From Cytophagales bacterium (lineage in GTDB: Bacteria; Bacteroidota; Bacteroidia; Cytophagales; 172606-1), in contig JAUJMU010000017.1 of the NCBI GenBank assembly GCA_030446715.1, positions 1 to 64,000 on the forward strand: a stretch of DNA of 64,000 nucleotides. The letters run 5' to 3'. The notes under the pieces are model-generated. The model was not told the DNA's origin. It made no database searches and saw only the letters and a program-made list of their open reading frames with translations. The position numbers and the translations under genes are program-made. Shown here piece by piece: positions 1 to 64,000 of the stretch. The first letter of the stretch is position 1; every line of letters starts with the position of its first letter.

Positions 1-334
1 ACGAACTGCACCTGAACCTGGCCGAAAGGGGGGGGGAATAGTGATTGGTTGTTGGTTATTCGTTATTGGCTATGTCCGATGGCGCGAAGCAGAGCTTCGC
101 GCCTTTCATTTTCAAACCTCTGGTTTGTATTCCCTGCCCACGGCGGACCAGACACGCAACAAAGCTGCCGGTTCCCGCCGGAGGCGGAAGAATGAAAGGC
201 ACGAAAGGGAGCTTCGCGCCATCGGGGGTTGACCGGGAATCGTTTAACTGTCAACCACTTCCAAAAGTAAGCCTCGCTGGATGCTGATGATCCAACGGGG
301 CTGATTCTTTTAATCAGGGAGTAAAATACTACAA
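1..334. other. Intergenic DNA downstream of fabI, with a palindromic repeat
   Basis: No convincing gene is seen here. The three ORFs listed in this stretch overlap on both strands and mainly read through a GATGGCGCGAAGC-ended repeat, so they are repeat shadows. Short low-complexity sequence (gttgttggttattcg) precedes the repeat. The tail of the fabI transcript probably lies at 230-334. Confidence 0.7.
78..223. repeat. 146-bp element with GATGGCGCGAAGC terminal inverted repeats (copy 1)
   Basis: The element begins GATGGCGCGAAGC and ends with the exact reverse complement GCTTCGCGCCATC. Its interior contains cccgccggaggcgg, resembling the interiors of the copies at 38249 and 41325. No reading frame is conserved between copies, so this looks like a non-autonomous or REP-like intergenic element. 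Confidence 0.75.
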
Positions 335-1147
335 TTACTTACCCATCTTATCCACAATATCTTCCGAGATTCCCACACCCGAGAAACCACCGTCGTGGTA
401 GAGATTCTGCATGGTCACCTTACGGGTAAAGTCTGAGAAAAGGGTAATCACGTAATCGGCGCAGTCATCGGCGGTGGCGTTGCCCAGCGGTGCCATCTTG
501 TCGGCGTATTCGAAGAATGCATCGAAGCCGCTGATGCCGGTGCCAGCCGTGGTTTTGGTGGGAGACTGCGAAACGGTGTTTACGCGTACTTTTTTCAGCT
601 TGCCGTAGCGGTAGCCGTAACTGCGGGCAATGGATTCGAGCATTGCCTTGGCCTGGGCCATGTCGGTGTAGTCAGGGAAACTGCGCTGGGCGGCGATGTA
701 CGACAGGGCAACCACGGAACCATACTCGGCAATGGCATCCAGCTTTTCGGCCACCTGCAGCATCTTATGGAATGACAGCGCCGATACGTCGAGGCTCTTC
801 ATGTACCATTCGTAGTTCATGTCGCCGTAGGACCGGCCCTTGCGGATGTTGGCACTCATGCCGATGGAATGCAGCACAAAGTCCATCGGGCCGCCGAGAA
901 TTTCCTGCGACTTGCGGTACAGATTTTCGATTTCTTCCACCGAAGTAGCGTCGGCGGGTACGATCTCAGCCTGGCAATACTCGGCCAGCTTTTTGATTTC
1001 GCCCATGCGCATGGCAATCGGGGCGTTGGTGAGGACTAGCTGAGCGCCTTCGTCTTTGGCCCGTACGGCCACTTTCCAGGCAATGGAGTTTTCGTCCAGC
1101 GCCCCGGTGATGATTCCTCTTTTTCCTTGCAGCAGGTTGTAAGGCAT
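335..1147 (-). CDS. fabI: Enoyl-[acyl-carrier-protein] reductase (NADH)
   Basis: This is the short-chain dehydrogenase that reduces trans-2-enoyl-ACP in the last step of each cycle of type II fatty acid synthesis. The 270-residue length is typical of FabI. The N-terminal nucleotide-binding segment reads GKRGIITGALDENSIAW, and the active site has the FabI-type Tyr-x6-Lys pair (YTDMAQAK, Y160 and K167) with a second tyrosine at Y150. It is a single gene on the minus strand. A good Bacteroidetes promoter match lies about 90-110 bases upstream. Start MPYNLLQGKRG fits the family. Confidence 0.95.
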   Translation of the reverse strand: MPYNLLQGKRGIITGALDENSIAWKVAVRAKDEGAQLVLTNAPIAMRMGEIKKLAEYCQAEIVPADATSVEEIENLYRKSQEILGGPMDFVLHSIGMSANIRKGRSYGDMNYEWYMKSLDVSALSFHKMLQVAEKLDAIAEYGSVVALSYIAAQRSFPDYTDMAQAKAMLESIARSYGYRYGKLKKVRVNTVSQSPTKTTAGTGISGFDAFFEYADKMAPLGNATADDCADYVITLFSDFTRKVTMQNLYHDGGFSGVGISEDIVDKMGK

Positions 1148-1231
1148 ATCCTGGGAGTTTATGAGTTAAAGGGTTTAAGACTTTGGGGTTGAGAGAACCG
1201 GAGTTCAGAATCTATCCCGAATGCAAGGGTC

Positions 1232-1261
1232 CAAAGTTATAACTTTGTCCCTATTCACAAA
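1232..1261 (-). promoter_or_regulatory. Putative Bacteroidetes sigma-factor promoter for fabI
   Basis: Read on the minus strand, TTTG is followed after 18 bases by TAACTTTG, an exact match to the TAnnTTTG -7 element. It lies about 85 bases upstream of the fabI start. The -7 element sits within a perfect 16-bp palindrome (CAAAGTTATAACTTTG, 1232-1247), so a factor could also bind there. Confidence 0.5.
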
Positions 1262-1334
1262 CCTTTCTGCCTCTCCCACCCACTCCTGAACGTCCAAACC
1301 CTTAAATTCCCAAACTCCTCAACCCTTAAACTCC

Positions 1335-2987
1335 CTAATATTCCAGAAACTCTTTGGCGTTTTTGATCGCAGCTTTGGAAGGGGGTTCGCCGCCGATCAT
1401 GCGGGCAACTTCAAATATGCGGCCCTGATCGGACAGACGTTTGATGCGGCTGATGGTTTTGGCCGAAGAAGTATCCTTGAACACAAAGTAATGCGCGTTG
1501 CCCCGGGCGGCAATCTGGTGGGAATGGGTGATGGTAATCACCTGGTGGCGGTGGCCCATGTCCTCCATCATCTTGCCCAGCTTCAGGGCGATGCTGCCGG
1601 AAATACCCGTATCAATTTCGTCGAAAATAATGGTCGGCAGGGAGGTTTTATCGGCCAGAATATACTTGACGCAGAACATCAGGCGGGAAAATTCGCCGCC
1701 GGAAGCCACGCTTTTCAGGTCCTGCGGGGCAATGCCCTTGTTGGCGCTGAACAGAAACTTGATTTCGTCGGTGCCGGTGCCGGCCGGCTTGCAGGTGGCG
1801 TGACTGATCCTGACGGAAGCATTGGGCATGCCCACTTCGGCCAGCAGCTCTTTCAGTTCGTTTTCAATGGCCGGAATCACCGCCTGCCGGGTGTTGGAAA
1901 GTTCACCGGCCACCCGCAGCATTTCCACTTTGCTGGCTTCGGCTTTTGCTTTGGCCTCGGCAATGGCTTCGTCGAGATTCAGCACGCGGCCCACTTTTTC
2001 GTCGAGGTCCCGCTGAATTTCCAGCAACTCCTGCACATTCTTGACAGAGTGCTTCTGCTGCAATTTATAAATCGTGGTGAGCCGGTCGTTGATCTGGTCA
2101 ATCCGTTCGGGGTCGAGATCCACGTCAGCCTCCTCGCTTTCGAGTTCGGAGACAATGTCCTTCAGTTCGATCAGGCAACTTTCCAGCCGTTCGCGCAGGG
2201 CGGCGTACCGCTCCGACAGGTTGCTGACCGCACTTACCTGCGTGATTACGGTGCGCAGGCTGGAGTTTACCGCGTATTCGGAGTTGGAAAGAGTATCAAT
2301 GGCGGCATTGAGCTTCAGCTTTACATCTTCCGCGTTTTCGAGCAGGTTCAGTTCTTCTTCCAGCCGCTCCTGTTCGCCGGATTCAAGCTTTGCCGCCAGC
2401 AACTCTTCGAGCAGAAAACTGTTGAAGTCCAGTTCTTTGCGGAAGGTAGCCGCATTTTCAGCCAGCTGCTTATAATTTTCTTCGGCTTTGCGGAATTGCC
2501 GGTAAGCGGACTGGTATCCTTTAAAAACGGCCGCATTGCCGGCGTAGGCGTCCAGAATGGAAAGCTGGTATTCGTTGCTTCCCAGCATCAGCGTATCGTG
2601 CTGGGAGTGAATGTCCATCAGGTTGGAGCCAACCTTGCGCAGCGTCTCCAGATTTACGGGAGTGTCATTGATAAAGGCCCTTGATTTGCCGCTGGGGCTG
2701 ATTTCCCGGCGGATGATGCACAGGGCCTCGTAATCCAGCTCCTCCTCTTCAAACACCAACCGGAGATCGTACTCCGATATGTCGAAATTGCCTTCAATGA
2801 TGCACTTCTCGTCAGGTTCGTACAGCACCCTGGTATCGGCCCGGTTGCCCAGCAGCAGGCCCACGGCACCCAGCATGATGGACTTACCCGCACCGGTTTC
2901 GCCGGTGATGATGTTCAGCTCCTTGTCCGGCCGCATCTCCAGTTCGCGGATCAGGGCGTAGTTCCTGATAAGTAGATTCGTCAGCAT
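1335..2987 (-). CDS. recN: DNA repair protein RecN
   Basis: RecN is an SMC-like ATPase used in recombinational double-strand break repair. The start chosen is MLTNLLIRNYALIRELE, the standard RecN N-terminus. The longer ORF start at 3077 adds 30 non-conserved residues. The Walker A motif GETGAGKS is at about 29-36, a long helical coiled-coil region runs through about 150-380, and the ABC signature SGGEFSRLMF is near 429. Walker B TIIFDEID is near 452, followed by the conserved ITHSHQIAA. The protein is 550 residues, the normal length. Its stop is about 190 bases upstream of the fabI start on the same strand, with the fabI promoter between them. Confidence 0.96.
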   Translation of the reverse strand: MLTNLLIRNYALIRELEMRPDKELNIITGETGAGKSIMLGAVGLLLGNRADTRVLYEPDEKCIIEGNFDISEYDLRLVFEEEELDYEALCIIRREISPSGKSRAFINDTPVNLETLRKVGSNLMDIHSQHDTLMLGSNEYQLSILDAYAGNAAVFKGYQSAYRQFRKAEENYKQLAENAATFRKELDFNSFLLEELLAAKLESGEQERLEEELNLLENAEDVKLKLNAAIDTLSNSEYAVNSSLRTVITQVSAVSNLSERYAALRERLESCLIELKDIVSELESEEADVDLDPERIDQINDRLTTIYKLQQKHSVKNVQELLEIQRDLDEKVGRVLNLDEAIAEAKAKAEASKVEMLRVAGELSNTRQAVIPAIENELKELLAEVGMPNASVRISHATCKPAGTGTDEIKFLFSANKGIAPQDLKSVASGGEFSRLMFCVKYILADKTSLPTIIFDEIDTGISGSIALKLGKMMEDMGHRHQVITITHSHQIAARGNAHYFVFKDTSSAKTISRIKRLSDQGRIFEVARMIGGEPPSKAAIKNAKEFLEY

Positions 2988-3090
2988 ACGTAAGCCTGCA
3001 AAGATAGTGATTAGTTGTAAGTGGTAAGTGTTCGGTGGCTGTCTGCTGCCCACTACTTTAAGCTTACCACTAATCACTCATCACTAACCA

Positions 3091-3477
3091 CTATTTCTCG
3101 TACAACTCCACCGGCAGGCCGTCGGGGTCGGCGAGGAAGGTGAAGCGTTTGCCGGTCCATTCGTCAACCCGGATTGGTTCGGTTTCGATGCCGTGGGCGG
3201 CAAGGTGCCGGATGTTTTCTGCGAGATTGTCTACTTCAAAGGCAAGGTGGCGCAGGCCGCGGGCTTCGGGCCGGGAAGGCCGGGCCGGCGGATCGGGAAA
3301 GGAAAACAGTTCAATCTGATACGTATCTCCCACGGCGAGGTCGAGTTTATAGGATTGCCGCTCTGCCCGGTGTACTTCCCGAATGATCCGGAGCCCCAGC
3401 ACCTCCACGTAAAAGTGCTTCGACTTTTCGTAATCCGAACAGATAATGGCTATGTGGTGGATGCGGTTGAGGAGCAT
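3091..3477 (-). CDS. yaeR: VOC-family metalloenzyme, YaeR/GloA2-like
   Basis: This is a 128-residue vicinal-oxygen-chelate (glyoxalase fold) protein closely resembling E. coli YaeR. Shared segments include HHIAIICSDYEKSKHFY near the N-terminus, IELFSFPDPPARPSRPEA in the middle and FLADPDGLPVELYE at the C-terminus. Candidate metal ligands are the His of HHIAI, the Glu of IELFSF, the His of LRHLAF and the Glu of PVELYE. The reaction of this subgroup is not firmly known. I start at MLLNRIHHIAI because the longer ORF translates the tandem attgag repeat (NSQFSILNSQFSIL). Confidence 0.88.
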   Translation of the reverse strand: MLLNRIHHIAIICSDYEKSKHFYVEVLGLRIIREVHRAERQSYKLDLAVGDTYQIELFSFPDPPARPSRPEARGLRHLAFEVDNLAENIRHLAAHGIETEPIRVDEWTGKRFTFLADPDGLPVELYEK

Positions 3478-3479
3478 GA

Positions 3480-3516
3480 AGAGAATTGAGAATTGAGAAT
3501 TGAGAATTGAAAATTT
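3480..3516. repeat. Simple tandem repeat (gagaatt units)
   Basis: About four copies of gagaattgagaatt-type units lie directly upstream of the VOC gene. They artificially extend ORFs on the minus strand. Confidence 0.7.
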
Positions 3517-3571
3517 TTTTACGAAAGATTCTTTTCCTGTCAGAGGATACAATAAGGTATAATCTCAGACT

Positions 3572-3644
3572 GTCATCCTGAAAGGATCTTCGTAGTGTAC
3601 GACAATCATTGCCCTGCACCAGGAATATCCTTTCAGAGGATGAC
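3572..3644. repeat. Inverted repeat GTCATCC...GGATGAC
   Basis: The arms GTCATCC-T-GAAAGGAT and ATCCTTTC-aga-GGATGAC enclose about 40 bases. A related half (gtcatcccggaaagg) occurs at 37200. It lies between two minus-strand genes and may be a REP-like element or a transcript-end hairpin. Confidence 0.6.
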
Positions 3645-3737
3645 GCCATATGGTGCAAGCGTGGACGAATCCCCTACAACTGGTGCAGGTGTCCGCGCCC
3701 CGCTTGCTTCACCCAAATGATCCGGTACGTGATCCGT

Positions 3738-3965
3738 TCAAAACTTGGTTTCCCGGTCCAGCATGATTTCTTCTACCTCAGTCAGGCTGATCTTATGCTC
3801 TTTACGGCGCAGGTCGCGGATAAAAAGCCAGTTCTCATCCAGCTTCAGAATGTACCCGTGCAGGGTAGTCTGATTGGTCAGCAGGATGTTGGCTTCCCTA
3901 CCAGGCAGGTTTGCCTGATGGTTTGCAAGATCAGTTCGGAAGATACGGAGTTGTCGTTTTCCCAC
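3738..3965 (-). CDS. Small conserved-looking protein, possibly Sm-like fold
   Basis: This is a 75-residue protein I do not recognise by name. It has a short basic N-terminus (MGKRQLRIFRTDLANHQ) and then alternating hydrophobic strands (ANILLTNQTTLHGYILKLDENWLFIRDLRRKEHKISLTEVEEI). That spacing resembles an Sm/LSm-type small beta barrel, but this is only a pattern match. It follows the TonB receptor gene on the same strand, about 120 bases downstream, and a tail hairpin-like repeat separates them. The overlapping plus-strand ORF at 3609 lacks such a pattern. Confidence 0.6.
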   Translation of the reverse strand: MGKRQLRIFRTDLANHQANLPGREANILLTNQTTLHGYILKLDENWLFIRDLRRKEHKISLTEVEEIMLDRETKF

Positions 3966-3988
3966 GGAACAGAAGATTCATAGTGAAA

Positions 3989-4075
3989 TCACGCAAAGGA
4001 GCAAATGGAACCGCAAAGAACGCAAATGAAATTAACCTTTGCGGTATTTGCGTAAACCTTTGCGCCTTTGCGTGA
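3989..4075. repeat. Imperfect inverted repeat rich in cgcaaag/ctttgcg
   Basis: The sequence tcacgcaaagg on the left and cctttgcgtga on the right are exact reverse complements. Several internal ccgcaaag and ctttgcg repeats lie between them. It sits just after the stop of the TonB receptor gene. Confidence 0.65.
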
Positions 4076-4087
4076 AAATTTCCCCTC

Positions 4088-6535
4088 CTAAAACCTCAGA
4101 TTCACCGACGCCAGAAAGTTGGTTCCCGCCTGCGGATAAAAGAAGTTTTCGGTGATCCGCTCCCCGCCGGTCACGTAGCCGAGAGTGTAGCCGTTGGAAG
4201 AATACAGGTGATTGAACACATTGCTGACCAGCAGGTTCAGCCCGATTTCCCTGACCAGCCGGGTTTTGAAGGAATAATTCACCCGGATGTCGTTCACAAA
4301 AAAGGGATCAATGCTCCGGTCTTCGCCGGAGGTGTTGTCGAGGTACTGCCGGCTTACATACTTACTGACCAGTGTCACGTTCAGATTCTTAACCGGCGTG
4401 CAGGTAAGCGTACTGGAGCCGATGAAGCCGGGGGAAAAGGAAATATCGGTTTCCCGGTACCCTATTTCCCGCTGTTCGCCGGTGTCGAAGTCATCCAAAA
4501 ACTCCCGGAAGTTGCGGATTTTGTTGCGACCCAAAGTTGCCGTGGCGGCCCAATTCAGCTTTTTGAGCACTTGCACGGCCCCGTCCAGTTCGATGCCGGC
4601 CCGGTAACTGCGCGGCATATTGGTACGGATATAGGCCCCCACGTCGTTGATCTGGCCGGTCAGCACCAGCTGATGGCGGTAATTCATGTAGTACAGGTTG
4701 GCTCCCAGCTTCGATTTCTGGCTTTGGCGGCGGTAACCGGCCTCCCAGTCCTGCAACCGTTCGGGCCGGGGCCGGCTGTCGGACGAAGACTGGGTGAAAT
4801 CGTCGCGGGTCGGCTCCCGGTGCCCGACGCTGTAAGAGGCGTACAGGCTGGAGGTGTTGTTCAGGGCGTAAGTCAGACCGGCTTTGGGGTTGAAAAAATT
4901 GTAGCGGACCGTCTGCTGCACATTTTCGAGCCGCTGGTTGAAGCCGAGAAAGGAATAGCCGATCCGGCGAAACTGCACATCGGCAAAGGCATTGAGCTTC
5001 TCAGACACCTGGTAATTAACCTTCCCGTACACGTTGAAATCATTCTTCCAGGCGTCGTTTTCGTAGTACCGCTGCCGGATGTCGGAGTTGCCGGCAAAGC
5101 GGGCCCAGATTACCTCCCCGAAATGCACCCCGTCGTACCGGTTCCAGCCGCCGCCCAGCACCGCATTCCATTTAGTCGATTTGGCATAACTGGCCGACCA
5201 GGTAGCACCGTAAAAATGATTGTCGAGCCACCGCCGCCGGGTGATGTCGCTGCTGCTGACCGCTGAGTCGCCGATGGTGAAGTCCGGGAGGTTGTAATCA
5301 GAGAAGGCATCACCCGGCCGGAACTCCTCGTAGTAGCCGCGGCCCCGGGTGTAGTGCAGGGCAGTGTTCAGGTTCCAGTTTCGGCCCGGCTCGTGCGAAA
5401 ACAGCAGCTGGTAGTGGTCCTGCCGGTAATTATCCGTTTGGTTGTCATAGGTGTAGTAGTTGTAATTGCGGCCCGAACGGAGCAGGTTCTGCGCCTCCGC
5501 TTCCGAAAGGTCGTTTCGTTCGATATAGGCCAGCATGCCGGGCACGTCGCCTTTCACCCTTGCCTCCGGTACGCCGTACCACGACTGGTAAGTGGTTTCG
5601 CTGCCCGAAAAAACGTTGGCTTTCAGCGTGGTGCGGGTGCCGTAGTAGCCGCCCGACACGAAGTACGAACTCAGGTCGGAGCTGCCCCGGTCAATGTAAC
5701 CGTCCGAGACCAGCCGCGACAACCGTCCGTCGAAAGCCCACTTGCCGCCCAGCAGCCCGGTATTGACCTTCACCGTGTGCCGGCGCGTGTTGAAGGAGCC
5801 GAAGGCATTGTTTACTTCGGCCGAAGGTTCCGCGTTCAGCGTTTCGGTTTGCAGGCTCAGCGTGGCCCCGAACGCCCCGGCCCCGTTGGTGGAGGTGCCC
5901 ACGCCCCGCTGAATCTGAATGTTATCCACCGAAGAAGCAAAATCGGGCATGTTCACCCAGAACACGCCGTGCGACTCGGCATCATTGAGCGGAATGCCGT
6001 TGACGGTGACGTTGATCCGCGTCGGGTCGCTGCCCCGGATGCGGATGCCGGTGTAACCCACTCCCGCCCCGGCGTCGGAGGTGACTACCACGGAGGGCGT
6101 TTCGTTGAGCAGAAACGGCAGGTCTTGTCCGAAGTTGCGGGCTTTGATTTCCTCACTGCTTACGTTGGTGAAGGCCATTGGGGTATTGGCACCGGCCCGG
6201 GTGGCGGTTACGGTTACCTCCTCGGCCATCACCGCCGACTTAACCAAAGTAACATGGACAATCTGATCACCCCGGAGGTCAATTTCCCGGGTTTCCTTCG
6301 CAAAGCCGATAAAGGAAAAGATCAGCGTGTATTTGCCCGCCGGCAAGCCGGGAATCTGAAAAACACCCTGATGATCAGTAGCGGTACCCCGGTAAGTGCC
6401 GCTCAGCGAAACGGTAGCGCCGGGCAGGGGCTGATTGGTGCCGGCTTCCTTTACGGTGCCAGACAGGGTAAACTGGGCTCTGGCGGCGGACGCAAACAGC
6501 ATCAGCAGCACCAAAGCAAACATTCCTTTTTGCAT
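4088..6535 (-). CDS. TonB-dependent outer-membrane receptor, predicted thiamine-related
   Basis: This is an 815-residue outer-membrane active-transport receptor. It has a signal peptide (MQKGMFALVLLMLFASAARA), a CarboxypepD_reg-like beta-sandwich (FTLSGTVKEAGTNQPLPGATVSL, about 22-105), a TonB plug (PMAFTNVSSEEIKARNFGQDLP to VDNIQIQRGVG) and a 22-strand-type barrel ending in NFLASVNLRF with the terminal aromatic residue. I start at MQKGMF, because the longer ORF begins upstream of a poor signal peptide. Two TPP riboswitches sit immediately upstream on the same strand, so thiamine or a precursor is the likely substrate, as for the thiamine-regulated receptors of Bacteroidetes. No pnuT or thi genes follow it here. 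Confidence 0.9.
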   Translation of the reverse strand: MQKGMFALVLLMLFASAARAQFTLSGTVKEAGTNQPLPGATVSLSGTYRGTATDHQGVFQIPGLPAGKYTLIFSFIGFAKETREIDLRGDQIVHVTLVKSAVMAEEVTVTATRAGANTPMAFTNVSSEEIKARNFGQDLPFLLNETPSVVVTSDAGAGVGYTGIRIRGSDPTRINVTVNGIPLNDAESHGVFWVNMPDFASSVDNIQIQRGVGTSTNGAGAFGATLSLQTETLNAEPSAEVNNAFGSFNTRRHTVKVNTGLLGGKWAFDGRLSRLVSDGYIDRGSSDLSSYFVSGGYYGTRTTLKANVFSGSETTYQSWYGVPEARVKGDVPGMLAYIERNDLSEAEAQNLLRSGRNYNYYTYDNQTDNYRQDHYQLLFSHEPGRNWNLNTALHYTRGRGYYEEFRPGDAFSDYNLPDFTIGDSAVSSSDITRRRWLDNHFYGATWSASYAKSTKWNAVLGGGWNRYDGVHFGEVIWARFAGNSDIRQRYYENDAWKNDFNVYGKVNYQVSEKLNAFADVQFRRIGYSFLGFNQRLENVQQTVRYNFFNPKAGLTYALNNTSSLYASYSVGHREPTRDDFTQSSSDSRPRPERLQDWEAGYRRQSQKSKLGANLYYMNYRHQLVLTGQINDVGAYIRTNMPRSYRAGIELDGAVQVLKKLNWAATATLGRNKIRNFREFLDDFDTGEQREIGYRETDISFSPGFIGSSTLTCTPVKNLNVTLVSKYVSRQYLDNTSGEDRSIDPFFVNDIRVNYSFKTRLVREIGLNLLVSNVFNHLYSSNGYTLGYVTGGERITENFFYPQAGTNFLASVNLRF

Positions 6536-6607
6536 AACAGAGAAATGAAAAGAGTTAAACATGGAGAATTGCCCGGGGTAAGGCATTCCCGTTGTTTAGT
6601 TACCATC

Positions 6608-6676
6608 TTCCCTTCGCCGGCATTACCCGGATCAGGTTCAAAGGGTATGATCTCAGCCCGTACAGTGGGGCACCCC
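6608..6676 (-). promoter_or_regulatory. TPP riboswitch, proximal copy
   Basis: The minus strand carries the conserved THI-box core: GGGGTGCCCC, CTGAGATCATACCCTTTGAA, CCTGATCCGGGTAATGCCGG and CGAAGGGAA. It ends about 70 bases before the TonB receptor start, so it can act on translation or transcription of that gene. The 69 bases are identical to the distal copy. Confidence 0.93.
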
Positions 6677-6683
6677 CGATCTG

Positions 6684-6789
6684 GCCTCCCCAACCCCTCC
6701 TTCGGAGAGGCTTCAGACAGAATCAGGAATTTATGTCCCGATCAGGTCCGTGGGTTTACTGGCCCCTCCTTCGGAGGGGTTGGGGAGGC
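6684..6789 (-). other. Linker between the two riboswitches with a perfect 17-bp inverted repeat
   Basis: GCCTCCCCAACCCCTCC (6684-6700) pairs exactly with GGAGGGGTTGGGGAGGC (6773-6789). Each arm can instead make its own local hairpin, for example CCCCTCC-TTC-GGAGGGG at 6763-6779. Neither hairpin is followed by a clear run of U on the minus-strand RNA. Confidence 0.75.
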
Positions 6790-6842
6790 TTTTATTTGCT
6801 TAGGAAAGCCTGCCGCATGGGCAGAGGTGACTGGCTTCGCTT

Positions 6843-6911
6843 TTCCCTTCGCCGGCATTACCCGGATCAGGTTCAAAGGGTATGATCTCAGCCCGTACAG
6901 TGGGGCACCCC
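6843..6911 (-). promoter_or_regulatory. TPP riboswitch, distal copy
   Basis: This is a second complete THI-box core, identical over 69 bases to the copy at 6608, starting 166 bases further upstream in the same transcript. All core blocks (CTGAGA, ACCCTTTGAA, CCTGAT, GTAATGCCGG, GAAGGGAA) are present. The identity points to recent duplication or gene conversion. Confidence 0.93.
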
Positions 6912-6994
6912 TAAGCGGCGTAAAGGTAAGGAAAATTGAAGATTTCTGATAATGGGTGGAAAGAACTAATTTAGATTATATTCTACCGCAGAAA

Positions 6995-7837
6995 ATGGAA
7001 ACATTCACCAAACCGTCCCTTCCCGTTCAGTTCGGGAAAGAAATACCCGTAAAGGTGGCCTGCGCCAACTGCGGCACCCCAGTTGATTTGAAATATTGTC
7101 CCGCCTGCGGGCAGAAGCACATGAGAGGTCGTTTCCTGATGCGGGATCTGGCATCCGATTTCTTCCATAACTACCTGGGTACCGACAGCGGATTCCTGTT
7201 CACCTTCCGGGAGATGCTGCTCCGGCCCGGCCACGCCGTCAACCAGTTTCTGACCGGCCGGCGGAAACCGTACCTGAAGCCCGTACAATTTTACCTGCTG
7301 ATGCTGACGTTCTATTTCGTGGTATCAGAAGTGCTGAACGTCAATCTGCTTGAAATGTCAAGGGAACTGACTTCCGGCCTTGGCTACAAGCCCTCCCCGG
7401 AAAAACTACAGAAGGAAGCCGTGCTGTCGTTCAACAACCTCTTCACGGAAAATATTAAAGTTATTTTCACAGTCCTGTTGTTCATACTGGCCTGGTCGCT
7501 GTGGGTCTTTTACCGCAAGAAGAACTACAACTACACCGAACTGCTGGTTTTCACGCTGTATACCTACGGCGTCAGCTTTGCAATTGCATCCTTTCAGACG
7601 GCGTTATTCGCCGCTGATATGCCAGGAGCGGCTCACCTGGGGACCTTCTACGGCTTCTACGTGATCAGCAACGCCTACCTGATCTGGGCAATGCATCAGT
7701 TTTTCGGAGACCGCGGATGGAAAAGCTGGGGGAAAACCCTGCTTACCTATCTGTTCAGCATGGTGGTTTTTTTCCTGTTGTCGGCCCTGGCCGGTGGCGT
7801 ATTCGGATTTACCTACGCTTATCTGCATAAACACTAA
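6995..7837 (+). CDS. DUF3667 family membrane protein
   Basis: The N-terminus has a zinc-ribbon pattern (CANCGTPVDLKYCPACGQ), followed by RGRFLMRDLASDF and FTFREMLLRPGHAVNQFLTGRRKPYLKPVQFYLL, which are characteristic of DUF3667. Four to five hydrophobic segments make up the C-terminal half (for example VIFTVLLFILAWSLWVFY and YLFSMVVFFLLSALAGGVFG). Function is unknown. I start at METFTKPSL (ATG) because the longer ORF uses a GTG with no conserved residues. The gene is divergent from the riboswitch-controlled receptor. Confidence 0.85.
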   Translation: METFTKPSLPVQFGKEIPVKVACANCGTPVDLKYCPACGQKHMRGRFLMRDLASDFFHNYLGTDSGFLFTFREMLLRPGHAVNQFLTGRRKPYLKPVQFYLLMLTFYFVVSEVLNVNLLEMSRELTSGLGYKPSPEKLQKEAVLSFNNLFTENIKVIFTVLLFILAWSLWVFYRKKNYNYTELLVFTLYTYGVSFAIASFQTALFAADMPGAAHLGTFYGFYVISNAYLIWAMHQFFGDRGWKSWGKTLLTYLFSMVVFFLLSALAGGVFGFTYAYLHKH

Positions 7838-7931
7838 GTCTCCGGCCAGTACCGGGCTTTTCACCGGCATCTTTCGCAGTGGCTTTTTTATGCTCCCGAA
7901 CCGCCGTATTTTAGTGGAAATCCCCTGGCTG

Positions 7932-8804
7932 ATGAACGGAAGATGGCGGTACCGGCGCATGTTGATGAAGAGCTTCCTCCGGCTCATCCGGGTGAATAAT
8001 CTGCTCATCGTCGTGCTGACGCAGTACCTGGTGCGGATTTTTCTGGTGGGGCCGAAAGAAGAATGGCTGAGTCACCTGACGGACCTGCGTTTTTTTCTAC
8101 TCTCCGTCTCTACGGTGCTGATTGCAGCAGCCGGTTACATCATCAACGACTATTACGACATCAAGATTGACACCATCAACAAGCCCCGGCGGGTGGTGGT
8201 GGGGCGCATTCTGCGGCGGCGGCAGGCCATCATCATTCACATGGCGCTGAACGTGCTGGGCATCGGACTGGGCCTGCTGGTGGGCTGGGAAGTGGGTCTG
8301 GTGAACTTGCTGGCAACTTTCACGCTCTGGCTCTATTCCAACCAGCTCAAGCGGCTGCCTTTTATCGGCAATTTCACCGTGGCCTTGCTGACGGCCGCTT
8401 CCTTGCTGGTCATTATCCTGTACGAGCCGCGCAACGGGTTTCTGGTGGTTACCTTTGCCATATTTGCATTCTTCATCTCGCTGATCCGGGAGATCATCAA
8501 AGACATGGAAGACCTGCGCGGCGACGCCTCGTTTGGCTGCCAGACGCTGCCCATCGTATGGGGCATCCGGCGCACCAAAACGCTGTTGTACATTCTGATC
8601 CTGTCTTTTCTGATCATTCTCTTTTCGCTTTCCTTTTACCTCCAGGACTGGATCATCTTTTACTTCTCTCTGTTTGTGTTTCTGCCCGTGGCCTGGCTTA
8701 CCTGGCGGCTCAACCGCGCCGATACCCGCCGCGAGTTTGGCTACCTGAGCACCTGGTGCAAAATCATCATGCTCAGCGGCGTACTGAGCATGGTGTTTAT
8801 GTAA
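7932..8804 (+). CDS. UbiA-family prenyltransferase
   Basis: This integral membrane prenyltransferase has both UbiA aspartate motifs: NDYYDIKIDTINKP after the second hydrophobic segment, and REIIKDMEDLRGD in the second half. There are eight or nine hydrophobic segments. The family attaches isoprenoid chains to an acceptor, and this subgroup is often labelled geranylgeranylglycerol-phosphate geranylgeranyltransferase, but the acceptor cannot be assigned here. The ORF extends upstream into the DUF3667 gene, so I use the later ATG (MNGRWRYRRMLMKSF); MLMKSFLRLIR at 7959 is also possible. It runs about 95 bases behind the DUF3667 gene and may be co-transcribed. Confidence 0.85.
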   Translation: MNGRWRYRRMLMKSFLRLIRVNNLLIVVLTQYLVRIFLVGPKEEWLSHLTDLRFFLLSVSTVLIAAAGYIINDYYDIKIDTINKPRRVVVGRILRRRQAIIIHMALNVLGIGLGLLVGWEVGLVNLLATFTLWLYSNQLKRLPFIGNFTVALLTAASLLVIILYEPRNGFLVVTFAIFAFFISLIREIIKDMEDLRGDASFGCQTLPIVWGIRRTKTLLYILILSFLIILFSLSFYLQDWIIFYFSLFVFLPVAWLTWRLNRADTRREFGYLSTWCKIIMLSGVLSMVFM

Positions 8805-8817
8805 AGCAGGTTTTCTA

Positions 8818-8914
8818 TTTCTCGCAGATTTCCGCAGATTGAACCGCAGATGTTCGCAGATTTATTCCTGATCAGCGTTTATCTGCGCCCTTATCTGCGG
8901 AAATCTGCGAGAAA
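8818..8914. repeat. Inverted repeat, 22-bp arms (tttctcgcagatttccgcag)
   Basis: 8818-8839 and 8893-8914 are reverse complements. Internal gcagat/atctgc repeats lie between them. It sits directly after the prenyltransferase stop and may serve as a transcript-end hairpin or be a repeat element. Confidence 0.7.
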
Positions 8915-8929
8915 CCACTGGAGGAAACG

Positions 8930-9174
8930 CCCCCGGAACCTTCCGCATCTGGCGGATAAATCGTATTTTGTCCGCCAACCCAAACCGGTATGCCATTCAT
9001 TTTCCTGCCGGCGGCTGGATCGAAACGGAGGTTGTCTTTTACGCTGACGGCAAAAAAGTGCAGCTGGAAGAATACAAAGACGTGAAAGTAAACCTTTCCC
9101 TGCCGGAAGGCGTGTTCAGTCCTGCATCATTCGGCAAGGTTCACTGGATGCAGCAGGGGAAAATTGGTCATTAG
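8930..9174 (+). pseudogene. Fragment of an unidentified protein C-terminus
   Basis: An open frame ends in FPAGGWIETEVVFYADGKKV... and LPEGVFSPASFGKVHWMQ, which reads like the end of a folded secreted protein, with the FxPxxFxxVHW pattern seen in some LolA-like sequences. There is no ATG start; the ORF track begins at a TTG, and the upstream part falls in repeat DNA. I see no partner frame for an N-terminal half, so this is most likely a relic. Confidence 0.35.
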
Positions 9175-9343
9175 TCATTCGTTCTTTTGACAAGAAAGGT
9201 TATGGTTGAATGGCTATATGGCTGCATTGTTAAATTGATGTCAGGCTGAACGGGCATTTCCCGAGCCTCCAACCAAACAGCCATACCGCCACTCAGATAC
9301 AACCTCATTCGTAATCAGTCATTCGTCATTCGTAATTAATTTG
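9175..9343. other. Intergenic spacer upstream of lgt
   Basis: No gene is seen. The end contains short cattcgtaat/cattcgtcattcg repeats just before the lgt start. Confidence 0.6.
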
Positions 9344-10213
9344 ATGTTTGCTCAAATCATCTGGGACGTCTCTCCCGAAATCTTCACCATCCGGGCTTTC
9401 GGCACGGAGATTCCCATTGGGTGGTATGGTTTTCTGTTCGCCTTCAGCTTTGTGCTGGGGCAGCAACTGACGTATTACGTTTTCCGGCAGGAAGGTAAGC
9501 CTGCCAAAGACGTTGACCAGCTCACCATTTACGGCATTGCGGGGATAGTGATCGGGGCCCGGCTGGGGCATTTTCTGTTTTACGAATGGGAACTCCTGTT
9601 GGGTGATCCGCTGGATTGGTTTGGCAGCCTGGTCACGCCACCCTTCCGCGGCCTGGCCAGCCACGGTGCCACCATTGCCATCTTCCTTGGCCTGTATCTG
9701 TACGCCCGGAGCAAACCTGATCAGTCTTTCCTGTGGGTAACCGACCGGGTGGTGATGCCCGTTGCCCTGGGCGGGGCCATGATCCGGCTGGGCAATCTGA
9801 TGAACTCCGAAATCTACGGCCTGCCTGCTTCGGTGCCGTGGGGCTTTCTGTTCGTGCGGGAAACTGATCCGGAGTTGTTGCCGGTGGTGCCGCGTCACCC
9901 CACGCAGTTGTACGAGTCGCTGTTCTGCGTGTTCCTGCTGGGCCTTACCTTTTACCTGTGGAAGTACCGGAGAAACGTAATTCCCACCGGCATGATTACC
10001 GGTATTTTCATGATCCTGCTGTTTACCTTCCGCTTTCTGGTGGAGTTTCTGAAAAATGATCAGACCGGCTTTGAGCAGGGCATGGCCCTGAACATGGGGC
10101 AGATCCTGAGCATTCCGGCGGTAATGATGGGGGTGCTGGTGCTGTGGTACGCCCGGCGAAGTCAGGAAAAGGAAAGGCAATCAGTCAATGCGGCTTCTGC
10201 ACCGGAGTCGTAG
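9344..10213 (+). CDS. lgt: Prolipoprotein diacylglyceryl transferase
   Basis: Lgt transfers diacylglycerol from phosphatidylglycerol to the lipobox cysteine of prelipoproteins in the inner membrane. The protein is about 289 residues with roughly seven membrane segments. Family motifs include IRAFGTEIPIGWYGFLFAF near the N-terminus, GLASHGATIAIFLGLYLYARS (the catalytic-region His), the Lgt signature MIRLGNLMNSEIYGLP, and RHPTQLYESLFC followed by FRFLVEFLKNDQ. I start at the ATG (MFAQIIW) because the ORF track used the preceding TTG. Confidence 0.95.
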   Translation: MFAQIIWDVSPEIFTIRAFGTEIPIGWYGFLFAFSFVLGQQLTYYVFRQEGKPAKDVDQLTIYGIAGIVIGARLGHFLFYEWELLLGDPLDWFGSLVTPPFRGLASHGATIAIFLGLYLYARSKPDQSFLWVTDRVVMPVALGGAMIRLGNLMNSEIYGLPASVPWGFLFVRETDPELLPVVPRHPTQLYESLFCVFLLGLTFYLWKYRRNVIPTGMITGIFMILLFTFRFLVEFLKNDQTGFEQGMALNMGQILSIPAVMMGVLVLWYARRSQEKERQSVNAASAPES

Positions 10214-10288
10214 CGCACACACAAGTACTGACCTTTTCCCTTCCAGCCATCCGCCCCGAAGATTATTCAACCTGAAAAAATACCTGTG

Positions 10289-12625
10289 ATGAAAAAAGCT
10301 GCTTACTCCCTCCTCCTGCTGCTTTCCGGCACCTGCCTCTTTGGGCTACAGGCACCCGGACAAAACACCGCCGCAAAACTGCCCGCCGACTACGTAAACC
10401 CCCTGATCGGAACGGCCCCCAGCACCACCGAAAGTGCCCGGCGCCACAGTGAGGCCGGCTCCGAACTGAAGGGCCAGACCTTTCCGGCCGTGGGCGTACC
10501 GCACGGACTTACCCAGTGGACACCCCAGACCCACGCCACGGAGCAGAAGTGCCTTTCGCCCTACTATTACCAGGAAACCAGCATCCAGGGCTTCCGGGGC
10601 AGCCACTGGATGAGCGGCTCCTGCACCCAGGACTACGGCTCAGTCACCATCATGCCCATGACGGGCAAACTCGTTACCGGCGTGGCGGAAAGGGCTTCGG
10701 CTTATTCACACGACAAGGAAAAGGCCGCTCCCTACGCCTACTCCGTAACGCTGGATGATTACGGTATCAACGCCGAACTCACCGGTACCACGCGGGCCGG
10801 CATGTTCAGTTTTACTTTTACCAAAGCCGGGGAGCAGTACATCGTGATCGAGCCCAACAGCGATGAGGGAGTTGGCTTCGTGGAAATTCACCCCGGGAAG
10901 AACGAAATTGTGGGCTATAACCCGGTGCACCGCATTTACCAGGGCTGGGGCGAACCGGCGGGCTTCAGCGGTTATTTTGTGGCCGTGTTCGATACGCCAT
11001 TCAGTTCTTTCGGCACCTGGAACGGCAATATCACCACTGCATCCTCCAAAACCGCGCAGGGCGCAAAATCGCCGGTGGGGGCCTACGCGGCTTTTGCGCC
11101 CAAAGCCGGCCGGGTGGTGCGGGTGAAAATCGGCACTTCCTTCACCAGCCTCGAAGGGGCCCGCAAGAACCTGCAGGCCGAAATTCCCGGCTTCGATTTC
11201 GCCAAAGTAAAAGTCGGTGCCGCCGCCGCCTGGAACAACGCCCTTGGGAAAGTTCAGGTGAAAGGCGGTACTGAAAATGATAAAGTACTTTTCTACACGG
11301 GCTTATACCACACCAAAATTCTGCCGCGCATTTTCAGCGATGTGGATGGCTCCTATCCCGGCTTTGCCGACGACAGCACCGTGTATCAGGCCAAAGGCTT
11401 CGACTACTACGAAGATTATTCCCTGTGGGACACTTACCGGGGCGTGCATCCGCTGCTGACCATTCTGGAACCTGCCCGCACGGCGCACATGATGGAATCA
11501 CTGGTGAAAAAAGCCCGGCAGGGCGGCTGGTTACCCATATTTCCGTGCTGGAACCACTACACCGCCGCTATGATCGGTGACCACGCCGCGGCCGCCATCG
11601 GCGATGCGTACGTAAAAGGCATCCGCAACTTTGACTTTGCCACGGCCTACCAGTTTATGCGCAAAAATGCCTTTCAGGCCAATAAAGACACCGCCAGTTA
11701 CCGCTCCGGCAAGGGTCGCCGGGCCATGGATTCGTACCTCACCTACGGCTTTGTGCCGATGGAAGACTCCGTCTGGGATGCCTTCCACAAGCGGGAGCAG
11801 GTGTCGCGTACCCTCGAATACGCCTTTGATGACTTTGTGCTGGCCCAGATGGCCAAAGGGCTGAACAAGTCGCAGGACTACGCCCGGCTGATTCAGCGGG
11901 CCACCAATTACCGGAAGGTATTCGACAACCAGAGCGGTTTTATGCGCGGCCGCTACGCCAACGGCCGGTGGGCCACGCCTTTTGATCCCTACGCCCCCCG
12001 CTCCTCTTTTATCACCGAAGGGTCGGCGGCCCAGTACACGTTTTACGTGCCGCAGGACGTGGCCGGGCTGATGCGGCTGATGGGCGGCCCGAAGAAGTTT
12101 GAAAAGCAGCTGGATACCTTGTTCAACGGCGGCCACTACTGGCACGGCAACGAACCCAACCACCAGATCGCCTACCTGTACCCCTACGCCGGGGTACCCT
12201 GGAAGACGCAGGGCCGCATCCGCGACATTATCCGCGCCGAATACAGCGCCGAACCGGGTGGCCTCAGCGGCAACGAAGACTGCGGCCAGATGTCGGCGTG
12301 GCTGGTTTTCAGCATGATGGGCTTCTATCCCGTTTGTCCGGGTACGCCGGAGTACGTGCTGGGCAGCCCGTGGTTCAACCAGACGGCCATTTCGCTGCCG
12401 GGCAACAGGAAGTTTACGGTCCGGGCCAACAACCAGTCGCCGGAGAATGCTTACATCCAGGCAGCGAAGCTCAACGGCCAGCCTTTTACCCGCACATTCA
12501 TCCGCCACGAAGAAATTGCCGCCGGTGGCGAACTGACCCTCGAAATGGGACCAAAACCAAACCCCGGCTGGGGCAACGGTGAAAAGGATGCGCCGTCTTC
12601 ACTGGGCATGGAAAAGGTGCGGTAA
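10289..12625 (+). CDS. GH92 family alpha-mannosidase, secreted
   Basis: GH92 enzymes are calcium-dependent exo-alpha-mannosidases, mostly cutting alpha-1,2/1,3/1,4/1,6 mannosides of N-glycans or yeast mannan. The 778-residue protein has a signal peptide (MKKAAYSLLLLLSGTCLFGLQA), an N-terminal beta-sandwich with YVNPLIGTAPSTTES, FPAVGVPHGLTQWTPQT and GFRGSHWMSG, and an (alpha/alpha)6 barrel with GNEPNHQIAYLYPYAG and NEDCGQMSAWLVFSMMGFYP carrying the acidic catalytic region. The linkage cannot be told from the sequence. The gene appears monocistronic with a weak spacer after lgt. Confidence 0.93.
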   Translation: MKKAAYSLLLLLSGTCLFGLQAPGQNTAAKLPADYVNPLIGTAPSTTESARRHSEAGSELKGQTFPAVGVPHGLTQWTPQTHATEQKCLSPYYYQETSIQGFRGSHWMSGSCTQDYGSVTIMPMTGKLVTGVAERASAYSHDKEKAAPYAYSVTLDDYGINAELTGTTRAGMFSFTFTKAGEQYIVIEPNSDEGVGFVEIHPGKNEIVGYNPVHRIYQGWGEPAGFSGYFVAVFDTPFSSFGTWNGNITTASSKTAQGAKSPVGAYAAFAPKAGRVVRVKIGTSFTSLEGARKNLQAEIPGFDFAKVKVGAAAAWNNALGKVQVKGGTENDKVLFYTGLYHTKILPRIFSDVDGSYPGFADDSTVYQAKGFDYYEDYSLWDTYRGVHPLLTILEPARTAHMMESLVKKARQGGWLPIFPCWNHYTAAMIGDHAAAAIGDAYVKGIRNFDFATAYQFMRKNAFQANKDTASYRSGKGRRAMDSYLTYGFVPMEDSVWDAFHKREQVSRTLEYAFDDFVLAQMAKGLNKSQDYARLIQRATNYRKVFDNQSGFMRGRYANGRWATPFDPYAPRSSFITEGSAAQYTFYVPQDVAGLMRLMGGPKKFEKQLDTLFNGGHYWHGNEPNHQIAYLYPYAGVPWKTQGRIRDIIRAEYSAEPGGLSGNEDCGQMSAWLVFSMMGFYPVCPGTPEYVLGSPWFNQTAISLPGNRKFTVRANNQSPENAYIQAAKLNGQPFTRTFIRHEEIAAGGELTLEMGPKPNPGWGNGEKDAPSSLGMEKVR

Positions 12626-12721
12626 GCGACGGGCAAAACCATTTTTCCGGGAAATAGTATAATAGGATGCAATTGGGTACCCTATTACTTTTACTTTTTA
12701 ACTCTTTAAACTCTATATATC

Positions 12722-13552
12722 ATGCGTTGGCAAGGCAGACAAAGAAGCGGAAACGTCGAAGACCGCCGCGGGGGAGGTGGAGGAATGGCGATTGGCGGGG
12801 GAATCGGCGGAATTATACTGGTTGTGCTCGGATTGCTCTTTGGCGGTGATCCTTCGCAATACATCAATATGGGTGGTGAAAGCGGGGTGAGTACCCAGGG
12901 CAACACGGCCGCCGCAGATGACCCTATGACCGAGTTCGTGCAAGTTGTTTTACAGGACACGGAAGACGTCTGGAATACGCAGTTTCAGCAACAACTGGGT
13001 CGTGAATACGAAGAGCCGAAGCTGGTGCTGTTTTCCCGGGCGGTGCAGTCCGGGTGCGGTAATGCAAGTTCGGCCAGTGGCCCGTTCTACTGCCCCGCCG
13101 ACCGCAAAGTGTATATTGACCTCAGCTTTTACCAGCAGCTGCGGGACCGCTTTCAGGCTCCCGGCGACTTTGCCATGGTGTACGTGATTGCGCATGAGGT
13201 GGGCCACCACATCCAGAACCAGCTCGGTATTGCCGGCCAGGTGCACAACCAGCAGCAGCGCCTGAGTAAGGCCGAGGCCAATGCCCTTTCGGTACGGCTG
13301 GAGTTACAGGCCGATTTTCTGGCCGGGGTGTTTGCCCACTACAACAAGAAATACCTGGAGGCCGGCGACATTGAAGAAGCCCTCCGCGCGGCCAATGCCA
13401 TCGGCGACGACCGGTTGCAGCAGGAAGCGCAGGGTCACGTAGTACCCGAATCCTTCACGCACGGTACTTCTGAGCAGCGGATGTACTGGTTCAGGCGGGG
13501 CTTCGAAACGGGTGACCTGAACCAGGGAGATACCTTTAAAGAGAGTCTTTGA
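12722..13552 (+). CDS. YpfJ/KPN_02809-type neutral zinc metallopeptidase family protein
   Basis: The N-terminus MRWQGRQRSGNVEDRRGGGGG followed by GIGGIILVVLGLLFGGDPS is the family's membrane-anchor region. The zinc motif is HEVGHHIQNQLG, with QADFLAGVFAH as the downstream Glu-containing helix and the invariant CxxAxSxxGPFYCPADRKVYIDLSFY-like block before the His motif. The family is predicted to be an anchored peptidase; its substrates are unknown. The protein is 276 residues, the usual length. A hairpin terminator follows. Confidence 0.92.
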   Translation: MRWQGRQRSGNVEDRRGGGGGMAIGGGIGGIILVVLGLLFGGDPSQYINMGGESGVSTQGNTAAADDPMTEFVQVVLQDTEDVWNTQFQQQLGREYEEPKLVLFSRAVQSGCGNASSASGPFYCPADRKVYIDLSFYQQLRDRFQAPGDFAMVYVIAHEVGHHIQNQLGIAGQVHNQQQRLSKAEANALSVRLELQADFLAGVFAHYNKKYLEAGDIEEALRAANAIGDDRLQQEAQGHVVPESFTHGTSEQRMYWFRRGFETGDLNQGDTFKESL

Positions 13553-13594
13553 TCTGGGAACAGGAGATTGCAGACGGGAGACATAAGACAATAC

Positions 13595-13634
13595 AACCCG
13601 GTTCAGGCTTTTATGCTTAACCCGGGTTTTATTA
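13595..13634 (+). terminator. Probable intrinsic terminator after the zinc peptidase gene
   Basis: AACCCGG and CCGGGTT arms enclose about 20 bases and are followed by TTTATTATT. It lies 43 bases after the stop codon. Confidence 0.65.
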
Positions 13635-13665
13635 TTCATTCTGTTTATGATGCCTGGCACCGGCA

Positions 13666-14166
13666 TCAGCCAGCGTTGGTGAGCGCCTCTTTTCTCTTCC
13701 CGTAGGTCAGGTACAGGCTGCCCAGAAAAGCAGTCGCGGCACTTGCCACCCACAACCAGTAGCCCGGTCCGTAGCCGGTAATCCGGGTGTAATGACCGGC
13801 TTCATCATTGATGATCTGCCCGAATAGTAAAAAGGACAAGGTCAGGAGAGTTGCCGGTAAGCTTAACCGCAGGGCCATTCCCGGTTCTTTTCCCAGAAAC
13901 AGCCACGAAGCAAGGAGCAGTGGGTTGGCCAGCCACGTAAATGTGGCACCCAGAGGCTGTTTTACCGCAAATTCACCACTCTGGAAAACCTCCATGATTC
14001 CGTTCAGGAGTGTTCCGGCTTCAACCATTACTCCCATCCAGCCAGCCAGCAAAGCGACTACCGGACCGTGACAGTCGCGGGTACAATAGCAATCCTGGGT
14101 TAAAGAAAGAATCAACAGGGCACAACTGACAGCCCATGTGGTTCGCCTGAAAAAAGTATCTGTCAT
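13666..14166 (-). CDS. Small four-helix membrane protein, unknown function
   Basis: This is a 166-residue protein starting at MTDTFFRRTTWAVSC, with four predicted membrane helices (about 12-28, 42-60, 78-95 and 100-165). An unusual cysteine cluster, DCYCTRDCHGP, follows the first helix. I do not recognise the family. I chose the second methionine because the longer start adds only MSVLF. It is co-directional with the lipoprotein gene upstream (93-base gap), and the pair could form a transcript. Confidence 0.6.
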   Translation of the reverse strand: MTDTFFRRTTWAVSCALLILSLTQDCYCTRDCHGPVVALLAGWMGVMVEAGTLLNGIMEVFQSGEFAVKQPLGATFTWLANPLLLASWLFLGKEPGMALRLSLPATLLTLSFLLFGQIINDEAGHYTRITGYGPGYWLWVASAATAFLGSLYLTYGKRKEALTNAG

Positions 14167-14259
14167 GAAAAGAACTGACAATCAGATTTATAAAACTGTG
14201 ATGCGGGTCCGGTGAAAATGAATGCTTCCCAGGTGTGACAACCAAAAGGAGGAAACGTT

Positions 14260-14949
14260 TCAGTCTTTCTGACAACTCAGCTTAAACTCCTGCACCGCCA
14301 GCGTATCGCCGGTCTGCAGCAGCTTATGTGCATCCATGTCAAACTGATTGTTAAAGCTAACCTTTCGTACGCTGCGGTTAAGGCCGCCGCCCCGGCTCAG
14401 CACGTAATTAATCACCAAAAAATCCAGTTGCTCAGGAGTGGCCGTTGCAAATTTTTCCACTACCAGATCATATACCGTAATGAATCCTCCCGGTCCGGGA
14501 ACCTGATTCCTTTTCTGGTAAGCCGGTTTACGTACGCCAATGGCGTTGTGGAGATTAAATTCGTATTCACTTCCTCCCTGTGCCCTGGCTGTATCCAGAG
14601 GAACAAATGACAGATTCCTCCCATTTATGATTAAAATATGGTTTTTAAAACTATTGCCTTCTTTTATCTGAGCGTCGGTAGCCGTCAGGAGGCGGATTGA
14701 ATCTGCCTGGGCGGGTTGGGTACTCAGGCTGTTGGGGTACAGAAAATTCTCCCCGAAGCGTTCCGAAAAACGGTTGATCAGCCCGGCATCAGTGATCTCG
14801 CCGCTTTGGGTGAACAGACGGACACTGGTCGTATTTTCGAAACGTACGCCCCGGTACAAGCTTGGGTACTCCAGCTGAAGGGGTGCTTCTACTTTTTCAC
14901 ACGCTGCAAGCACCAGCAGGGCTGCCAGCAGGAGGCTGAGGTTTTTCAT
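14260..14949 (-). CDS. Putative lipoprotein, unknown function
   Basis: This 229-residue protein has a lipoprotein signal peptide with lipobox LVLAAC (Cys17). After it come predicted beta-strand regions and a conserved-looking segment HILIINGRNLSFVPLD and a C-terminal EFKLSCQKD. I do not recognise a family, and the sequence has no obvious active site. It is 93 bases upstream of the small membrane protein gene. Confidence 0.65.
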   Translation of the reverse strand: MKNLSLLLAALLVLAACEKVEAPLQLEYPSLYRGVRFENTTSVRLFTQSGEITDAGLINRFSERFGENFLYPNSLSTQPAQADSIRLLTATDAQIKEGNSFKNHILIINGRNLSFVPLDTARAQGGSEYEFNLHNAIGVRKPAYQKRNQVPGPGGFITVYDLVVEKFATATPEQLDFLVINYVLSRGGGLNRSVRKVSFNNQFDMDAHKLLQTGDTLAVQEFKLSCQKD

Positions 14950-15167
14950 TGTTTATAATCTTTTTTGCTGCTCTGAATCTATAATAACTGCACAAGAAGC
15001 TCCGCAGGGCCTCTCAGCTTCAACCGGCACCTTTTTGTCAAGGCAAGGTCAGGCGACAGAATCAGTGAAAGGTAAGAATAATAAACGTCCGGTGATGATC
15101 CGGCAAAAACTATTTATCCGCATCAACGCACGGAAAAGTTCAATAACAGGCACCTAGAGTTGCAACA
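14950..15167. other. Intergenic spacer before an IS3 relic
   Basis: Nothing coding is seen. It is AT-richer near the lipoprotein start and merges with the left end of the IS3-family relic. Confidence 0.5.
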
Positions 15168-15410
15168 GTACACTGGAGATTTTTTTCAGGCAACCATCGG
15201 GGTGAACCATCGGGGTGGTGTAAAAATGTGATTTCTGATGAGCGGGGGCCTGGTAGTCAGGGCTTGAATGCCTCCGCCGACGATTGTACCAGCCCTCAGT
15301 ATATCCGGACGCAGCTAAGCGGGCCCGGGCCCGCGTGTGAAAATCAACATGGTTCACCGGTTCACTTTTGAATGTTTTGAAAAAGCTCCCGGCCACTGCA
15401 TTCTCCCAAC

Positions 15411-15443
15411 GGACCTGCCGGTCGGATCGGGCATCCAAGGTGC
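15411..15443. repeat. GGACC...GG palindrome-like insert, copy A
   Basis: This 33-base stretch (ggacctgccggtcggatcgg...) resembles the copy at 19914-19946. It lies just ahead of the WENAV block of orfB. Confidence 0.55.
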
Positions 15444-15653
15444 GTTCCCCCGGCGACTCATGCTCTGCACAACCGGCAGCCCTTCAACTGATTGCGGAAT
15501 TCACTGCAGGCATGCAAACCTGACGATGGCCCGACATCGGGTTTGCCTGAACCCCGCCATCGGAATGAAATAAGAGCTTACCCGCTGTACTCCTGTTTTC
15601 AGGGGCCGCAAGGCTGCTATACTTGTGTCAACGGCCCTGAGGGTGTCACTCAT

Positions 15654-15683
15654 GGACCTGAGATCAGATCTCATCTGAGGTCC
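15654..15683. repeat. GGACC...GGTCC palindrome, copy B
   Basis: This 30-base near-palindrome is GGACCTGAGATCAGATCTCA... Its reverse complement matches the insert at 20496-20525 at 29 of 30 bases. Confidence 0.7.
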
Positions 15684-16178
15684 GCCCAGCCTGGTACTTT
15701 GCCGTCCGCCAGGTCCGGCACGGTTGTCAGGTCCGGCACGGTTGTCAGGTACAGCCAGCCTTCGCCAGCAGGGATACAGGTGATGTCAATGGATCTAACC
15801 AGATCCATTCACCTGCTTTTGCCCCGGCCTTTCCGCCGTGAACTCCCGGCTCAACAGATTCTCAGCCACCGGATAGTCATGTGTAGAATCCGTGGTCTGA
15901 ACCCGGTACTTTTTGTAGAGGATACTTTGATGGATGCCTTATGCATGGACCTGCGGGAGAGCCTGCATCCGGGTCCACCGGGCCACGCGATACCTTCACG
16001 CCCCGCTCCCGCAACTCAATGGCAATCCGGGGACTTGCCTGCCGGCCCCGGCTTTGCCAATGTACCTGCCGGATGTGATCTGCTGACTTACTGTGGTTGA
16101 GTTGGCTGACTCCAACCCGGTGCTTTCAGCCAATAACAGTACCCACTACTGCTCACCTTCAGCACCTTACACATCTTC

Positions 16179-16532
16179 TCAATGGGAAACCGGTTGGCGT
16201 TTTGCGCTATAAACCTGAATATTTCCCGTCTCCCCTAAAGAAGATGCTGACCGCCTTTCTGGACCAGCAGACCTTGTCAGCACCGGATCCGGAATACCGC
16301 GTTCCGGCTGAGCTTCTTTCAACTCCTTTTGTAACTGTCTGATCTGCTTTTGCTCCTCACTCAGTCCGGCATTTGAAGATTGGCCGGGACTATTGCGACT
16401 TTGCCGCCACCGGGTGATCCGGCCCGGATCAATACCCGATTCCCGGGCGGCTTCCTGCACGGACCCTTTTGCACACGACAACCCGACGGCCATTTGTTTG
16501 AATGTCTCGTCAAAAATTCGCCTTGTTTTCAT
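16179..16532 (-). pseudogene. IS3-family orfA remnant
   Basis: The N-terminus MKTRRIFDETFKQMAVGLSCAKGSVQEAARESGIDPGRITRWRQ is a Tnp HTH domain. A leucine-zipper-like segment (EEQKQIRQLQKELKEAQPERG) follows. It is then interrupted by a GGACC...GGATCC palindrome at 16261-16290, and the tail is nonsense. Confidence 0.75.
16261..16290. repeat. GGACC...GGATCC palindrome-like insert, copy C
   Basis: This 30-base stretch begins GGACCAGCAGACCTTGTCAG and resembles the insert at 20439-20468. Confidence 0.6.
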
Positions 16533-16695
16533 AATTACCTTTGGGTTTACCCCAAATCTGCTTAAAAACCGTCTCCAGTCAAATGTAGCAAGTCCAGAAT
16601 AAACAAACTCGTCTTTAAGGAGGATGAGTAATCAGCATTTATGAACTTGTCTAGGCACCCCTCCGTATCATAGAATTCATCTGTTGAAGGAAAAA

Positions 16696-17700
16696 ATGCA
16701 ATTTCAACCAGTGTTTTCTATGGATTATATAAGATTTGGTAACACGGGCATGATGGTATCCAGAATCTGCCTGGGCACCATGACGTATGGCAAGCCAACT
16801 GAACGTTGGCCCTGGGCTTTAAACGAAGAACAAAGCCGGCCTTTTATTCAACAAGCCCTGGAGCTGGGAATCAATTTTATTGATACAGCCGATGTGTATT
16901 CGGCTGGAGCCAGTGAAGAAGTGCTGGGACGGGCAATCAGGGACTTTGCCAGACGCGATGCAATGGTCCTGGCTACCAAAGTGTTTAACCCAATGGGACC
17001 TGGTCCTAATGACAAAGGTCTTTCCCGCAAGCACATCATGCGTGCAATTGATGGCAGCCTCAAACGGCTGGGCACTGATTATGTAGACCTTTACCAGACC
17101 CACCGCTGGGATTATCACACGCCCATCGAGGAAACCATGGAAGCACTGCACGATGTGGTAAAAGCCGGTAAGGCCCGCTACATTGGCGCTTCCTCCATGT
17201 ACAGCTGGCAGTTTGCCAAAGCCCTCTATACGGCCGATTTGCACGGCTGGACCCGATTTGTTTCCATGCAGCCGCATTATAACCTCATTTACCGCGAAGA
17301 AGAACGCGAGATGATCCCGTTTTGCCAGGATCAAAAGATTGCCGTGATTCCCTGGTCCCCCCTGGCGCGCGGCTTACTGACGGGCAAAAGAACCAAAGAA
17401 AGAAACGAAACCGAACGGGCGAAAACGGATGCTTTTGGCAAATCCCTATACGGCATGGATGTCGATTTTGAAATTGTGAACCGGGTTTCGGAAATAGCCG
17501 CGCAAAAAGGGATACCCAGTGCGCAGGTTGCTTTGGCCTGGATGTTGAGCAAACCGGCGATAACCGCCCCGATTGTTGGCGCCAGCAAACCCGGCCATTT
17601 GGAAGATGCCGTCGGGGCAGTATCGGTCAAGTTAACCGGGGATGAAATCCGCCAACTGGAGGAACTATACCAGCCTCACCCGGTGCTTGGATTCCACTAA
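16696..17700 (+). CDS. Aldo/keto reductase
   Basis: This is a TIM-barrel NADPH-dependent oxidoreductase of about 334 residues. The N-terminal hallmark is FGNTGMMVSRICLGTMTYG. The catalytic tetrad is visible: D and Y in FIDTADVYS, K in VLATKVFNP, and H in LYQTHRWD. The cofactor region IPWSPLARGLLTG and the C-terminal PIVGASKPGHLEDAV are typical. Substrate cannot be assigned. AAGGA just upstream of ATG 16696 supports that start, and MDYIRFGNTG at 16720 is an alternative. It sits between IS relics and overlaps in direction with the next hydrolase gene, 14 bases downstream, so they are likely one transcript. Confidence 0.9.
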   Translation: MQFQPVFSMDYIRFGNTGMMVSRICLGTMTYGKPTERWPWALNEEQSRPFIQQALELGINFIDTADVYSAGASEEVLGRAIRDFARRDAMVLATKVFNPMGPGPNDKGLSRKHIMRAIDGSLKRLGTDYVDLYQTHRWDYHTPIEETMEALHDVVKAGKARYIGASSMYSWQFAKALYTADLHGWTRFVSMQPHYNLIYREEEREMIPFCQDQKIAVIPWSPLARGLLTGKRTKERNETERAKTDAFGKSLYGMDVDFEIVNRVSEIAAQKGIPSAQVALAWMLSKPAITAPIVGASKPGHLEDAVGAVSVKLTGDEIRQLEELYQPHPVLGFH

Positions 17701-17714
17701 AAGGCGAGAAAAGT

Positions 17715-18266
17715 ATGGAACCCACGCTATTGATCATACCGGGCCTTGGCGGCTCGGGAGAGGAGCATTGGCAGAGTTACTGGCTGGCGGCCTTCCCGCA
17801 GGCGCGTAAACTCGTGCAGGACAATTGGCAAGAACCCCGGCTGGATCAGTGGCTGCAGAGGCTCCAGGAAGCTTTGCTGGCAATTGACTCCCCTACCCTT
17901 TTGGTTGCTCACAGTCTTGGTGTTTCGCTCGTGCTGCATTGGGCGGTATCGGCCCATCCTGACGCCAGGGTGAAGGGAGCATTATTAGTGGCTCCGGCCG
18001 ACGTTGATTCCCCCGGGCACACGCCGGAGGTGACGCGCAACTTTGCGCCCATGCCAGTGGAGAAGCTGCCCTTCCCTTCCATCGTGGTAGCAAGTGAAAA
18101 CGATCCTTACGTTTCTTTACCCAGAGCCAAGTATTTTGCCCAGGCGTGGGGCAGTGAACTGGTTAATGTGGGCCGGAAAGGACACATTAATGCCCAATCA
18201 AATGTAGGTCCCTGGGAAGAAGGAATGATCATTCTGCAAACCCTGCTTCAGAAGAGTACCAAATAA
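17715..18266 (+). CDS. RBBP9/YdeN-type serine hydrolase
   Basis: This 183-residue alpha/beta hydrolase starts with PTLLIIPGLGGSGEEHWQSYW, typical of the RBBP9/YdeN family. The nucleophile elbow is AHSLGVSL, the acid is the Asp of SENDPYV, and the His is in GRKGHINAQSN. Physiological substrate is unknown. It follows the aldo/keto reductase by 14 bases, and a terminator-like hairpin lies 130 bases downstream. Confidence 0.88.
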   Translation: MEPTLLIIPGLGGSGEEHWQSYWLAAFPQARKLVQDNWQEPRLDQWLQRLQEALLAIDSPTLLVAHSLGVSLVLHWAVSAHPDARVKGALLVAPADVDSPGHTPEVTRNFAPMPVEKLPFPSIVVASENDPYVSLPRAKYFAQAWGSELVNVGRKGHINAQSNVGPWEEGMIILQTLLQKSTK

Positions 18267-18274
18267 CTACTGCT

Positions 18275-18345
18275 AACAACTAAGGCTTCAAGCGGTCCGT
18301 AGGGCCAAGCGTTGAAGCCGGTGTTGCACGTAACCGGAGGGAGCG
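18275..18345. other. Hairpin with imperfect resemblance to an integron attC site
   Basis: GGCTTCAA and TTGAAGCC pair around about 20 bases. An outer AACAAC/GTTG pairing is present, so the fold recalls an attC site. The core motif RYYYAAC...GTTRRRY is not met, so the identification is weak. It also lies at the 3' side of the IS91-family element and may be its terminus. Confidence 0.3.
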
Positions 18346-18400
18346 GGGCCAGACTTATAGGGGAAGAATCAAAAAGATTGACTGTAAGCAGCAAAACAGG

Positions 18401-18431
18401 AAAGCACTTTTGGAGACAGGAGTGCTTTTTT
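18401..18431 (+). terminator. Probable intrinsic terminator after the hydrolase gene
   Basis: AAAGCACT and AGTGCTTT arms flank a 14-base loop, then TTTTTA. It would end the aldo/keto reductase and hydrolase transcript. Confidence 0.7.
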
Positions 18432-18568
18432 AGTGGCCGGAGGTAACTCAGCGGTAGTTTTTGCAGGGGGCAAAATGGTAAGGGGGCGGTTTTGAGAGCT
18501 GTTTTTTTCCCGTTAGGCAACAGCGTTTCAGCCTGCCGGTTTTAGGCAGGTAAAAATAGCAGATGTCA

Positions 18569-19600
18569 TTAGCTCAAAGCAACCGGTAAGCTCTTAGGCA
18601 TGGGGCCGGCACGGATAAAGCAGCAGACCGTGACCAGGGTAGGGGTCTTGCAACAGGGGCAGGTGATCAGGTCCGGCCCTAAGCGGGTCCGGGCCTGCTG
18701 GCGTTTCTCTTGCCGGCTTAAGGGCACGAACTCTTTACCCAGCTGCCCCAGCAGTAAGGGCAAGACTCGGGGTTTGGCACGGCTGCTTAAGAAGACGAAG
18801 TGACGGATCCTGACGAAAGCTTTAGGGAGAATGTGCAGGGAGAACCGTCGGATAAACTCCAGGGGAGCCAGTCGCATCTGTTTTTTGACCCCGCTTTGCC
18901 GGTAATCCTTGTAGGCAAAGGTGACCTGGGCCTTGTCAAGGGCAAGGAGCCGGTGATAGGAAAGGGCTGCCTTATGGGTATAGCGTCCCAGGTATTCGAT
19001 CACCTGCTTAGGGCCCGGGAAAGGTTTTTTGGCGTATACCACCCAGGGCTTTTCAAACAGGCTTTGATAAAAAGCTGAATCTAAACCAGTAAAGCTTTTC
19101 GGTAATGCGGCCACAAACTTGGCCCGAAAGACCCGGCTTAGGGCTTTGACGGGAAAGAGGAATTTGCCTTTGCTTCTGGCCAGCTTCCATTTTCCTGACT
19201 TTGTGATGCCGCCTCCTGGTACGATGCAGTGCAGGTGGGGATGCAGCGAGAGGGTTTGTCCCCAGGTATGGAGAATGAAGATCATGCCGGCCTGAGCGCC
19301 CAGGTGCTTTGGATCGCTTCCAAAGGTTTTCATCGTCTGCCAGGCTGCTTCGAATAAGAGATTATACAACCGGGCTGGCTGGTGAAGAGCCAGCGGGTTG
19401 AGCTTATCGGGCAGGGTAAAGACCACGTGAAAATAAGGCACGGGCAACAGCTCATTCTCCCGAGAGAGCATCCACTGCTCCTTGTCCAGGTTCTGACACT
19501 TGGGACAGTGACGGTTGCGGCAGGAGTTATAGGATATCCGCACAAGGCCGCACTGGAGTTCGCCGGTAAAAGTGGAGGAAGGGAAAAGAGTATATTCCAC
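18569..19600 (-). pseudogene. IS91-family Y2 transposase, N-terminally truncated
   Basis: The zinc-binding RISYNSCRNRHCPKCQ block, HUH motif LSLHPHLHCIVPGGG and tyrosine motif QVIEYLGRYTHKAALSYHRL are all intact, and the C-terminal CPCCKTP zinc-like pair remains. The protein should begin 50-90 residues further N-terminally with a CRT...CxxC segment. Here MEYTLFPSSTFTGELQCGLV derives partly from the adjoining IS3 end. Rolling-circle transposition needs the 5' region, so it is probably inactive. Confidence 0.85.
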
Positions 19601-19619
19601 GCTCTAACCCACTTTATCA

Positions 19620-19781
19620 ATGGCAAGCAGGAAGCCCTACACGAAAGAGTTCAAGGAGGAGGCTGTGAGGCTGGCCCGGCAAAAGGGGAACGTAACGCAA
19701 ACAGCCCGCAATCCCGGATTACAACCAAGCGTGCCCGGGGGCCGGAAGAAGCAACAGGAGGATGAGGGTGAGCGGCCCTGA
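19620..19781 (+). pseudogene. IS3-family orfA remnant
   Basis: The 53-residue frame MASRKPYTKEFKEEAVRLARQKGNVTQTA is the orfA HTH start, too short for the ORF track. It stops early after ARNPGLQPSVPGGRKKQQEDEGERP. The orfA continuation (ELRQLQRENQRLKETAEILKK) appears in the next frame. Confidence 0.75.
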
Positions 19782-19913
19782 CGATGCCCGTTACCGGGTC
19801 GTCAGCCTTTCCGGGTAAGGGGCACACGGCAGATGAAGAATTACGCCAGTTGCAGCGGGAGAATCAGCGGCTGAAAGAAACGGCAGAGATATTAAAAAAG
19901 CGGTGGGTATCCC

Positions 19914-19946
19914 GGACCTGCCGGTCAGATCGTGCACCTGAGGTCC
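19914..19946. repeat. GGACC...GGTCC palindrome-like insert, copy D
   Basis: This 33-base stretch (GGACCTGCCGGTCAGATCGT...) sits at the orfA/orfB junction of the second IS3 relic. Confidence 0.65.
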
Positions 19947-20438
19947 GCAAACCGCTCCTGGAGAGATACCCCTTCATTGAGGAGCATCGGAATGAGTATT
20001 CGCCGGAGCGGTTGTGCGGGGCATTGGATGTATCAGTGAGTAGCTTTTATAGCTGGAAAAAGCGGCCGGAGAGTAACCGGAAGCAGGAAAACCAGCGGAT
20101 AGTGGAAGAAATCAAAGTGATCCACCAGCAGAGTCGTGAAACGTATGGGAGCCCTCGTATCCGTGTGGATTTGCAGGAAAAGGGAAGAATCTGCCCGGAG
20201 AACCGGGTGGCCAGGTTAATGAAGAACCACCGGATTGCCGCTGGCCGAAGATAATCAACGTTTAGATACAGAAAAAGAAAGTTTGTCGTCACTACCGATT
20301 CCAGGCACGACCTGCCAGTGGCTGAAAACAAGCTCAATCAGGAATTCAGCGCCACTAAACCTGATGAGAAGTGGCTTACCGGTATTACTTACCTGTGGAC
20401 AAGGGAAGGCTGGCTGTAGCTTGCAGTAGTATTGGACT

Positions 20439-20468
20439 GGACCAGCAGACGATGTCAGCAGCTGGTCC
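20439..20468. repeat. GGACC...GGTCC palindrome insert, copy E
   Basis: This 30-base stretch (GGACCAGCAGACGATGTCAG...) separates the VVLD and FSRK blocks that should be adjacent in an IS3 integrase domain. Confidence 0.7.
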
Positions 20469-20495
20469 GTTTTCCCGGAAAGCAGTGGGCTGGGC

Positions 20496-20525
20496 GAACC
20501 TCAGATGAGATCTGATCTCAGGTCC
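20496..20525. repeat. GAACC...GGTCC palindrome insert, copy F
   Basis: This 30-base stretch (GAACCTCAGATGAGATCTGA...) occupies the gap between VGWA and NACMESF. It matches copy B in reverse complement. Confidence 0.7.
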
Positions 20526-20949
20526 GTTATGATAATGCCTGCATGGAGAGCTTTTTGGCTGCCCTCAAACAGGAACTGGTCTGCCACCGCCAGTTGCAGA
20601 CCCGAAAGCCAGACAAGACATCTTTGAATACATTCAGGTGTGGTACAACAGAAAACCAGGGCACCCGGCGCCGGGCTGCTTAAGCCCGGAACAGTTTGAA
20701 AACAAAGGGCAATGCCGGATGGCTGCCTTATCTTTTCTCACCCTACACCAAAAAGGGGGAAACTCAGAAGCGTTTTACCTTAAAAAAGTACTGCTCCAGC
20801 AGGAGTGCATCCAGCAGCACCAGGGCAGCCGTTGACAGCAGGGAGCCAACTAATCCATTTTTTGTTTTTCTGTCCATTCCGGTATGAATGCGTGTTGCCT
20901 CAGGGTAAATGACTACTCCCGTCAGTGGTGAATACAAAAAGGCTCATGC

Positions 20950-22032
20950 CTACTTTTCCTGCACGGAATCCCCAAGCACGTCTTCCACGTAGAGCATCTG
21001 AATGAGTACCATCAGAATTGCTATCAGCGGGGTAGCCAGGATGAGTCCCAATCCTCCCACCAGTATCCCCAGCAGCACCTGCGAGATGATGATCATGGCC
21101 GGTGGCAGATACACCATCTTTTTCTGTACGAGCGGGGTGATCAGGTTGCTTTCCACCGCCTGCACGCCCATGTACAGCAGGGTTATGTACAAAGCCGTAT
21201 TCGGCCCTTGCGTAAAGGCGATCAGTACGGCGGGCAAGAGGGCGATGATGGGGCCAAAGTTGGGAATAAACGAAAGCAAGCCGGCAATAATCCCAAGGGC
21301 CAAAGCCACCGGAACATCGAGCAGCCAAAGCCCAGGGTCGTCAGTACGGCCACTACCAGCATGGAGAGCAGCTTGCCGGCAATCCACCGCTGGAGGGTAA
21401 CGCCTAGCTTATGCAAGACTTGTCTGGCCCGGTCCCGATGCCTGACCGGCCCCAGTGCACGATCCCCTGCCGGTAGGGCTTGGGTTGTGCCATAATGAAA
21501 AGCCCGATGAACAGGATCACGTACAGATCGGCCAGTACGCCGAAGGTAGAAGAGACAAATCCGAAAGACTTTTCAAACCAACCATCTCCTCTTTGCAATA
21601 CTTTTTCGGGACTTTTTGGGATCTGGTCGAGCAGCTGCTTTCCCACTGCTTTTGTTCCAGCTGACTGCGGGTATTGGCTACAGCCTGGGGCAATTTTTCA
21701 CTTAACTGGTTTACCTGCTCACCTACCTGGGGAGCTATCAGCCAGCCGGCCAGAACTATGAGTCCCACCACGCCAACTACTGCTATCAGTAGTGACCAGC
21801 CTTCTGATAACTTAGTGTGGTTTGAGATCCAGCCGGCAATGCCCCGGAAGAAAACGGCAAACAGCACGCCTGCCAGCACCAGCAGCAACACCTTGAAAGC
21901 AAAGCCAAACAGCAAAAGCAGCAGGATGACAGGGATTACAATACCGACCGTAATCAATACCCGCTTGCTGAAGCTTTCCCTATCCTTCTCGATAAGCGCC
22001 GGTTGTTCTGCTTCATAGTCAAGTTTTCCCAT
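20950..22032 (-). pseudogene. AI-2E/PerM-family membrane protein, frameshifted
   Basis: Read together, four frames rebuild an AI-2E family transporter. The N-terminus is MGKLDYEAEQPALIEKDRESFSKRVLITVGIVIPVILLLLLFGFAFKVLL (21517-22032). The middle is SPEKVLQRGDGWFEKSFGFVSSTFGVLADLYVILFIGLFIM (21404-21646), then KLGVTLQRWIAGKLLSMLVVAVLTTLGF. The end is ALALGIIAGLLSFIPNFGPIIALLPAVLIAFTQGP...LITPLVQKKMVYLPPAMIIISQ (20950-21387). Frame changes lie near 21640, 21420 and 21330, so a functional product is unlikely unless the sequence has indel errors. The family exports or transports small molecules; its role here is unknown. Confidence 0.85.
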
Positions 22033-22399
22033 AATCCTGCCCCTTTATCCACCTGGTTCTTCTTGGGTCTACCCCGGTAAAAACAGAAAGGTTACAATAA
22101 ACCGGGATTAAAACTTGCAGCGGTTGTGGCGATAAACCCTGGTCTTACCACTCCTTCACGCCAAACAAAGCGGTTGAAGTACGGGTAAACAAAGCCTGGA
22201 GCAAGAGGACGCTTTCTCTTTAATCGGACTTTGTAACCTTCATTTCCAGTGCTTTACCTGTGAATTTTAAAGCTTTACTGTGAATTTTAAACCTGCACGG
22301 ATAATAACCGTAAACATTTGAATACGACCTGACTAACGCACAGGAACTACAGGTCAGCCGTTTAGTGATTGAATTAAAATAATCAAACCTTTTAAAGCT
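22033..22399. other. Intergenic region with a tandem 20-bp repeat
   Basis: There is no gene. gctttacctgtgaattttaa and gctttactgtgaattttaa are consecutive at 22251-22291. The stretch is the 5' regulatory region of the small lipoprotein gene and lies upstream of the AI-2E relic. Confidence 0.6.
22251..22291. repeat. Tandem repeat of a 20-21 bp unit
   Basis: Two near-identical units differ by one C (tttacctg versus tttactg). They lie 109 bases before the small lipoprotein start. Confidence 0.75.
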
Positions 22400-22567
22400 A
22401 TGAAGTACATTTCGTTCAGCACTTTGGTTACTTTCCTTTTCTTAAGCCTGGGGCTGGCAAGCTGTCAGGTAGTGGGTGACATTTTGGAAGCCGGCATCTG
22501 GACCGCGGTTATTGGCGTTGTTTTGATTGTGCTTCTGGTGATCTGGCTCTTTAAAAAAATATTCTAG
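22400..22567 (+). CDS. Small lipoprotein with one membrane helix
   Basis: This 55-residue protein is below the ORF-track cutoff. It starts MKYISFSTLVTFLFLSLGLASC with a lipobox LASC, then QVVGDILEAGIWTAVIGVVLIVLLVIWLFKKIF, a single hydrophobic helix with a basic tail. Short proteins of exactly this shape occur widely in Bacteroidetes, often mislabelled phosphatidate cytidylyltransferase. Function is unknown. It sits within the stress and membrane cluster and probably has its own promoter. Confidence 0.75.
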   Translation: MKYISFSTLVTFLFLSLGLASCQVVGDILEAGIWTAVIGVVLIVLLVIWLFKKIF

Positions 22568-22638
22568 TTAAAAGTTTTAATTGGGGTAGTACGTCTTTCG
22601 GGTTATCAAGCCAAGGAATCCGACACGAACAGGCGAGA

Positions 22639-23682
22639 TCACTGACCTTTCCGGATGGTTTGCCTGATCTCTTCTCTTTCTTCTTCACTGGCATTGGGAA
22701 TGTGCTGCACGTTACTGGTGTGAGGCTCGAAGCTGACTTCAACCAGCATGGGAAAATGGTCAGAACCAATGTCTTTCAGCTTCTCGAGCGTGATGAGTCC
22801 GAATTCCCGGGAAAAGAAAACATGGTCCAGCGGGTAACGCAACAGCGGCAGGTGCACATTATACGTGTTGTAAAGCCCCCGGCCTTCTCTTGGGTCCGCT
22901 AAACTGCTGTATTGCTTAAACCGGCGGGAGGTGCCCGACCAGGCCACATCATTGAGGTCTCCTGCCACAATCGCCGGGCGGCCCCGCTGTCTTATCTTTC
23001 TGCCCACCAGTAGTATTTCCGTGTCCCTTTCGTAGGATGGAACACCTGGCTTTGGCGGTCGGGGATGAACGCAGTACAAATCCACCGTATCTTTGGAGGG
23101 AAGCACAATGCGGGTGAAAAAAGAGGGCACCTCCGGCTCCACCAGAAAGTTGATCTGCTGCCCTATCAGGGGAAGCCTGGAATACAAAATCATGCCGTAG
23201 GTGTTGTCCTGGGGCTGCTTGATGTGGTAAGGAAACGTTTCTTCCAGCCCGGCCAGCTGCCTTTCCCACCACTGGTCCGGCTCGGTGACCAGCACTACAT
23301 CCGGGTCCTGTTGCCGTATCAACTGCCTGAACCGGTCTGCCTGCCGGTTTTTCATCCAGATATTACTGATCAGTAGCCTGAAGCTGTTGTCCCTGGTGGC
23401 ATGATTACTTTCCTTTGCCTGAGTGGAGTAGAGGGGCGTATAGACGATAATCCGCCGTAGCTGGTATAAAAAAGCTACCTGGAGCAACACCAGCCAGACT
23501 GCTTTCAACTGCCAGCGGCCCCTGAGAAAAAAGAAGCCTAACACAAAACTCAACAGGCACAGGACGGCAATCTGTAAACGGGGGAAGTCAAATATTCTGA
23601 TCCACCAGTAAGGTGCCTCAATGAAAGGAAGCAAAGTTGCAACCAGAGATAGGGCCCCCAGGGCGATAGTCAGTATACGCAT
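22639..23682 (-). CDS. Membrane-anchored endonuclease/exonuclease/phosphatase-family protein
   Basis: This 347-residue protein starts at MRILTIALGALSLVATLLPF and has three N-terminal membrane helices (about 1-85). The EEP domain follows with NIWMKNRQ, DPDVVLVTEPDQWW, YSRLPLIG, VHPRPPKPG, VAGDLNDVAWSGTSRRF, DHVFFS and GSDHFPMLVEV. These supply the metal-binding Asn, Glu, Asp and His of the Exo III fold. The substrate is unknown. The longer ORF start at 23919 adds a non-conserved 79-residue extension. It is convergent with the small lipoprotein gene, 71 bases away. Confidence 0.85.
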   Translation of the reverse strand: MRILTIALGALSLVATLLPFIEAPYWWIRIFDFPRLQIAVLCLLSFVLGFFFLRGRWQLKAVWLVLLQVAFLYQLRRIIVYTPLYSTQAKESNHATRDNSFRLLISNIWMKNRQADRFRQLIRQQDPDVVLVTEPDQWWERQLAGLEETFPYHIKQPQDNTYGMILYSRLPLIGQQINFLVEPEVPSFFTRIVLPSKDTVDLYCVHPRPPKPGVPSYERDTEILLVGRKIRQRGRPAIVAGDLNDVAWSGTSRRFKQYSSLADPREGRGLYNTYNVHLPLLRYPLDHVFFSREFGLITLEKLKDIGSDHFPMLVEVSFEPHTSNVQHIPNASEEEREEIRQTIRKGQ

Positions 23683-24138
23683 GATCAGTTGGCTGTTTAG
23701 CTGCAAGTACAGCAGATTGTCTAAGCCTATAAAAACGGACTGTTCACCCGGAGAGTTAACTGCCGGCAGGTAAATACTGCCCAAATTAAAAGTAGCAGCG
23801 GGTAGTGATGTTTTAACGCCTGCTTCCATTCCCTTCTCTGACTGTTCACGCCTCCGGGGGCTGCCCCCGGTTAGAGAGTCATTTGAATTTTTCTCAACCT
23901 GAATGACTACAGTTCGCAAGTTATAATGCAGGAATTACACTTTTTCAAGAAGCCTTTATGCTTTTTTAGAAGGAATAGGTTTGGAGTGAGGTCACTCTGA
24001 TTCATGCCCTTCAAAATCAGTGGTTTCAGAGAATGCCGGTTTTAAGGATTTTACTACCAAATCCTACCCAGGTACGCTGCCACTCAGGCCGGATTCCTGT
24101 CTGATCCCAGCACAATAGCAACACCTTCACCATCAGCA

Positions 24139-25212
24139 ATGAAACGTATGGATAGCCCCGAACAGACCGAAGCCAATGAGTTGAAGCAGGAGCCAGGGGT
24201 AAAAAGGGCGCTGGAAGCCTGCGCCCTGGAGCAACAACCGCAGGAGCAACCGGTGCTGAAGCCGAAAGCCCGCAGAGCCGTCGGGGTCTACCTGGTAATC
24301 CTGATCGCTGCCGGCGTGCTCTACTACCTGGTCACCCTTAAAGTGCTGGTTTTGCCCAACCGCTACCTGATCCTTTCGCAGAAGCTGTCGGTAAGTCTTT
24401 TGCTTTCGATGGTTGTCCTGCTGCTGGCGCGGCTGACCAGGTCCCTGCTGTACGGGCAGATCGGCAGCCCGGCGGCCAGATACAACCTCAAGCGGGTAAT
24501 TGATCTGGTATCGGCGCTGCTGATCCTGTTCATTGCTGTTTCCGTGCTGTTTGTCAACTGGTACGCCGCCATTGTGTCGCTGGGACTTATTTCGCTGGTA
24601 TTGGGCCTTGCCCTGCAAAACCCGATTTCCAGCTTTTTTGCCTGGATCTACATCATGATCCGCCGGCCCTACAAAGTAGGTGACCGCATTCGGATCGGCC
24701 AGGTAACTGGAGACGTAATCGAGCTGAATTACTTTGATACGACCCTGTGGGAGTTTGGCGGAGATTACCTTTCGGGGGATCATCCCAGCGGGAGAATCAT
24801 CCGGTTTACCAATTCCAAAGTGTTTAATGAGTACGTGTATAACTATTCCTGGCCGCTGTTTCCCTATCTGTGGAATGAAATCAAGTTTTACGTAGCCTAC
24901 GAAAGTGATTTGGCTTACGTGGAAGAAACGATCAAAAAGGTGGTGGAGGCTGAACTGGGTGAAGCCATGATGCGAAGGGTACGGGTATTCCGCAACGTGC
25001 TTTCCGATACCCCCGTGGATGAACTGGAGGTAAGGGAAAGACCTTCGGTTATTTTCCGGGGCAATCCCAACACGTGGGTGGAAGTAGTGGTGCGTTACGT
25101 AGTGGAATCCAAAGAATCGGGCCGCGTAAAGAACCGGCTTTTCAAGCGGATTATCGGAGAACTACGCCAGCAGCCCGGGAAAGTGTTATTCCCCAAGAGC
25201 GACATGCGTTAA
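24139..25212 (+). CDS. MscS-family mechanosensitive channel
   Basis: This 357-residue protein has a charged N-terminus and then four membrane helices (about 52-70, 78-100, 115-135 and 140-165). The pore-lining helix and beta domain read VSLGLISLVLGLALQNPISSFFAWIYIMIRRPYKVGDRIRIGQVTGDVIE, matching the MscS signature. The C-terminal vestibule follows, with NSKVFNEYVYNYSW. It should release solutes under hypo-osmotic stress or gate ions. It is divergent from the EEP gene. Confidence 0.9.
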   Translation: MKRMDSPEQTEANELKQEPGVKRALEACALEQQPQEQPVLKPKARRAVGVYLVILIAAGVLYYLVTLKVLVLPNRYLILSQKLSVSLLLSMVVLLLARLTRSLLYGQIGSPAARYNLKRVIDLVSALLILFIAVSVLFVNWYAAIVSLGLISLVLGLALQNPISSFFAWIYIMIRRPYKVGDRIRIGQVTGDVIELNYFDTTLWEFGGDYLSGDHPSGRIIRFTNSKVFNEYVYNYSWPLFPYLWNEIKFYVAYESDLAYVEETIKKVVEAELGEAMMRRVRVFRNVLSDTPVDELEVRERPSVIFRGNPNTWVEVVVRYVVESKESGRVKNRLFKRIIGELRQQPGKVLFPKSDMR

Positions 25213-25344
25213 AACCACAACTCTCTGCTCCCGCTGAGCAGATACGCCCAAACATTTGCTCTTCCAAACCATTGCTCTTCAAGGACGGCAGCTAATCAGG
25301 CGCAATATGCTTTAAGGCAATAACCCCCGCCTGCTTTTATTCCC

Positions 25345-26685
25345 TTAAAGCATGTTTCCCAGAAGCTCGGCCCGCACCTGCTCCAGGTATTCTTCCAGTT
25401 TGACCCGGTCATAGCCGGAGGGAACAGAGCGGGAAACCGTATCGGCCAGTAAGTCAACCTGACGGAGCAGGATGTGTTGCCGGTGCCTGTTTCTGGTTCC
25501 TTTGGCGATTACTTCCACCATTCTGAGCAGACTTCTCACTACCGTAACGTTTCCCTCTGCATTCTGCCGGATCTGGTCAAAAGACAGGTGGACGAGGCGC
25601 TCAAAGGATGGGCCTTTGGCTATCACCCGTAGCTTGCCCTCATGCAGGCGGTAAGGCTCTTCAATGCTGCGCCTGGTCAGCCGGGCAAGGATCGCCGAAA
25701 GGTAGTCAATACAGATAGTCGCCGTAGTCGTATCATTTACGCCGGGAGAAAGGGCTTTTAAGGCAATGTCCACCAGGATATGGATGCCGTAAGCCGCATC
25801 CTGTGGTACTGTGCGGTAGCGGTTCAAAGTGAACACTTTATTTACTGTCCGGGAAACTTCTTTTGACGCAAACCGGCAGTGGGAAAGCGACACCAGGGGC
25901 GTTCCTTCCACCACGAACTCCCCCACCCGGTACTCCATGCGTACAATAGCCTGATTGGATTGGGCTAATTTTAAGAGTGTGTCCGCATCCAAGCCTTGAA
26001 TATAGCCACTCTTAAGGGCTAGAATGGGCGTCCACCCGGTGCCCTGCAAGGCCCGCCTGATGCTTTCGTCGGGTTCTGGTGGCAATGCTTCCGGGGAAAG
26101 TTCCTCTCCCAGCTCTTTTGGAAATAGATGGTCTACTGCCTTAAGCGTCTCCCCGGCGATGGAAGGAATAATACTGGAGGCCTGGATGGAAGTAGAAATA
26201 TGGTGGATAAACAGGATTAAAAAGCCAATGCCTACCAGGGCCAGCACCACCGAGAAAGCAACCGAAATTGACGGGATGAATCCTCTCTCCTCTCCGCCCC
26301 GGATCGTGCGGAGCACCACCAGGCAGTACATGAATATGCCGGCCAGCACGCCCAGCACCACCTGGTTGACGCGGTCATTCATGAAGTTGCGCAGGATGCG
26401 GGGCGTATACTGGTTGGAAGCCAGCGAAAGGGTAACCATGGTGATGGAAAAAGTAACCCCCAGCACCGTGATCATTGAACCGGCAATCGCCGAAAGCATA
26501 CTGCGGGAACCTTCCTCTTCGGCCCCGAAAAGGGCAGGCCAGGTTTTGAGTTGTTCGCTTTTGATGCGAATATCTAACTCAATACCGGCGAAGGCAAGCG
26601 CCACCAGGGCCAGCACAATCAGCGACGGCACAAACCAGAGGCTGGACAGCACATTCTGCAAAAGCAAGCTTAGTCTGCTGCGCAT
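25345..26685 (-). CDS. DUF2254 family membrane protein
   Basis: This 446-residue protein has N-terminal hydrophobic helices (SLWFVPSLIVLALVALAFAGIELDI and SMLSAIAGSMITVLGVTFSITMVTLSLASNQYTPRILRNFM), then RVNQVVLGVLAGIFMYCLVVLRTI, which together are typical of DUF2254. The C-terminal cytosolic portion includes AYGIHILVDIALKALSPGVNDTTTATICIDYL. Function is unknown. I start at the ATG MRSRLSLLLQN, as the longer ORF uses GTG. It is convergent with mscS. Confidence 0.88.
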   Translation of the reverse strand: MRSRLSLLLQNVLSSLWFVPSLIVLALVALAFAGIELDIRIKSEQLKTWPALFGAEEEGSRSMLSAIAGSMITVLGVTFSITMVTLSLASNQYTPRILRNFMNDRVNQVVLGVLAGIFMYCLVVLRTIRGGEERGFIPSISVAFSVVLALVGIGFLILFIHHISTSIQASSIIPSIAGETLKAVDHLFPKELGEELSPEALPPEPDESIRRALQGTGWTPILALKSGYIQGLDADTLLKLAQSNQAIVRMEYRVGEFVVEGTPLVSLSHCRFASKEVSRTVNKVFTLNRYRTVPQDAAYGIHILVDIALKALSPGVNDTTTATICIDYLSAILARLTRRSIEEPYRLHEGKLRVIAKGPSFERLVHLSFDQIRQNAEGNVTVVRSLLRMVEVIAKGTRNRHRQHILLRQVDLLADTVSRSVPSGYDRVKLEEYLEQVRAELLGNML

Positions 26686-26969
26686 AAAGTGATAGTTGCC
26701 GGGCACGTGAGCAATGGATAGTTTCGCCCGGGTCTGTTTACTGCTGAAAAGCGGTTAAAACAGCACCTTTACAAATGCTACCAGGGGGATTTGATAAGGC
26801 TACTGCTCTTTAAGGTAGATTACCGGGGGGTGAGCGATTAGATCAGTAGGACCAGTCAGCAACCCGTTACTGACACTAACCCATAAAAGGCAACTTAAGT
26901 GTTTAAAAACGCTACCTTGCCTCCACTGGCGAAGCCACTTTTTTGATGTAACCAGACCTAAGATGTAGC
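26686..26969. other. Intergenic spacer
   Basis: Nothing coding is recognised here. It separates the DUF2254 gene from a truncated regulator fragment. Confidence 0.5.
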
Positions 26970-27258
26970 GTGCAACTTCAACTTTACCGAACCGATTACC
27001 AGACCCAACAGGAGGCTTTCTACAGCTCACCCCACGCCCACCAGCACTACGAGTTGTTTTACTTTACCAAAGGAAATGCCACCCACTATATGGACTTTTC
27101 AAACGAAGAAACGACTGCGCGCCGGAACGCTTCCGGGAGAAGGTGTCCGGAATCTACATGTGATAGACCTTTTTGAGCATTTCCCCACGGGTAGCAGGGC
27201 GATACTTTTGCACAAAGACGTTAAGCTCCTACGGCAGAAGCGTTTTTACGGCGCTTAG
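26970..27258 (+). pseudogene. AraC-family regulator fragment (cupin part)
   Basis: The frame VQLQLYRTDYQTQQEAFYSSPHAHQHYELFYFTKGNATHYMDF is like the N-terminal sensor of AraC regulators. It runs into unrelated codons after about 45 residues. A second frame (LHVIDLFEHFPTGSRAILLHKDV) does not continue it convincingly. No C-terminal HTH pair is visible. Confidence 0.45.
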
Positions 27259-27338
27259 CCAGTTTCCTGCCGGGCTTCTCCCCAAAATGCATCCCCCTAA
27301 AGCCTAATTCAATGACAGAGACGCAGGCAAAAAGACAA

Positions 27339-27429
27339 CTAGTGGTCAGTAATGATTAAAGTGAGGGGTAAACCAGCTGATACTATAGCGCCTTTTTCAC
27401 CCCTCAAATAATTGCTTCCTGACCACTAG
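27339..27429. repeat. 91-bp MITE-like hairpin with CTAGTGGTCAG ends
   Basis: The terminal arms CTAGTGGTCAG (27339-27349) and CTGACCACTAG (27419-27429) are exact reverse complements. Inner arms (tgaggggt / acccctca) extend the pairing. No ORF lies inside. Confidence 0.75.
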
Positions 27430-27513
27430 ATCTACGTCTGCCGTCTTTGCCTTCACCAGTGAAAAGATGCTTGTCACCTAGTATAACACCTTCTATTCGA
27501 GGGAAAAAGACCT

Positions 27514-28035
27514 ATGGAAAACATTTTTTTTAACAGTTGGAGCAGTGTCTTCCGGATCGTACTCATTGGGGTAGTGGCGTATGGAAGCTTAATTTTACTA
27601 CTGAGAGCCTCCGGGAAGCGGACGCTCTCTAAAATGAATGCCTTTGACTTTATCGTAACGGTTGTTTTAGGCTCTATATTGGCTACGGTCCTACTCTCTA
27701 AAGACGTTGCGCTTACCGATGGCCTTGTGGCGTTTGCCCTGCTGATTTTCCTGCAGTTTGCCATTACTTGGCTTTCGGTCCGTTTCAAGGCATTCAGCGG
27801 GCTCATCAAAGCGGAGCCCACCCTGCTCATGTACCGCGGACATTTTTTACGGCAGGCTATGAGGAGTGAGCGGGTAACGGAAGAAGAGGTATTGGCCGTG
27901 CTACAGCGCTGGTTGGGCCACTGGTGCTGGTTGGGCGGCAAACACACGCCCTGCTTTGGTTTCCTGCCAGCCCTGCTCAGCAGGCAGCACCGATCCATCT
28001 GCCATGCCGTAGACGGTCTGCTCCCGGGAAGATAA
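27514..28035 (+). pseudogene. DUF421/YetF-family protein, C-terminally truncated
   Basis: The N-terminus and membrane helices (SSVFRIVLIGVVAYGSLILLLRASGKRTLSKMNAFDFIVTVVLGSILATVLLSKDVALTDGLVAFALLIFLQFAITWLSVRFKAFSGLIKAEPTLLMYRGHF) match DUF421. At about residue 130 (EEEVLAVLQ) the protein turns into WLGHWCWLGGKHTPCFGFLP, which is an antisense reading of a transposase-like fragment. The usual second half (a YetF-type beta domain) is missing, so the product is probably non-functional. Confidence 0.8.
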
Positions 28036-28060
28036 TTGCTCACAGAGGGGAGCCGAAGGC
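27905..28060 (-). pseudogene. Transposase-derived fragment
   Basis: The minus-strand frame EQTVYGMADGSVLPAEQGWQETKAGRVFAAQ resembles the VYV.DGSM..GWKE.K.GRIF segment of several transposase families. It is about 35 residues, flanked by the DUF421 break and the repeat half-copy. I cannot name the family. Confidence 0.4.
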
Positions 28061-28084
28061 TCGTCGGGCACTGATTCATCAGCT

Positions 28085-28150
28085 AGCAAGCAGCTATAAG
28101 CACAACGGAGGTTGCAAAAGTAGCAGCACGAAGCAGAGCTTCGCGCCATC
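28085..28150. repeat. Right half of a GATGGCGCGAAGC-family repeat (copy 2)
   Basis: agcaagcagctataagcaca, then aggttgcaaaa and GCTTCGCGCCATC at the end, match the right half of the copy at 38249. The left end is missing. Confidence 0.7.
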
Positions 28151-28380
28151 AGAGGCCGTTGGTTTGTACCTTTCCGCATCCAGTATGGCTATTCAACAAA
28201 AGCGTATCAACCGCATCCCCATACCTGATGAAGTATGGACAGACGGCTGATACGCCTTTATTCCGCATTGAACCGCAGTGCGTTACCCGTTTGTATCCGA
28301 AGGCTTCGTACTGACTTAATCAGTTACCTCCTGCCTCCCGATCGGAGTATCGATACAAAGCGGGGCAACTGCCCTCCTGG
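28151..28380. other. Intergenic spacer downstream of the ricin/T9SS gene
   Basis: No gene is seen. It separates the repeat half-copy from the large secreted protein's stop codon. Confidence 0.5.
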
Positions 28381-31300
28381 TTAATGGGTAACTACCAGCT
28401 TTTTGGTAACGCGATGACCTTCCGTATTCAACTCCAGAAAATACAATCCGCTCCTCCAGCTACTTACGCTAAGGGTCAGGATGTTCTTGCCGGCGTGTAC
28501 CCGGTAGCGTTTGGTAGCCTGAAGCTGGGAGGTGGCATCTCTGACCAGAATGCTTGCCTCGCCTGCAGCGTCAGCGTAATGCACAACCTGCACTTGTTTA
28601 CTGGCCGGGTTGGGTTGCAATAACACCTGGTCCGTTGCCGTGCTTTCTCTTGCCAGGTCAGTAATTTCCCGGCTGCTGGCAGAAAGCTGTTCCAGCTTCC
28701 ACTGCTGGTTGGCCCCCCCACCGTACGCCCACTGAACGATACCGGCTCCGTCGTTGTAGGAGGCAGCAGCTACGTCCAACGCTTTTCCGCTGTTCTTGGA
28801 TATAATTTTATAATACCCTTCTCCCGCGTCAACAATGCTCCACTTCTGGTTATCCGTATCATTCCAGTCATACTGCTGGATGATTCCTCCGTCGGCAAGG
28901 GAGTAATCCCGCACGTCCAATGCTTTTCCGGAGTGTACGGCCGTGATTTTATAGTAGCCGCCTTCCAGCGGTTCTATTCTCCACTGCTGGTTAGGTCCGC
29001 CCCCGTACGCCCACTGAACGATACCGGCTCCGTTGTCGTAGGAAGCAGCGGGAACGTCCAATGATTTTCCGCTGTGGCGGGCCGTAATTTTGTAAGTACC
29101 GGCCAGGGTACCAGCCACAGCCAGAGCCTGGGGTGTATCATCACTCCGGTAGACGCGGACAAAGTCCCAGGTAGCAGTAAAAGGAGCAGACCCAATTGAA
29201 GTGGAGATAATGCCGACTGCCAGGGCCGGAGTGCTCTGAATTGCCGTTAACAACGCCCCGCTTACTTTGATGGGAGCGCCTATGTCCACCGGCTGACCGC
29301 CGTTCTTGGCGTACCTGGGCTGCACTACCCCCGTCGCCGGATTCACCGACAAGTACAGGTCGAGGGTTCCGGAAGGAAGCCCGCCCGGCAGGGAATAAAT
29401 GTAGCTGTCCGGTACGCCGTTGTTTTCGTAGAGCACTTCAAGGCCGCCGCCTTGTCCGTCGGCGCCCAGTACTATCTTCAAATAATTATCCTGATCCCCA
29501 GTGCCGATGTATACGCCCTCCGATTGGTAAAATTGCGGGGTCTTGTTGTTGAAGAAAGGCCCCAGGAGCCGGGTTTGTACCGTAAAGGAACCCGTACCTG
29601 AAGTGACGTTGAGGCCGAACTGAAAAGCATTCTCCTGGTTATTGACCGTCCCGTAAGGGTCGCCCTCGCTGGCATTTACCACCGAAAACGCCCCGATTGC
29701 CCCACCCGCGATCAGGTTCTGGTCCTCATAAAGATCCTGGTAATTTATACCCGGCTGCTTGGGCAGCATCAGTCCCGTAAATCCCAGTCCGAACAGCCCG
29801 GTACCGGGATGGTTATTGAACAGTTCGTACCCGATTGGCAGGGTGGTGTTTAACCCGTTGGCGGCATCCAGCGGAAAGAAGTCGGCGTCGTCGGCAAGTT
29901 TGTCGTTGTCATCGTCGGGGTCGTTGTAGTTCGATACCAAATCCTTGTCGAAATCCAGGGGCTTGCTGGCGGAGGAACAAGGGTTGGTGCCGTTGTCGAT
30001 CTCGTCCGCGTTGCTGTACCCGTCCGCGTCGTCGTCGATGCCGGTGCTGTAGGTGCCGGTGCAATTCGTGGATTCCTCGGGTTCGAATACGTAAATAGAA
30101 TTTTCCAGGTAACACACCACCCAGATCGTACCCGGAAAAATATCATTGTCCCCCTGAGCCGTGATATCAAGCGGCTCGGCGCCGAAGTTGGAGGCGAAAG
30201 GCAGGTCCTGGTTCAGTCTCCTGGCTCCCCGGGCATTGGTTACGTCGGTACCGGTTTCGTTCAGCGAAACTTTGTAAATGTTCCCGTCGAATGACGCCGC
30301 CAGCAGTTGTCCCCGCAGGCCGTTTTTGAAATTGGAAGCGGTGTATTCTACCAATCCATTGGTTGAACTGACGAAGGTCAGCAGGGCGTTGTCCGTTTCT
30401 CCGGGGTTTTGGTAATCTCCTTCTACCGGGTTAGCCATACCAGCCGGCAGGGGCGGCCAGTCGGCGGGCAAGGGATTGGTGCCAGTGGTGCTGGTCCGCC
30501 ATGCGCCGGTACCATTGTGGGTGTAGAGGCCGGCCCCTCTCGGGTTGGCCCTTACCGGATTGGGGTGTCCTCCGTAAAAGGTACCCGGCGTGTAATTGTT
30601 CAGATTGCCAACGTAATGCAGATTATCCAGGTTGTTCACCTGCGCGTCATTGGTGCCTGGGCCCGTGGAACCGGGTTCACCGGGAACGTAGTTATTGGTC
30701 ACGCTGCCGCCGCCTTCATTGGCCGGGTACCCGCCCCAGCCTTGATTGCCCCCGTTATCCATTACGTACATGCGCCTTTCCTTGCCCGGAGTTTTGGTAA
30801 TGACCAGATCATAGGCGTTGCGGAAACCCGTGGCAAACACCTGTACGGGTCCGCCTGACACAATCTTAGCCTGATTTAAGCCGTCGTTGCCGCCGAAGGG
30901 GTCGTTGGCATCGGGGTTGCCGGCCCGGGTCGGGTCATCAAGTGTAGGAAGATCGTACTTATACCGGTTGTCCCCGCTTCCCCGGATGGGCAAAGCATCA
31001 ATTGCCGCCAGGTCAATGGACAGAAAGGCGGCAGCAAGGGCGTATTCGGTGATATAAGCAAAGTTGATGGATGGGCTACCGGCATTGGTAAAACCACCAA
31101 TCGCAACGTAAAGCCTGCTGCCTTCCAGTTGCATGCCGTTGGTGGAGTGGTTCTCCTCCGAACGGGGCAACCCCCGCACCAGGTCCATCTTCTCCCAGCC
31201 GCTTGCCGTCCTGGTAAGGCGGGAAATAATGCCCGAGTTGGTATCCAGATTCATGTCGCCGTCGGGCCCGCCGATGCGGCTGTCGCTGGAACTCACGTAA

Positions 31301-31902
31301 AGCACCGGGTTGGCGGCCGTACCGGTCACCACCAGGCTGGTTACCTGCCTCCAGGTTATGCCCGGAGCCGGAGAACCGTCGTCGTTGTGGTTGGGAATCC
31401 GGTTGATCAGGTCGATGACCTCCTCCCCCGTGACGGAGTAGTCGTTCGGCCCGTTCCGCACGATGGTATATATTTTAATCAGACCATTCTGCTGGGCAAC
31501 GTACATGCGGCCGTCCGGCCCGAACTGTAACGAGGTGGGATTGTCCAACGCTACTTCCAGACCATCGGTCCCCTGCACCGCGGCCACCCGGCCTCCGGCA
31601 AGGTTTTTTGGCTTGGGCGCCTTGCCTTTAATTCCTTTCAGGGCGCTGGCCTTGAAATTGAACTTAGCCTTGGCCAGTTGATCGGCCGACAAGTCCACTG
31701 GCGGTAATTTAGGCTGTTTCTTCTCAAACTTGTACTTGCCCATGTACTTCTCCCGTTCCGGGCCTTTGATCTGTTTACCTTGCCCATTACCTTGACTGTT
31801 CCCCTGCCCGTACAGGTCAGTAGTACCCGCGAAAAGGATCAATGCGCACAAAAGCATTGCTGTCCTGGCAAATTGATAGTAGTGTAGAATCGTTGTTTTC
31901 AT
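28381..31902 (-). CDS. Large secreted protein: sorbosone dehydrogenase-like propeller, LamG-like, ricin repeats and T9SS tail
   Basis: This 1173-residue protein has a signal peptide and then a PQQ-dependent glucose/sorbosone dehydrogenase-type beta-propeller (about 100-560; NPTSLQFGPDGRMYVAQQNGLI, VSSSDSRIGGP, GFRNAYDLVITKTPG). A calcium-binding thrombospondin-3-like stretch follows (DDDADGYSNADEIDNGTNPC, DPDDDNDKLADDADFFP). Then comes a LamG-like domain (about 690-905), three ricin-B/RICIN-type repeats (YKITARHSGKSLDV, KITAVHSGKALDV, KIISKNSGKALDV) and a C-terminal T9SS sorting domain (LLQPNPASKQVQVVHY ... GLYFLELNTEGHRVTKKLVVTH). PQQ or sugar oxidation is family inference; catalytic residues are not verified. 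Confidence 0.88.
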   Translation of the reverse strand: MKTTILHYYQFARTAMLLCALILFAGTTDLYGQGNSQGNGQGKQIKGPEREKYMGKYKFEKKQPKLPPVDLSADQLAKAKFNFKASALKGIKGKAPKPKNLAGGRVAAVQGTDGLEVALDNPTSLQFGPDGRMYVAQQNGLIKIYTIVRNGPNDYSVTGEEVIDLINRIPNHNDDGSPAPGITWRQVTSLVVTGTAANPVLYVSSSDSRIGGPDGDMNLDTNSGIISRLTRTASGWEKMDLVRGLPRSEENHSTNGMQLEGSRLYVAIGGFTNAGSPSINFAYITEYALAAAFLSIDLAAIDALPIRGSGDNRYKYDLPTLDDPTRAGNPDANDPFGGNDGLNQAKIVSGGPVQVFATGFRNAYDLVITKTPGKERRMYVMDNGGNQGWGGYPANEGGGSVTNNYVPGEPGSTGPGTNDAQVNNLDNLHYVGNLNNYTPGTFYGGHPNPVRANPRGAGLYTHNGTGAWRTSTTGTNPLPADWPPLPAGMANPVEGDYQNPGETDNALLTFVSSTNGLVEYTASNFKNGLRGQLLAASFDGNIYKVSLNETGTDVTNARGARRLNQDLPFASNFGAEPLDITAQGDNDIFPGTIWVVCYLENSIYVFEPEESTNCTGTYSTGIDDDADGYSNADEIDNGTNPCSSASKPLDFDKDLVSNYNDPDDDNDKLADDADFFPLDAANGLNTTLPIGYELFNNHPGTGLFGLGFTGLMLPKQPGINYQDLYEDQNLIAGGAIGAFSVVNASEGDPYGTVNNQENAFQFGLNVTSGTGSFTVQTRLLGPFFNNKTPQFYQSEGVYIGTGDQDNYLKIVLGADGQGGGLEVLYENNGVPDSYIYSLPGGLPSGTLDLYLSVNPATGVVQPRYAKNGGQPVDIGAPIKVSGALLTAIQSTPALAVGIISTSIGSAPFTATWDFVRVYRSDDTPQALAVAGTLAGTYKITARHSGKSLDVPAASYDNGAGIVQWAYGGGPNQQWRIEPLEGGYYKITAVHSGKALDVRDYSLADGGIIQQYDWNDTDNQKWSIVDAGEGYYKIISKNSGKALDVAAASYNDGAGIVQWAYGGGANQQWKLEQLSASSREITDLARESTATDQVLLQPNPASKQVQVVHYADAAGEASILVRDATSQLQATKRYRVHAGKNILTLSVSSWRSGLYFLELNTEGHRVTKKLVVTH

Positions 31903-32648
31903 AGAGTTATAAATGGTTGAGTTGAAAAACGGGTTGGACAGAGTGATGACCGCCCGGAAACCGGGTAGCAGCGTTACTAGATTAAGACTAGACTAAGTTG
32001 GATTGTTTGCGGCCTCCTGCTCCGTGCGTCCAGCAGTACGCACGAGCCCGGCTCTCAGTCAGACAAACCATTTATCGCAGTCCTGATTGCCGCTCATGCC
32101 TGAGCAGGCTAGCAATTAAACTCTGCGCGAGAACATAAGGTTACGCCGGGTGAATCTGGTCTGAACTAAATCATAGCAAGTGAAAGAATGACAAAAACTT
32201 ACCTGGGTGACAAAATTTAAAAAGTAGCTGGTTATATTTTAAAGATAAGCGCTTTTACAATAACAAAGAAGAACGTACAGATTATTATTATGTTATTTAT
32301 TATGTTATTTTCAGAACGATAGTCGCGTATCTGGCGGTGAAATTTTGTGAATTTGCTTAATAATCTGTTAATTAATGAATTGAGCAAATTCTTTAGTAAA
32401 CAAGGCGAGATCTGCTTTTTTTATTCAGTGAACTACATTCACCAGACTTTTTACTTCATTTAGTCCGGGTATTGGTAGAAACAGGCTTGTACAGGCTTGT
32501 ACACGCTCTGTACGCCCGTTGGGAATACAGAGTGTGTACAAGCCTGGATAGGGTTTCCGAAAAAAAAGGTGCCGGCCCGGTCGGCGGACTACGGCAAGGC
32601 ACGCACCGCAAGAACCCTTAGGCGAAACCGGGCAGATGCCTCATAGCG
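31903..32648. other. Intergenic region with a long hairpin
   Basis: This 746-base stretch contains no convincing gene. It is AT-rich near the start of the ricin protein and holds a 21-bp-arm hairpin at 32492-32546. It also serves as the promoter region of the minus-strand gene ending at 28381. Confidence 0.6.
32492..32546. repeat. Hairpin with 21-bp arms (caggcttgtacacgctctgta)
   Basis: The arms 32492-32512 and 32526-32546 pair with one G-U-type mismatch, and the loop is 13 bases. A direct repeat acaggcttgt precedes it. No T run follows in either direction, so an intrinsic terminator is unlikely. Confidence 0.75.
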
Positions 32649-35600
32649 TTATAGCTTTAAAAACTTAACGCTGCTGCGGTAGCCTTCCTTTGCTTCTATT
32701 CTCAGCACGTAATACCCTGGCTTTAAACCGGAGGTGTCAATCTCAATTTGGTTTTCCCCCGTTACCCGGTGCCCATTCCTCCGCAGGAGCCTGCCATTGA
32801 TGGCAACAAGAGAAGTTGCCGTAACACTGGCCGCCGGAACCGGGGAGGCTGGCCGTTAAATAGTCTTCAGCAGGGTTAGGAAAAATGAGTGCGGGCACGT
32901 CGGCATTACTCTTATCCCCGATCACTTCAATGGCCGATACTTTCGGTAAATCGGTTGCTCCTTTCAAGAACAGTACGTTTAGCACTCCGTCAGTAACCTT
33001 AACGGTAACTGTTTCCTGAATAGCCTTCATCGGGCCGCCTGTTTTGGCGTAAATGTTATAATCAGTAAGCATGCGCTGCCCCTCAATGTCTACACTAAAC
33101 AACCGTTTGCCCGCGGCACCGCAACGCCCCAGAAGGTTTCCGCAAAATGCAGAATTACCTTAAAGGTACCGTTGCCCGTCGGAAAGTGGTAGCCAAATTC
33201 CCCGAAACGCTCCGAACGGTACAGTTCATCGTGGTCAGTTCCGGCAATATCATTGGTACCAACCGTTGTGTACGTTTCCCCCCCCATTGCGTACTGATCA
33301 GCGCTGAAAATGCTGCCGTCCATGGCAGTGTAAGCCTCCCCTCCCGCGTTGATTCTGAAGGTGCTGCCAATTTGAGACCCGGACGTAGCATTCCTTTCAG
33401 GAACTGCTAAGGAAAGTACTTCCTGGGAGGACAATTCAGGCCCGCCACCCCGGTTTGCCGAACCGGCGGCAATGTAAAGGCTATCACCGCTGGCAATGGC
33501 CTGGGTTCCGTGGCGTCCCTGCTTAAGGTCAGCCAGTCGCCGCCAGACGTTGGTGGTTACGTTCAGGGCCTCCGTTTGCTGGTGGGCAGTTTCCTGAACG
33601 CCACTCTCCCCGCCGATCACGATCAGCTCATTGCCTGCCGCTACTGCAGTAGAGCCCCCCCGTTGCGTGGGGATGGCAATGGGTAAAGTAGTCCACGAGC
33701 CCGTCGAAAAATCATACGCATCCACTTCGGGTATCGTCAGTTCAAATATCTGGCCCGTACCGGCTGAGGTGCGCCGTCCGCCGGCAGCGTATAATTTGGT
33801 CCCGATTACGGCGGCGTGGAAGTGATCCCGGGCCCGCGGGGCGTCGGGCAAGGCACGCCAGACTCCGGTAGCCGGATCAAATTCGTCGAGCCAGGGCACA
33901 AAGCCACCGTTATGACCGTTTACAATTCCTCCGGCCAGATAAATCTTGTTGTTGTACACGGCAACGCCTGCCGCTCCGCGGCGTCTGGCTACCGGAATTG
34001 CCGGGCCGGTTGCCCAGGCATTGGTGGCCGGATTGTAGATGTATACATTGGGTACGGGCTGTTCGCCCGGGTATTCACCGGTGAAGGCCCCCAGTACGTA
34101 GATAAGCCCATTCAGGCTGACGGCCTGGAAATGGTGCATCTCGAAGGGGGGTGGGGCGGCGCTTGTCCAGGCCTGGGTTACCGGATCATATACCTGCACG
34201 GGGTGTAAGCCCCTGCCGCCCAACAGGTAAAACTTATCGCCGGCTTTCACATAGGCATTCTCGTGCCGCTCCGTCGGGGTGCCCGTTTTTGGCGGCAGGG
34301 GCTGCCAGGTCTCGTTGGCCACGGTAACAAAATCCCAGGACGCCGTAAAGGGGCCGGCCCCGCGGGAAGTAGCAATTATTCCTACCGCCAGGGCCGGCAC
34401 CTCCTGAATGGCGGTCAACAGGGCGCCGCGCACCACCACCGGAGAACCAACGGGGAATACCAGTCCGCCCTCCAGTGAGTATTTGGGCTGCACGATTCCC
34501 GTGGCCGGGTCCACCGTCAGATACAAATCCATGATTTTGTCGGGAACGCCGCCGGCAAGCGGATAAACCGTACTTCTGGCCACCCCATTCTGTTCATATA
34601 CCACCTCAATGCCGCCTCTGCCGCCGTTGGCAATCAGCGCCACTTTCAGGTAGTTATCCTGATCTCCCGTTCCGATGTACACGCCCTGCGACTGGTGGTT
34701 CTGCGGTTTCTTGCCGTTAAAAAATGGACCCAGCATCCGGGCCTGTACGTCGAAGACGCCCGACAGGGCAGTGGTATTGATTCCGAACTGGAACGCATTT
34801 TCCTGGTTGTTGGCTCTACCCAAGGCGTCGCCCGGGGTAACCTGCACCACTGAAAACGCCCCTACTGCTCCGCCCGCAATCAGATTCTGCTCGTCGTACA
34901 GGTCAACGAGGTTGTACCCTGGATTTTTATTCACCATCAGGCCGGTGAAGCCTACTCCGTATAAGCCGGTGCCGGGGTCGCCGTTATATAAATCATACTT
35001 GAGGGGCAGTTTGGTGTCCAGCCCGTTTTTAGCGTCTACCGCAAAGGCATCCATGTAATCGGGAATCCCGTCGTTGTCGTTGTCGTTGTCGTTCAGGTCG
35101 GAGATCAGGTCAGAATCGCTGTCAACCGGCCGGCTGGCAGCCGAGCAAGGGTTGGATAAATTGTCAATTTCATCGGCGTTGCTGTACCCGTCGCCGTCAT
35201 CGTCCACCGACCTGCTGTACGTGCCGGAACAACGGGAAGAAGGCTGGGGTTCAAAAACGGTAAGCTCCTTACCAAGGTAGGTAACTGCCCAAACGGTGCC
35301 CGGAAAAATATCGTTATCCCCCTGCGCCGTCACGTCAATGGGCTCCTTGCCGAAACCCGACGCAAACGGAAAATCCTGAATGAGCCTCTCCTTGCCCTTC
35401 GGATTGGTGGCTTCCGTGCCCGATTCGTTCAGCGTAATCCGGTAAATATTTCCGTCAAAGCAGGCGGTCAGTAAATTGCCTTTGAGCCGGTTGTCGAAAG
35501 CAGAGGCAGTGTATTCGGCAATCCCGTTGGTAGAGATCGTAAAAGTCAGCATGGCGTTGTTGGCTTCACCCGGATTCCGGAAATCTCCTTCCACCGGATT

Positions 35601-36977
35601 GGCCAGTTCCAGGGGTACGGGAGGCCAGTCTGCCGGCAGCGGATCAGGACCGGTTTTGCTGGTACGCCATACGCCCTTCCCGCTGCCGGCAGTGTATAAA
35701 CCGGCTCCCGCCGGATTGGCCCGGATCGGATTGGGGTGTCCGGCGTACATGCTGCCGGGCTTGTACGTATCCAGGTTGCCGATGTAATGTAAATTATCCA
35801 GGTTATTGACCTGCGGGTCGTTTTTTCCCGGTCCGAACGAACCTGGCTCACCGGCCGGATAGTTATTGGTGACATCGCCGCCGCCTTCACTATCGGGGTG
35901 CCCACCCCACCCCTGGTTGGCCCCGTTGTCAATGGCATACATGCGGCGGGCTTTGCCCGGCGTCTGCGTGATTACCAGATCATAAGCGTTCCGGAAGCCG
36001 GGGGCATACACCTGTACTGGTCCTCCGGGCACTATTTTCGTCTGGTTGAGGCCATCGTTGCCGCCGAAAGGGTCGCCCACGTCGGTTCCATTGGGCAGAT
36101 TGGTACGGGTGGGGTCGTCCAGGGTAGGAATGTTGTATTTGTATTTGGTGTTGCCGGTCCCTGCGGTGGGCATGGCGTCGATCTTTTTCAGATCAATGGA
36201 CAGAATAGCCGCCGCCAGGGCGAACTCGCTGGCAAGGGCGAAGCTGGCCGAGGGGGCACCAGCGTTGGTAAACCCGCCGATGGACGCGTACAGCACGTTG
36301 GTCTGCGCATCGAGTTGCAGGCCGTTCACGGAGTGGTTCTCCTCCGAACGGGGCAACCCCCGCACCAGGTCTACCTTGTCCCACCCGCCCGGGGTTTTGG
36401 TCAGCCGGGAGATGATTCCCGAGTTGCTGTCCAGGTTTACATCCTTGTTCGGATCGGCGCCGCCGGTGTCCCAGGGACCACCCATCCGGCTGTCACTGGA
36501 ACCCACGTAAAGCACCGGGCTGGCTGCGGTACCGGTTACCAGCAGGCCCGTAACTTGCCGGACCGGGATGCCGGGAGCCGGCGACCCGTCGTCATTGTGA
36601 TTGGGAATCTGGTTAATCAGGTCAATTACTTCCTCACTGGTGGCCTGGTAATCGCCGGGTCCCCTGCGGATGATGGTCAATACTTTGATAATACCGTCCT
36701 GCTGAGCCACGTACAGCCGCCCGTCGGGCCCGAACTGCAGAGAGGTGGGGTTCAGCACGGAAGCGCCCTTCAAACTACTCACCGAGAAGCTGTAGCGGGC
36801 CCTTTCGAGCAGTTCACCTTTCAGGTCCTTGGGTGGTAATTTGGCTTTTTTATTCGGCCTTGATCCGCTCATGTACTGTGCCGAAGCTCCGGTAATGGTA
36901 AACAAAACCGTATGGAGGAATAATAACAACGCCATTTTGCCAGCTGATAACGGCCGGGGAGTAACTATTTTACGCAT
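32649..36977 (-). pseudogene. Large secreted paralog with Kelch and malectin domains and T9SS tail, frameshifted
   Basis: The N-terminal half is homologous to the gene at 28381: propeller (NPTSLQFGPDGRLYVAQQDGII, YAPGFRNAYDLVITQTPGKARRMY), calcium-type repeats (DNDNDNDGIPDYMDAFAVDAK) and LamG-like. It then differs, with about five Kelch repeats (FYLLGGRGLHPVQVYDP, YVLGAFTGEYPGEQ, YLAGGIVNGHN, YAAGGRRTSAG, VIGGESGVQ). A malectin domain follows (FRINAGGEAYTAMDG...LHFAETFWG). The malectin domain is cut by a frame change near 33110 and resumes as GAAGKRLFSVDIEGQRM. Another frame change near 32850 splits the T9SS tail (IFPNPAEDYLTASLP, then RVTGENQIEIDTSGLKPGYYVLRIEAK). Start at MRKIVTPRPLSAGKM. 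Confidence 0.8.
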
Positions 36978-37249
36978 GGGGTAAGGGGCAATCATTGAAG
37001 AAAAGATAAACTACTATTTGTTATATGAATCACTTTTATAAGTCGTAAACGGACAAGTGAATAAATTGGTGCGCAGACGCGCCAGCCAGTATCTGATGAC
37101 CAACTGATCGCTCCACTAAAAAATGAGACGGTGTACATCCCGGTTTGGCTTTGCCGGACCAACGCCTCTTTACGGACCAGGCCCCTTTTCTACTCTCGCT
37201 GTCATCCCGGAAAGGCCTGTCCGGGATAAAGATTGTTCTTTTACACCAG
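36978..37249. other. Intergenic spacer before the IS5-family element
   Basis: No gene is seen. It includes a gtcatcccggaaagg motif that is half of the repeat at 3572. It holds the promoter of the minus-strand Kelch/malectin gene. Confidence 0.5.
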
Positions 37250-37267
37250 ACTTCTTGCGAAAGTAAA

Positions 37268-37771
37268 TTAAGCTGCTTTTAAGTGTGCATTATAGATGCC
37301 AGCAATCAAAGTAAAGCGTAAAGCAAAACGGGAATGATTACGATAGCGGTACCCGAGAAGTTTGAATATTTTGAGTTTACCAATCACGTGTTCGTTTCCA
37401 ATGCGTTCACGGGCCAGTTGGCGATTGTGTCTTTTCTGCTGTTTGGTGAGCTTTTTGAGTTTAGTGTTCTTTTGTGGCAATTCCGGGTTGGGGTGCAAAC
37501 GCTTTACGCCTAAGTAGCCTGAATCGGTTTTGAGTTTGATTTGAGGATGAATCCTGAGCTTGCTTTGCTTGTAGAGTTTGAAGTCATGACAAGCCCCTGG
37601 AGCAAAATCAAGACAGATTACCTCTTTGGTATGGGCATTGACGACTACTTGGGTTTTGTTGACAAATCGCTTCTTTTTGCCTGAGTAGCTGCGTTTGCGC
37701 TTGGCAGAGCCCTTAATCTTTCGACCCTTTCGGACTTTTTTCGGGTCTTGCCGTCGGCGTTCCGGTAGCAT
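37268..37771 (-). CDS. IS5-family transposase, second frame
   Basis: This C-terminal part of 167 residues carries KRKRSYSGKKKRFVNKTQVVVNAHTKEVICLDFAPGACHDFKLYKQS, the second acidic residue in TDSGYLGVKRL and the Glu in GNEHVIGKLKIFKLLGYRYRN, completing a DDE triad. The start MLPERRRQD lies inside the overlap with the first frame. Confidence 0.8.
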   Translation of the reverse strand: MLPERRRQDPKKVRKGRKIKGSAKRKRSYSGKKKRFVNKTQVVVNAHTKEVICLDFAPGACHDFKLYKQSKLRIHPQIKLKTDSGYLGVKRLHPNPELPQKNTKLKKLTKQQKRHNRQLARERIGNEHVIGKLKIFKLLGYRYRNHSRFALRFTLIAGIYNAHLKAA

Positions 37772-38135
37772 CAGTGAGAATGGTTTGAATCTTGTCAGCC
37801 GACAGGAGCACTTTTTTGCCCGGCAAGTTGAAGTAGCCCGACTGGATCAAAATGCTTTCGATCTTTGCTACGGTGCGTTGTACGTTTGATTCGTCCAAAC
37901 CATAATCGGTGCCGATGTGAAACAGGGTACGGTACTCCCGATAGTACTCAGGCGCCATCAGAATCTGGTCCCCGATACTCAGATGAGCCGTGCGACCCTC
38001 TTTCTTCTTGCGTTTTTGCTCATGTTCGCTTACCAACTTGACCATTACCTGGAAAACATCCTTATTTACACCAGTGTAGCGTTTGAACTTGGTCTTCGGG
38101 AGTTTCGATAGAACAGCGTACTTCTTGATTTCCAT
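37713..38135 (-). CDS. IS5-family transposase, first frame
   Basis: This 140-residue N-terminal part starts MEIKKYAVLSKLPKTKFKRYTGVNKDVFQVMVKLV. It includes the conserved block YREYRTLFHIGTDYGLDESNVQRTVAKIESIL and reaches the first catalytic Asp in ILTDATGTPTARPEKSP. It ends shortly after an A6 run (CCGAAAAAAGT). The second frame takes over in the +1 direction relative to it, and a programmed slip or a point mutation would be needed for a full protein. Confidence 0.8.
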   Translation of the reverse strand: MEIKKYAVLSKLPKTKFKRYTGVNKDVFQVMVKLVSEHEQKRKKKEGRTAHLSIGDQILMAPEYYREYRTLFHIGTDYGLDESNVQRTVAKIESILIQSGYFNLPGKKVLLSADKIQTILTDATGTPTARPEKSPKGSKD

Positions 38136-38184
38136 CCCATCAATTTACCCCTATTCTCCCTATCTTTTCACTTCCGCAAGAAGT

Positions 38185-38555
38185 ATACCATAAAAATGCC
38201 TGGCGGAGCCATTCGGGTTGACTGCGTCAACTGCGTTCGGCTTCTTCTGATGGCGCGAAGCTGTGCTTCGTGCCTTTTTTATTCCTGCCGCCTCCGGCGG
38301 AACCGGCTACGGGTGAACCTGTTGCCGGCAGCAAGCAGCTATAAGCACAACAGAGGTTGCAAAACAGGCGGCACGAAGCAAAGCTTCGCGCCATCAGGGA
38401 TTGGAGACGGGAGATTTTAGACTTTTTCGCTCAGCCGGATCGGGTAATCCATTAAGGCGTTAACATTTTTTAACACACTTGCCGGCATCACCTGAATGAT
38501 TAGCCCTTATCTTGAGGAGCCGTCTGATCAATTTCTAAATTCAGGTGTGTATTTC
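38185..38555. other. Intergenic region holding a GATGGCGCGAAGC-family repeat
   Basis: There is no gene. It carries repeat copy 3 and the 5' region of the S41/CarboxypepD_reg gene. Confidence 0.6.
38249..38395. repeat. GATGGCGCGAAGC-family repeat (copy 3)
   Basis: The terminal GATGGCGCGAAGC (38249-38261) and GCTTCGCGCCATC (38383-38395) are exact inverted repeats. The interior shares gccgcctccggcggaaccgg and gttgcaaaac with copies 2 and 4. Confidence 0.85.
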
Positions 38556-41208
38556 ATGAAGCTAATCCCTCTCTTGCTCCTCCTGCTGGTGTTTCCTCCG
38601 GCTGACGCTCAGACCCACATTACCTTGTCGGGCAAAGTCACCGACAAAACCACGGGTGCAGCCCTGCCTTACGCCCCGATCCGGCTAGCCGGTACCAGCA
38701 TCGGCACCACAAGCAACCAGACCGGCGGTTTTATTTTCCGGATTCCGGCTGGCACACCGGGCCGGGTAGTGTCCTTTTCCTATTTAGGCTACCAATCAGT
38801 CGAATTAAATTGGCAAAACAGGGATCAGCACGGACTGGCCATTGCCCTGGAGCCAAAGCCGGTAGATTTGCAGGAGGTGACCGTCAGACCTCCGGATCCG
38901 TTGCAGATCGTGATCCGCAGTCTTGAAAAAGTGGCCCGGAATTACCCTTCTGAACCCTACAAAGCCGAGGGTTTTCAACGGGAATACGTAACCGCTGACC
39001 GCTCCGTTATTCAGTTACTGGAAGTCGCTTTCCGGTCCGTCGGAGCGGGTCAGTCGCAGTCAACCACTATCCTTGACGCCCGTTACCTGGAAGACAAAAA
39101 GGTAAAAGCCCCGCTCTGGAGTCCCTCAAGAGGAGGCTTTTACACCTTTGGCTGGACAAACATTTCGGGAACAGAATTACCCGATCCGAAGATGTTTCTG
39201 GGCATCACGCCCAAAAAAAAAAGTGATCTGGCCCGGTATTACACCTTCGACTTCAGGCAAATGAGCATTCTGGATTCGAAAGAGGTGTACGTGATTGACT
39301 TTGATCAGAAAAAGCAGGTGAGAAAACCCCTGCTGAAGGGCACCATCTATATTGATGCTGAGTCAGATGCCATCGTCAGACTGGAGCACCAGGTGAGTCC
39401 GCGCGGTTTACGCTTTCTCAAGACCCACCAAAGCTGGGGAGGCCAGACGATCAGCCGGTCACCCAAGCGCCTTACGGTTGGGCAGGACCGGTGGGTTACT
39501 ACCTACCGGCAGTTCGGTAAAAAGTGGTATCTGAGCAGTCTGGTGATTGATACCGACTTTTCGGCTGCCTTGGTTTTCATGGGTCTGGTCCAGGGCCGCA
39601 TGGATTCGCTGAAGCTCCATTCCGAACGCATCGTTACCGCTATCGACACCACAACCACTGCCAGTACGGTAACCGCAGCGGATGGAGGTACTGGTATTGC
39701 CGACGTAGGCAATATTCCAACCCTGCAGAACTTCATCAAAAAGGAATACGAGAACAAGGAATCGGCCTGGGCCAATGTAAACTTCATCCGGTCGGATACC
39801 GCCCTAGCGGACGTGGCCCGCCGCCTCCGGATCAGCAACGGGCAGTGGGAGGCAGAACGGCGCAAGCACCTCACCGGCAAGGCCCTGGCCCGGCAGGTAT
39901 ACACGGCCCGCCAGTTAACCGAAGACCTTGCTTACCTGCGGGAAAGCCTGGAAAAGATTCATCCGGGAATCAACTGGTACACCGACAAAAGCAGTCTGGA
40001 CCGGGCCTTTGACCAGCTGCAGGGCAAACTGGCCAAGACGACTTCCGAAGCAGACTTTTTCAGGCAGCTCAGTCCCCTGATCGAACAGATTCACTGCAGT
40101 CATACCGTATTATACCCGTCCCTTGCAACGGAGGAATACAATGCCCTCTTCACAAGAGAGTTTCCGCTGGACCTCTGGATAGCGGGTGATACGGCCCTGG
40201 TCTGTAAGGATTTCGGAGGAATCACCCGGGGCTCTGAATTAGTATCCGTCAATGGCCATAACCTGCCGGAGGTCATCCGGCAGATCCGAGCCGCTGTTGC
40301 TTCGGACGGATACAACCAGACCTATAAATCGTTTCTCCTCCGGCAGAGATTTCCCGCACTGTTTGCCCGGTATGTGCAACCGGCGGACACTTTTGAGGTA
40401 AAAATCAGGGATCAGAGCAGGCAGATGCGCACAGTCCGGCTGGCGGGAAGGGAGCGTACTGACTCTGATAGCGGATACGCAACGGCCCGGATCCATGAGC
40501 CGCTGCAAACTATGATTCTGAAAATTCCCTCTCTGGCAACGGATCAGGACTTTCCGGGTTTTCTGGCCGAAACGTTTCGCCGGATTGCTGAGCGACAGAT
40601 CAGGACTCTGGTGATTGATCTGCGCGATAATCAGGGCGGCAGAGATGAATACGGAGCCTTGTTATACGCCTATTTGGCCAGTGAGCCCTTCCGGTACTAC
40701 AGGCGTATTTCAGTTGCCACTACGGATACTGCCTTGTTAAACAGATTGTCGGTTGGGGATTTACCCCTGCTGAAGGCAGCCCCCGGTTACCTTGCCGGCA
40801 TAAGGGAAGCAGATGGAGGGTATGTTTATACGAACCATTCCGGCCTAGACCTTCAGCAGCCCCGGCCGGATGGCTTCAGCGGGAACCGTATACATCCTCA
40901 TCAACGGAGGAACCGGTTCAGCCGCGGCTGAATTTGCCGCTATCGTCCGGAGCAATAAGCGGGGAATCTTTATCGGCCGTGAAGCAGGCGGCGGTTACTA
41001 CGGAAACTGTAGCCTTGCCACGCCTGTGCTGACACTGCCACACTCCGGCATCAGGCTGGCTGTTCCCCTGGGCAGGTACGAACTGGCAGTCTCCCCGGGG
41101 GAGGCAGCCGGACATGGTGTAATTCCGGAGCACCAGACGGAAGACCTCCTGCTGGACCGGGACAGGGAGCTTGAAACCTGTTTTGATCTGATCAGGAATA
41201 CTAAGTAG
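38556..41208 (+). pseudogene. CarboxypepD_reg-like plus S41 peptidase fusion, frameshifted
   Basis: The start MKLIPLLLLLLVFPPADAQ is a signal peptide. A beta-sandwich domain follows (HITLSGKVTDKTTGAALPYAPIRLAGTSIGTTSNQTGGF), then a DUF5686-like portion with PPDPLQIVIRSLEKVARNYPSEPY. The C-terminal half is a PDZ-less tail-specific S41 peptidase (ELVSVNGHNLPEVIRQI, IRTLVIDLRDNQGGRDEYGALLYAY). Near 40880 the frame breaks, and the catalytic-serine part continues in the next frame: GTVYILINGGTGSAAAEFAAIVRSNKRGIFIGREAGGGYYGN. It may be an outer-membrane anchored protease; the substrate is unknown. Confidence 0.75.
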
Positions 41209-41309
41209 TTGTTGGTTATTAGTTGCTCGTTGTTCGGCAAATAGACGTCTTACAATCAGATTGTTACCAAAAGACCAGTGCCGGATTACTTTTGCCCGGA
41301 TACTTAAAA
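41202..41309. repeat. 108-bp direct repeat, copy 1
   Basis: From taagtagttgttggtt to ttttgcccggatacttaaa it aligns with 63699-63806 without gaps over most of its length. It contains TACTTTTG, which fits the -7 promoter element. Confidence 0.75.
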
Positions 41310-41324
41310 TCAGGTATAGTCTCT

Positions 41325-41463
41325 GATGGCGCGAAGCGCTAACCGTGCCTTTTTTATTCCTGCCGCCTCCGGCGGAACCGGCTACGGGTGAACTTGTTGC
41401 CGGCAGCGATAAGCAACCAGAGGTTGCAAAACATGCGGCACGAAGCTAGCGCTTCGCGCCATC
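41325..41463. repeat. GATGGCGCGAAGC-family repeat (copy 4)
   Basis: Terminal arms GATGGCGCGAAGC and GCTTCGCGCCATC with an interior like copy 3. It begins 15 bases after the 108-bp repeat. Confidence 0.85.
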
Positions 41464-41664
41464 AGACTACCCGGCCACAATGACATTAAGATCACCCTGC
41501 GTTATACCCACGTAAGCAACCGGCAACTCCGCAACGTAAAGCCCGACGGACAAGCTGACGGAGCAGGTGCGCAAAAACTTTCGTCACCTGTACTGACAAT
41601 ACGTTCTGCGAAGTACGCATGTTGTATTGCCAAGGCGGCAAGTGCAATTATTACTTCACGTTAA
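41464..41664 (+). pseudogene. Tyrosine recombinase C-terminal fragment
   Basis: The open frame GHNDIKITLRYTHVSNRQLRNVKPD matches the end of XerD/phage-type integrases: the GH box and the catalytic Tyr (RYTHVS). The tail ends with LSSPVLTI and a stop at 41662-41664. The N-terminal catalytic part is absent, having been replaced by repeat copy 4. It is too short for the ORF track. Confidence 0.6.
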
Positions 41665-41703
41665 TAACTGATTATCAGTGTATTGTATAATATATTATGA
41701 GGT

Positions 41704-41734
41704 CTTGAACAATACACTCAAGTTTGTACATTTG
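41704..41734 (+). promoter_or_regulatory. Putative Bacteroidetes promoter for the SnoaL-like gene
   Basis: CTTG (3/4 of TTTG) is followed by exactly 19 bases and then TACATTTG, an exact TAnnTTTG. It ends 80 bases before the start at 41815. Confidence 0.5.
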
Positions 41735-41814
41735 CTTTGAACGAGCCAAAAGGTTCTTCTATTCGTGAGTTGTGCGTTATGCAAGGATGTATCGTAAAAC
41801 AAAAAATCGTGATT

Positions 41815-42166
41815 ATGGAAAAGCAAACCCAAGACTCAATTACAAAAGCGTATGCTGCCTTCAATACAAGAGACATTGATATAGCGCTTTCAACAATGCA
41901 TCCGGATGTTCAATGGCCGAAAGCATTTGAAGGGGTATGTAAGTGGACACAATGAAATAAGGGAATATTGGACAAGACAATGGACAGAAATAAATCCCAA
42001 GGTTGAGCCAACCGGGTTTAATGAAAGGCCGGATGGAACGTTAGAAATCAGTGTTCACCAAATAGTGAAGGATTTACAGGGTAATCTGATGTTTGATGGA
42101 ACAGTAAAGCACATTTACACTTTACAAGACAGTTTGTTACGAAGAATGGATATTGAACTTGTATAA
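41815..42166 (+). pseudogene. SnoaL-like (NTF2 fold) protein, one frameshift
   Basis: The frame MEKQTQDSITKAYAAFNTRDIDIALSTMHPDVQWPKAFEG switches at a GGGG run near 41930. It continues as YVSGHNEIREYWTRQWTEINPKVEPTGFNERPDGTLEISVHQIVKDLQGNLMFDGTVKHIYTLQDSLLRRMDIE, a typical SnoaL-like ketosteroid-isomerase fold. A single-base change at the homopolymer would join the two. The region is noticeably more AT-rich than its neighbours. The substrate is unknown. Confidence 0.75.
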
Positions 42167-42442
42167 ACATCAAGACTGACATCTGTCTATTCAAACGAAG
42201 TTGCTAATCAGCATTAAAATACATCAATGAACATTATAACTTTAATCAGCATTTGTTCAGGGGCTGGACGAACAACAAATCCCCCACCGAATGCCAAGCC
42301 CTGATCCGTTATATAAGCCGGACTGGTCCAGGTGTGGACGCTTGGACCAGTCCTGGCCTACTGCCCTCTCCATCCATCAGCCGGTAAACCACATCCGTAT
42401 ATCGCCGTGCAGCAAAATATTTTCTGACAAAGCATAGCAACT
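42167..42442. other. Intergenic spacer with a GTGGAC-loop hairpin
   Basis: No gene is seen. The hairpin at 42317-42357 lies here, and the tetR operator follows at 42443. Confidence 0.5.
42317..42357. repeat. Hairpin with GTGGAC-type apex, first member
   Basis: GGACTGGTCCA (42320-42330) and TGGACCAGTCC (42343-42353) pair, the inner part has wobble pairs, and the loop is TGGA. The outer GCC/GGC has one bulged base. Confidence 0.7.
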
Positions 42443-42464
42443 TAAGATACCGATTGGTATCTTA
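42443..42464. promoter_or_regulatory. Operator-like palindrome before tetR
   Basis: TAAGATACC-GATT-GGTATCTTA has perfect 9-bp arms. It ends 4 bases before the ATG of the TetR gene, so binding would block initiation or translation. Confidence 0.75.
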
Positions 42465-42468
42465 GCGC

Positions 42469-43059
42469 ATGCGCAATTCCGAAATCACCCGGGAAAAGAT
42501 ACTGTCCATTGCTGCTTCCCTCTTTAACACCCAGGGGTTTAAGGCTACTTCGCTGAGTGATATAACGGAAGCCACCGGCTTGACCAAGGGTGCCATTTAC
42601 CGGCATTTTGCAGACAAAGAGGAGCTGGAGGAGAGTACGTATGACTTCATGGCCCGGCACATACAGGAAAAGCTGACTCAGGTAATCCGAAGCAATACCA
42701 ATGCACCGGATAAGCTGAATGCGATTTGCGGCTTTTTCTTGTCCTACATTCAGAATCCGGTGATCATTGGAGGTTGCCCCATTCTGAATGCGGGGGTTGA
42801 ATCGGATGACACCAAACCCGGGCTGAATAAAAAAGTGTCCGGACTGCTGGATACCCTCCAGACTTCGCTGGAAAAGATCATCCGGAACGGGATCCGGTAC
42901 GGTCAGCTGAAAGAGAATACGGACCCCGTTCTGTTTGCCACCGTGTTCATTGCTTCTCTGGAAGGGGCCGTTCTGATGAGTAAAATCCGGAAGAGCAACA
43001 GAGATATCAAACTGGTGATCAGCCATCTGCAATCCCGGATCGAACAGATTAAAGCTTAA
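42469..43059 (+). CDS. TetR-family transcriptional regulator
   Basis: This 196-residue protein has the N-terminal TetR HTH: ITREKILSIAASLFNTQGFKATSLSDITEATGLTKGAIYRHFADKEEL. The C-terminal ligand domain follows (TetR_C-like, with NPVIIGGCPILNAGVESDDTKPGL, like the YxaF group). It probably represses itself and the neighbouring hydrolase gene through the operators at 42443 and 43072. Start MRNSEITREKI is standard; the ribosome-binding region overlaps the operator. Confidence 0.92.
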   Translation: MRNSEITREKILSIAASLFNTQGFKATSLSDITEATGLTKGAIYRHFADKEELEESTYDFMARHIQEKLTQVIRSNTNAPDKLNAICGFFLSYIQNPVIIGGCPILNAGVESDDTKPGLNKKVSGLLDTLQTSLEKIIRNGIRYGQLKENTDPVLFATVFIASLEGAVLMSKIRKSNRDIKLVISHLQSRIEQIKA

Positions 43060-43071
43060 AAATTTTATCCA

Positions 43072-43093
43072 GATTGGTACCGATCGGTATCTA
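43072..43093. promoter_or_regulatory. Second operator-like palindrome, before the hydrolase gene
   Basis: It shares TACCGAT(C/T)GGTATCT with the palindrome at 42443, so the same TetR protein could bind here. Its left arm is less perfect. It lies about 15 bases before the hydrolase start. Confidence 0.65.
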
Positions 43094-43106
43094 AAACTTC
43101 CAGTCC

Positions 43107-43958
43107 ATGAAAACGCTGATGTATCGGTTCATTGGAATTTACCTCAACACTCTTACCCGGATTTCCCCCAAAAACGGCGGGAGAGCCGGCTTCCGGCTTT
43201 TTTGCAAGCCCCGCCGGAGCCCTTTAAAAAAGCATCACCTCGCATTTTTTCAAACCGCGCGGCAAACGGATTTTGACTTCAACGGCACCCCGGTCAGGCT
43301 TTACGAATGGGGCAACGGACCCAGAAAGGTGCTGTTTGTGCACGGCTGGCAAAGCCACTCTTTCCGCTGGCGAAAGTATGTAGAAAGCCTTCCGGCGGAG
43401 GAATACACGCTGGTTGCCTTTGATGCCCCCGGCCACGGACAAAGCGGCGGCGATCAGTTTACGGTGCCTCTGAACGCCTATCTGATCTGGTTGCTGATTG
43501 AGCGTTACCAAGGATTCGATGCGGTGGTAGCGCACTCAATTGGCAGTATTTCGGTATTCTACGCGATGGCCCATTACGATATCCAGACGGTCAGCAAGGT
43601 GGTAGCCATGGCCTCTCCGAGCCGGGCAGCGGAGTTTTTTGCTTTTTACACCGACGCGCTGAAACTCCGGGAGCACACGGTCAGGCAGATAAAACATGAA
43701 TTTCAATCCCACGTCCGGCACCAGTTGGAAGGAATCAGTCTCCCGGCTTACGCCGGAAAAGTGACGGTTCCGGGCCTGATCATCCATGACGAAGCAGACC
43801 CGGAAACCCCGTACCAGAATGCGCTTGAACTGCTGGAAAACTGGAAAAACGCCACCCTGATCACCACCCGGGGGCTGGGGCATAATCTGAAATCACCGGC
43901 AGTGGCAGAGGTGGTGAAGGATTATATAGCGGGTGCAAAGACCGGGAAAAACAATTGA
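43107..43958 (+). CDS. Alpha/beta hydrolase
   Basis: This 283-residue hydrolase has NGPRKVLFVHGWQSHSFRWRKYVESL as the oxyanion region and FDAPGHGQSGGDQF. The nucleophile elbow is VVAHSIGSISVFYAM, the acid is in VPGLIIHDEADPETPYQNALEL and the His in ITTRGLGHNLKSPAV. The substrate is unknown. It lies 47 bases after tetR with a shared operator sequence, so it is probably the regulator's target. Confidence 0.9.
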   Translation: MKTLMYRFIGIYLNTLTRISPKNGGRAGFRLFCKPRRSPLKKHHLAFFQTARQTDFDFNGTPVRLYEWGNGPRKVLFVHGWQSHSFRWRKYVESLPAEEYTLVAFDAPGHGQSGGDQFTVPLNAYLIWLLIERYQGFDAVVAHSIGSISVFYAMAHYDIQTVSKVVAMASPSRAAEFFAFYTDALKLREHTVRQIKHEFQSHVRHQLEGISLPAYAGKVTVPGLIIHDEADPETPYQNALELLENWKNATLITTRGLGHNLKSPAVAEVVKDYIAGAKTGKNN

Positions 43959-44038
43959 CGGGCACTTGAGAAAAACTCATTTGTGCTGGAAGAGAAAAAC
44001 GAACCGGTTCCGGATACCCGCTGATTCAGGCTCCTTCC

Positions 44039-44064
44039 TGATTGGAGTGTGGACACTCCAATCA
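44039..44064. repeat. Hairpin with GTGGAC apex, second member
   Basis: TGATTGGAGTGT and ACACTCCAATCA are exact 12-bp arms around GG. It lies between convergent genes. Confidence 0.8.
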
Positions 44065-44101
44065 GAACCAGTGACAACAACTCTGTCTGATTCCTGCAAG
44101 G

Positions 44102-44143
44102 GTACCTACTGGGTCAAGCGTGGACGCTTGACCCAGTAGGTAC
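44102..44143. repeat. Hairpin with GTGGAC apex, third member
   Basis: GTACCTACTGGGTCAAGCGT and its exact reverse complement are separated by GG (20-bp arms). It is 41 bases from the end of the ABC permease gene. It could be a bidirectional terminator but lacks a T tract. Confidence 0.8.
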
Positions 44144-44184
44144 AAACCCAAGCTAAGCCACGTCAGCCCCACGCAGCCCTTGCC

Positions 44185-46611
44185 TTAATCCCCCTTCAGG
44201 TTTTTGACCGGCTTCATCAGGGCGGCGCGGATGGACTGGTAGCTGATTGTGAGCAGGGCGATGATCACCGCCGTCAGGCCGGCCAACAAGAATACTTCCG
44301 GACTCAGATCCGTCTTGTAGACGTAATCCTCCAGCCATTTTTTCATCAGGTACCAGCCGATGGGCACTGCAATCGCAAAGGAGATCAGCACCAGTTTGAG
44401 GAAGTTGAGCGACAGCAGGGCCAGAATGCTCTTTACCGATGCCCCCAGCACCAGCCGGATGCTGATTTCCTTGCCGCGCTGCTCCACCATAAACGCCGAC
44501 AGGGCAAACAGACCAAGGCACGCCACCACTATCGCCAGTACCGCGAAGGTGGAGAAGACCCGTCCCATGCGCAGTACGTCCTTGTACATCACCGCAAACT
44601 TCTCGTCGAGGAAACTGTAGCGGATCGGCTGATCGGGAGAAAACGTTTTCCAAAGATCCGTCACCGAGGCCAGCAACCCGGGCGGGTCCGCCGTATTCAC
44701 TTTCAGGGAGATGATGGACGGGCTGTGTCCCAGGGTCAGGCAGAGCGGCCGGATTTCTTCCTTCATGGAAGAATAGTGAAAATCTTCCACCACGCCGATG
44801 ATCGTGTAGGGCTGCCAGTTCTGGATGCGCTTGCCTACCGGATTGTCGAGCCCCAGTTCCTTTGCCATGGCCTGATTGATGATCACGGCGGCAGAGTCGG
44901 TTGGCATTTCGGGGGAAAAATTGCGGCCGGCCACCAGCTTTATGCCCAGGGTCCGGAGGTAGTCGTGATCTATTCTCCACATCTGGCCGCCAACGCCCTT
45001 CTCCTCCTGCGATTTACCCTCAATGAAGAAAGTATTTCCGTTCCGTTTGGTGCCCTTTACCGGCAGATAATCACCGATACTGGCGTGTTTGATGCCCGAC
45101 AACTGAACCAGCTCCTTTTTGAAGGAATGTACTTTGTCGCCCATGGTATTGGCACCGTGCAGCAGTATTATCCGGTCTTTGTCAAAGCCAACCTTTTTAT
45201 TGAGAATATAGCCCATCTGCCGGTAAATGATAAATGTGCCAATGATCAGGACAATGGAAGTGGTAAACTGAAACACCACCAGGGCACTGCGCATGGACGA
45301 TTTTTTGCTTCCTAGGGCGAGTCTTCCCTTCAGTACGTTGATTGGTTTGAAGGAAGAAAGATAAAATGCCGGGTACAGACCCGCCAGTAAGCCGGTCACC
45401 GCAGCCCCGGCCGTCATCAGTGGCAACAGCCACCACTCATTCAGCGGGATCGTCAGCGATTTGGAGGCGAGGTCGTTGAAAAGCGGCAAAAACAGCCACG
45501 CCAGCAGCATACCCAGCGCAAAAGAAAGGAAGCTGAACAGCAGAGACTCAGCCAGAAACTGCGTGACAAGGCTCTGGCGGTCACAGCCAACGGCCTTGCG
45601 CAGGCCTACTTCCACGGCCCGGTTGGCCGATCTGGCCGTGGAAAGGTTTACGAAATTGATACAGGCCAGAATCATAATGAACGCCGCAATGCCGCCGAAA
45701 AGCCATACCAGCCGGATGTCTCCGCGGGATAAGCCATCCTCAAAAATATCGTTTGATTTCAGGTAAATATCCTTTACCGGCTGCAGATCAAAGTGCAGTT
45801 TACTTACCATGTTACCCGCATCCACGTTGCCGGCCTGCCGCTCAGCGGGCACCAGGTATTTTTTGGTGATTTCGTCCAGCAGGTTGGAGAGCCGGCCGGC
45901 ATCCGTGCCGGGCTTCAGCCGCACATACGTAAAATAATTCTGGGCCCGCCAGTAGGTCTGCTCCCCTTCCCAGAGCTCCCGGCCCCTCATGGTGATCAGA
46001 AAGTCGTAGTTCAGGTGCGAATTGGCGGGAAAATTTTCCATAACGCCTCCGATGGTGAGCGGCTGCTTCAGGTCGTTGTTCAGGTACATTACCTTGCCCA
46101 CCGGGTTCTGGCCGGGAAAATATTTCTCCGCTTTGCGCTGCGAAATAACAATGGAATTGGGAGCATCCAGGGCATGCCGGGCGTCGCCGTACACCATCGG
46201 GGTACCCAGAATGTCGAGCACCTCCTGATCCGCGTAGGCAAAGCCCTCTTCGTAGGCACTCTCCTTCCGGTCAGCCGGTCTGATCTGATTGCTGCCGGCT
46301 CCGAACAATTCGCCGGCATTGATGCGGCCCACCTTTTCCACCTCGGGGTATTCTTCCTTCAGCACCCCGGCAAACGGGGCGGGGAAGTAAACGCTTTTCA
46401 GCAGATCTCCATCCTCCTTATATTCTGCCACTACCCGGTAGATTTGGTCAGCGTCCGGGTAATGGCGGTCGTAACTCAGCTCGTCGCGGATAAACAGGGA
46501 AATCAGCAGGCAGGCGGCAATGCCCAGGGCAAAGCCTCCCATTTTGATCGAAGAACACATCGGTTGCTTGAGCAGTCTGCGCCAGGCGATGGTCAGGTAG
46601 TTACGAAGCAT
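44185..46611 (-). CDS. FtsX/MacB-type orphan ABC permease
   Basis: This 808-residue protein starts MLRNYLTIAWRRLLKQPMCSSIKMGGFALGIAACLLISLFIRDELSYDRHY with the first membrane helix. Two MacB-PCD periplasmic domains alternate with FtsX helix groups, for example IRLVWLFGGIAAFIMILACINFVNLSTARSANRAVEVGLRKAVG, ending in QRGKEISIRLVLGASVKSILALLSLNFLKLVLISFAIAVPIGWYLMKKWL. No ATPase gene neighbours it, so the partner ATPase is elsewhere. I start at MLRNYL; the ORF track extends 32 residues. It is divergent from the DUF5686 gene. Confidence 0.9.
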   Translation of the reverse strand: MLRNYLTIAWRRLLKQPMCSSIKMGGFALGIAACLLISLFIRDELSYDRHYPDADQIYRVVAEYKEDGDLLKSVYFPAPFAGVLKEEYPEVEKVGRINAGELFGAGSNQIRPADRKESAYEEGFAYADQEVLDILGTPMVYGDARHALDAPNSIVISQRKAEKYFPGQNPVGKVMYLNNDLKQPLTIGGVMENFPANSHLNYDFLITMRGRELWEGEQTYWRAQNYFTYVRLKPGTDAGRLSNLLDEITKKYLVPAERQAGNVDAGNMVSKLHFDLQPVKDIYLKSNDIFEDGLSRGDIRLVWLFGGIAAFIMILACINFVNLSTARSANRAVEVGLRKAVGCDRQSLVTQFLAESLLFSFLSFALGMLLAWLFLPLFNDLASKSLTIPLNEWWLLPLMTAGAAVTGLLAGLYPAFYLSSFKPINVLKGRLALGSKKSSMRSALVVFQFTTSIVLIIGTFIIYRQMGYILNKKVGFDKDRIILLHGANTMGDKVHSFKKELVQLSGIKHASIGDYLPVKGTKRNGNTFFIEGKSQEEKGVGGQMWRIDHDYLRTLGIKLVAGRNFSPEMPTDSAAVIINQAMAKELGLDNPVGKRIQNWQPYTIIGVVEDFHYSSMKEEIRPLCLTLGHSPSIISLKVNTADPPGLLASVTDLWKTFSPDQPIRYSFLDEKFAVMYKDVLRMGRVFSTFAVLAIVVACLGLFALSAFMVEQRGKEISIRLVLGASVKSILALLSLNFLKLVLISFAIAVPIGWYLMKKWLEDYVYKTDLSPEVFLLAGLTAVIIALLTISYQSIRAALMKPVKNLKGD

Positions 46612-47025
46612 GGGTTGAGTGTAAAAGGTTAAGGTGTTTTGTGTGTGCAAAAATGTGATTGCCAGCGGTGTAACCGCTACCGGCCGGCGCCGCGAATATT
46701 TTACCAATGCGCCTTTACCGGAACTACAATACCGGTGCCAAACGGAATTAATGCCTCCTCAGGTGCAGAAGGACATATTTGCGTACAGCCATTGTCCGCA
46801 ACCGGACAGCAGCCGGACAGTAAGGAACTTCTGGTATATCCATCTTCAGGATACTTTTTCGGAGCGAGTGCTGATTGTTAAATAAAAACCAATCTGTTTA
46901 CAATTTTTTATAAACAGGTGCAGTTCTTTTTGTAAATTCAGGCGCAGCTCTTCCGCGTTACGGACCAATCCGCGATTTTCTATACCGGAAATTCATCCCG
47001 GGGTAGGCAACCAGTACCCGATTTA
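46612..47025. other. Divergent intergenic region
   Basis: Between the permease and DUF5686 genes. A 7-bp inverted repeat CTGTTTA...TAAACAG is at 46894-46917, which could be an operator. No gene is seen. Confidence 0.55.
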
Positions 47026-49551
47026 TTGCATTCTAAAGAGGAAAACATCCTTCTCTTGAACAGTTTTACCAAACTACTGATCAACGGTCTGCTGTTGTCA
47101 CTGCTGGCAACGGGTGGCTTCGCGCAGAGCATCAGCGGACACGTGTACGATCAGGAAGGCAAACCCATTCCCTACGCCAATGTATTCATCCGGGAGCACG
47201 CCAACGGCACCGCGGCCGACGAAAGGGGGCGGTACTTCCTCACGCTTGACCCCGGGGTGTATCACTTAGTATACTCCTCCCTCGGCTACCAGTCCGTAAC
47301 CGTAGAGGTGGTCGTACGCGACGGGCCGCTGGTGAAAGACGTAAGGCTGGCACTTTCCACCACCGAACTTGACGAAATCGTGGTAAAGGCGACCAAAAAA
47401 GACCCGGCCTACGAAATCATCCAGAACGTAATTGCCAATAAGGAGAAATACCTGAAAGGGGTGCAAAGCTACCGGGCTGATGTGTACGTGAAGGCCACGG
47501 AGGTGGTGGACCCGAAGAAAAAGAAGGAGAAGCCGGCCCCCGACGAAAGTGACGACCTCTCCCGGTCCGGTCCGCCACCCGACCCGTTTGCCGAAGAGCG
47601 GAAAAAGGAGCAGGCCCGCCTGCAAAATATCAATCTGGTGGAAATGCAGCTGGTACTCAACTACCAGTACCCCGATAAATACAAGGAGGAACGTACCGGC
47701 TACAAAGCTTACGGCAATAAAGGGGGGCTTTATATTCCATTATTCAGTGAAATTGACTTTAATTTTTACCACAACCTGGTCAGCCTGAAGGGCATTGCCG
47801 AAGTGCCGGTCATTTCGCCGGTGAGCCGGTTTGCGATCCTGTCCTACAAATACAAGCTGGAGGAGACTACCCGCGAAAATGGTCTTTTTGTGTACAAAAT
47901 AAAGGTGACGCCCCGCAAGACCGGCGACGCCACCTGCCACGGCTACGTGTACGTAAACGACAGCCTCTGGAACATCAACCGCCTCGAACTGACCATGGAA
48001 AAGGGCGGCTTGCGGTTCTACGATAGGTTTACCATCAAACAGACTTACGAGCAGATCGCTGAAGACCTCTGGTTACCCAACCGTCAGGAATTTACGTACG
48101 AAACCAAAGCGGGAGGCCGCGCCTTCCGGGGCAATACGGTGTTGTATTTTACCGGTTACCAGCGGGATTATGCGTTTCCTTCGCGTTTCTTCGGCAACGA
48201 AGTGGCCGTTACTACCAAAGAAGCCTACGGGCAGGATTCAACGTTCTGGAACCGAACCCGGCCGGAGGCGCTTTCTTCCGATCAGCAGAAGGTGATCCAA
48301 TACCGCGACAGCGTGGAGGCGGCCCACAAGACGAAAGCCTATCTGGACTCCATGGAGGCAAAATTCAATAAAATCACGCCGGGGGAATTGATCTACCAGG
48401 GTATCGGCTTCCGGAGAGAGGCCAAGAAAAGCCAGCTTTACATTGCGCCGATCTTGGGCATGATCAACTTTGAAGTTATCGGCGGTTTCCGGCTGGGCAC
48501 CAACGTGTGGTACTTCCGCCGGTTTGAGAACGGCCGGATGTTCAATACGCAAGCCACCTTCAACGTAGGTCTGAAGAATTCTGACTGGAACGGCAGCCTC
48601 AACTTCTGGACCCGCTACAACCCCTACCGGCTGGGCGATTTTTCGGTCCGGGTGGGCCGCAATTTTCAATCCATCAACAGCTTCGACGCCTACCTCAGTC
48701 AGCTGCGCATTTCCAACTTCATTCTGCACGAACACATTGACCTGTTTCACCGGATTGAGCTGTTCAATGGCTTCTACCTGGGTGCCGAACTGGGTTACCA
48801 CAACCGGCATTCGGTGGATAACTTCGACCGCACCTCCATCCTGAACCGGGTCATTAAGGAAGACGACCCGATTGAGTTCCAAAATTACCAGGCGCTGATC
48901 ACCACACTGCGGTTATCCTACACACCGTGGCAGCGGTACATGCGCGAACCGAACCAGAAAGTAGTGCTGGGCAGCCGGTTCCCAACGTTCAGCATGGTCC
49001 ACCGGCGGGGCTGGAATGGCCTGGCAGGCAGCGACATCGACTTTGATTACCTTGAGTTTGCGGTGGACCAGAATCTGACCCTCAGCACCCTTGGCAACTC
49101 GCGGTACAACATCACCGCTGGAAAGTTTGTGAATAGCCGCGACCTGCGTTACGTGGACCTGAAGCGGTTCCGGCGGTCCGATCCGTTCCTGTATTCCGAT
49201 CCGCTGCACTCCTTTCAGTTGCTGGATTCTGCCCTTTCGGCCACCGACCTGTTTTTTGAGGCGCACTACATCCACCACTTCAACGGGGCAATGATCAACA
49301 ACATACCGCTGATCAAAAAGACCCGCATCCGCACCGTGGCTGGTGCCGGTACGATGTGGCTGGCTGAAAACGGGTACCGGTATTCGGAAGTATTCGGCGG
49401 CGTGGAACGCATCTTCAAGCTGGGAGCCCGGCGCCGCCTGCGTCTCGGCGTGTACGGCGTGGTGTCGCAAACGAACCGCCTCGCCCCGCAGACCGGCTAC
49501 AAGGTTTCCTTCGACATCATTGACACCTGGAAACGGGACTGGAGTTATTAG
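47026..49551 (+). CDS. DUF5686/CarboxypepD_reg outer-membrane protein
   Basis: The product is about 841 residues with a signal peptide (LLINGLLLSLLATGGFAQ), a carboxypeptidase-like regulatory domain (SISGHVYDQEGKPIPYANVFIREHANGTAADERGRYFLTL) and the DUF5686 region (ELDEIVVKATKKDPAYEIIQNVIANKEKY). A beta-barrel-type C-terminus ends FDIIDTWKRDWSY. Function is unknown. No ATG precedes the signal peptide; the frame opens with TTG at 47026 or 47056, and the exact start is uncertain. Confidence 0.85.
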   Translation: MHSKEENILLLNSFTKLLINGLLLSLLATGGFAQSISGHVYDQEGKPIPYANVFIREHANGTAADERGRYFLTLDPGVYHLVYSSLGYQSVTVEVVVRDGPLVKDVRLALSTTELDEIVVKATKKDPAYEIIQNVIANKEKYLKGVQSYRADVYVKATEVVDPKKKKEKPAPDESDDLSRSGPPPDPFAEERKKEQARLQNINLVEMQLVLNYQYPDKYKEERTGYKAYGNKGGLYIPLFSEIDFNFYHNLVSLKGIAEVPVISPVSRFAILSYKYKLEETTRENGLFVYKIKVTPRKTGDATCHGYVYVNDSLWNINRLELTMEKGGLRFYDRFTIKQTYEQIAEDLWLPNRQEFTYETKAGGRAFRGNTVLYFTGYQRDYAFPSRFFGNEVAVTTKEAYGQDSTFWNRTRPEALSSDQQKVIQYRDSVEAAHKTKAYLDSMEAKFNKITPGELIYQGIGFRREAKKSQLYIAPILGMINFEVIGGFRLGTNVWYFRRFENGRMFNTQATFNVGLKNSDWNGSLNFWTRYNPYRLGDFSVRVGRNFQSINSFDAYLSQLRISNFILHEHIDLFHRIELFNGFYLGAELGYHNRHSVDNFDRTSILNRVIKEDDPIEFQNYQALITTLRLSYTPWQRYMREPNQKVVLGSRFPTFSMVHRRGWNGLAGSDIDFDYLEFAVDQNLTLSTLGNSRYNITAGKFVNSRDLRYVDLKRFRRSDPFLYSDPLHSFQLLDSALSATDLFFEAHYIHHFNGAMINNIPLIKKTRIRTVAGAGTMWLAENGYRYSEVFGGVERIFKLGARRRLRLGVYGVVSQTNRLAPQTGYKVSFDIIDTWKRDWSY

Positions 49552-49951
49552 AAAGATGTTGGGATGATTGAATAGCTTTTTACCTCACTACTGGGTTTCC
49601 ACCTGATAAGGCATAAAAGATTAACGTTTACCCACAAACCACTACGTTATTCAGTCCAGAGTGAGGGAGCCGTCGGCGAAACGGGTGCGGTGGGGGTGCA
49701 GCAACCGCGTGGCAGGTTCCCTGCCTGTGGGGTGGCCACAACCGAGCATGTGAATGCGAAGGGCACGGAGGCGGGAGCCGAATGTACCGAACATAGTTCT
49801 GCGAAGTCAAAAGTAAGACTCACGGGTATTTTTCCTTCTTACAGATGTGGTGGAAATGTCACTCCTAAGATGAAGACGGAACAGAATTGGATCGGTGAGT
49901 AGTTAGCCTTATGATTACAGGCCTACACAATTATGTATTCCCAAAGGAAAT
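49552..49951. other. Intergenic region, possible gene remnant
   Basis: No reliable gene is seen. A minus-strand reading ending HRTRFADGSLTLD looks like a protein C-terminus, but nothing upstream supports it. Confidence 0.5.
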
Positions 49952-51330
49952 TTACTGCCTGTCAGGTAATTGCTTACCCGAAGTTTCCCTGTCCCCAAAA
50001 TCCTCTTCGTAAACCACTTCGCCGTTCAGGCGGCTAAACCGGGTATAGTCTACGGAGCCGGTGCCTTCAAATTCGTAGCTGATGCCCACTACCTGTGCCG
50101 GTTTGTTCGGAAAAGTAGCCTCGTACGCCTTTTGCCCGTCTACGAACAGCTGCACCTGCCGGTCACGCACCTCGCACCGCACCGTTACCCACTGGTCTTG
50201 CCCGAAGCCGAAGGCCGAAAGATCCGTTTCGTTGCCGGGCACCCGGAGGCCCGCCATGTAAAGGCTCAGATTAGCAATGCAGCCCTTGGCACTCAGGGGA
50301 ATGGCAAAAATGTCCTCCTGGCAGAGAATGATAATGTCCATATTCTGACAGGCGGCGGAGCCGCTGCTGTAATCACTTTTCAACCGGGTCTCAAAGATGA
50401 AGTTGTCGTTACGCAGGCCCTGCAGGTCGGGTACGTGCCGGTACCGGACCACCGGAGGCTTTGGCTGCATCGGGATGTTCTGCCGCTCAATGGCCGCCAC
50501 CGGCAGGTGCAGCACGCCGTCTCTGACCGTTTCTTTCTGCTCAAAGTACACGGGTACAGGTTCCTGTTTTACAGCAACAACCCAGTCTTCGGAGGGAATG
50601 TATAAATCATGCTCCCGGACCACGTGGCCGCCAACCACCAGTTTGGCCCTGAAAAAGCCGGGGTAGTAATAGATTGAAGTATGATTTTGACCGTTTCTGG
50701 GCACCAACTGGCGGCGCCGGGCATCCCATGACTGCTGGATAAATACCGAGTCGGTGGGGGAAGCCGAGGCGTCGTAGCTGAATACGACTGAATTGGGTAA
50801 TACCTCTGGTCACCGGCCGTCAGCTGAAGGAATAATCGGCCGGATCAGGTGGCAGGGTGCCGAATGGTTCTGGAAAAACACCAGCACGCCGGCCAGTGCC
50901 ACGCCAATAGCAGCCCCGGGCCCACCAGCGACTCCGGGTTTGCCGCTGCCAGGCTGGTTCTTTCCTGACATTCCCCGCGACGCCGGTAACAGGGGAAGAA
51001 ATTTCGGCAGAGACCTCCACCCTATCTTGAACAGCACACTTAAGTCCTGCCAGTTTTCGTAACCGGCAAATACGGCCAGTGCATTCAGCGTGGTTTCGGT
51101 CGGCGCGGGATTCGTACTTCACCCGGCCCCACACCCGCTTCAGGGTGGTTACGCTCAGGGAAATTCCGGTTTCGGTGGGCAATGGCATCACTCAGCCGTT
51201 CAAAATCGCCGGTGGTCAGCTTGCCGCCTGCCCCCAACCCATCTTTGCTTCAATCGCCTTCAGGCATTGCTGCAGGATTTGTTCATCCGGCCCGAAATGG
51301 TTTTGCTGGTTATCATTGGTTTACTTTTTG
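49952..51330 (-). pseudogene. HTH-like/TM/LamG-like protein with several frame changes
   Basis: The parts spread over at least three frames and rebuild a protein. An N-terminal block is PDEQILQQCLKAIEAKMGWGQAAS. It is followed by ISLSVTTLKRVWGRVKYES and NALAVFAGYENWQDL, a DNA-binding-like module found in Cytophagales. A membrane helix comes next (GVALAGVLVFFQN), then SYDASASPTDSVFIQQSWDARRRQLVPRNGQN. The intact C-terminal frame (49952-50707) has YYYPGFFRAKLVVGGHVVREHDLYIPS and a LamG-like end GTGSVDYTRFSRLNGEVVYEEDF. I know no firm function. It is divergent from a second LamG-like gene. Confidence 0.6.
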
Positions 51331-51442
51331 GCTCCCGGCAGCCTTGCACGCACTTGAACAGAAGTTGAACGGGCTTGAATGGACATTCCGGCCTGCATTG
51401 TCCACTTTCGGTTCATCCTTTCACTTCAATCAAAGTACCGAA

Positions 51443-52548
51443 ATGAAAACGTTAAATCAAATGCTATGGGTATTAATTATTGCATTGCTGCTGTTGCCAT
51501 CCGTGGGCAGCGCGCTCAGACGGTGGTGCCCTTTACGGAGGAACACTGGGACTTCAGCGCCGGAGAGTACACCCGGAAGAATATAAGGGTAAGCAGGCCA
51601 TTCACCTCAGGAAAGGCCCTGCCGTCCTGAAAGAAGTGCAGTTCCGGAATGGAATCATTGAGTACGATGTGGCCTTTCCACAGGAACGGGCTTTCATCGG
51701 CGTATCCTTCCGGAAGCAGGATGACAAAAATCACGAGGAATTTTACATGCGGTCCCACCAGTCGGGCAATCCCGATGCTACGCAATACACATGCCCGTAT
51801 ACAATGGAAAGGAGTCGTGGCAGCTTTACCACGGGGAAGGCTTCAACGCCCCGGTAAAATACCTGTTTAATGAGTGGATGCACGTTAAGCTAGTATTGCA
51901 GGAGGGCCAGATGGAAGTGTACATCAATGACATGAACAAACCTGCCTTATTTGTGCCCGAATTGAAGCGGGCTATGCGGCCCGGTACCATTTCCCTCGGG
52001 GGCGGTGCCCGCCGCCAATTTCAGCTATACCCTTTCCGAAAAGCCGCCGATGATCAGCGTAGCCAAAAAAGCCGCCCCGGCTCGGAAGGCACCATTGCTC
52101 CGCTGGCAGGTATCAGACGCTTTTCCGGGAGAAGAATCTGGAAAATGTGCTGCAACTACCGGCCAGCCAGAAGAACGGATTGAAGTGGCAGACGCTGCCA
52201 GCCGAGTGACGGGAATGGTGAACCTTGCCACCGGACCAGAGATGTCGGAGACGCATAATACGTCCTTTGCCCGCGTGGTGATCCAGTCAGATAAGGCGCA
52301 GGTGAAAAGATTGCAACTGGGCTTCAGTGACCGTGCCAAGGTATACCTCAACGATCAGATTCTCTACAGCGGCCACGATGAGTTTATGTCCCGCGACTAC
52401 CGCTTTCTGGGCCTGGCGGGTTATTATGACGAAGTATACCTGCCTCTCAAAAGGGCGCAACGAGTTGTGGATTGCCATTTCGGAGACTTTCGGGGGCTGG
52501 GGCCTCAAGGGAGCCATTGCCGACCAGACGGGCATCAAAATAGAATAA
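51443..52548 (+). pseudogene. Secreted LamG/DUF1080-like protein with about seven frame changes
   Basis: The signal peptide is MKTLNQMLWVLIIALLLLPSVGSA. It continues, switching frame, as QTVVPFTEEHWDFSAGEYTRK, EYKGKQAIHLRKGPAVLKEVQFRNGIIEYDVAF, PVYNGKESWQLYHGEGFNAPVKYLFNEWMHVKLVLQEGQMEVYIND, AANFSYTLSEKPP, KNLENVLQLPASQKNGLKWQTLPAE, GMVNLATGPEMSETHNTSFARVVIQSD and NELWIAISETFGGWGLKGAIADQTGIKIE. Each frame is free of internal stops and reads coherently, so this is either recent decay or sequencing indels. Confidence 0.65.
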
Positions 52549-52631
52549 CTCCGCTGATCACTTAATACTTGTCCCATTCCGGTTTTCCGGTGTAAATTGG
52601 ACCTTCATCTTTTCTATAAACCCACATTCAA

Positions 52632-53189
52632 ATGAAAGTTTCAAACATCACTGCAGCCCGAAAAGGAATTTTACCGGTTATCTGGATGGCGATGCTTTTT
52701 GTGTCCGTCTCCTGCCTCGGTCAGGACGACAAGTCGAAGCGGCCCAGCCCTCCCGCCAAAGTCACCGAAAAGGTGGGCAACACCACCGTTACCATCGACT
52801 ACAGCCGTCCTTCGGTAAAAGGCCGGAAGATTTTCGGTGAAATGGAGCCCTACGGCAAAGTATGGCGCACCGGAGCCAACGAAGCCACTACTTTTGAAGT
52901 GAGCAACGCCGTCAACATTGAAGGACAACCCCTGCCGGCCGGGAAATATGGTCTCTTTACCATTCCCGGGGAGAACGAATGGACGGTCATCTTCAACAAA
53001 GTACCCAATCAGTCGGGTGCCTTCAATTATGACGAGAAGCAGGACGCCCTGCGCGTAAAGGTGAAGCCGAAGAAAACGGCCAAGCCCACCGAGATGCTGA
53101 CCTTCAACATCAACAAAAACGGTCAGGTAGCCATGCTGTGGGAAAACACCGAAGTGAACTTCAAAGTGTCTCCGGCCAAAGCCCAGTAA
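52632..53189 (+). CDS. DUF2911 secreted protein
   Basis: This 185-residue protein has a signal peptide (MKVSNITAARKGILPVIWMAMLFVSVSC). The DUF2911 core is TTVTIDYSRPSVKGRKIFGEMEPYGKVWRTGANEATTFEVSNAVNIEGQPLPAGKYGLFTIPGENEWTVIFNK. Function is unknown. An intrinsic terminator follows 12 bases after the stop. Confidence 0.92.
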   Translation: MKVSNITAARKGILPVIWMAMLFVSVSCLGQDDKSKRPSPPAKVTEKVGNTTVTIDYSRPSVKGRKIFGEMEPYGKVWRTGANEATTFEVSNAVNIEGQPLPAGKYGLFTIPGENEWTVIFNKVPNQSGAFNYDEKQDALRVKVKPKKTAKPTEMLTFNINKNGQVAMLWENTEVNFKVSPAKAQ

Positions 53190-53200
53190 TTGTCGCCCGC

Positions 53201-53237
53201 AAAAACCGGAAGGTTATTGAAAACCCTCCGGTTTTTT
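53201..53237 (+). terminator. Intrinsic terminator after the DUF2911 gene
   Basis: AAAACCGGA and TCCGGTTTT arms, with GG/CC pairs extending inside, and a TTTTTTG tail. Confidence 0.8.
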
Positions 53238-53395
53238 GTTTTGTGGCCGGTGCCCCAAACCGCACACCTGCTGTCCGGATCAGGACACCTCCTACCCCTT
53301 TCCCTCCCCGGAAAAGGCCTTTCCCGGGCTTCTGCGCGCTTTTTCATTTTCTGGCAGGCTATTTGTCCGGCAAAATCTTATAAAATAATCCATTT

Positions 53396-53734
53396 ATGAA
53401 AAGGGTGTACCTGGGGGAGTTTGAGGAGATCGTATTGCTTACAGTAGCCGTACTGTTCGGGCAGGCCTACGGCGTGACGGTTACCCAAGAAATTGAGCGG
53501 CAAACGGGCCGTTCGGTGACGTTCAGCACGGTGCACACCACCCTGCAACGACTGGAAGAAAAAGGTTTTCTGGCTTCCGGCATGGGCGGCGCCACGGCTG
53601 AAAGAGGAGGGCGGCGGAAACGCTTTTACTCGGTAACTGCCGCCGGCGCCCAGGCCCTGCAGGAGATTCACCAGGTGCGTGCCCGGCTCTGGAGCCAGGT
53701 GCATCCGCAGGCCCTGCGGCTGGGCGTAGTCTGA
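53396..53734 (+). CDS. PadR-family transcriptional regulator, first copy
   Basis: This 112-residue PadR protein starts MKRVYLGEFEEIVLLTVAVLFGQAYGVTVTQEIERQTGRSVTFSTVHTTLQRLEEKGFLAS with the winged helix, and the wing GGRRKRFYSVTAAG. It directly precedes a large permease gene (55-base gap), as the second PadR does, so each likely controls its neighbour. Confidence 0.93.
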   Translation: MKRVYLGEFEEIVLLTVAVLFGQAYGVTVTQEIERQTGRSVTFSTVHTTLQRLEEKGFLASGMGGATAERGGRRKRFYSVTAAGAQALQEIHQVRARLWSQVHPQALRLGVV

Positions 53735-53789
53735 ACCTTGATTTTGGGAATGAAAAGATTAACAGGACTCTATAGCTGTACCTATCCGT

Positions 53790-56393
53790 ATGCCTGATCA
53801 GAAGTATTCTTCCCGCCCGCCCCGCTGGGCCGTAAAGTTGCTGGAACGAACCTGTCCGCCCCGGGACCGGGAGGAGGTGCAGGGCGACTTGCTGGAACTG
53901 TACGGCTACTGGGCCGAACTGTACGGGGAAGGAGTGGCCCGCCGCAAATATGTGCTCAACGTGCTGGGGCTGCTGCCATCTTTTGCCCGTAAAAACCGCT
54001 ACTCCCTTTCCCCCAAACCCCTCCACACCGATATGCTGCGAAACTACTTTACCGTTGCGGTCCGGAACCTGCTGCGCCGGAAAACCTATACGGCCATCAA
54101 CGTGGGCGGCCTCGCCCTGGGAATGACCACTACCGTGCTGCTGCTGCTCTGGGTGCAGGACGAACTGAGCTTTGACCGGTTTCACCGCAACGGGGAGCAC
54201 ATTTACCTCGTGGTGAGAGAGATTGACGTCAGCGGCAATCAGGTTACTTACGGCTACGCACCGGGGCCGGTGGCCGTGGCTGCAAGGCAGCAGGTGCCCG
54301 GCGTGGTGCAGGCAGTGCGCACCATTGAAAACACCGAAGTGGGCGTATTGGCGTACGGTGACAAGACATTTACCGGGGAGCAGTGCGGCTACGTAGACCC
54401 GGCATTTTTTACGCTGTTTAATTTTCCCGTTGTGAAGGGAAACGACAAGAACCCGTTTCCCACCAGGCAGTCCATCGTCATTACGCAGTCGGTAGCTGCC
54501 AGGTATTTCGGTGCGGCCGAGCCGCTTGGTAAAAACGTACTCGTGAACGGGAAGGACTACTATACCGTGACCGGCGTGATCAACGACATTCCGGCCAACT
54601 CGGATCTGCGGTTCGACGTGTTTTTTCCCTTCGAGATCCTGCACAAAACCCGCTGGAAGAGCCCTGACGAAGACTGGGGGAATTCCGGCTTCAAGACCTA
54701 CCTGCGGTTGCAGCCCGGCACCTCCCCGCAGGCGGTGGGCCAGCGGCTGACGGCCATCAACCGGGCTAACCTGCCCGACGCGGTCATGGCCTCAAAAATT
54801 ACCACCAAACTCCAGCCCCTGCACCAGGTGCACCTGTACCATCCCGACGGGACCGAAGCCGGCATGCAAATGGTGCGCATTTTCGGCATTGTAGCCGTAG
54901 TGGTGCTGCTTATCGCCTGCGTAAACTACGTGAATCTTTCCACGGCCCAGGCCACGCAACGGGCGCGGGAGGTGGGTATCCGCAAGGTGGTGGGGGCAGG
55001 GCGCGGGCAGGTGTTCGGTCAGTTCATCGGCGAGTCGGCCCTGGTGTTCACCCTGGCGTTTTTGCTGGCGTGCCTGCTCATCCGGCTGCTGCTGCCCATG
55101 TACAACGAGTTGTCAGGCAAGCAGCTCACGCTAAGCGTAGAGAATACGCAGTTGTTCGTCAGCCTGGGAGTGACCCTGCTGGTCACCTTGCTGGTAGCCG
55201 GCGTCTACCCGGCGCTTCTCCTCTCGTCCTTCCAGCCCCTGCACGTGCTGAAGGGGAAACTGGTGGCGGGCAGGGGCGGAAGTTCATTCCGCAAGCTATT
55301 GGTTACCGGCCAGTTTACCGCTTCGGTGGTGCTGATTGTGAGTACCCTCATCATCGGCCGGCAACTGGAGTACATGCGGGAAAAGGAACTGGGGTATCAG
55401 AAAGAGAACGTGTTCACCTTCTGGATGCGGGGCGACATGGGCAAACACTACGAGAGCATCCGGTCCGAATTGCAGGCGCAGCCGGGAATTACCGGCGTGA
55501 CGGCCTCTAACAGCAACATGCTCGACTTGCGCAACGACACGGGCGACACCGATTGGGACGGCAAAGACCCGGAGCGGATGTTTTCGGTGTATACGGCCAA
55601 CGTGGAGTCCGATTTTCTGCCGTTTTTCAACCTGCAACTGTTGTCGGGCCAAGGTTTCAAGGGTGCTCAGGGAGATTCTGCGCAGTTTATCCTCAACGAA
55701 ACAGCAGTGCGCCGGGCGGGCATTACCAATCCGGTCGGCAAGCGTTTCAAGCTCTGGCGCACTGAAGGCATCATCATCGGCGTGGTGCGCGATTTTCACT
55801 TCAAATCTATGCACCAGGCCATTGAGCCCATGGTGTTTTACCGGCATAAAGGTTGGCGGGGAAAACTGTACATCAAGACCACCGGCCGGGATGCGGCCCG
55901 GGCCATTGCCGCCACCGAAAAGCTCTGGAAGCGGTACAGCCCGGCTCACCCGTTCCAGTACAGCTTCCTGGACGACGAATACGACAAGTACTACAAGGCC
56001 GAGCAGCGCACGGGGGTACTGTTCCGGTACTTCGCGGGGATAGCCATTTTCATCTCCTGCCTGGGGCTTTACGGGCTGGCCACTTACACGGCCCAGAAGC
56101 GCACCCGGGAAATCAGTATCCGCAAAATATTGGGAGCCAGCGTTTCGGTCATTGTGGTGCTGCTTTCCCGGGAGTTCATCAAGCCCGTAGTCATTGCCCT
56201 GGCAGTAGCCGTGCCGCTTGCCTGGTATGCCGCCGGGGAGTGGCTGAGCAATTTTGCGTACAGCATTGACATGGAATGGTGGGTGTTTGGATTGGCGGGT
56301 GCACTATCACTCATGGTTGTGCTGTTTTCGGTGAGCTTCCAGTCCATCAAAGCCGCGCTGGCCAACCCGGCAGACTCGCTGCGGTCGGCGTAA
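53790..56393 (+). CDS. FtsX/MacB-type orphan permease with N-terminal prefix domain, first copy
   Basis: The protein is 867 residues. The N-terminal prefix (PRWAVKLLERTCPPRDREEVQGDLLELYGYWAELYG, about 10-70) is the permease prefix found with PadR-linked permeases. A membrane helix follows in MLRNYFTVAVRNLLRRKTYTAINVGGLALGMTTTVLLLLWVQDELSFDRF. Two PCD/FtsX halves come next, with RAREVGIRKVVGAGRGQVFGQFIGES and KRTREISIRKILGASVSVIVVLLSREF. No ATPase is adjacent. It probably forms a macrolide-efflux-like or signalling permease. Confidence 0.9.
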   Translation: MPDQKYSSRPPRWAVKLLERTCPPRDREEVQGDLLELYGYWAELYGEGVARRKYVLNVLGLLPSFARKNRYSLSPKPLHTDMLRNYFTVAVRNLLRRKTYTAINVGGLALGMTTTVLLLLWVQDELSFDRFHRNGEHIYLVVREIDVSGNQVTYGYAPGPVAVAARQQVPGVVQAVRTIENTEVGVLAYGDKTFTGEQCGYVDPAFFTLFNFPVVKGNDKNPFPTRQSIVITQSVAARYFGAAEPLGKNVLVNGKDYYTVTGVINDIPANSDLRFDVFFPFEILHKTRWKSPDEDWGNSGFKTYLRLQPGTSPQAVGQRLTAINRANLPDAVMASKITTKLQPLHQVHLYHPDGTEAGMQMVRIFGIVAVVVLLIACVNYVNLSTAQATQRAREVGIRKVVGAGRGQVFGQFIGESALVFTLAFLLACLLIRLLLPMYNELSGKQLTLSVENTQLFVSLGVTLLVTLLVAGVYPALLLSSFQPLHVLKGKLVAGRGGSSFRKLLVTGQFTASVVLIVSTLIIGRQLEYMREKELGYQKENVFTFWMRGDMGKHYESIRSELQAQPGITGVTASNSNMLDLRNDTGDTDWDGKDPERMFSVYTANVESDFLPFFNLQLLSGQGFKGAQGDSAQFILNETAVRRAGITNPVGKRFKLWRTEGIIIGVVRDFHFKSMHQAIEPMVFYRHKGWRGKLYIKTTGRDAARAIAATEKLWKRYSPAHPFQYSFLDDEYDKYYKAEQRTGVLFRYFAGIAIFISCLGLYGLATYTAQKRTREISIRKILGASVSVIVVLLSREFIKPVVIALAVAVPLAWYAAGEWLSNFAYSIDMEWWVFGLAGALSLMVVLFSVSFQSIKAALANPADSLRSA

Positions 56394-56482
56394 GCCCCTG
56401 ATGGCTTACGCCCGGGTACTCAATGCAACTGAAATAAGCCGGCTTATTTGTTTTACATTTATGAAGTAAATAAATTAGCCGC

Positions 56483-56821
56483 ATGAAAGGAACCTACCTG
56501 GGGGAGTTTGAGGAAATCGTGCTGCTGGCGGTTTGCGTGCTGCACGAAGATGCCTACGGCGTTTCCATCACCGACGAAATCAACATCCGGACCGGCCGGC
56601 CGGCTCACCTCAGTGCGGTGCATACGGCCCTGTACCGGCTGGAGGAGAAGGGGCTTGTCTCGTCGGAACTTGGCGGTGCCACGCAGGCGCGGGGCGGCCG
56701 GCGCAAGCGGCTGTTCCGGGTGACGGCCGCCGGCAAAACGGCCCTCCGCGAAGCCCGCGAACTGCGCAACCAGTTTTGGAACCGCATTCCGGCAGTAGTA
56801 TGGGAAGGAGGGGCAATATAA
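56483..56821 (+). CDS. PadR-family transcriptional regulator, second copy
   Basis: This 112-residue PadR protein starts MKGTYLGEFEEIVLLAVCVLHEDAYGVSITDEINIRTGRPAHLSAVHTALYRLEEKGLVSSELGG. It is clearly paralogous to the first copy. An ATTTAT/ATAAAT inverted repeat around 56457-56475 just upstream might be its operator. Confidence 0.93.
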   Translation: MKGTYLGEFEEIVLLAVCVLHEDAYGVSITDEINIRTGRPAHLSAVHTALYRLEEKGLVSSELGGATQARGGRRKRLFRVTAAGKTALREARELRNQFWNRIPAVVWEGGAI

Positions 56822-56885
56822 TGCCACGCGGTATTACAACGGCTCTCAAGCTTGTGATGACCAGAGAACTAAAATGCTTTAAAAT

Positions 56886-59579
56886 ATGGAGCAGCCAGAA
56901 AAAACACCTCATGACCGCCCCCCGCGCCTTGCCGATGCCCTGCTCGAGCTCCTCTTCAACACCTACGAAGTGGAAGAGATACAGGGCGACCTCGCTGAGC
57001 TTTTCGGGCGGAGAACAGAAGACTACGGCCTGAAGCAGGCACGGCGGCTGTACTGGCTGGACGTGCTCCGGTTCCTGAATCCATTCGCCCGGAAAAGAAG
57101 AATTATTCAGCCTTACCCAACCCCTCCCCCCCTGGCTATGCTGCACAATTATCTCCTTACCGCCTCCCGGGAGGCCAGGAGGAACAAACTTTTTACGGGT
57201 ATCAACCTGACCGGGCTGGGCACCGGCCTTGCCGCCTTTTTAGTGATTGTGCAGTTTGTGCTGTTCGAGAAAAGCTACGATACTTTTCACCAGAATGCAG
57301 AGGACATTTACCGGGTGCCGTTCAGCTGGGAGCCGCTGTCAGGGGGCAACCCCGATGAACTGTACGCCTCCAATGTACCCGCTTTCGGACCTGCCCTGGC
57401 CAGTGACTTTCCGGAGGTGGCAGCGTACACCCGGGTATTTCACATCCAAACGCTAGTGCCCTATTGCGTGCTTACCTACGTAAATAAGTCAGGCAACAAG
57501 GTTTCTTTCAACGAATCGCGGGGCTACTACGTTGAACCTGCTTTTCTCTCCATGTTCTCCTTCCCGCTGACCGAGGGTGATAAAGCTACTGCCCTCCGGG
57601 AGCCAAAGACTATAGTGCTTACCAGATCCGCCGCCACCCGGTACTTTGGCAGCGAAAATCCGGTTGGCAAAACCGTTGATATTCAGAATGAAGGTCCGAG
57701 TGGTGCGTACACGGTTACGGGTATCATGGAAGATGTGCTGCGCAACTCCCACCTCCAGTTTGATTTCCTGCTCTCCTACGCGTCGCTGGGCACGGGCAGC
57801 GTTCAGAAAAGCTGGGTCTGGAGCCAGTTTTATACGTACGTCCAGCTCCGGCCGGGCACCAATCCAAAGGCACTGGAAGCAAAGTTGCCCGCCTTTCTGA
57901 AAAAGTATAACGGGGAGAAATGCGAATACGAAGTATTTTTACAGCCCCTGAAAGCCATTCACCTGACGTCCCATCTCCGTTACGAAACCTCCGTGAACGG
58001 GTCGGAGCGGACGGTCAATTTTCTCCTGATCATGGCCGGGCTGATTCTGGTCATTGCGTGGGTCAATTACGTAAATCTTTCGTCGGCCCGTGCACTGGAA
58101 AGAGCCCGCGAAACCGGCGTCCGGAAGGCAATCGGGGCGGGACGTCCGGCGCTATTCGCGCAGTTTCTGGTGCAGGCGTTTCTGACCAACGGAATGGCGC
58201 TGCTGCTGGCAATGGTGCTGATCGTACTAGCCATTCCGCTTTACGTCAGCCGCGTTACGGGTGGCGTGGTTGATTTTTCCCTGTTCACCCGGGCCTCTTT
58301 CTGGCTGCCGGCCCTCGGCGCGTGGATAGCTGGTTCGCTGCTGTCGGGCATTTACCCGGCCATACTGCTGTCGTCCTACAAGCCGGTAGAGGCGCTGAAG
58401 GGCAAAATCAGGCATACGGCCGGGGGGCTGTACACCAGAAAGCTGCTGGCCACTACGCAGTTTGCGGCATCCGTTGCGCTGGCTATTTTCACGGGGGTAG
58501 TGCTGTCTCAGTTTTACTTTATGCGCCACCAGGACCTGGGCATCCGGCTGGAACAGACGCTGGTGCTGAGAACGCCGGGCGCCGCCGGACCGGGATCAGG
58601 CGGCAACCTGGACCATTTCCGGCAGGAGGTTACCAAACCGGCGGCCGTTCAGGGAGTTGCTTTCTCAACGGCGATCCCCGGCCGGGAAATTACCACCACG
58701 CGCGGCATGAGGCGGCGGAACAGTGAACAAAAAGGCAATACCAACGTTTTTCTGGTGGGGGTAGATGAAAAATACATCCCCTACTTCGGGCTCCAGTTGC
58801 TGGCGGGCAGAGGCTTTTCGGAAAATTCTGCCGCCACCGACAAAGGGCGTTCCGTAGTGTTGAATGAGCAGGCGCTGCAGATGGTGGGGCTGGAAAGTCC
58901 GGAAGCCGCCATCGGCGAAAAGGTACTGCTCAACGGCCGGCCGCCGGAGCTCACCATCACCGGGGTGATCAAAGATTACCACAACAAGTCGCTGGAGCAC
59001 CCGATTGAACCCATTGTCCTGTATCCCGATTCCTTGGGAGAAGGCTACCTTTCGGTGCGGATACAGGTAAAGGATAATCTGCCGGCTACCCTCTCCGCAG
59101 TGGAAAAAGCCTACGCGAAAGCCTTTCCCGGCCAGCCCCTCGATTACTTTTTCCTTGATGATTTCTTCAATCAGCAGTACCAGCAGGAGGCCCGTAACGT
59201 GGAAGTGTTCACCTTATTTGCGGTTCTGGCCATTCTCATTGCCTGCCTCGGCCTCATCGGCCTGACCACGTACGCCATTGCCGGCCGCACAAAGGAAATC
59301 GGGGTGCGGAAAGTACACGGAGCCGATACATTTGCCGTTGCGCGGCTCCTGCTGAAAGACCTGATGCTGACCGTGCTGCTGGCCAACCTGATGGCGTGGC
59401 CTCTTTCGTGGTGGGTGGTCCGTTTCTGGCTGGAGCATTACGCTTTCCGCCTGCCGCTGAGTCCGGTGTACTTTCTGGTGCCGGGTGCCGCCGTATCGGT
59501 CATTGCCCTGCTTTCGGTGCTTTACCAGACACTGAAAGCCGCCCGGACCAGACCGGCTGCGTTTTTGAAGGAGGTTTGA
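56886..59579 (+). CDS. FtsX/MacB-type orphan permease with N-terminal prefix domain, second copy
   Basis: The protein is 897 residues with the prefix PPRLADALLELLFNTYEVEEIQGDLAELFGRRTEDYGLKQARRLYWLDVLRFLNPFARK. A first helix follows in MLHNYLLTASREARRNKLFTGINLTGLGTGLAAFLVIVQFVLFEKSYDTFHQ. FtsX halves carry RARETGVRKAIGAGRPALFAQFLVQAFLTNG and RTKEIGVRKVHGADTFAVARLLLKDLMLTVLLANLMAWPLSWW. It lies 64 bases after its PadR. No ATPase gene is in the window. Confidence 0.9.
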   Translation: MEQPEKTPHDRPPRLADALLELLFNTYEVEEIQGDLAELFGRRTEDYGLKQARRLYWLDVLRFLNPFARKRRIIQPYPTPPPLAMLHNYLLTASREARRNKLFTGINLTGLGTGLAAFLVIVQFVLFEKSYDTFHQNAEDIYRVPFSWEPLSGGNPDELYASNVPAFGPALASDFPEVAAYTRVFHIQTLVPYCVLTYVNKSGNKVSFNESRGYYVEPAFLSMFSFPLTEGDKATALREPKTIVLTRSAATRYFGSENPVGKTVDIQNEGPSGAYTVTGIMEDVLRNSHLQFDFLLSYASLGTGSVQKSWVWSQFYTYVQLRPGTNPKALEAKLPAFLKKYNGEKCEYEVFLQPLKAIHLTSHLRYETSVNGSERTVNFLLIMAGLILVIAWVNYVNLSSARALERARETGVRKAIGAGRPALFAQFLVQAFLTNGMALLLAMVLIVLAIPLYVSRVTGGVVDFSLFTRASFWLPALGAWIAGSLLSGIYPAILLSSYKPVEALKGKIRHTAGGLYTRKLLATTQFAASVALAIFTGVVLSQFYFMRHQDLGIRLEQTLVLRTPGAAGPGSGGNLDHFRQEVTKPAAVQGVAFSTAIPGREITTTRGMRRRNSEQKGNTNVFLVGVDEKYIPYFGLQLLAGRGFSENSAATDKGRSVVLNEQALQMVGLESPEAAIGEKVLLNGRPPELTITGVIKDYHNKSLEHPIEPIVLYPDSLGEGYLSVRIQVKDNLPATLSAVEKAYAKAFPGQPLDYFFLDDFFNQQYQQEARNVEVFTLFAVLAILIACLGLIGLTTYAIAGRTKEIGVRKVHGADTFAVARLLLKDLMLTVLLANLMAWPLSWWVVRFWLEHYAFRLPLSPVYFLVPGAAVSVIALLSVLYQTLKAARTRPAAFLKEV

Positions 59580-60011
59580 GAGGAAGGTTTGGCGGAAATG
59601 CAAGGGAGTGGGACTTACGCAAAAAACCTTTGAAGCCGTTTGTGAGACACAAACGATGGTGTCTGTACCGTTATCAGTGTCTGGATGTCAGGCGAGAGCA
59701 AAAGAAACAAAAAGCAGTAACTTCTCCTGAAATCACAGGATTGCGCTGGCGCTATTGAATAGGAATGACAACAGGGCAATAGCGGCTTAAACACTTTACT
59801 TATCTTGTCACTGCTTCAGCGATAAGCTCATCAACTTAATGGTACTTAAAAGTCCTTCCCCAAATCTGGGCTGGAATGTATACGGCCTTTGTTCACTGCA
59901 GAGGCATTTGTTGAATTGACTGGTGATCTCCTTTGAGAATCCCGAATAGAAAAAATCTTATTCATCCATACATTCCCTGAAGCTATTTCATCGCTATAAT
60001 CTTCAAACAGT
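59580..60011. other. Long 5' non-coding stretch of an IS110-family element
   Basis: There is no ORF. IS110-group elements carry a structured non-coding end (bridge RNA) upstream of the transposase; this 430-base block is in the right place. The left end is not defined. I did not fold it. Confidence 0.4.
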
Positions 60012-61425
60012 ATGAGAAAGCAAGCCCCCGCCCTTCCAGTCGTTAATCCTCATGCCGCCGGCATTGATGTGGGCTCCCGCAGCCATGTGGTAGCGGTAGA
60101 TCAAAACAAGGAAAATGTCCGGTCCTTTGGCGTGTACACCCAGGATCATGAGCAGCTTATTGTGCATCTGCGTGAGTATGGGATTACTTCCGTGGCTATG
60201 GAAAGCACCGGTAGCTATGGAGCGAAAATGCTCCATTCGGCAAACGCTCTTCAATGCCTTGCAAGAAGCTGGATTTGAAATGCTATTGGCCGGCGGTAGC
60301 CAGACCAGGAATGTGCAAGGACGTAAAACCGATGTCATTGATTGTATGTGGATTCAAAAACTCCATGATAGACCGATGATGCGCAGCATCAGGTCTACTG
60401 GGCTTATTGTCAGGTAGTTTTCTGCTGAGCGATACCCTGCAGGAGTTTCGTACCTACTACTATCATCGCCAACACTTGATTGAACAGCTGGCTACCTATA
60501 CGCATAAGATGCAGAAGTCGCTTCGGCTAATGAACATCAGGCTCGATGCAGCCATCCGTGACATTACCGGCAAATCCGGGCTTGCCATTATAGACGCAAT
60601 TCTAGCGGGAAACCGGGATCCGCATTACTTAGCCTCTTTGGTGGACGTACGAATGAAAAAATCAAAGAGGAAATCGCCCAATCCCTGCACGGCTGGTGGA
60701 GGCAGGAGTTGTTATTTGAATTGCAGGCAGCCCTGGATTTTTACAAGCTCTGCCAGAAAGCCCTGTTGGAGTGTGATAAGGTGATTGAACAGGCTTTACT
60801 AAGAGGTGCTCCAGAAGAGCCCGTTGCCGAACCAGCCCAGAAGCAAGAAAAGAAAATAAGAAAAAGAGCAGCAAGCATACCCCTGCTTTTAACGTTTCCG
60901 ATTTTGCCTGGCAGTACTTCCAAACCGATCTTTTTGCCATAGCAGGCATCAGTCACAGTACCGTTCTTTGCCTGTTGACTACCCTGGGAAAGGATATCCA
61001 TAAGTTCGCATCCGCTAAAAGTTTTGCCAGCTGGCTGCGGTTGGTTCCCAACAATAAAATCAGTGGCGGGCGCATCATCAGTCATCGCACTCCCTCGGGT
61101 AAATCCTATATAGCTACTGCCTTAAGGCAGGCAGCTAACTCGATTGGCAATCAAAAGAATCATGAGCGTACTCCTTTCTTTTAAAAGAATTGCCTGTAAA
61201 AAGGGCAGAGTGGCCGCCATAACTGCCACTGCCCGAAAGCTGGCCGTCATTATCTGGAATATGATTACGAAAGCCGAGCCCTATAAGAAAAGTCAGATTA
61301 AAGAAAATAACCAAAAAACCAGGGAAGCCGGATTACGGCAAGTGCAAAGACGCATGGAGGCCTTGAACTTAAATCAGGATGAATTAACCAGATTGTTTTC
61401 AAAAGCTTCGTTGTCAATTACTTAG
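60012..61425 (+). pseudogene. IS110-family transposase, decayed
   Basis: The frames rebuild a DEDD transposase. The N-terminus is VVNPHAAGIDVGSRSHVVAVDQNKENVRSFGVYTQDHEQL with GITSVAMESTGSYG. The middle is LFNALQEAGFEMLLAGGSQTRNVQGRKTDVIDCMWIQKLHD and FRTYYYHRQHLIEQLATYTHKMQKSLRLMNIRLDAAIRDITGKSGLAIIDAILAGNRDP. The C-terminal Transposase_20 part reads AGISHSTVLCLLTTLGKDIHKFASAKSFASWLRLVPNNKISGGRIISHRTPSGKSYIATALRQAANSIGN. At least four frame changes are present. Confidence 0.8.
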
Positions 61426-61429
61426 CTGC

Positions 61430-62025
61430 TTGTTGTATAGAAAAACGGATACTTCACTGGCCGACGGCTACGACAAGATACTCAAGGAGAACATAACCTC
61501 TTTGCTGCTTCCGCTGACAGAGAAATATCTCAACATCAAAATCATTGATAGCCGCGAACTGAAGGACAAACTGCAAACCACCATTGAGAAGGAACCCGAT
61601 TTCATCCGGATTGTGAGAACAGATACGGATGAAGAGTTCATCCTGCACCTGGAGTTTCAGACCCAGGATGAGGAAGGGATGATCTACCGCATGCAGGAAT
61701 ACTACGGCTTGCTGCGCCGCAAACATCAGTTAGTACGTTTAGTACGTTGCGCAAGTACATCAGGCAATTAGCTGTACTTGCCAGATTACGAAACTTAACC
61801 AAAGAAACACAAAAACAGATACAGGATATGGGACTTACCTACAATATTACTGAAGATTACCTCTATCAGGAAGGTTTGGCTAAAGGGGAGCAAAAAGGCC
61901 GGGAAGAAAAAAGGGTGCTGATTATGGAAATGCTGTTAGACAGAACACTAACAATTGAAAAAATTGCTGCATTAGCAAAAGTGTCAGCAGAATACGTCAG
62001 ACAAATAGAAGAATTGAAAAAGTAA
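61430..62025 (+). pseudogene. Rpn/PD-(D/E)XK nuclease-family gene with internal deletion
   Basis: The first frame ADGYDKILKENITSLLLPLTEKYLNIKIIDSRELKDKLQTTIEKEPDFIRIVRTDTDEEFILHLEFQTQDEEGMIYRMQEYYGLLRRKHQL is the N-terminal part. The C-terminal frame RKYIRQLAVLARLRNLTKETQKQIQDM continues through YLYQEGLAKGEQKGREEKR. About 70 or more residues that normally lie between are missing, and the sequence ttagtacg is repeated at the junction. The N-terminus is unclear because the IS110 element ends directly upstream. Confidence 0.7.
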
Positions 62026-62219
62026 AAAGCCCTCGCCTGACACCGTCCACGCCGGCTACCGGGCCGCGAACCAGTATAGCTGATGCGAGAGGCCACGGCG
62101 TCGGCTGCTCATGTTCCGGCAACTTTTGCGTATGTCCTGATACACCATTGTAGTTGCCCATTACTTTTTGAAAGCATCATCGTTGCAGGATTTACTTTAA
62201 ACTTTCCGGGTCAACCTTT
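62026..62219. other. Intergenic spacer
   Basis: No gene is seen. It holds the upstream region of the DUF1343 gene. Confidence 0.5.
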
Positions 62220-63401
62220 ATGATAAAGCCTGTCCTTGTATCTGCCTTCCTCCTGCCGGTGGTCCTGAGCCTTTCCCTGCCCGCCCTGGCGCACAGTGAC
62301 ATTCAGGTCGGGGCCGCCCGGATGGGAGAATACCTGCCGGCTCTCCGCAACCGGAAAGTGGGTATGGTGGTAAACCAGACCTCCCTGGTAAACGGCGTGC
62401 ATCTGGTGGATACACTGTTGCGCAGCGGCATTTCCATCAAAGGCATTTTTGCGCCGGAGCACGGCTACCGCGGCGATGTGGAGCGGGGCAAGAAAATAAC
62501 CACTGTCAAGGACGACGCCACCGGTATTCCGGTTTACTCCATTTACGGTTCCCGCAAGAAACCTTCAAAAGAAGACCTGCGCGGCGTAGAGGTGATGATT
62601 TTCGACATTCAGGACGTGGGCGTACGCTTTTTCACCTACATCTCGACCCTTCACTATGTGATGGAGGCCTGCGCCGAGAACGATATTCCCCTCCTGGTGC
62701 TCGACCGGCCCAATCCCATCGGCTACTACGTGGATGGTCCGGTGCTCGACACCACCTTCCGGTCTTTTATCGGCATGCACCCGATTCCAGTGGTGCACGG
62801 CATGACCGTCGGTGAATACGCCCGGATGATCAACGGGGAGAAGTGGCTGGCCAACGGGGTGCAGTGTACGCTTTCAGTCGTTCAAGCCGCCGGGTACAGC
62901 CATTCAGCAAAGTATCAGGTGCCGGTGCCACCCTCGCCGAACCTGCCGGACATGAAGTCGGTTTATCTGTATCCTTCCATCTGCCTGTTTGAAGGGACCA
63001 ATGTCAGCGAAGGGCGGGGCACGTTGAAGCCATTCCAGCAATTTGGCACACCCTTTTTCAAGGGTGGAAACGCTAAATTCGTTCCTAAATCCATACCCGC
63101 CATGAGCCAGAAGCCGGAGTACGAAGGGCAGGTTTGCCGGGGCTACGACCTGTCGGATACACCTGTGGAGGCACTACAGGCCATCCGTCAGTTGGAACTC
63201 AGGTATTTGCTGGAATTCTACCGCAAGGCTCCGGACAAGAGCCGCTACTTCGGAAAAACGTTCGACTTGCTGGCTGGTACGGATTTGCTCCGCAAACAGA
63301 TCATCGCCGGCAAGACGGAGAGCCAGATCCGCACCAGCTGGCAGCCGGGACTGGGGAAGTTCCGGAAGGTAAGGGCGAAATACTTGCTGTATGGTGAGTA
63401 G
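62220..63401 (+). CDS. namZ: NamZ-like exo-beta-N-acetylmuramidase (DUF1343)
   Basis: This 393-residue protein has a signal peptide (MIKPVLVSAFLLPVVLSLSLPALA) and a Rossmann-like DUF1343 core. Key blocks are GMVVNQTSLVNGVHLVDTLL, IFAPEHGYRGDVERGKKITTV, MIFDIQDVGVRFFTYISTLHYVMEAC, LDRPNPIGYYVDGPVLD and GTPFFKGGNAKFVPKSI. The family releases N-acetylmuramic acid from the ends of peptidoglycan fragments. The symbol is by family only. Export fits a periplasmic recycling role. Confidence 0.85.
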   Translation: MIKPVLVSAFLLPVVLSLSLPALAHSDIQVGAARMGEYLPALRNRKVGMVVNQTSLVNGVHLVDTLLRSGISIKGIFAPEHGYRGDVERGKKITTVKDDATGIPVYSIYGSRKKPSKEDLRGVEVMIFDIQDVGVRFFTYISTLHYVMEACAENDIPLLVLDRPNPIGYYVDGPVLDTTFRSFIGMHPIPVVHGMTVGEYARMINGEKWLANGVQCTLSVVQAAGYSHSAKYQVPVPPSPNLPDMKSVYLYPSICLFEGTNVSEGRGTLKPFQQFGTPFFKGGNAKFVPKSIPAMSQKPEYEGQVCRGYDLSDTPVEALQAIRQLELRYLLEFYRKAPDKSRYFGKTFDLLAGTDLLRKQIIAGKTESQIRTSWQPGLGKFRKVRAKYLLYGE

Positions 63402-63457
63402 ATGCGCAAAGAGGGATTTCCTTTTGTCACCTGTAATGCGGGGAAGAAACCAGCACC

Positions 63458-63645
63458 TTATAAGCTCCTGGACTTTTTCAAAAAGATCCTGCCCGCTTTC
63501 AGTTGGAATCCCTCCTGCCCTTCCAGAGTAGCCCCTATCTCATCTGCATTTACAAAATAATAGTCGTTCTCTTTTAGAAATCTTTCGCAAAAGTGGTTTT
63601 GCCTGAACCATTGGCACCTGCCACTATGATTACTTCTTTCACTGA
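63458..63645 (-). pseudogene. Zeta-toxin-like P-loop fragment
   Basis: One frame has VKEVIIVAGANGSGKTTFAKDF, the P-loop, and the next frame has ERFLKENDYYFVNADEIGATLEGQEGFQLKAGRIFLKK. A one-base shift would join them. The rest of the kinase domain is missing. Zeta toxins phosphorylate UDP-GlcNAc; whether this one does is unknown. It is too short to act. Confidence 0.65.
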
Positions 63646-63698
63646 AAGGTGGTTGACACGTTTGTGTTACATCCGGCCGGATCAAACAACGCCCCGCT

Positions 63699-63806
63699 TA
63701 AGTAGTTGTTGGTTGTCAGTTGCTCGTTATTTAACAAATAACCGTCTTATAATCAAATCATTACGAAAAGACAAATGCCCTATACTTTTGCACGGATCCT
63801 CAAAGC
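63699..63806. repeat. 108-bp direct repeat, copy 2
   Basis: Aligns with 41202-41309 (for example agtagttgttggtt, ttgcacggatcctcaaa). Its right end covers the stop codon of the methyltransferase gene. Confidence 0.75.
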
Positions 63807-64000
63807 AATAGCTCCGCCTGCCCCACAACGGGACCTGAGGCAACCTCCGGAAGGTAAGGTCTATTCTCCCGGATGCCCAGCGTCCGGAGGATTTCCTCAC
63901 CCACGGCCTGCATGAGCGGCACCACCACGGAGTTACCGAACTGCCTGTATGCCTGCGTGTTGGAAACCACAATCCGGAAGTCATCAGGGTAGCCCTGCAG
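63800..64000 (-). CDS. C5 cytosine DNA methyltransferase, C-terminal end (partial)
   Basis: The 66 residues visible begin LQGYPDDFRIVVSNTQAYRQFGNSVVVPLMQAVGEEILRTLGI. QGYPDDF is the target-recognition edge and YRQFGNSVVVP is motif X of C5 MTases. The gene continues beyond the window, and the stop is TGA at 63800-63802. It was absent from the ORF track because the start is outside. Recognition sequence is unknown. Confidence 0.8.
   Translation of the reverse strand: MQGYPDDFRIVVSNTQAYRQFGNSVVVPLMQAVGEEILRTLGIRENRPYLPEVASGPVVGQAELLL

Follow-up and report, generated by a model that had tools for sequence, protein, structure and literature searches.

Two TPP riboswitch aptamers with identical cores lie in series ahead of a probable thiamine receptor gene in a Cytophagales bacterium

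Why should a single receptor gene be preceded by two copies of the same TPP riboswitch, identical over 69 bases, and what might the second copy contribute? The question is raised by a 64,000-nucleotide stretch of a Cytophagales genome (GCA_030446715.1, contig JAUJMU010000017.1, positions 1 to 64,000; hereafter the window), in which the original prediction, made from the letters alone, described two complete THI-box aptamers upstream of a TonB receptor. When the whole 64 kb window was scanned with cmscan against Rfam 15, both copies were recovered as full-length matches to RF00059, each scoring above the curated cut-off of that family (gathering score, 54.3 bits), and no other Rfam family exceeded its gathering score. 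The aptamers, together with the repeated cores located within them by a repeat finder, are:

6826-6922, minus strand: distal (promoter-side) TPP aptamer, RF00059, 74.1 bits, E 1e-12, full model 1-105.
6591-6687, minus strand: proximal (gene-side) TPP aptamer, RF00059, 67.6 bits, E 4e-11, full model 1-105.
6843-6911, minus strand: 69-nt core of the distal copy, 100% identical to the proximal core.
6608-6676, minus strand: 69-nt core of the proximal copy.

The repeat finder reproduced the 69 identical bases on the same strand at the distance predicted, the cores being 235 nt apart from start to start, i.e. with 166 nt between them, while a comparison of the flanks revealed that the outer P1 arms, unlike the cores, differ between the two copies. 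A search of the entire assembly (6.43 Mb, 25 contigs) returned these two TPP matches alone. Both aptamers carry the conserved TPP-binding sequence and, by analogy with known TPP riboswitches, would be expected to bind TPP. They share a strand and a leader, as in a tandem TPP riboswitch, and the promoter box described below suggests that they also share a transcript. The tandem TPP arrangement is real and rare, and of a kind that is already known. A long plus-strand frame spanning both aptamers (5354-6949) was judged to be a chance antisense frame, and in a plasmid BLAST search the only matches were to TPP cores in other bacteria.

As predicted, the aptamers lie upstream of the receptor gene and are co-directional with it:

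4088-6535, minus strand: TonB-dependent receptor, probable thiamine outer-membrane transporter (OMthi type), with Pfam plug, barrel and CarbopepD_reg_2 domains.
6995-7837, plus strand: divergent DUF3667 gene, found as the same divergent neighbour in a congeneric genome (G002, hereafter the congener), i.e. in synteny.

The likely start codon of the receptor is the ATG at 6535; the listed open reading frame (4088-6586) opens at an in-frame upstream ATG that is out of frame in relatives. The protein has the domain organization of OMthi, a plug and a TonB barrel with an N-terminal CarbopepD_reg domain, and its homologues are found downstream of a TPP aptamer across Cytophagales and Sphingobacteriales. 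Consistent with the regulation of an OMthi gene, covariance model R1 placed an aptamer upstream of most of the 86 receptor loci scanned. This regulation, together with the genetics of BT2390 reported in PMC5613172, makes the receptor a probable thiamine transporter. The assembly, which is 98% complete, contains no match to ThiC and no convincing ThiG (merely a cross-hit below the cut-off), and it does encode a transporter of the PnuC/PnuT family. On these grounds the bacterium is probably a thiamine importer, with the receptor as the sole target of a TPP riboswitch found in its genome. The congener, which also carries a tandem, likewise lacks ThiC. In a further congener (G001; L053, contig 188), a thiamine biosynthesis cluster that includes a ThiG gene lies behind a single weak TPP match, and the ThiC region of that genome contains several in-frame stops, possibly reflecting a pseudogene or assembly errors.

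Are the two aptamers carried on one transcript? A single promoter-like element was found beside them:

6921-6928, minus strand: promoter-like TACCTTTA, the Bacteroidota TAnnTTTG -7 box with one change.

The GGGG of the distal aptamer follows this TACCTTTA box at a distance of 17 nt. Of 65 homologous leaders, 50 have TAnnTTTG in the 50 nt that precede the aptamer (1.9 expected by shuffling), usually 18-22 nt before the GGGG, and in the three tandem leaders a version with one change is found before the distal copy only. The spacer contains no TAnnTTTG box even when one mismatch is allowed, and an internal promoter was rejected. Since the box stands only before the distal copy, both aptamers are probably on one transcript. 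In genera with a single copy, the same promoter is found upstream of the aptamer and the same leader downstream of it, and the leader that follows the proximal copy is orthologous to the one that follows a lone aptamer in other genomes. Read along this transcript, the order is probably promoter, distal aptamer, spacer, proximal aptamer, ancestral leader and receptor. A search for intrinsic terminators, both between the aptamers and behind them, found none on the sense strand; a single terminator-like site was detected, which lies on the opposite strand and was not above chance.

The rarity claimed in the original prediction agrees with a published figure of less than 1% for UTRs with multiple aptamers (PMC2258182) and with a strict pattern scan of 292 genomes of the order, which found one further real tandem, that of the congener. 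Such scans undercount because they require strict letters and spacings limited to about 41-161 nt, a range outside which the window's own spacing falls. The other pattern match, in G224, appears from its sequence to be one aptamer with a C-rich hairpin after it. Among the 86 homologous receptor loci (covariance model; window excluded), the only true tandems were those of the congener and of a Marivirga MAG (L081), the latter scoring 66.4 and 56.9 bits with the Rfam model. As the Marivirga spacer shares nothing obvious with that of the window, this tandem is probably an independent event. Two other genera of the window's family (five genomes) have a single aptamer ahead of this receptor. Pedobacter and related loci that gave two model matches each were found to hold one aptamer split by a long P3 insertion, and no tandem. 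In Pedobacter (L088, L093, L098, L103, L106 and L109), the insertion in the P3 region upstream of the receptor is long and variable, and it splits the covariance-model matches, pushing them under the Rfam cut-off. A third TPP aptamer is present at 1327-1421 of L081, about 1.25 kb upstream of the Marivirga tandem and before another gene.

How old is the tandem? The congener has two aptamers (both copies 72-74 bits) ahead of an orthologous receptor, 72% identical, at a syntenic locus with the DUF3667 neighbour. When the window and the congener were compared, the distal 5' flank was identical at 23 of 25 positions and the proximal 3' flank at 20 of 26; flank sites followed an orthologous pattern in 11 cases and a paralogous one in a single case. 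Because these copy-specific flanks are orthologous, the duplication predates the two species. The cores behave differently from the flanks: the window's two cores are identical to each other (70/70), while they match their orthologues in the congener at 66/70 (distal) and 64/70 (proximal), and the congener's own core pair matches at 61/70. If the duplication came before the split, the divergence between paralogues should be no smaller than that between orthologues; this, together with a perfect match that is limited to the core, with the P1 arms kept apart, points to homogenisation of the cores by gene conversion in the window's lineage. Outside the converted core, both the window species and the congener retain CGCTT/AAGCG as the arms of the distal P1. 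A limited search of the open-access literature found no report of this conversion pattern.

What could couple the aptamers to expression of the receptor? The leader behind the proximal copy contains the following elements:

6563-6590, minus strand: platform hairpin of the proximal aptamer, with a CCCC loop (6575-6578) complementary to the GGGGU of the aptamer.
6556-6598, minus strand: outer stem of the platform, formed by UAAACA (6593-6598) and UGUUUA (6556-6561) around the C-loop hairpin, from leader folds and pairing in homologues.

In leaders behind a proximal or single aptamer, the hairpin loop is C-rich, usually CCCCT. A C-loop hairpin with a stem of at least 7 bp was found in 52 of 69 leaders, compared with 8.7 expected from dinucleotide shuffles searched likewise, and in 19 of the 26 leaders of a non-redundant set (2.2 expected; maximum of 6 in 200 shuffles). 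With stems anchored on the loop, all six standard pair types were counted at each of eight stem positions; these counts lean towards pairing, as the hairpin was chosen for pairing, whereas the shuffle counts do not. Energies of the duplex between the leader and the 5' strand of the aptamer were below those of shuffled sequences (mean z -1.15, s.e.m. 0.15, n = 63); in the window's own proximal leader this duplex is no better than shuffles (z 0.36), and support comes from the homologues. An analysis of 20 platforms with MAFFT and RNAalifold yielded no consensus structure because MAFFT misaligned the hairpin stems, and it was replaced by the loop-anchored counting with shuffles. By these computations, a C-loop platform is conserved behind the proximal or single aptamer, and pairing between its CCCC and the GGGG of the aptamer may play a role in switching. 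No description of such a platform was found in a limited search of the open-access literature. Inspection by eye showed that thiamine-biosynthesis genes of the order also have C-rich stretches, such as TCCTCCCC, in their leaders, 30-60 nt after the TPP aptamer (L006, L007, L019, L020, L041 and similar), so that a C-rich partner may be common to TPP riboswitches throughout the order.

The leader between the two aptamers is organized differently, and contains:

6798-6804, minus strand: CCTAAGC of the spacer, a candidate anti-P1 switching strand whose complement, GCTTAGG, lies in the 5' P1/P2 strand of the distal copy.
6684-6789, no strand assigned: imperfect palindrome of 106 bp inserted in the spacer, with 28-nt arms (6684-6711 and 6762-6789) that are 86% complementary.

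All three tandem leaders lack the C-loop platform after the distal copy; the corresponding stem is 0 bp in the congener and in Marivirga, and the 5 bp counted in the window belong to the inserted palindrome. A 7-bp complement that could act against P1 is present in both species, as CTAAGCG in the congener. There, a 14-nt strand of the spacer, GGCGCUUCUAAGCG, is complementary to the distal 5' strand (duplex energy, P=0.002) and is used in the predicted ligand-free fold. The window's CCUAAGC also appears in the predicted fold, but the energy of its duplex does not reach significance (P about 0.1, or 0.4 when the insert is counted). The Marivirga spacer has no similar anti-P1 strand. The palindrome is absent from the congener, the whole element occurring in the window species only. 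Its half-unit, CCTCCCCAACCCCTCCGAAGGAGGGG, resembles a small interspersed palindromic repeat found in many places in G007 and in fewer in G002 and G000, and the spacer palindrome consists of two such copies in inverted orientation.

The explanation that we favour overall, with a probability of roughly 0.55, is that the locus comprises two TPP OFF switches in series, derived from an old duplication and later conversion of the cores, with a putative platform for the distal copy. It builds on what the computations found, namely two aptamers in an old tandem with orthologous flanks, a homogenised core, a promoter box at the 5' end only and a C-loop platform. On this explanation, the aptamer would have been duplicated within the leader in a common ancestor of the two species, and gene conversion in the window's lineage would later have homogenised the cores while sparing the copy-specific P1 arms. 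A single receptor transcript would start just before the distal aptamer and carry both riboswitches. When TPP is plentiful, both aptamers would most probably shut the receptor off, the OFF direction and the translational level of control being suggested by known TPP riboswitches. Without TPP, the CCCC loop, on its hairpin inside the outer stem, would pair with the GGGGU strand of the proximal aptamer, and formation of P1 and P2 would free the loop; the proximal platform would most likely govern access of the ribosome to the start codon some 20-25 nt further on. Any function of the distal copy is putative: it may serve as a second checkpoint, probably through pairing of the spacer strand CUAAGC with its 5' P1 strand. 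Since expression would be lost when either switch is engaged, we propose a steeper or more sensitive response, and a sharpened response to thiamine from the two copies is possible; the unusual regulatory logic that the original prediction suggested is conjectural.

It is rather unlikely, in our view, that the distal aptamer is a TPP-binding passenger, the gene being controlled by the proximal copy and its C-loop platform only, and that the apparent conservation of the distal sequence is due to repeated copying by conversion. The absence of a C-loop platform after each distal copy of the tandem leaders would fit such a role, as would the weakness of the anti-P1 strand in the window and the tolerance of the spacer for a 106-bp palindrome in the window species. 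However, the distal P1 arms have been kept in both species although they lie outside the converted core, and the congener's distal copy still scores 72.5 bits with a core that is not identical to that of its neighbour.

We regard as improbable a shared platform, similar to that of the glycine riboswitch, in which the CCCC loop could pair with the GGGGU of either aptamer and both aptamers would have to bind TPP (or fold) before the loop was freed. Only one C-loop was found, and both aptamers keep GGGGU, the distal copy within the family-typical UAGGGGU and the proximal copy within CGGGGGU (window and congener) or UGGGGU (Marivirga); yet GGGGU is invariant anyway, and the length of the spacer varies widely, with a large insert in the window species. 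We also know of no inter-aptamer contact motif for TPP aptamers, which counts against such an arrangement.

Where the original prediction left recent duplication or conversion as alternative sources of the identity, conversion is supported, and a recent tandem duplication in the window species, which the 69/69 match of the cores had suggested, is refuted, since both copies exist in the congener as well, where their copy-specific flanks are orthologous, their core is divergent and the receptor is 72% identical. An assembly artefact or annotation error, brought to mind by identical repeat copies, is the least credible explanation of all and very unlikely, given that the flanks and spacer are not identical, that the covariance model scores both copies, and that the same pair with the same flanks is found in the independently assembled congener.

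A broader reading is possible, though we hold it tentatively and at well below even odds: that the locus represents a new layout, either a distal anti-P1 strand with a proximal C-loop or one C-loop platform shared by both aptamers, kept in step by conversion, together with a so far undescribed TPP expression platform of Bacteroidota in which a CCCC-loop hairpin pairs with GGGGU. The P1 arms would then mark the limit of conversion, each of them being bound to a switching partner of its own.

How does this locus compare with known systems? One survey lists 213 TPP elements in tandem (PMC9481103), and tandem, pseudo-cooperative TPP riboswitches such as that of Bacillus anthracis (Welz and Breaker 2007; Sudarsan et al. 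2006) are cited in PMC2258182. The window resembles these in having two complete aptamers of the same class in series within one leader. It differs from them in that the sense strand yielded no intrinsic terminator and in that its cores are exactly identical, apparently by conversion; and whereas both riboswitches in the tandems of PMC9481103 are complete, with an expression platform for each, the window has a recognisable conserved platform at the proximal copy only. Within the same phylum, the closest likeness is to the OMthi gene BT2390 of Bacteroides (PMC5613172), also a TonB-dependent receptor under a TPP riboswitch. For that locus a TPP riboswitch is described and tandem copies are not mentioned, and its strain synthesizes thiamine, while neither ThiC nor a true ThiG was found in the genome of the window. 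The mechanism of TPP riboswitches in Bacteroidetes has been called uncertain (PMC5613172), and PMC8710568 states that Bacteroidia rarely use Shine-Dalgarno sequences; the conserved C-loop hairpin offers a testable mechanism for the TPP riboswitches of Bacteroidota. Finally, with two like aptamers and apparently one clear platform, the locus recalls the tandem glycine riboswitch, in which two aptamers serve one platform (PMC2258182), a difference being that cooperative binding is known for the glycine riboswitch. An identical aptamer pair in one leader, alongside a related pair with diverged cores, makes the effect of a second copy directly measurable.
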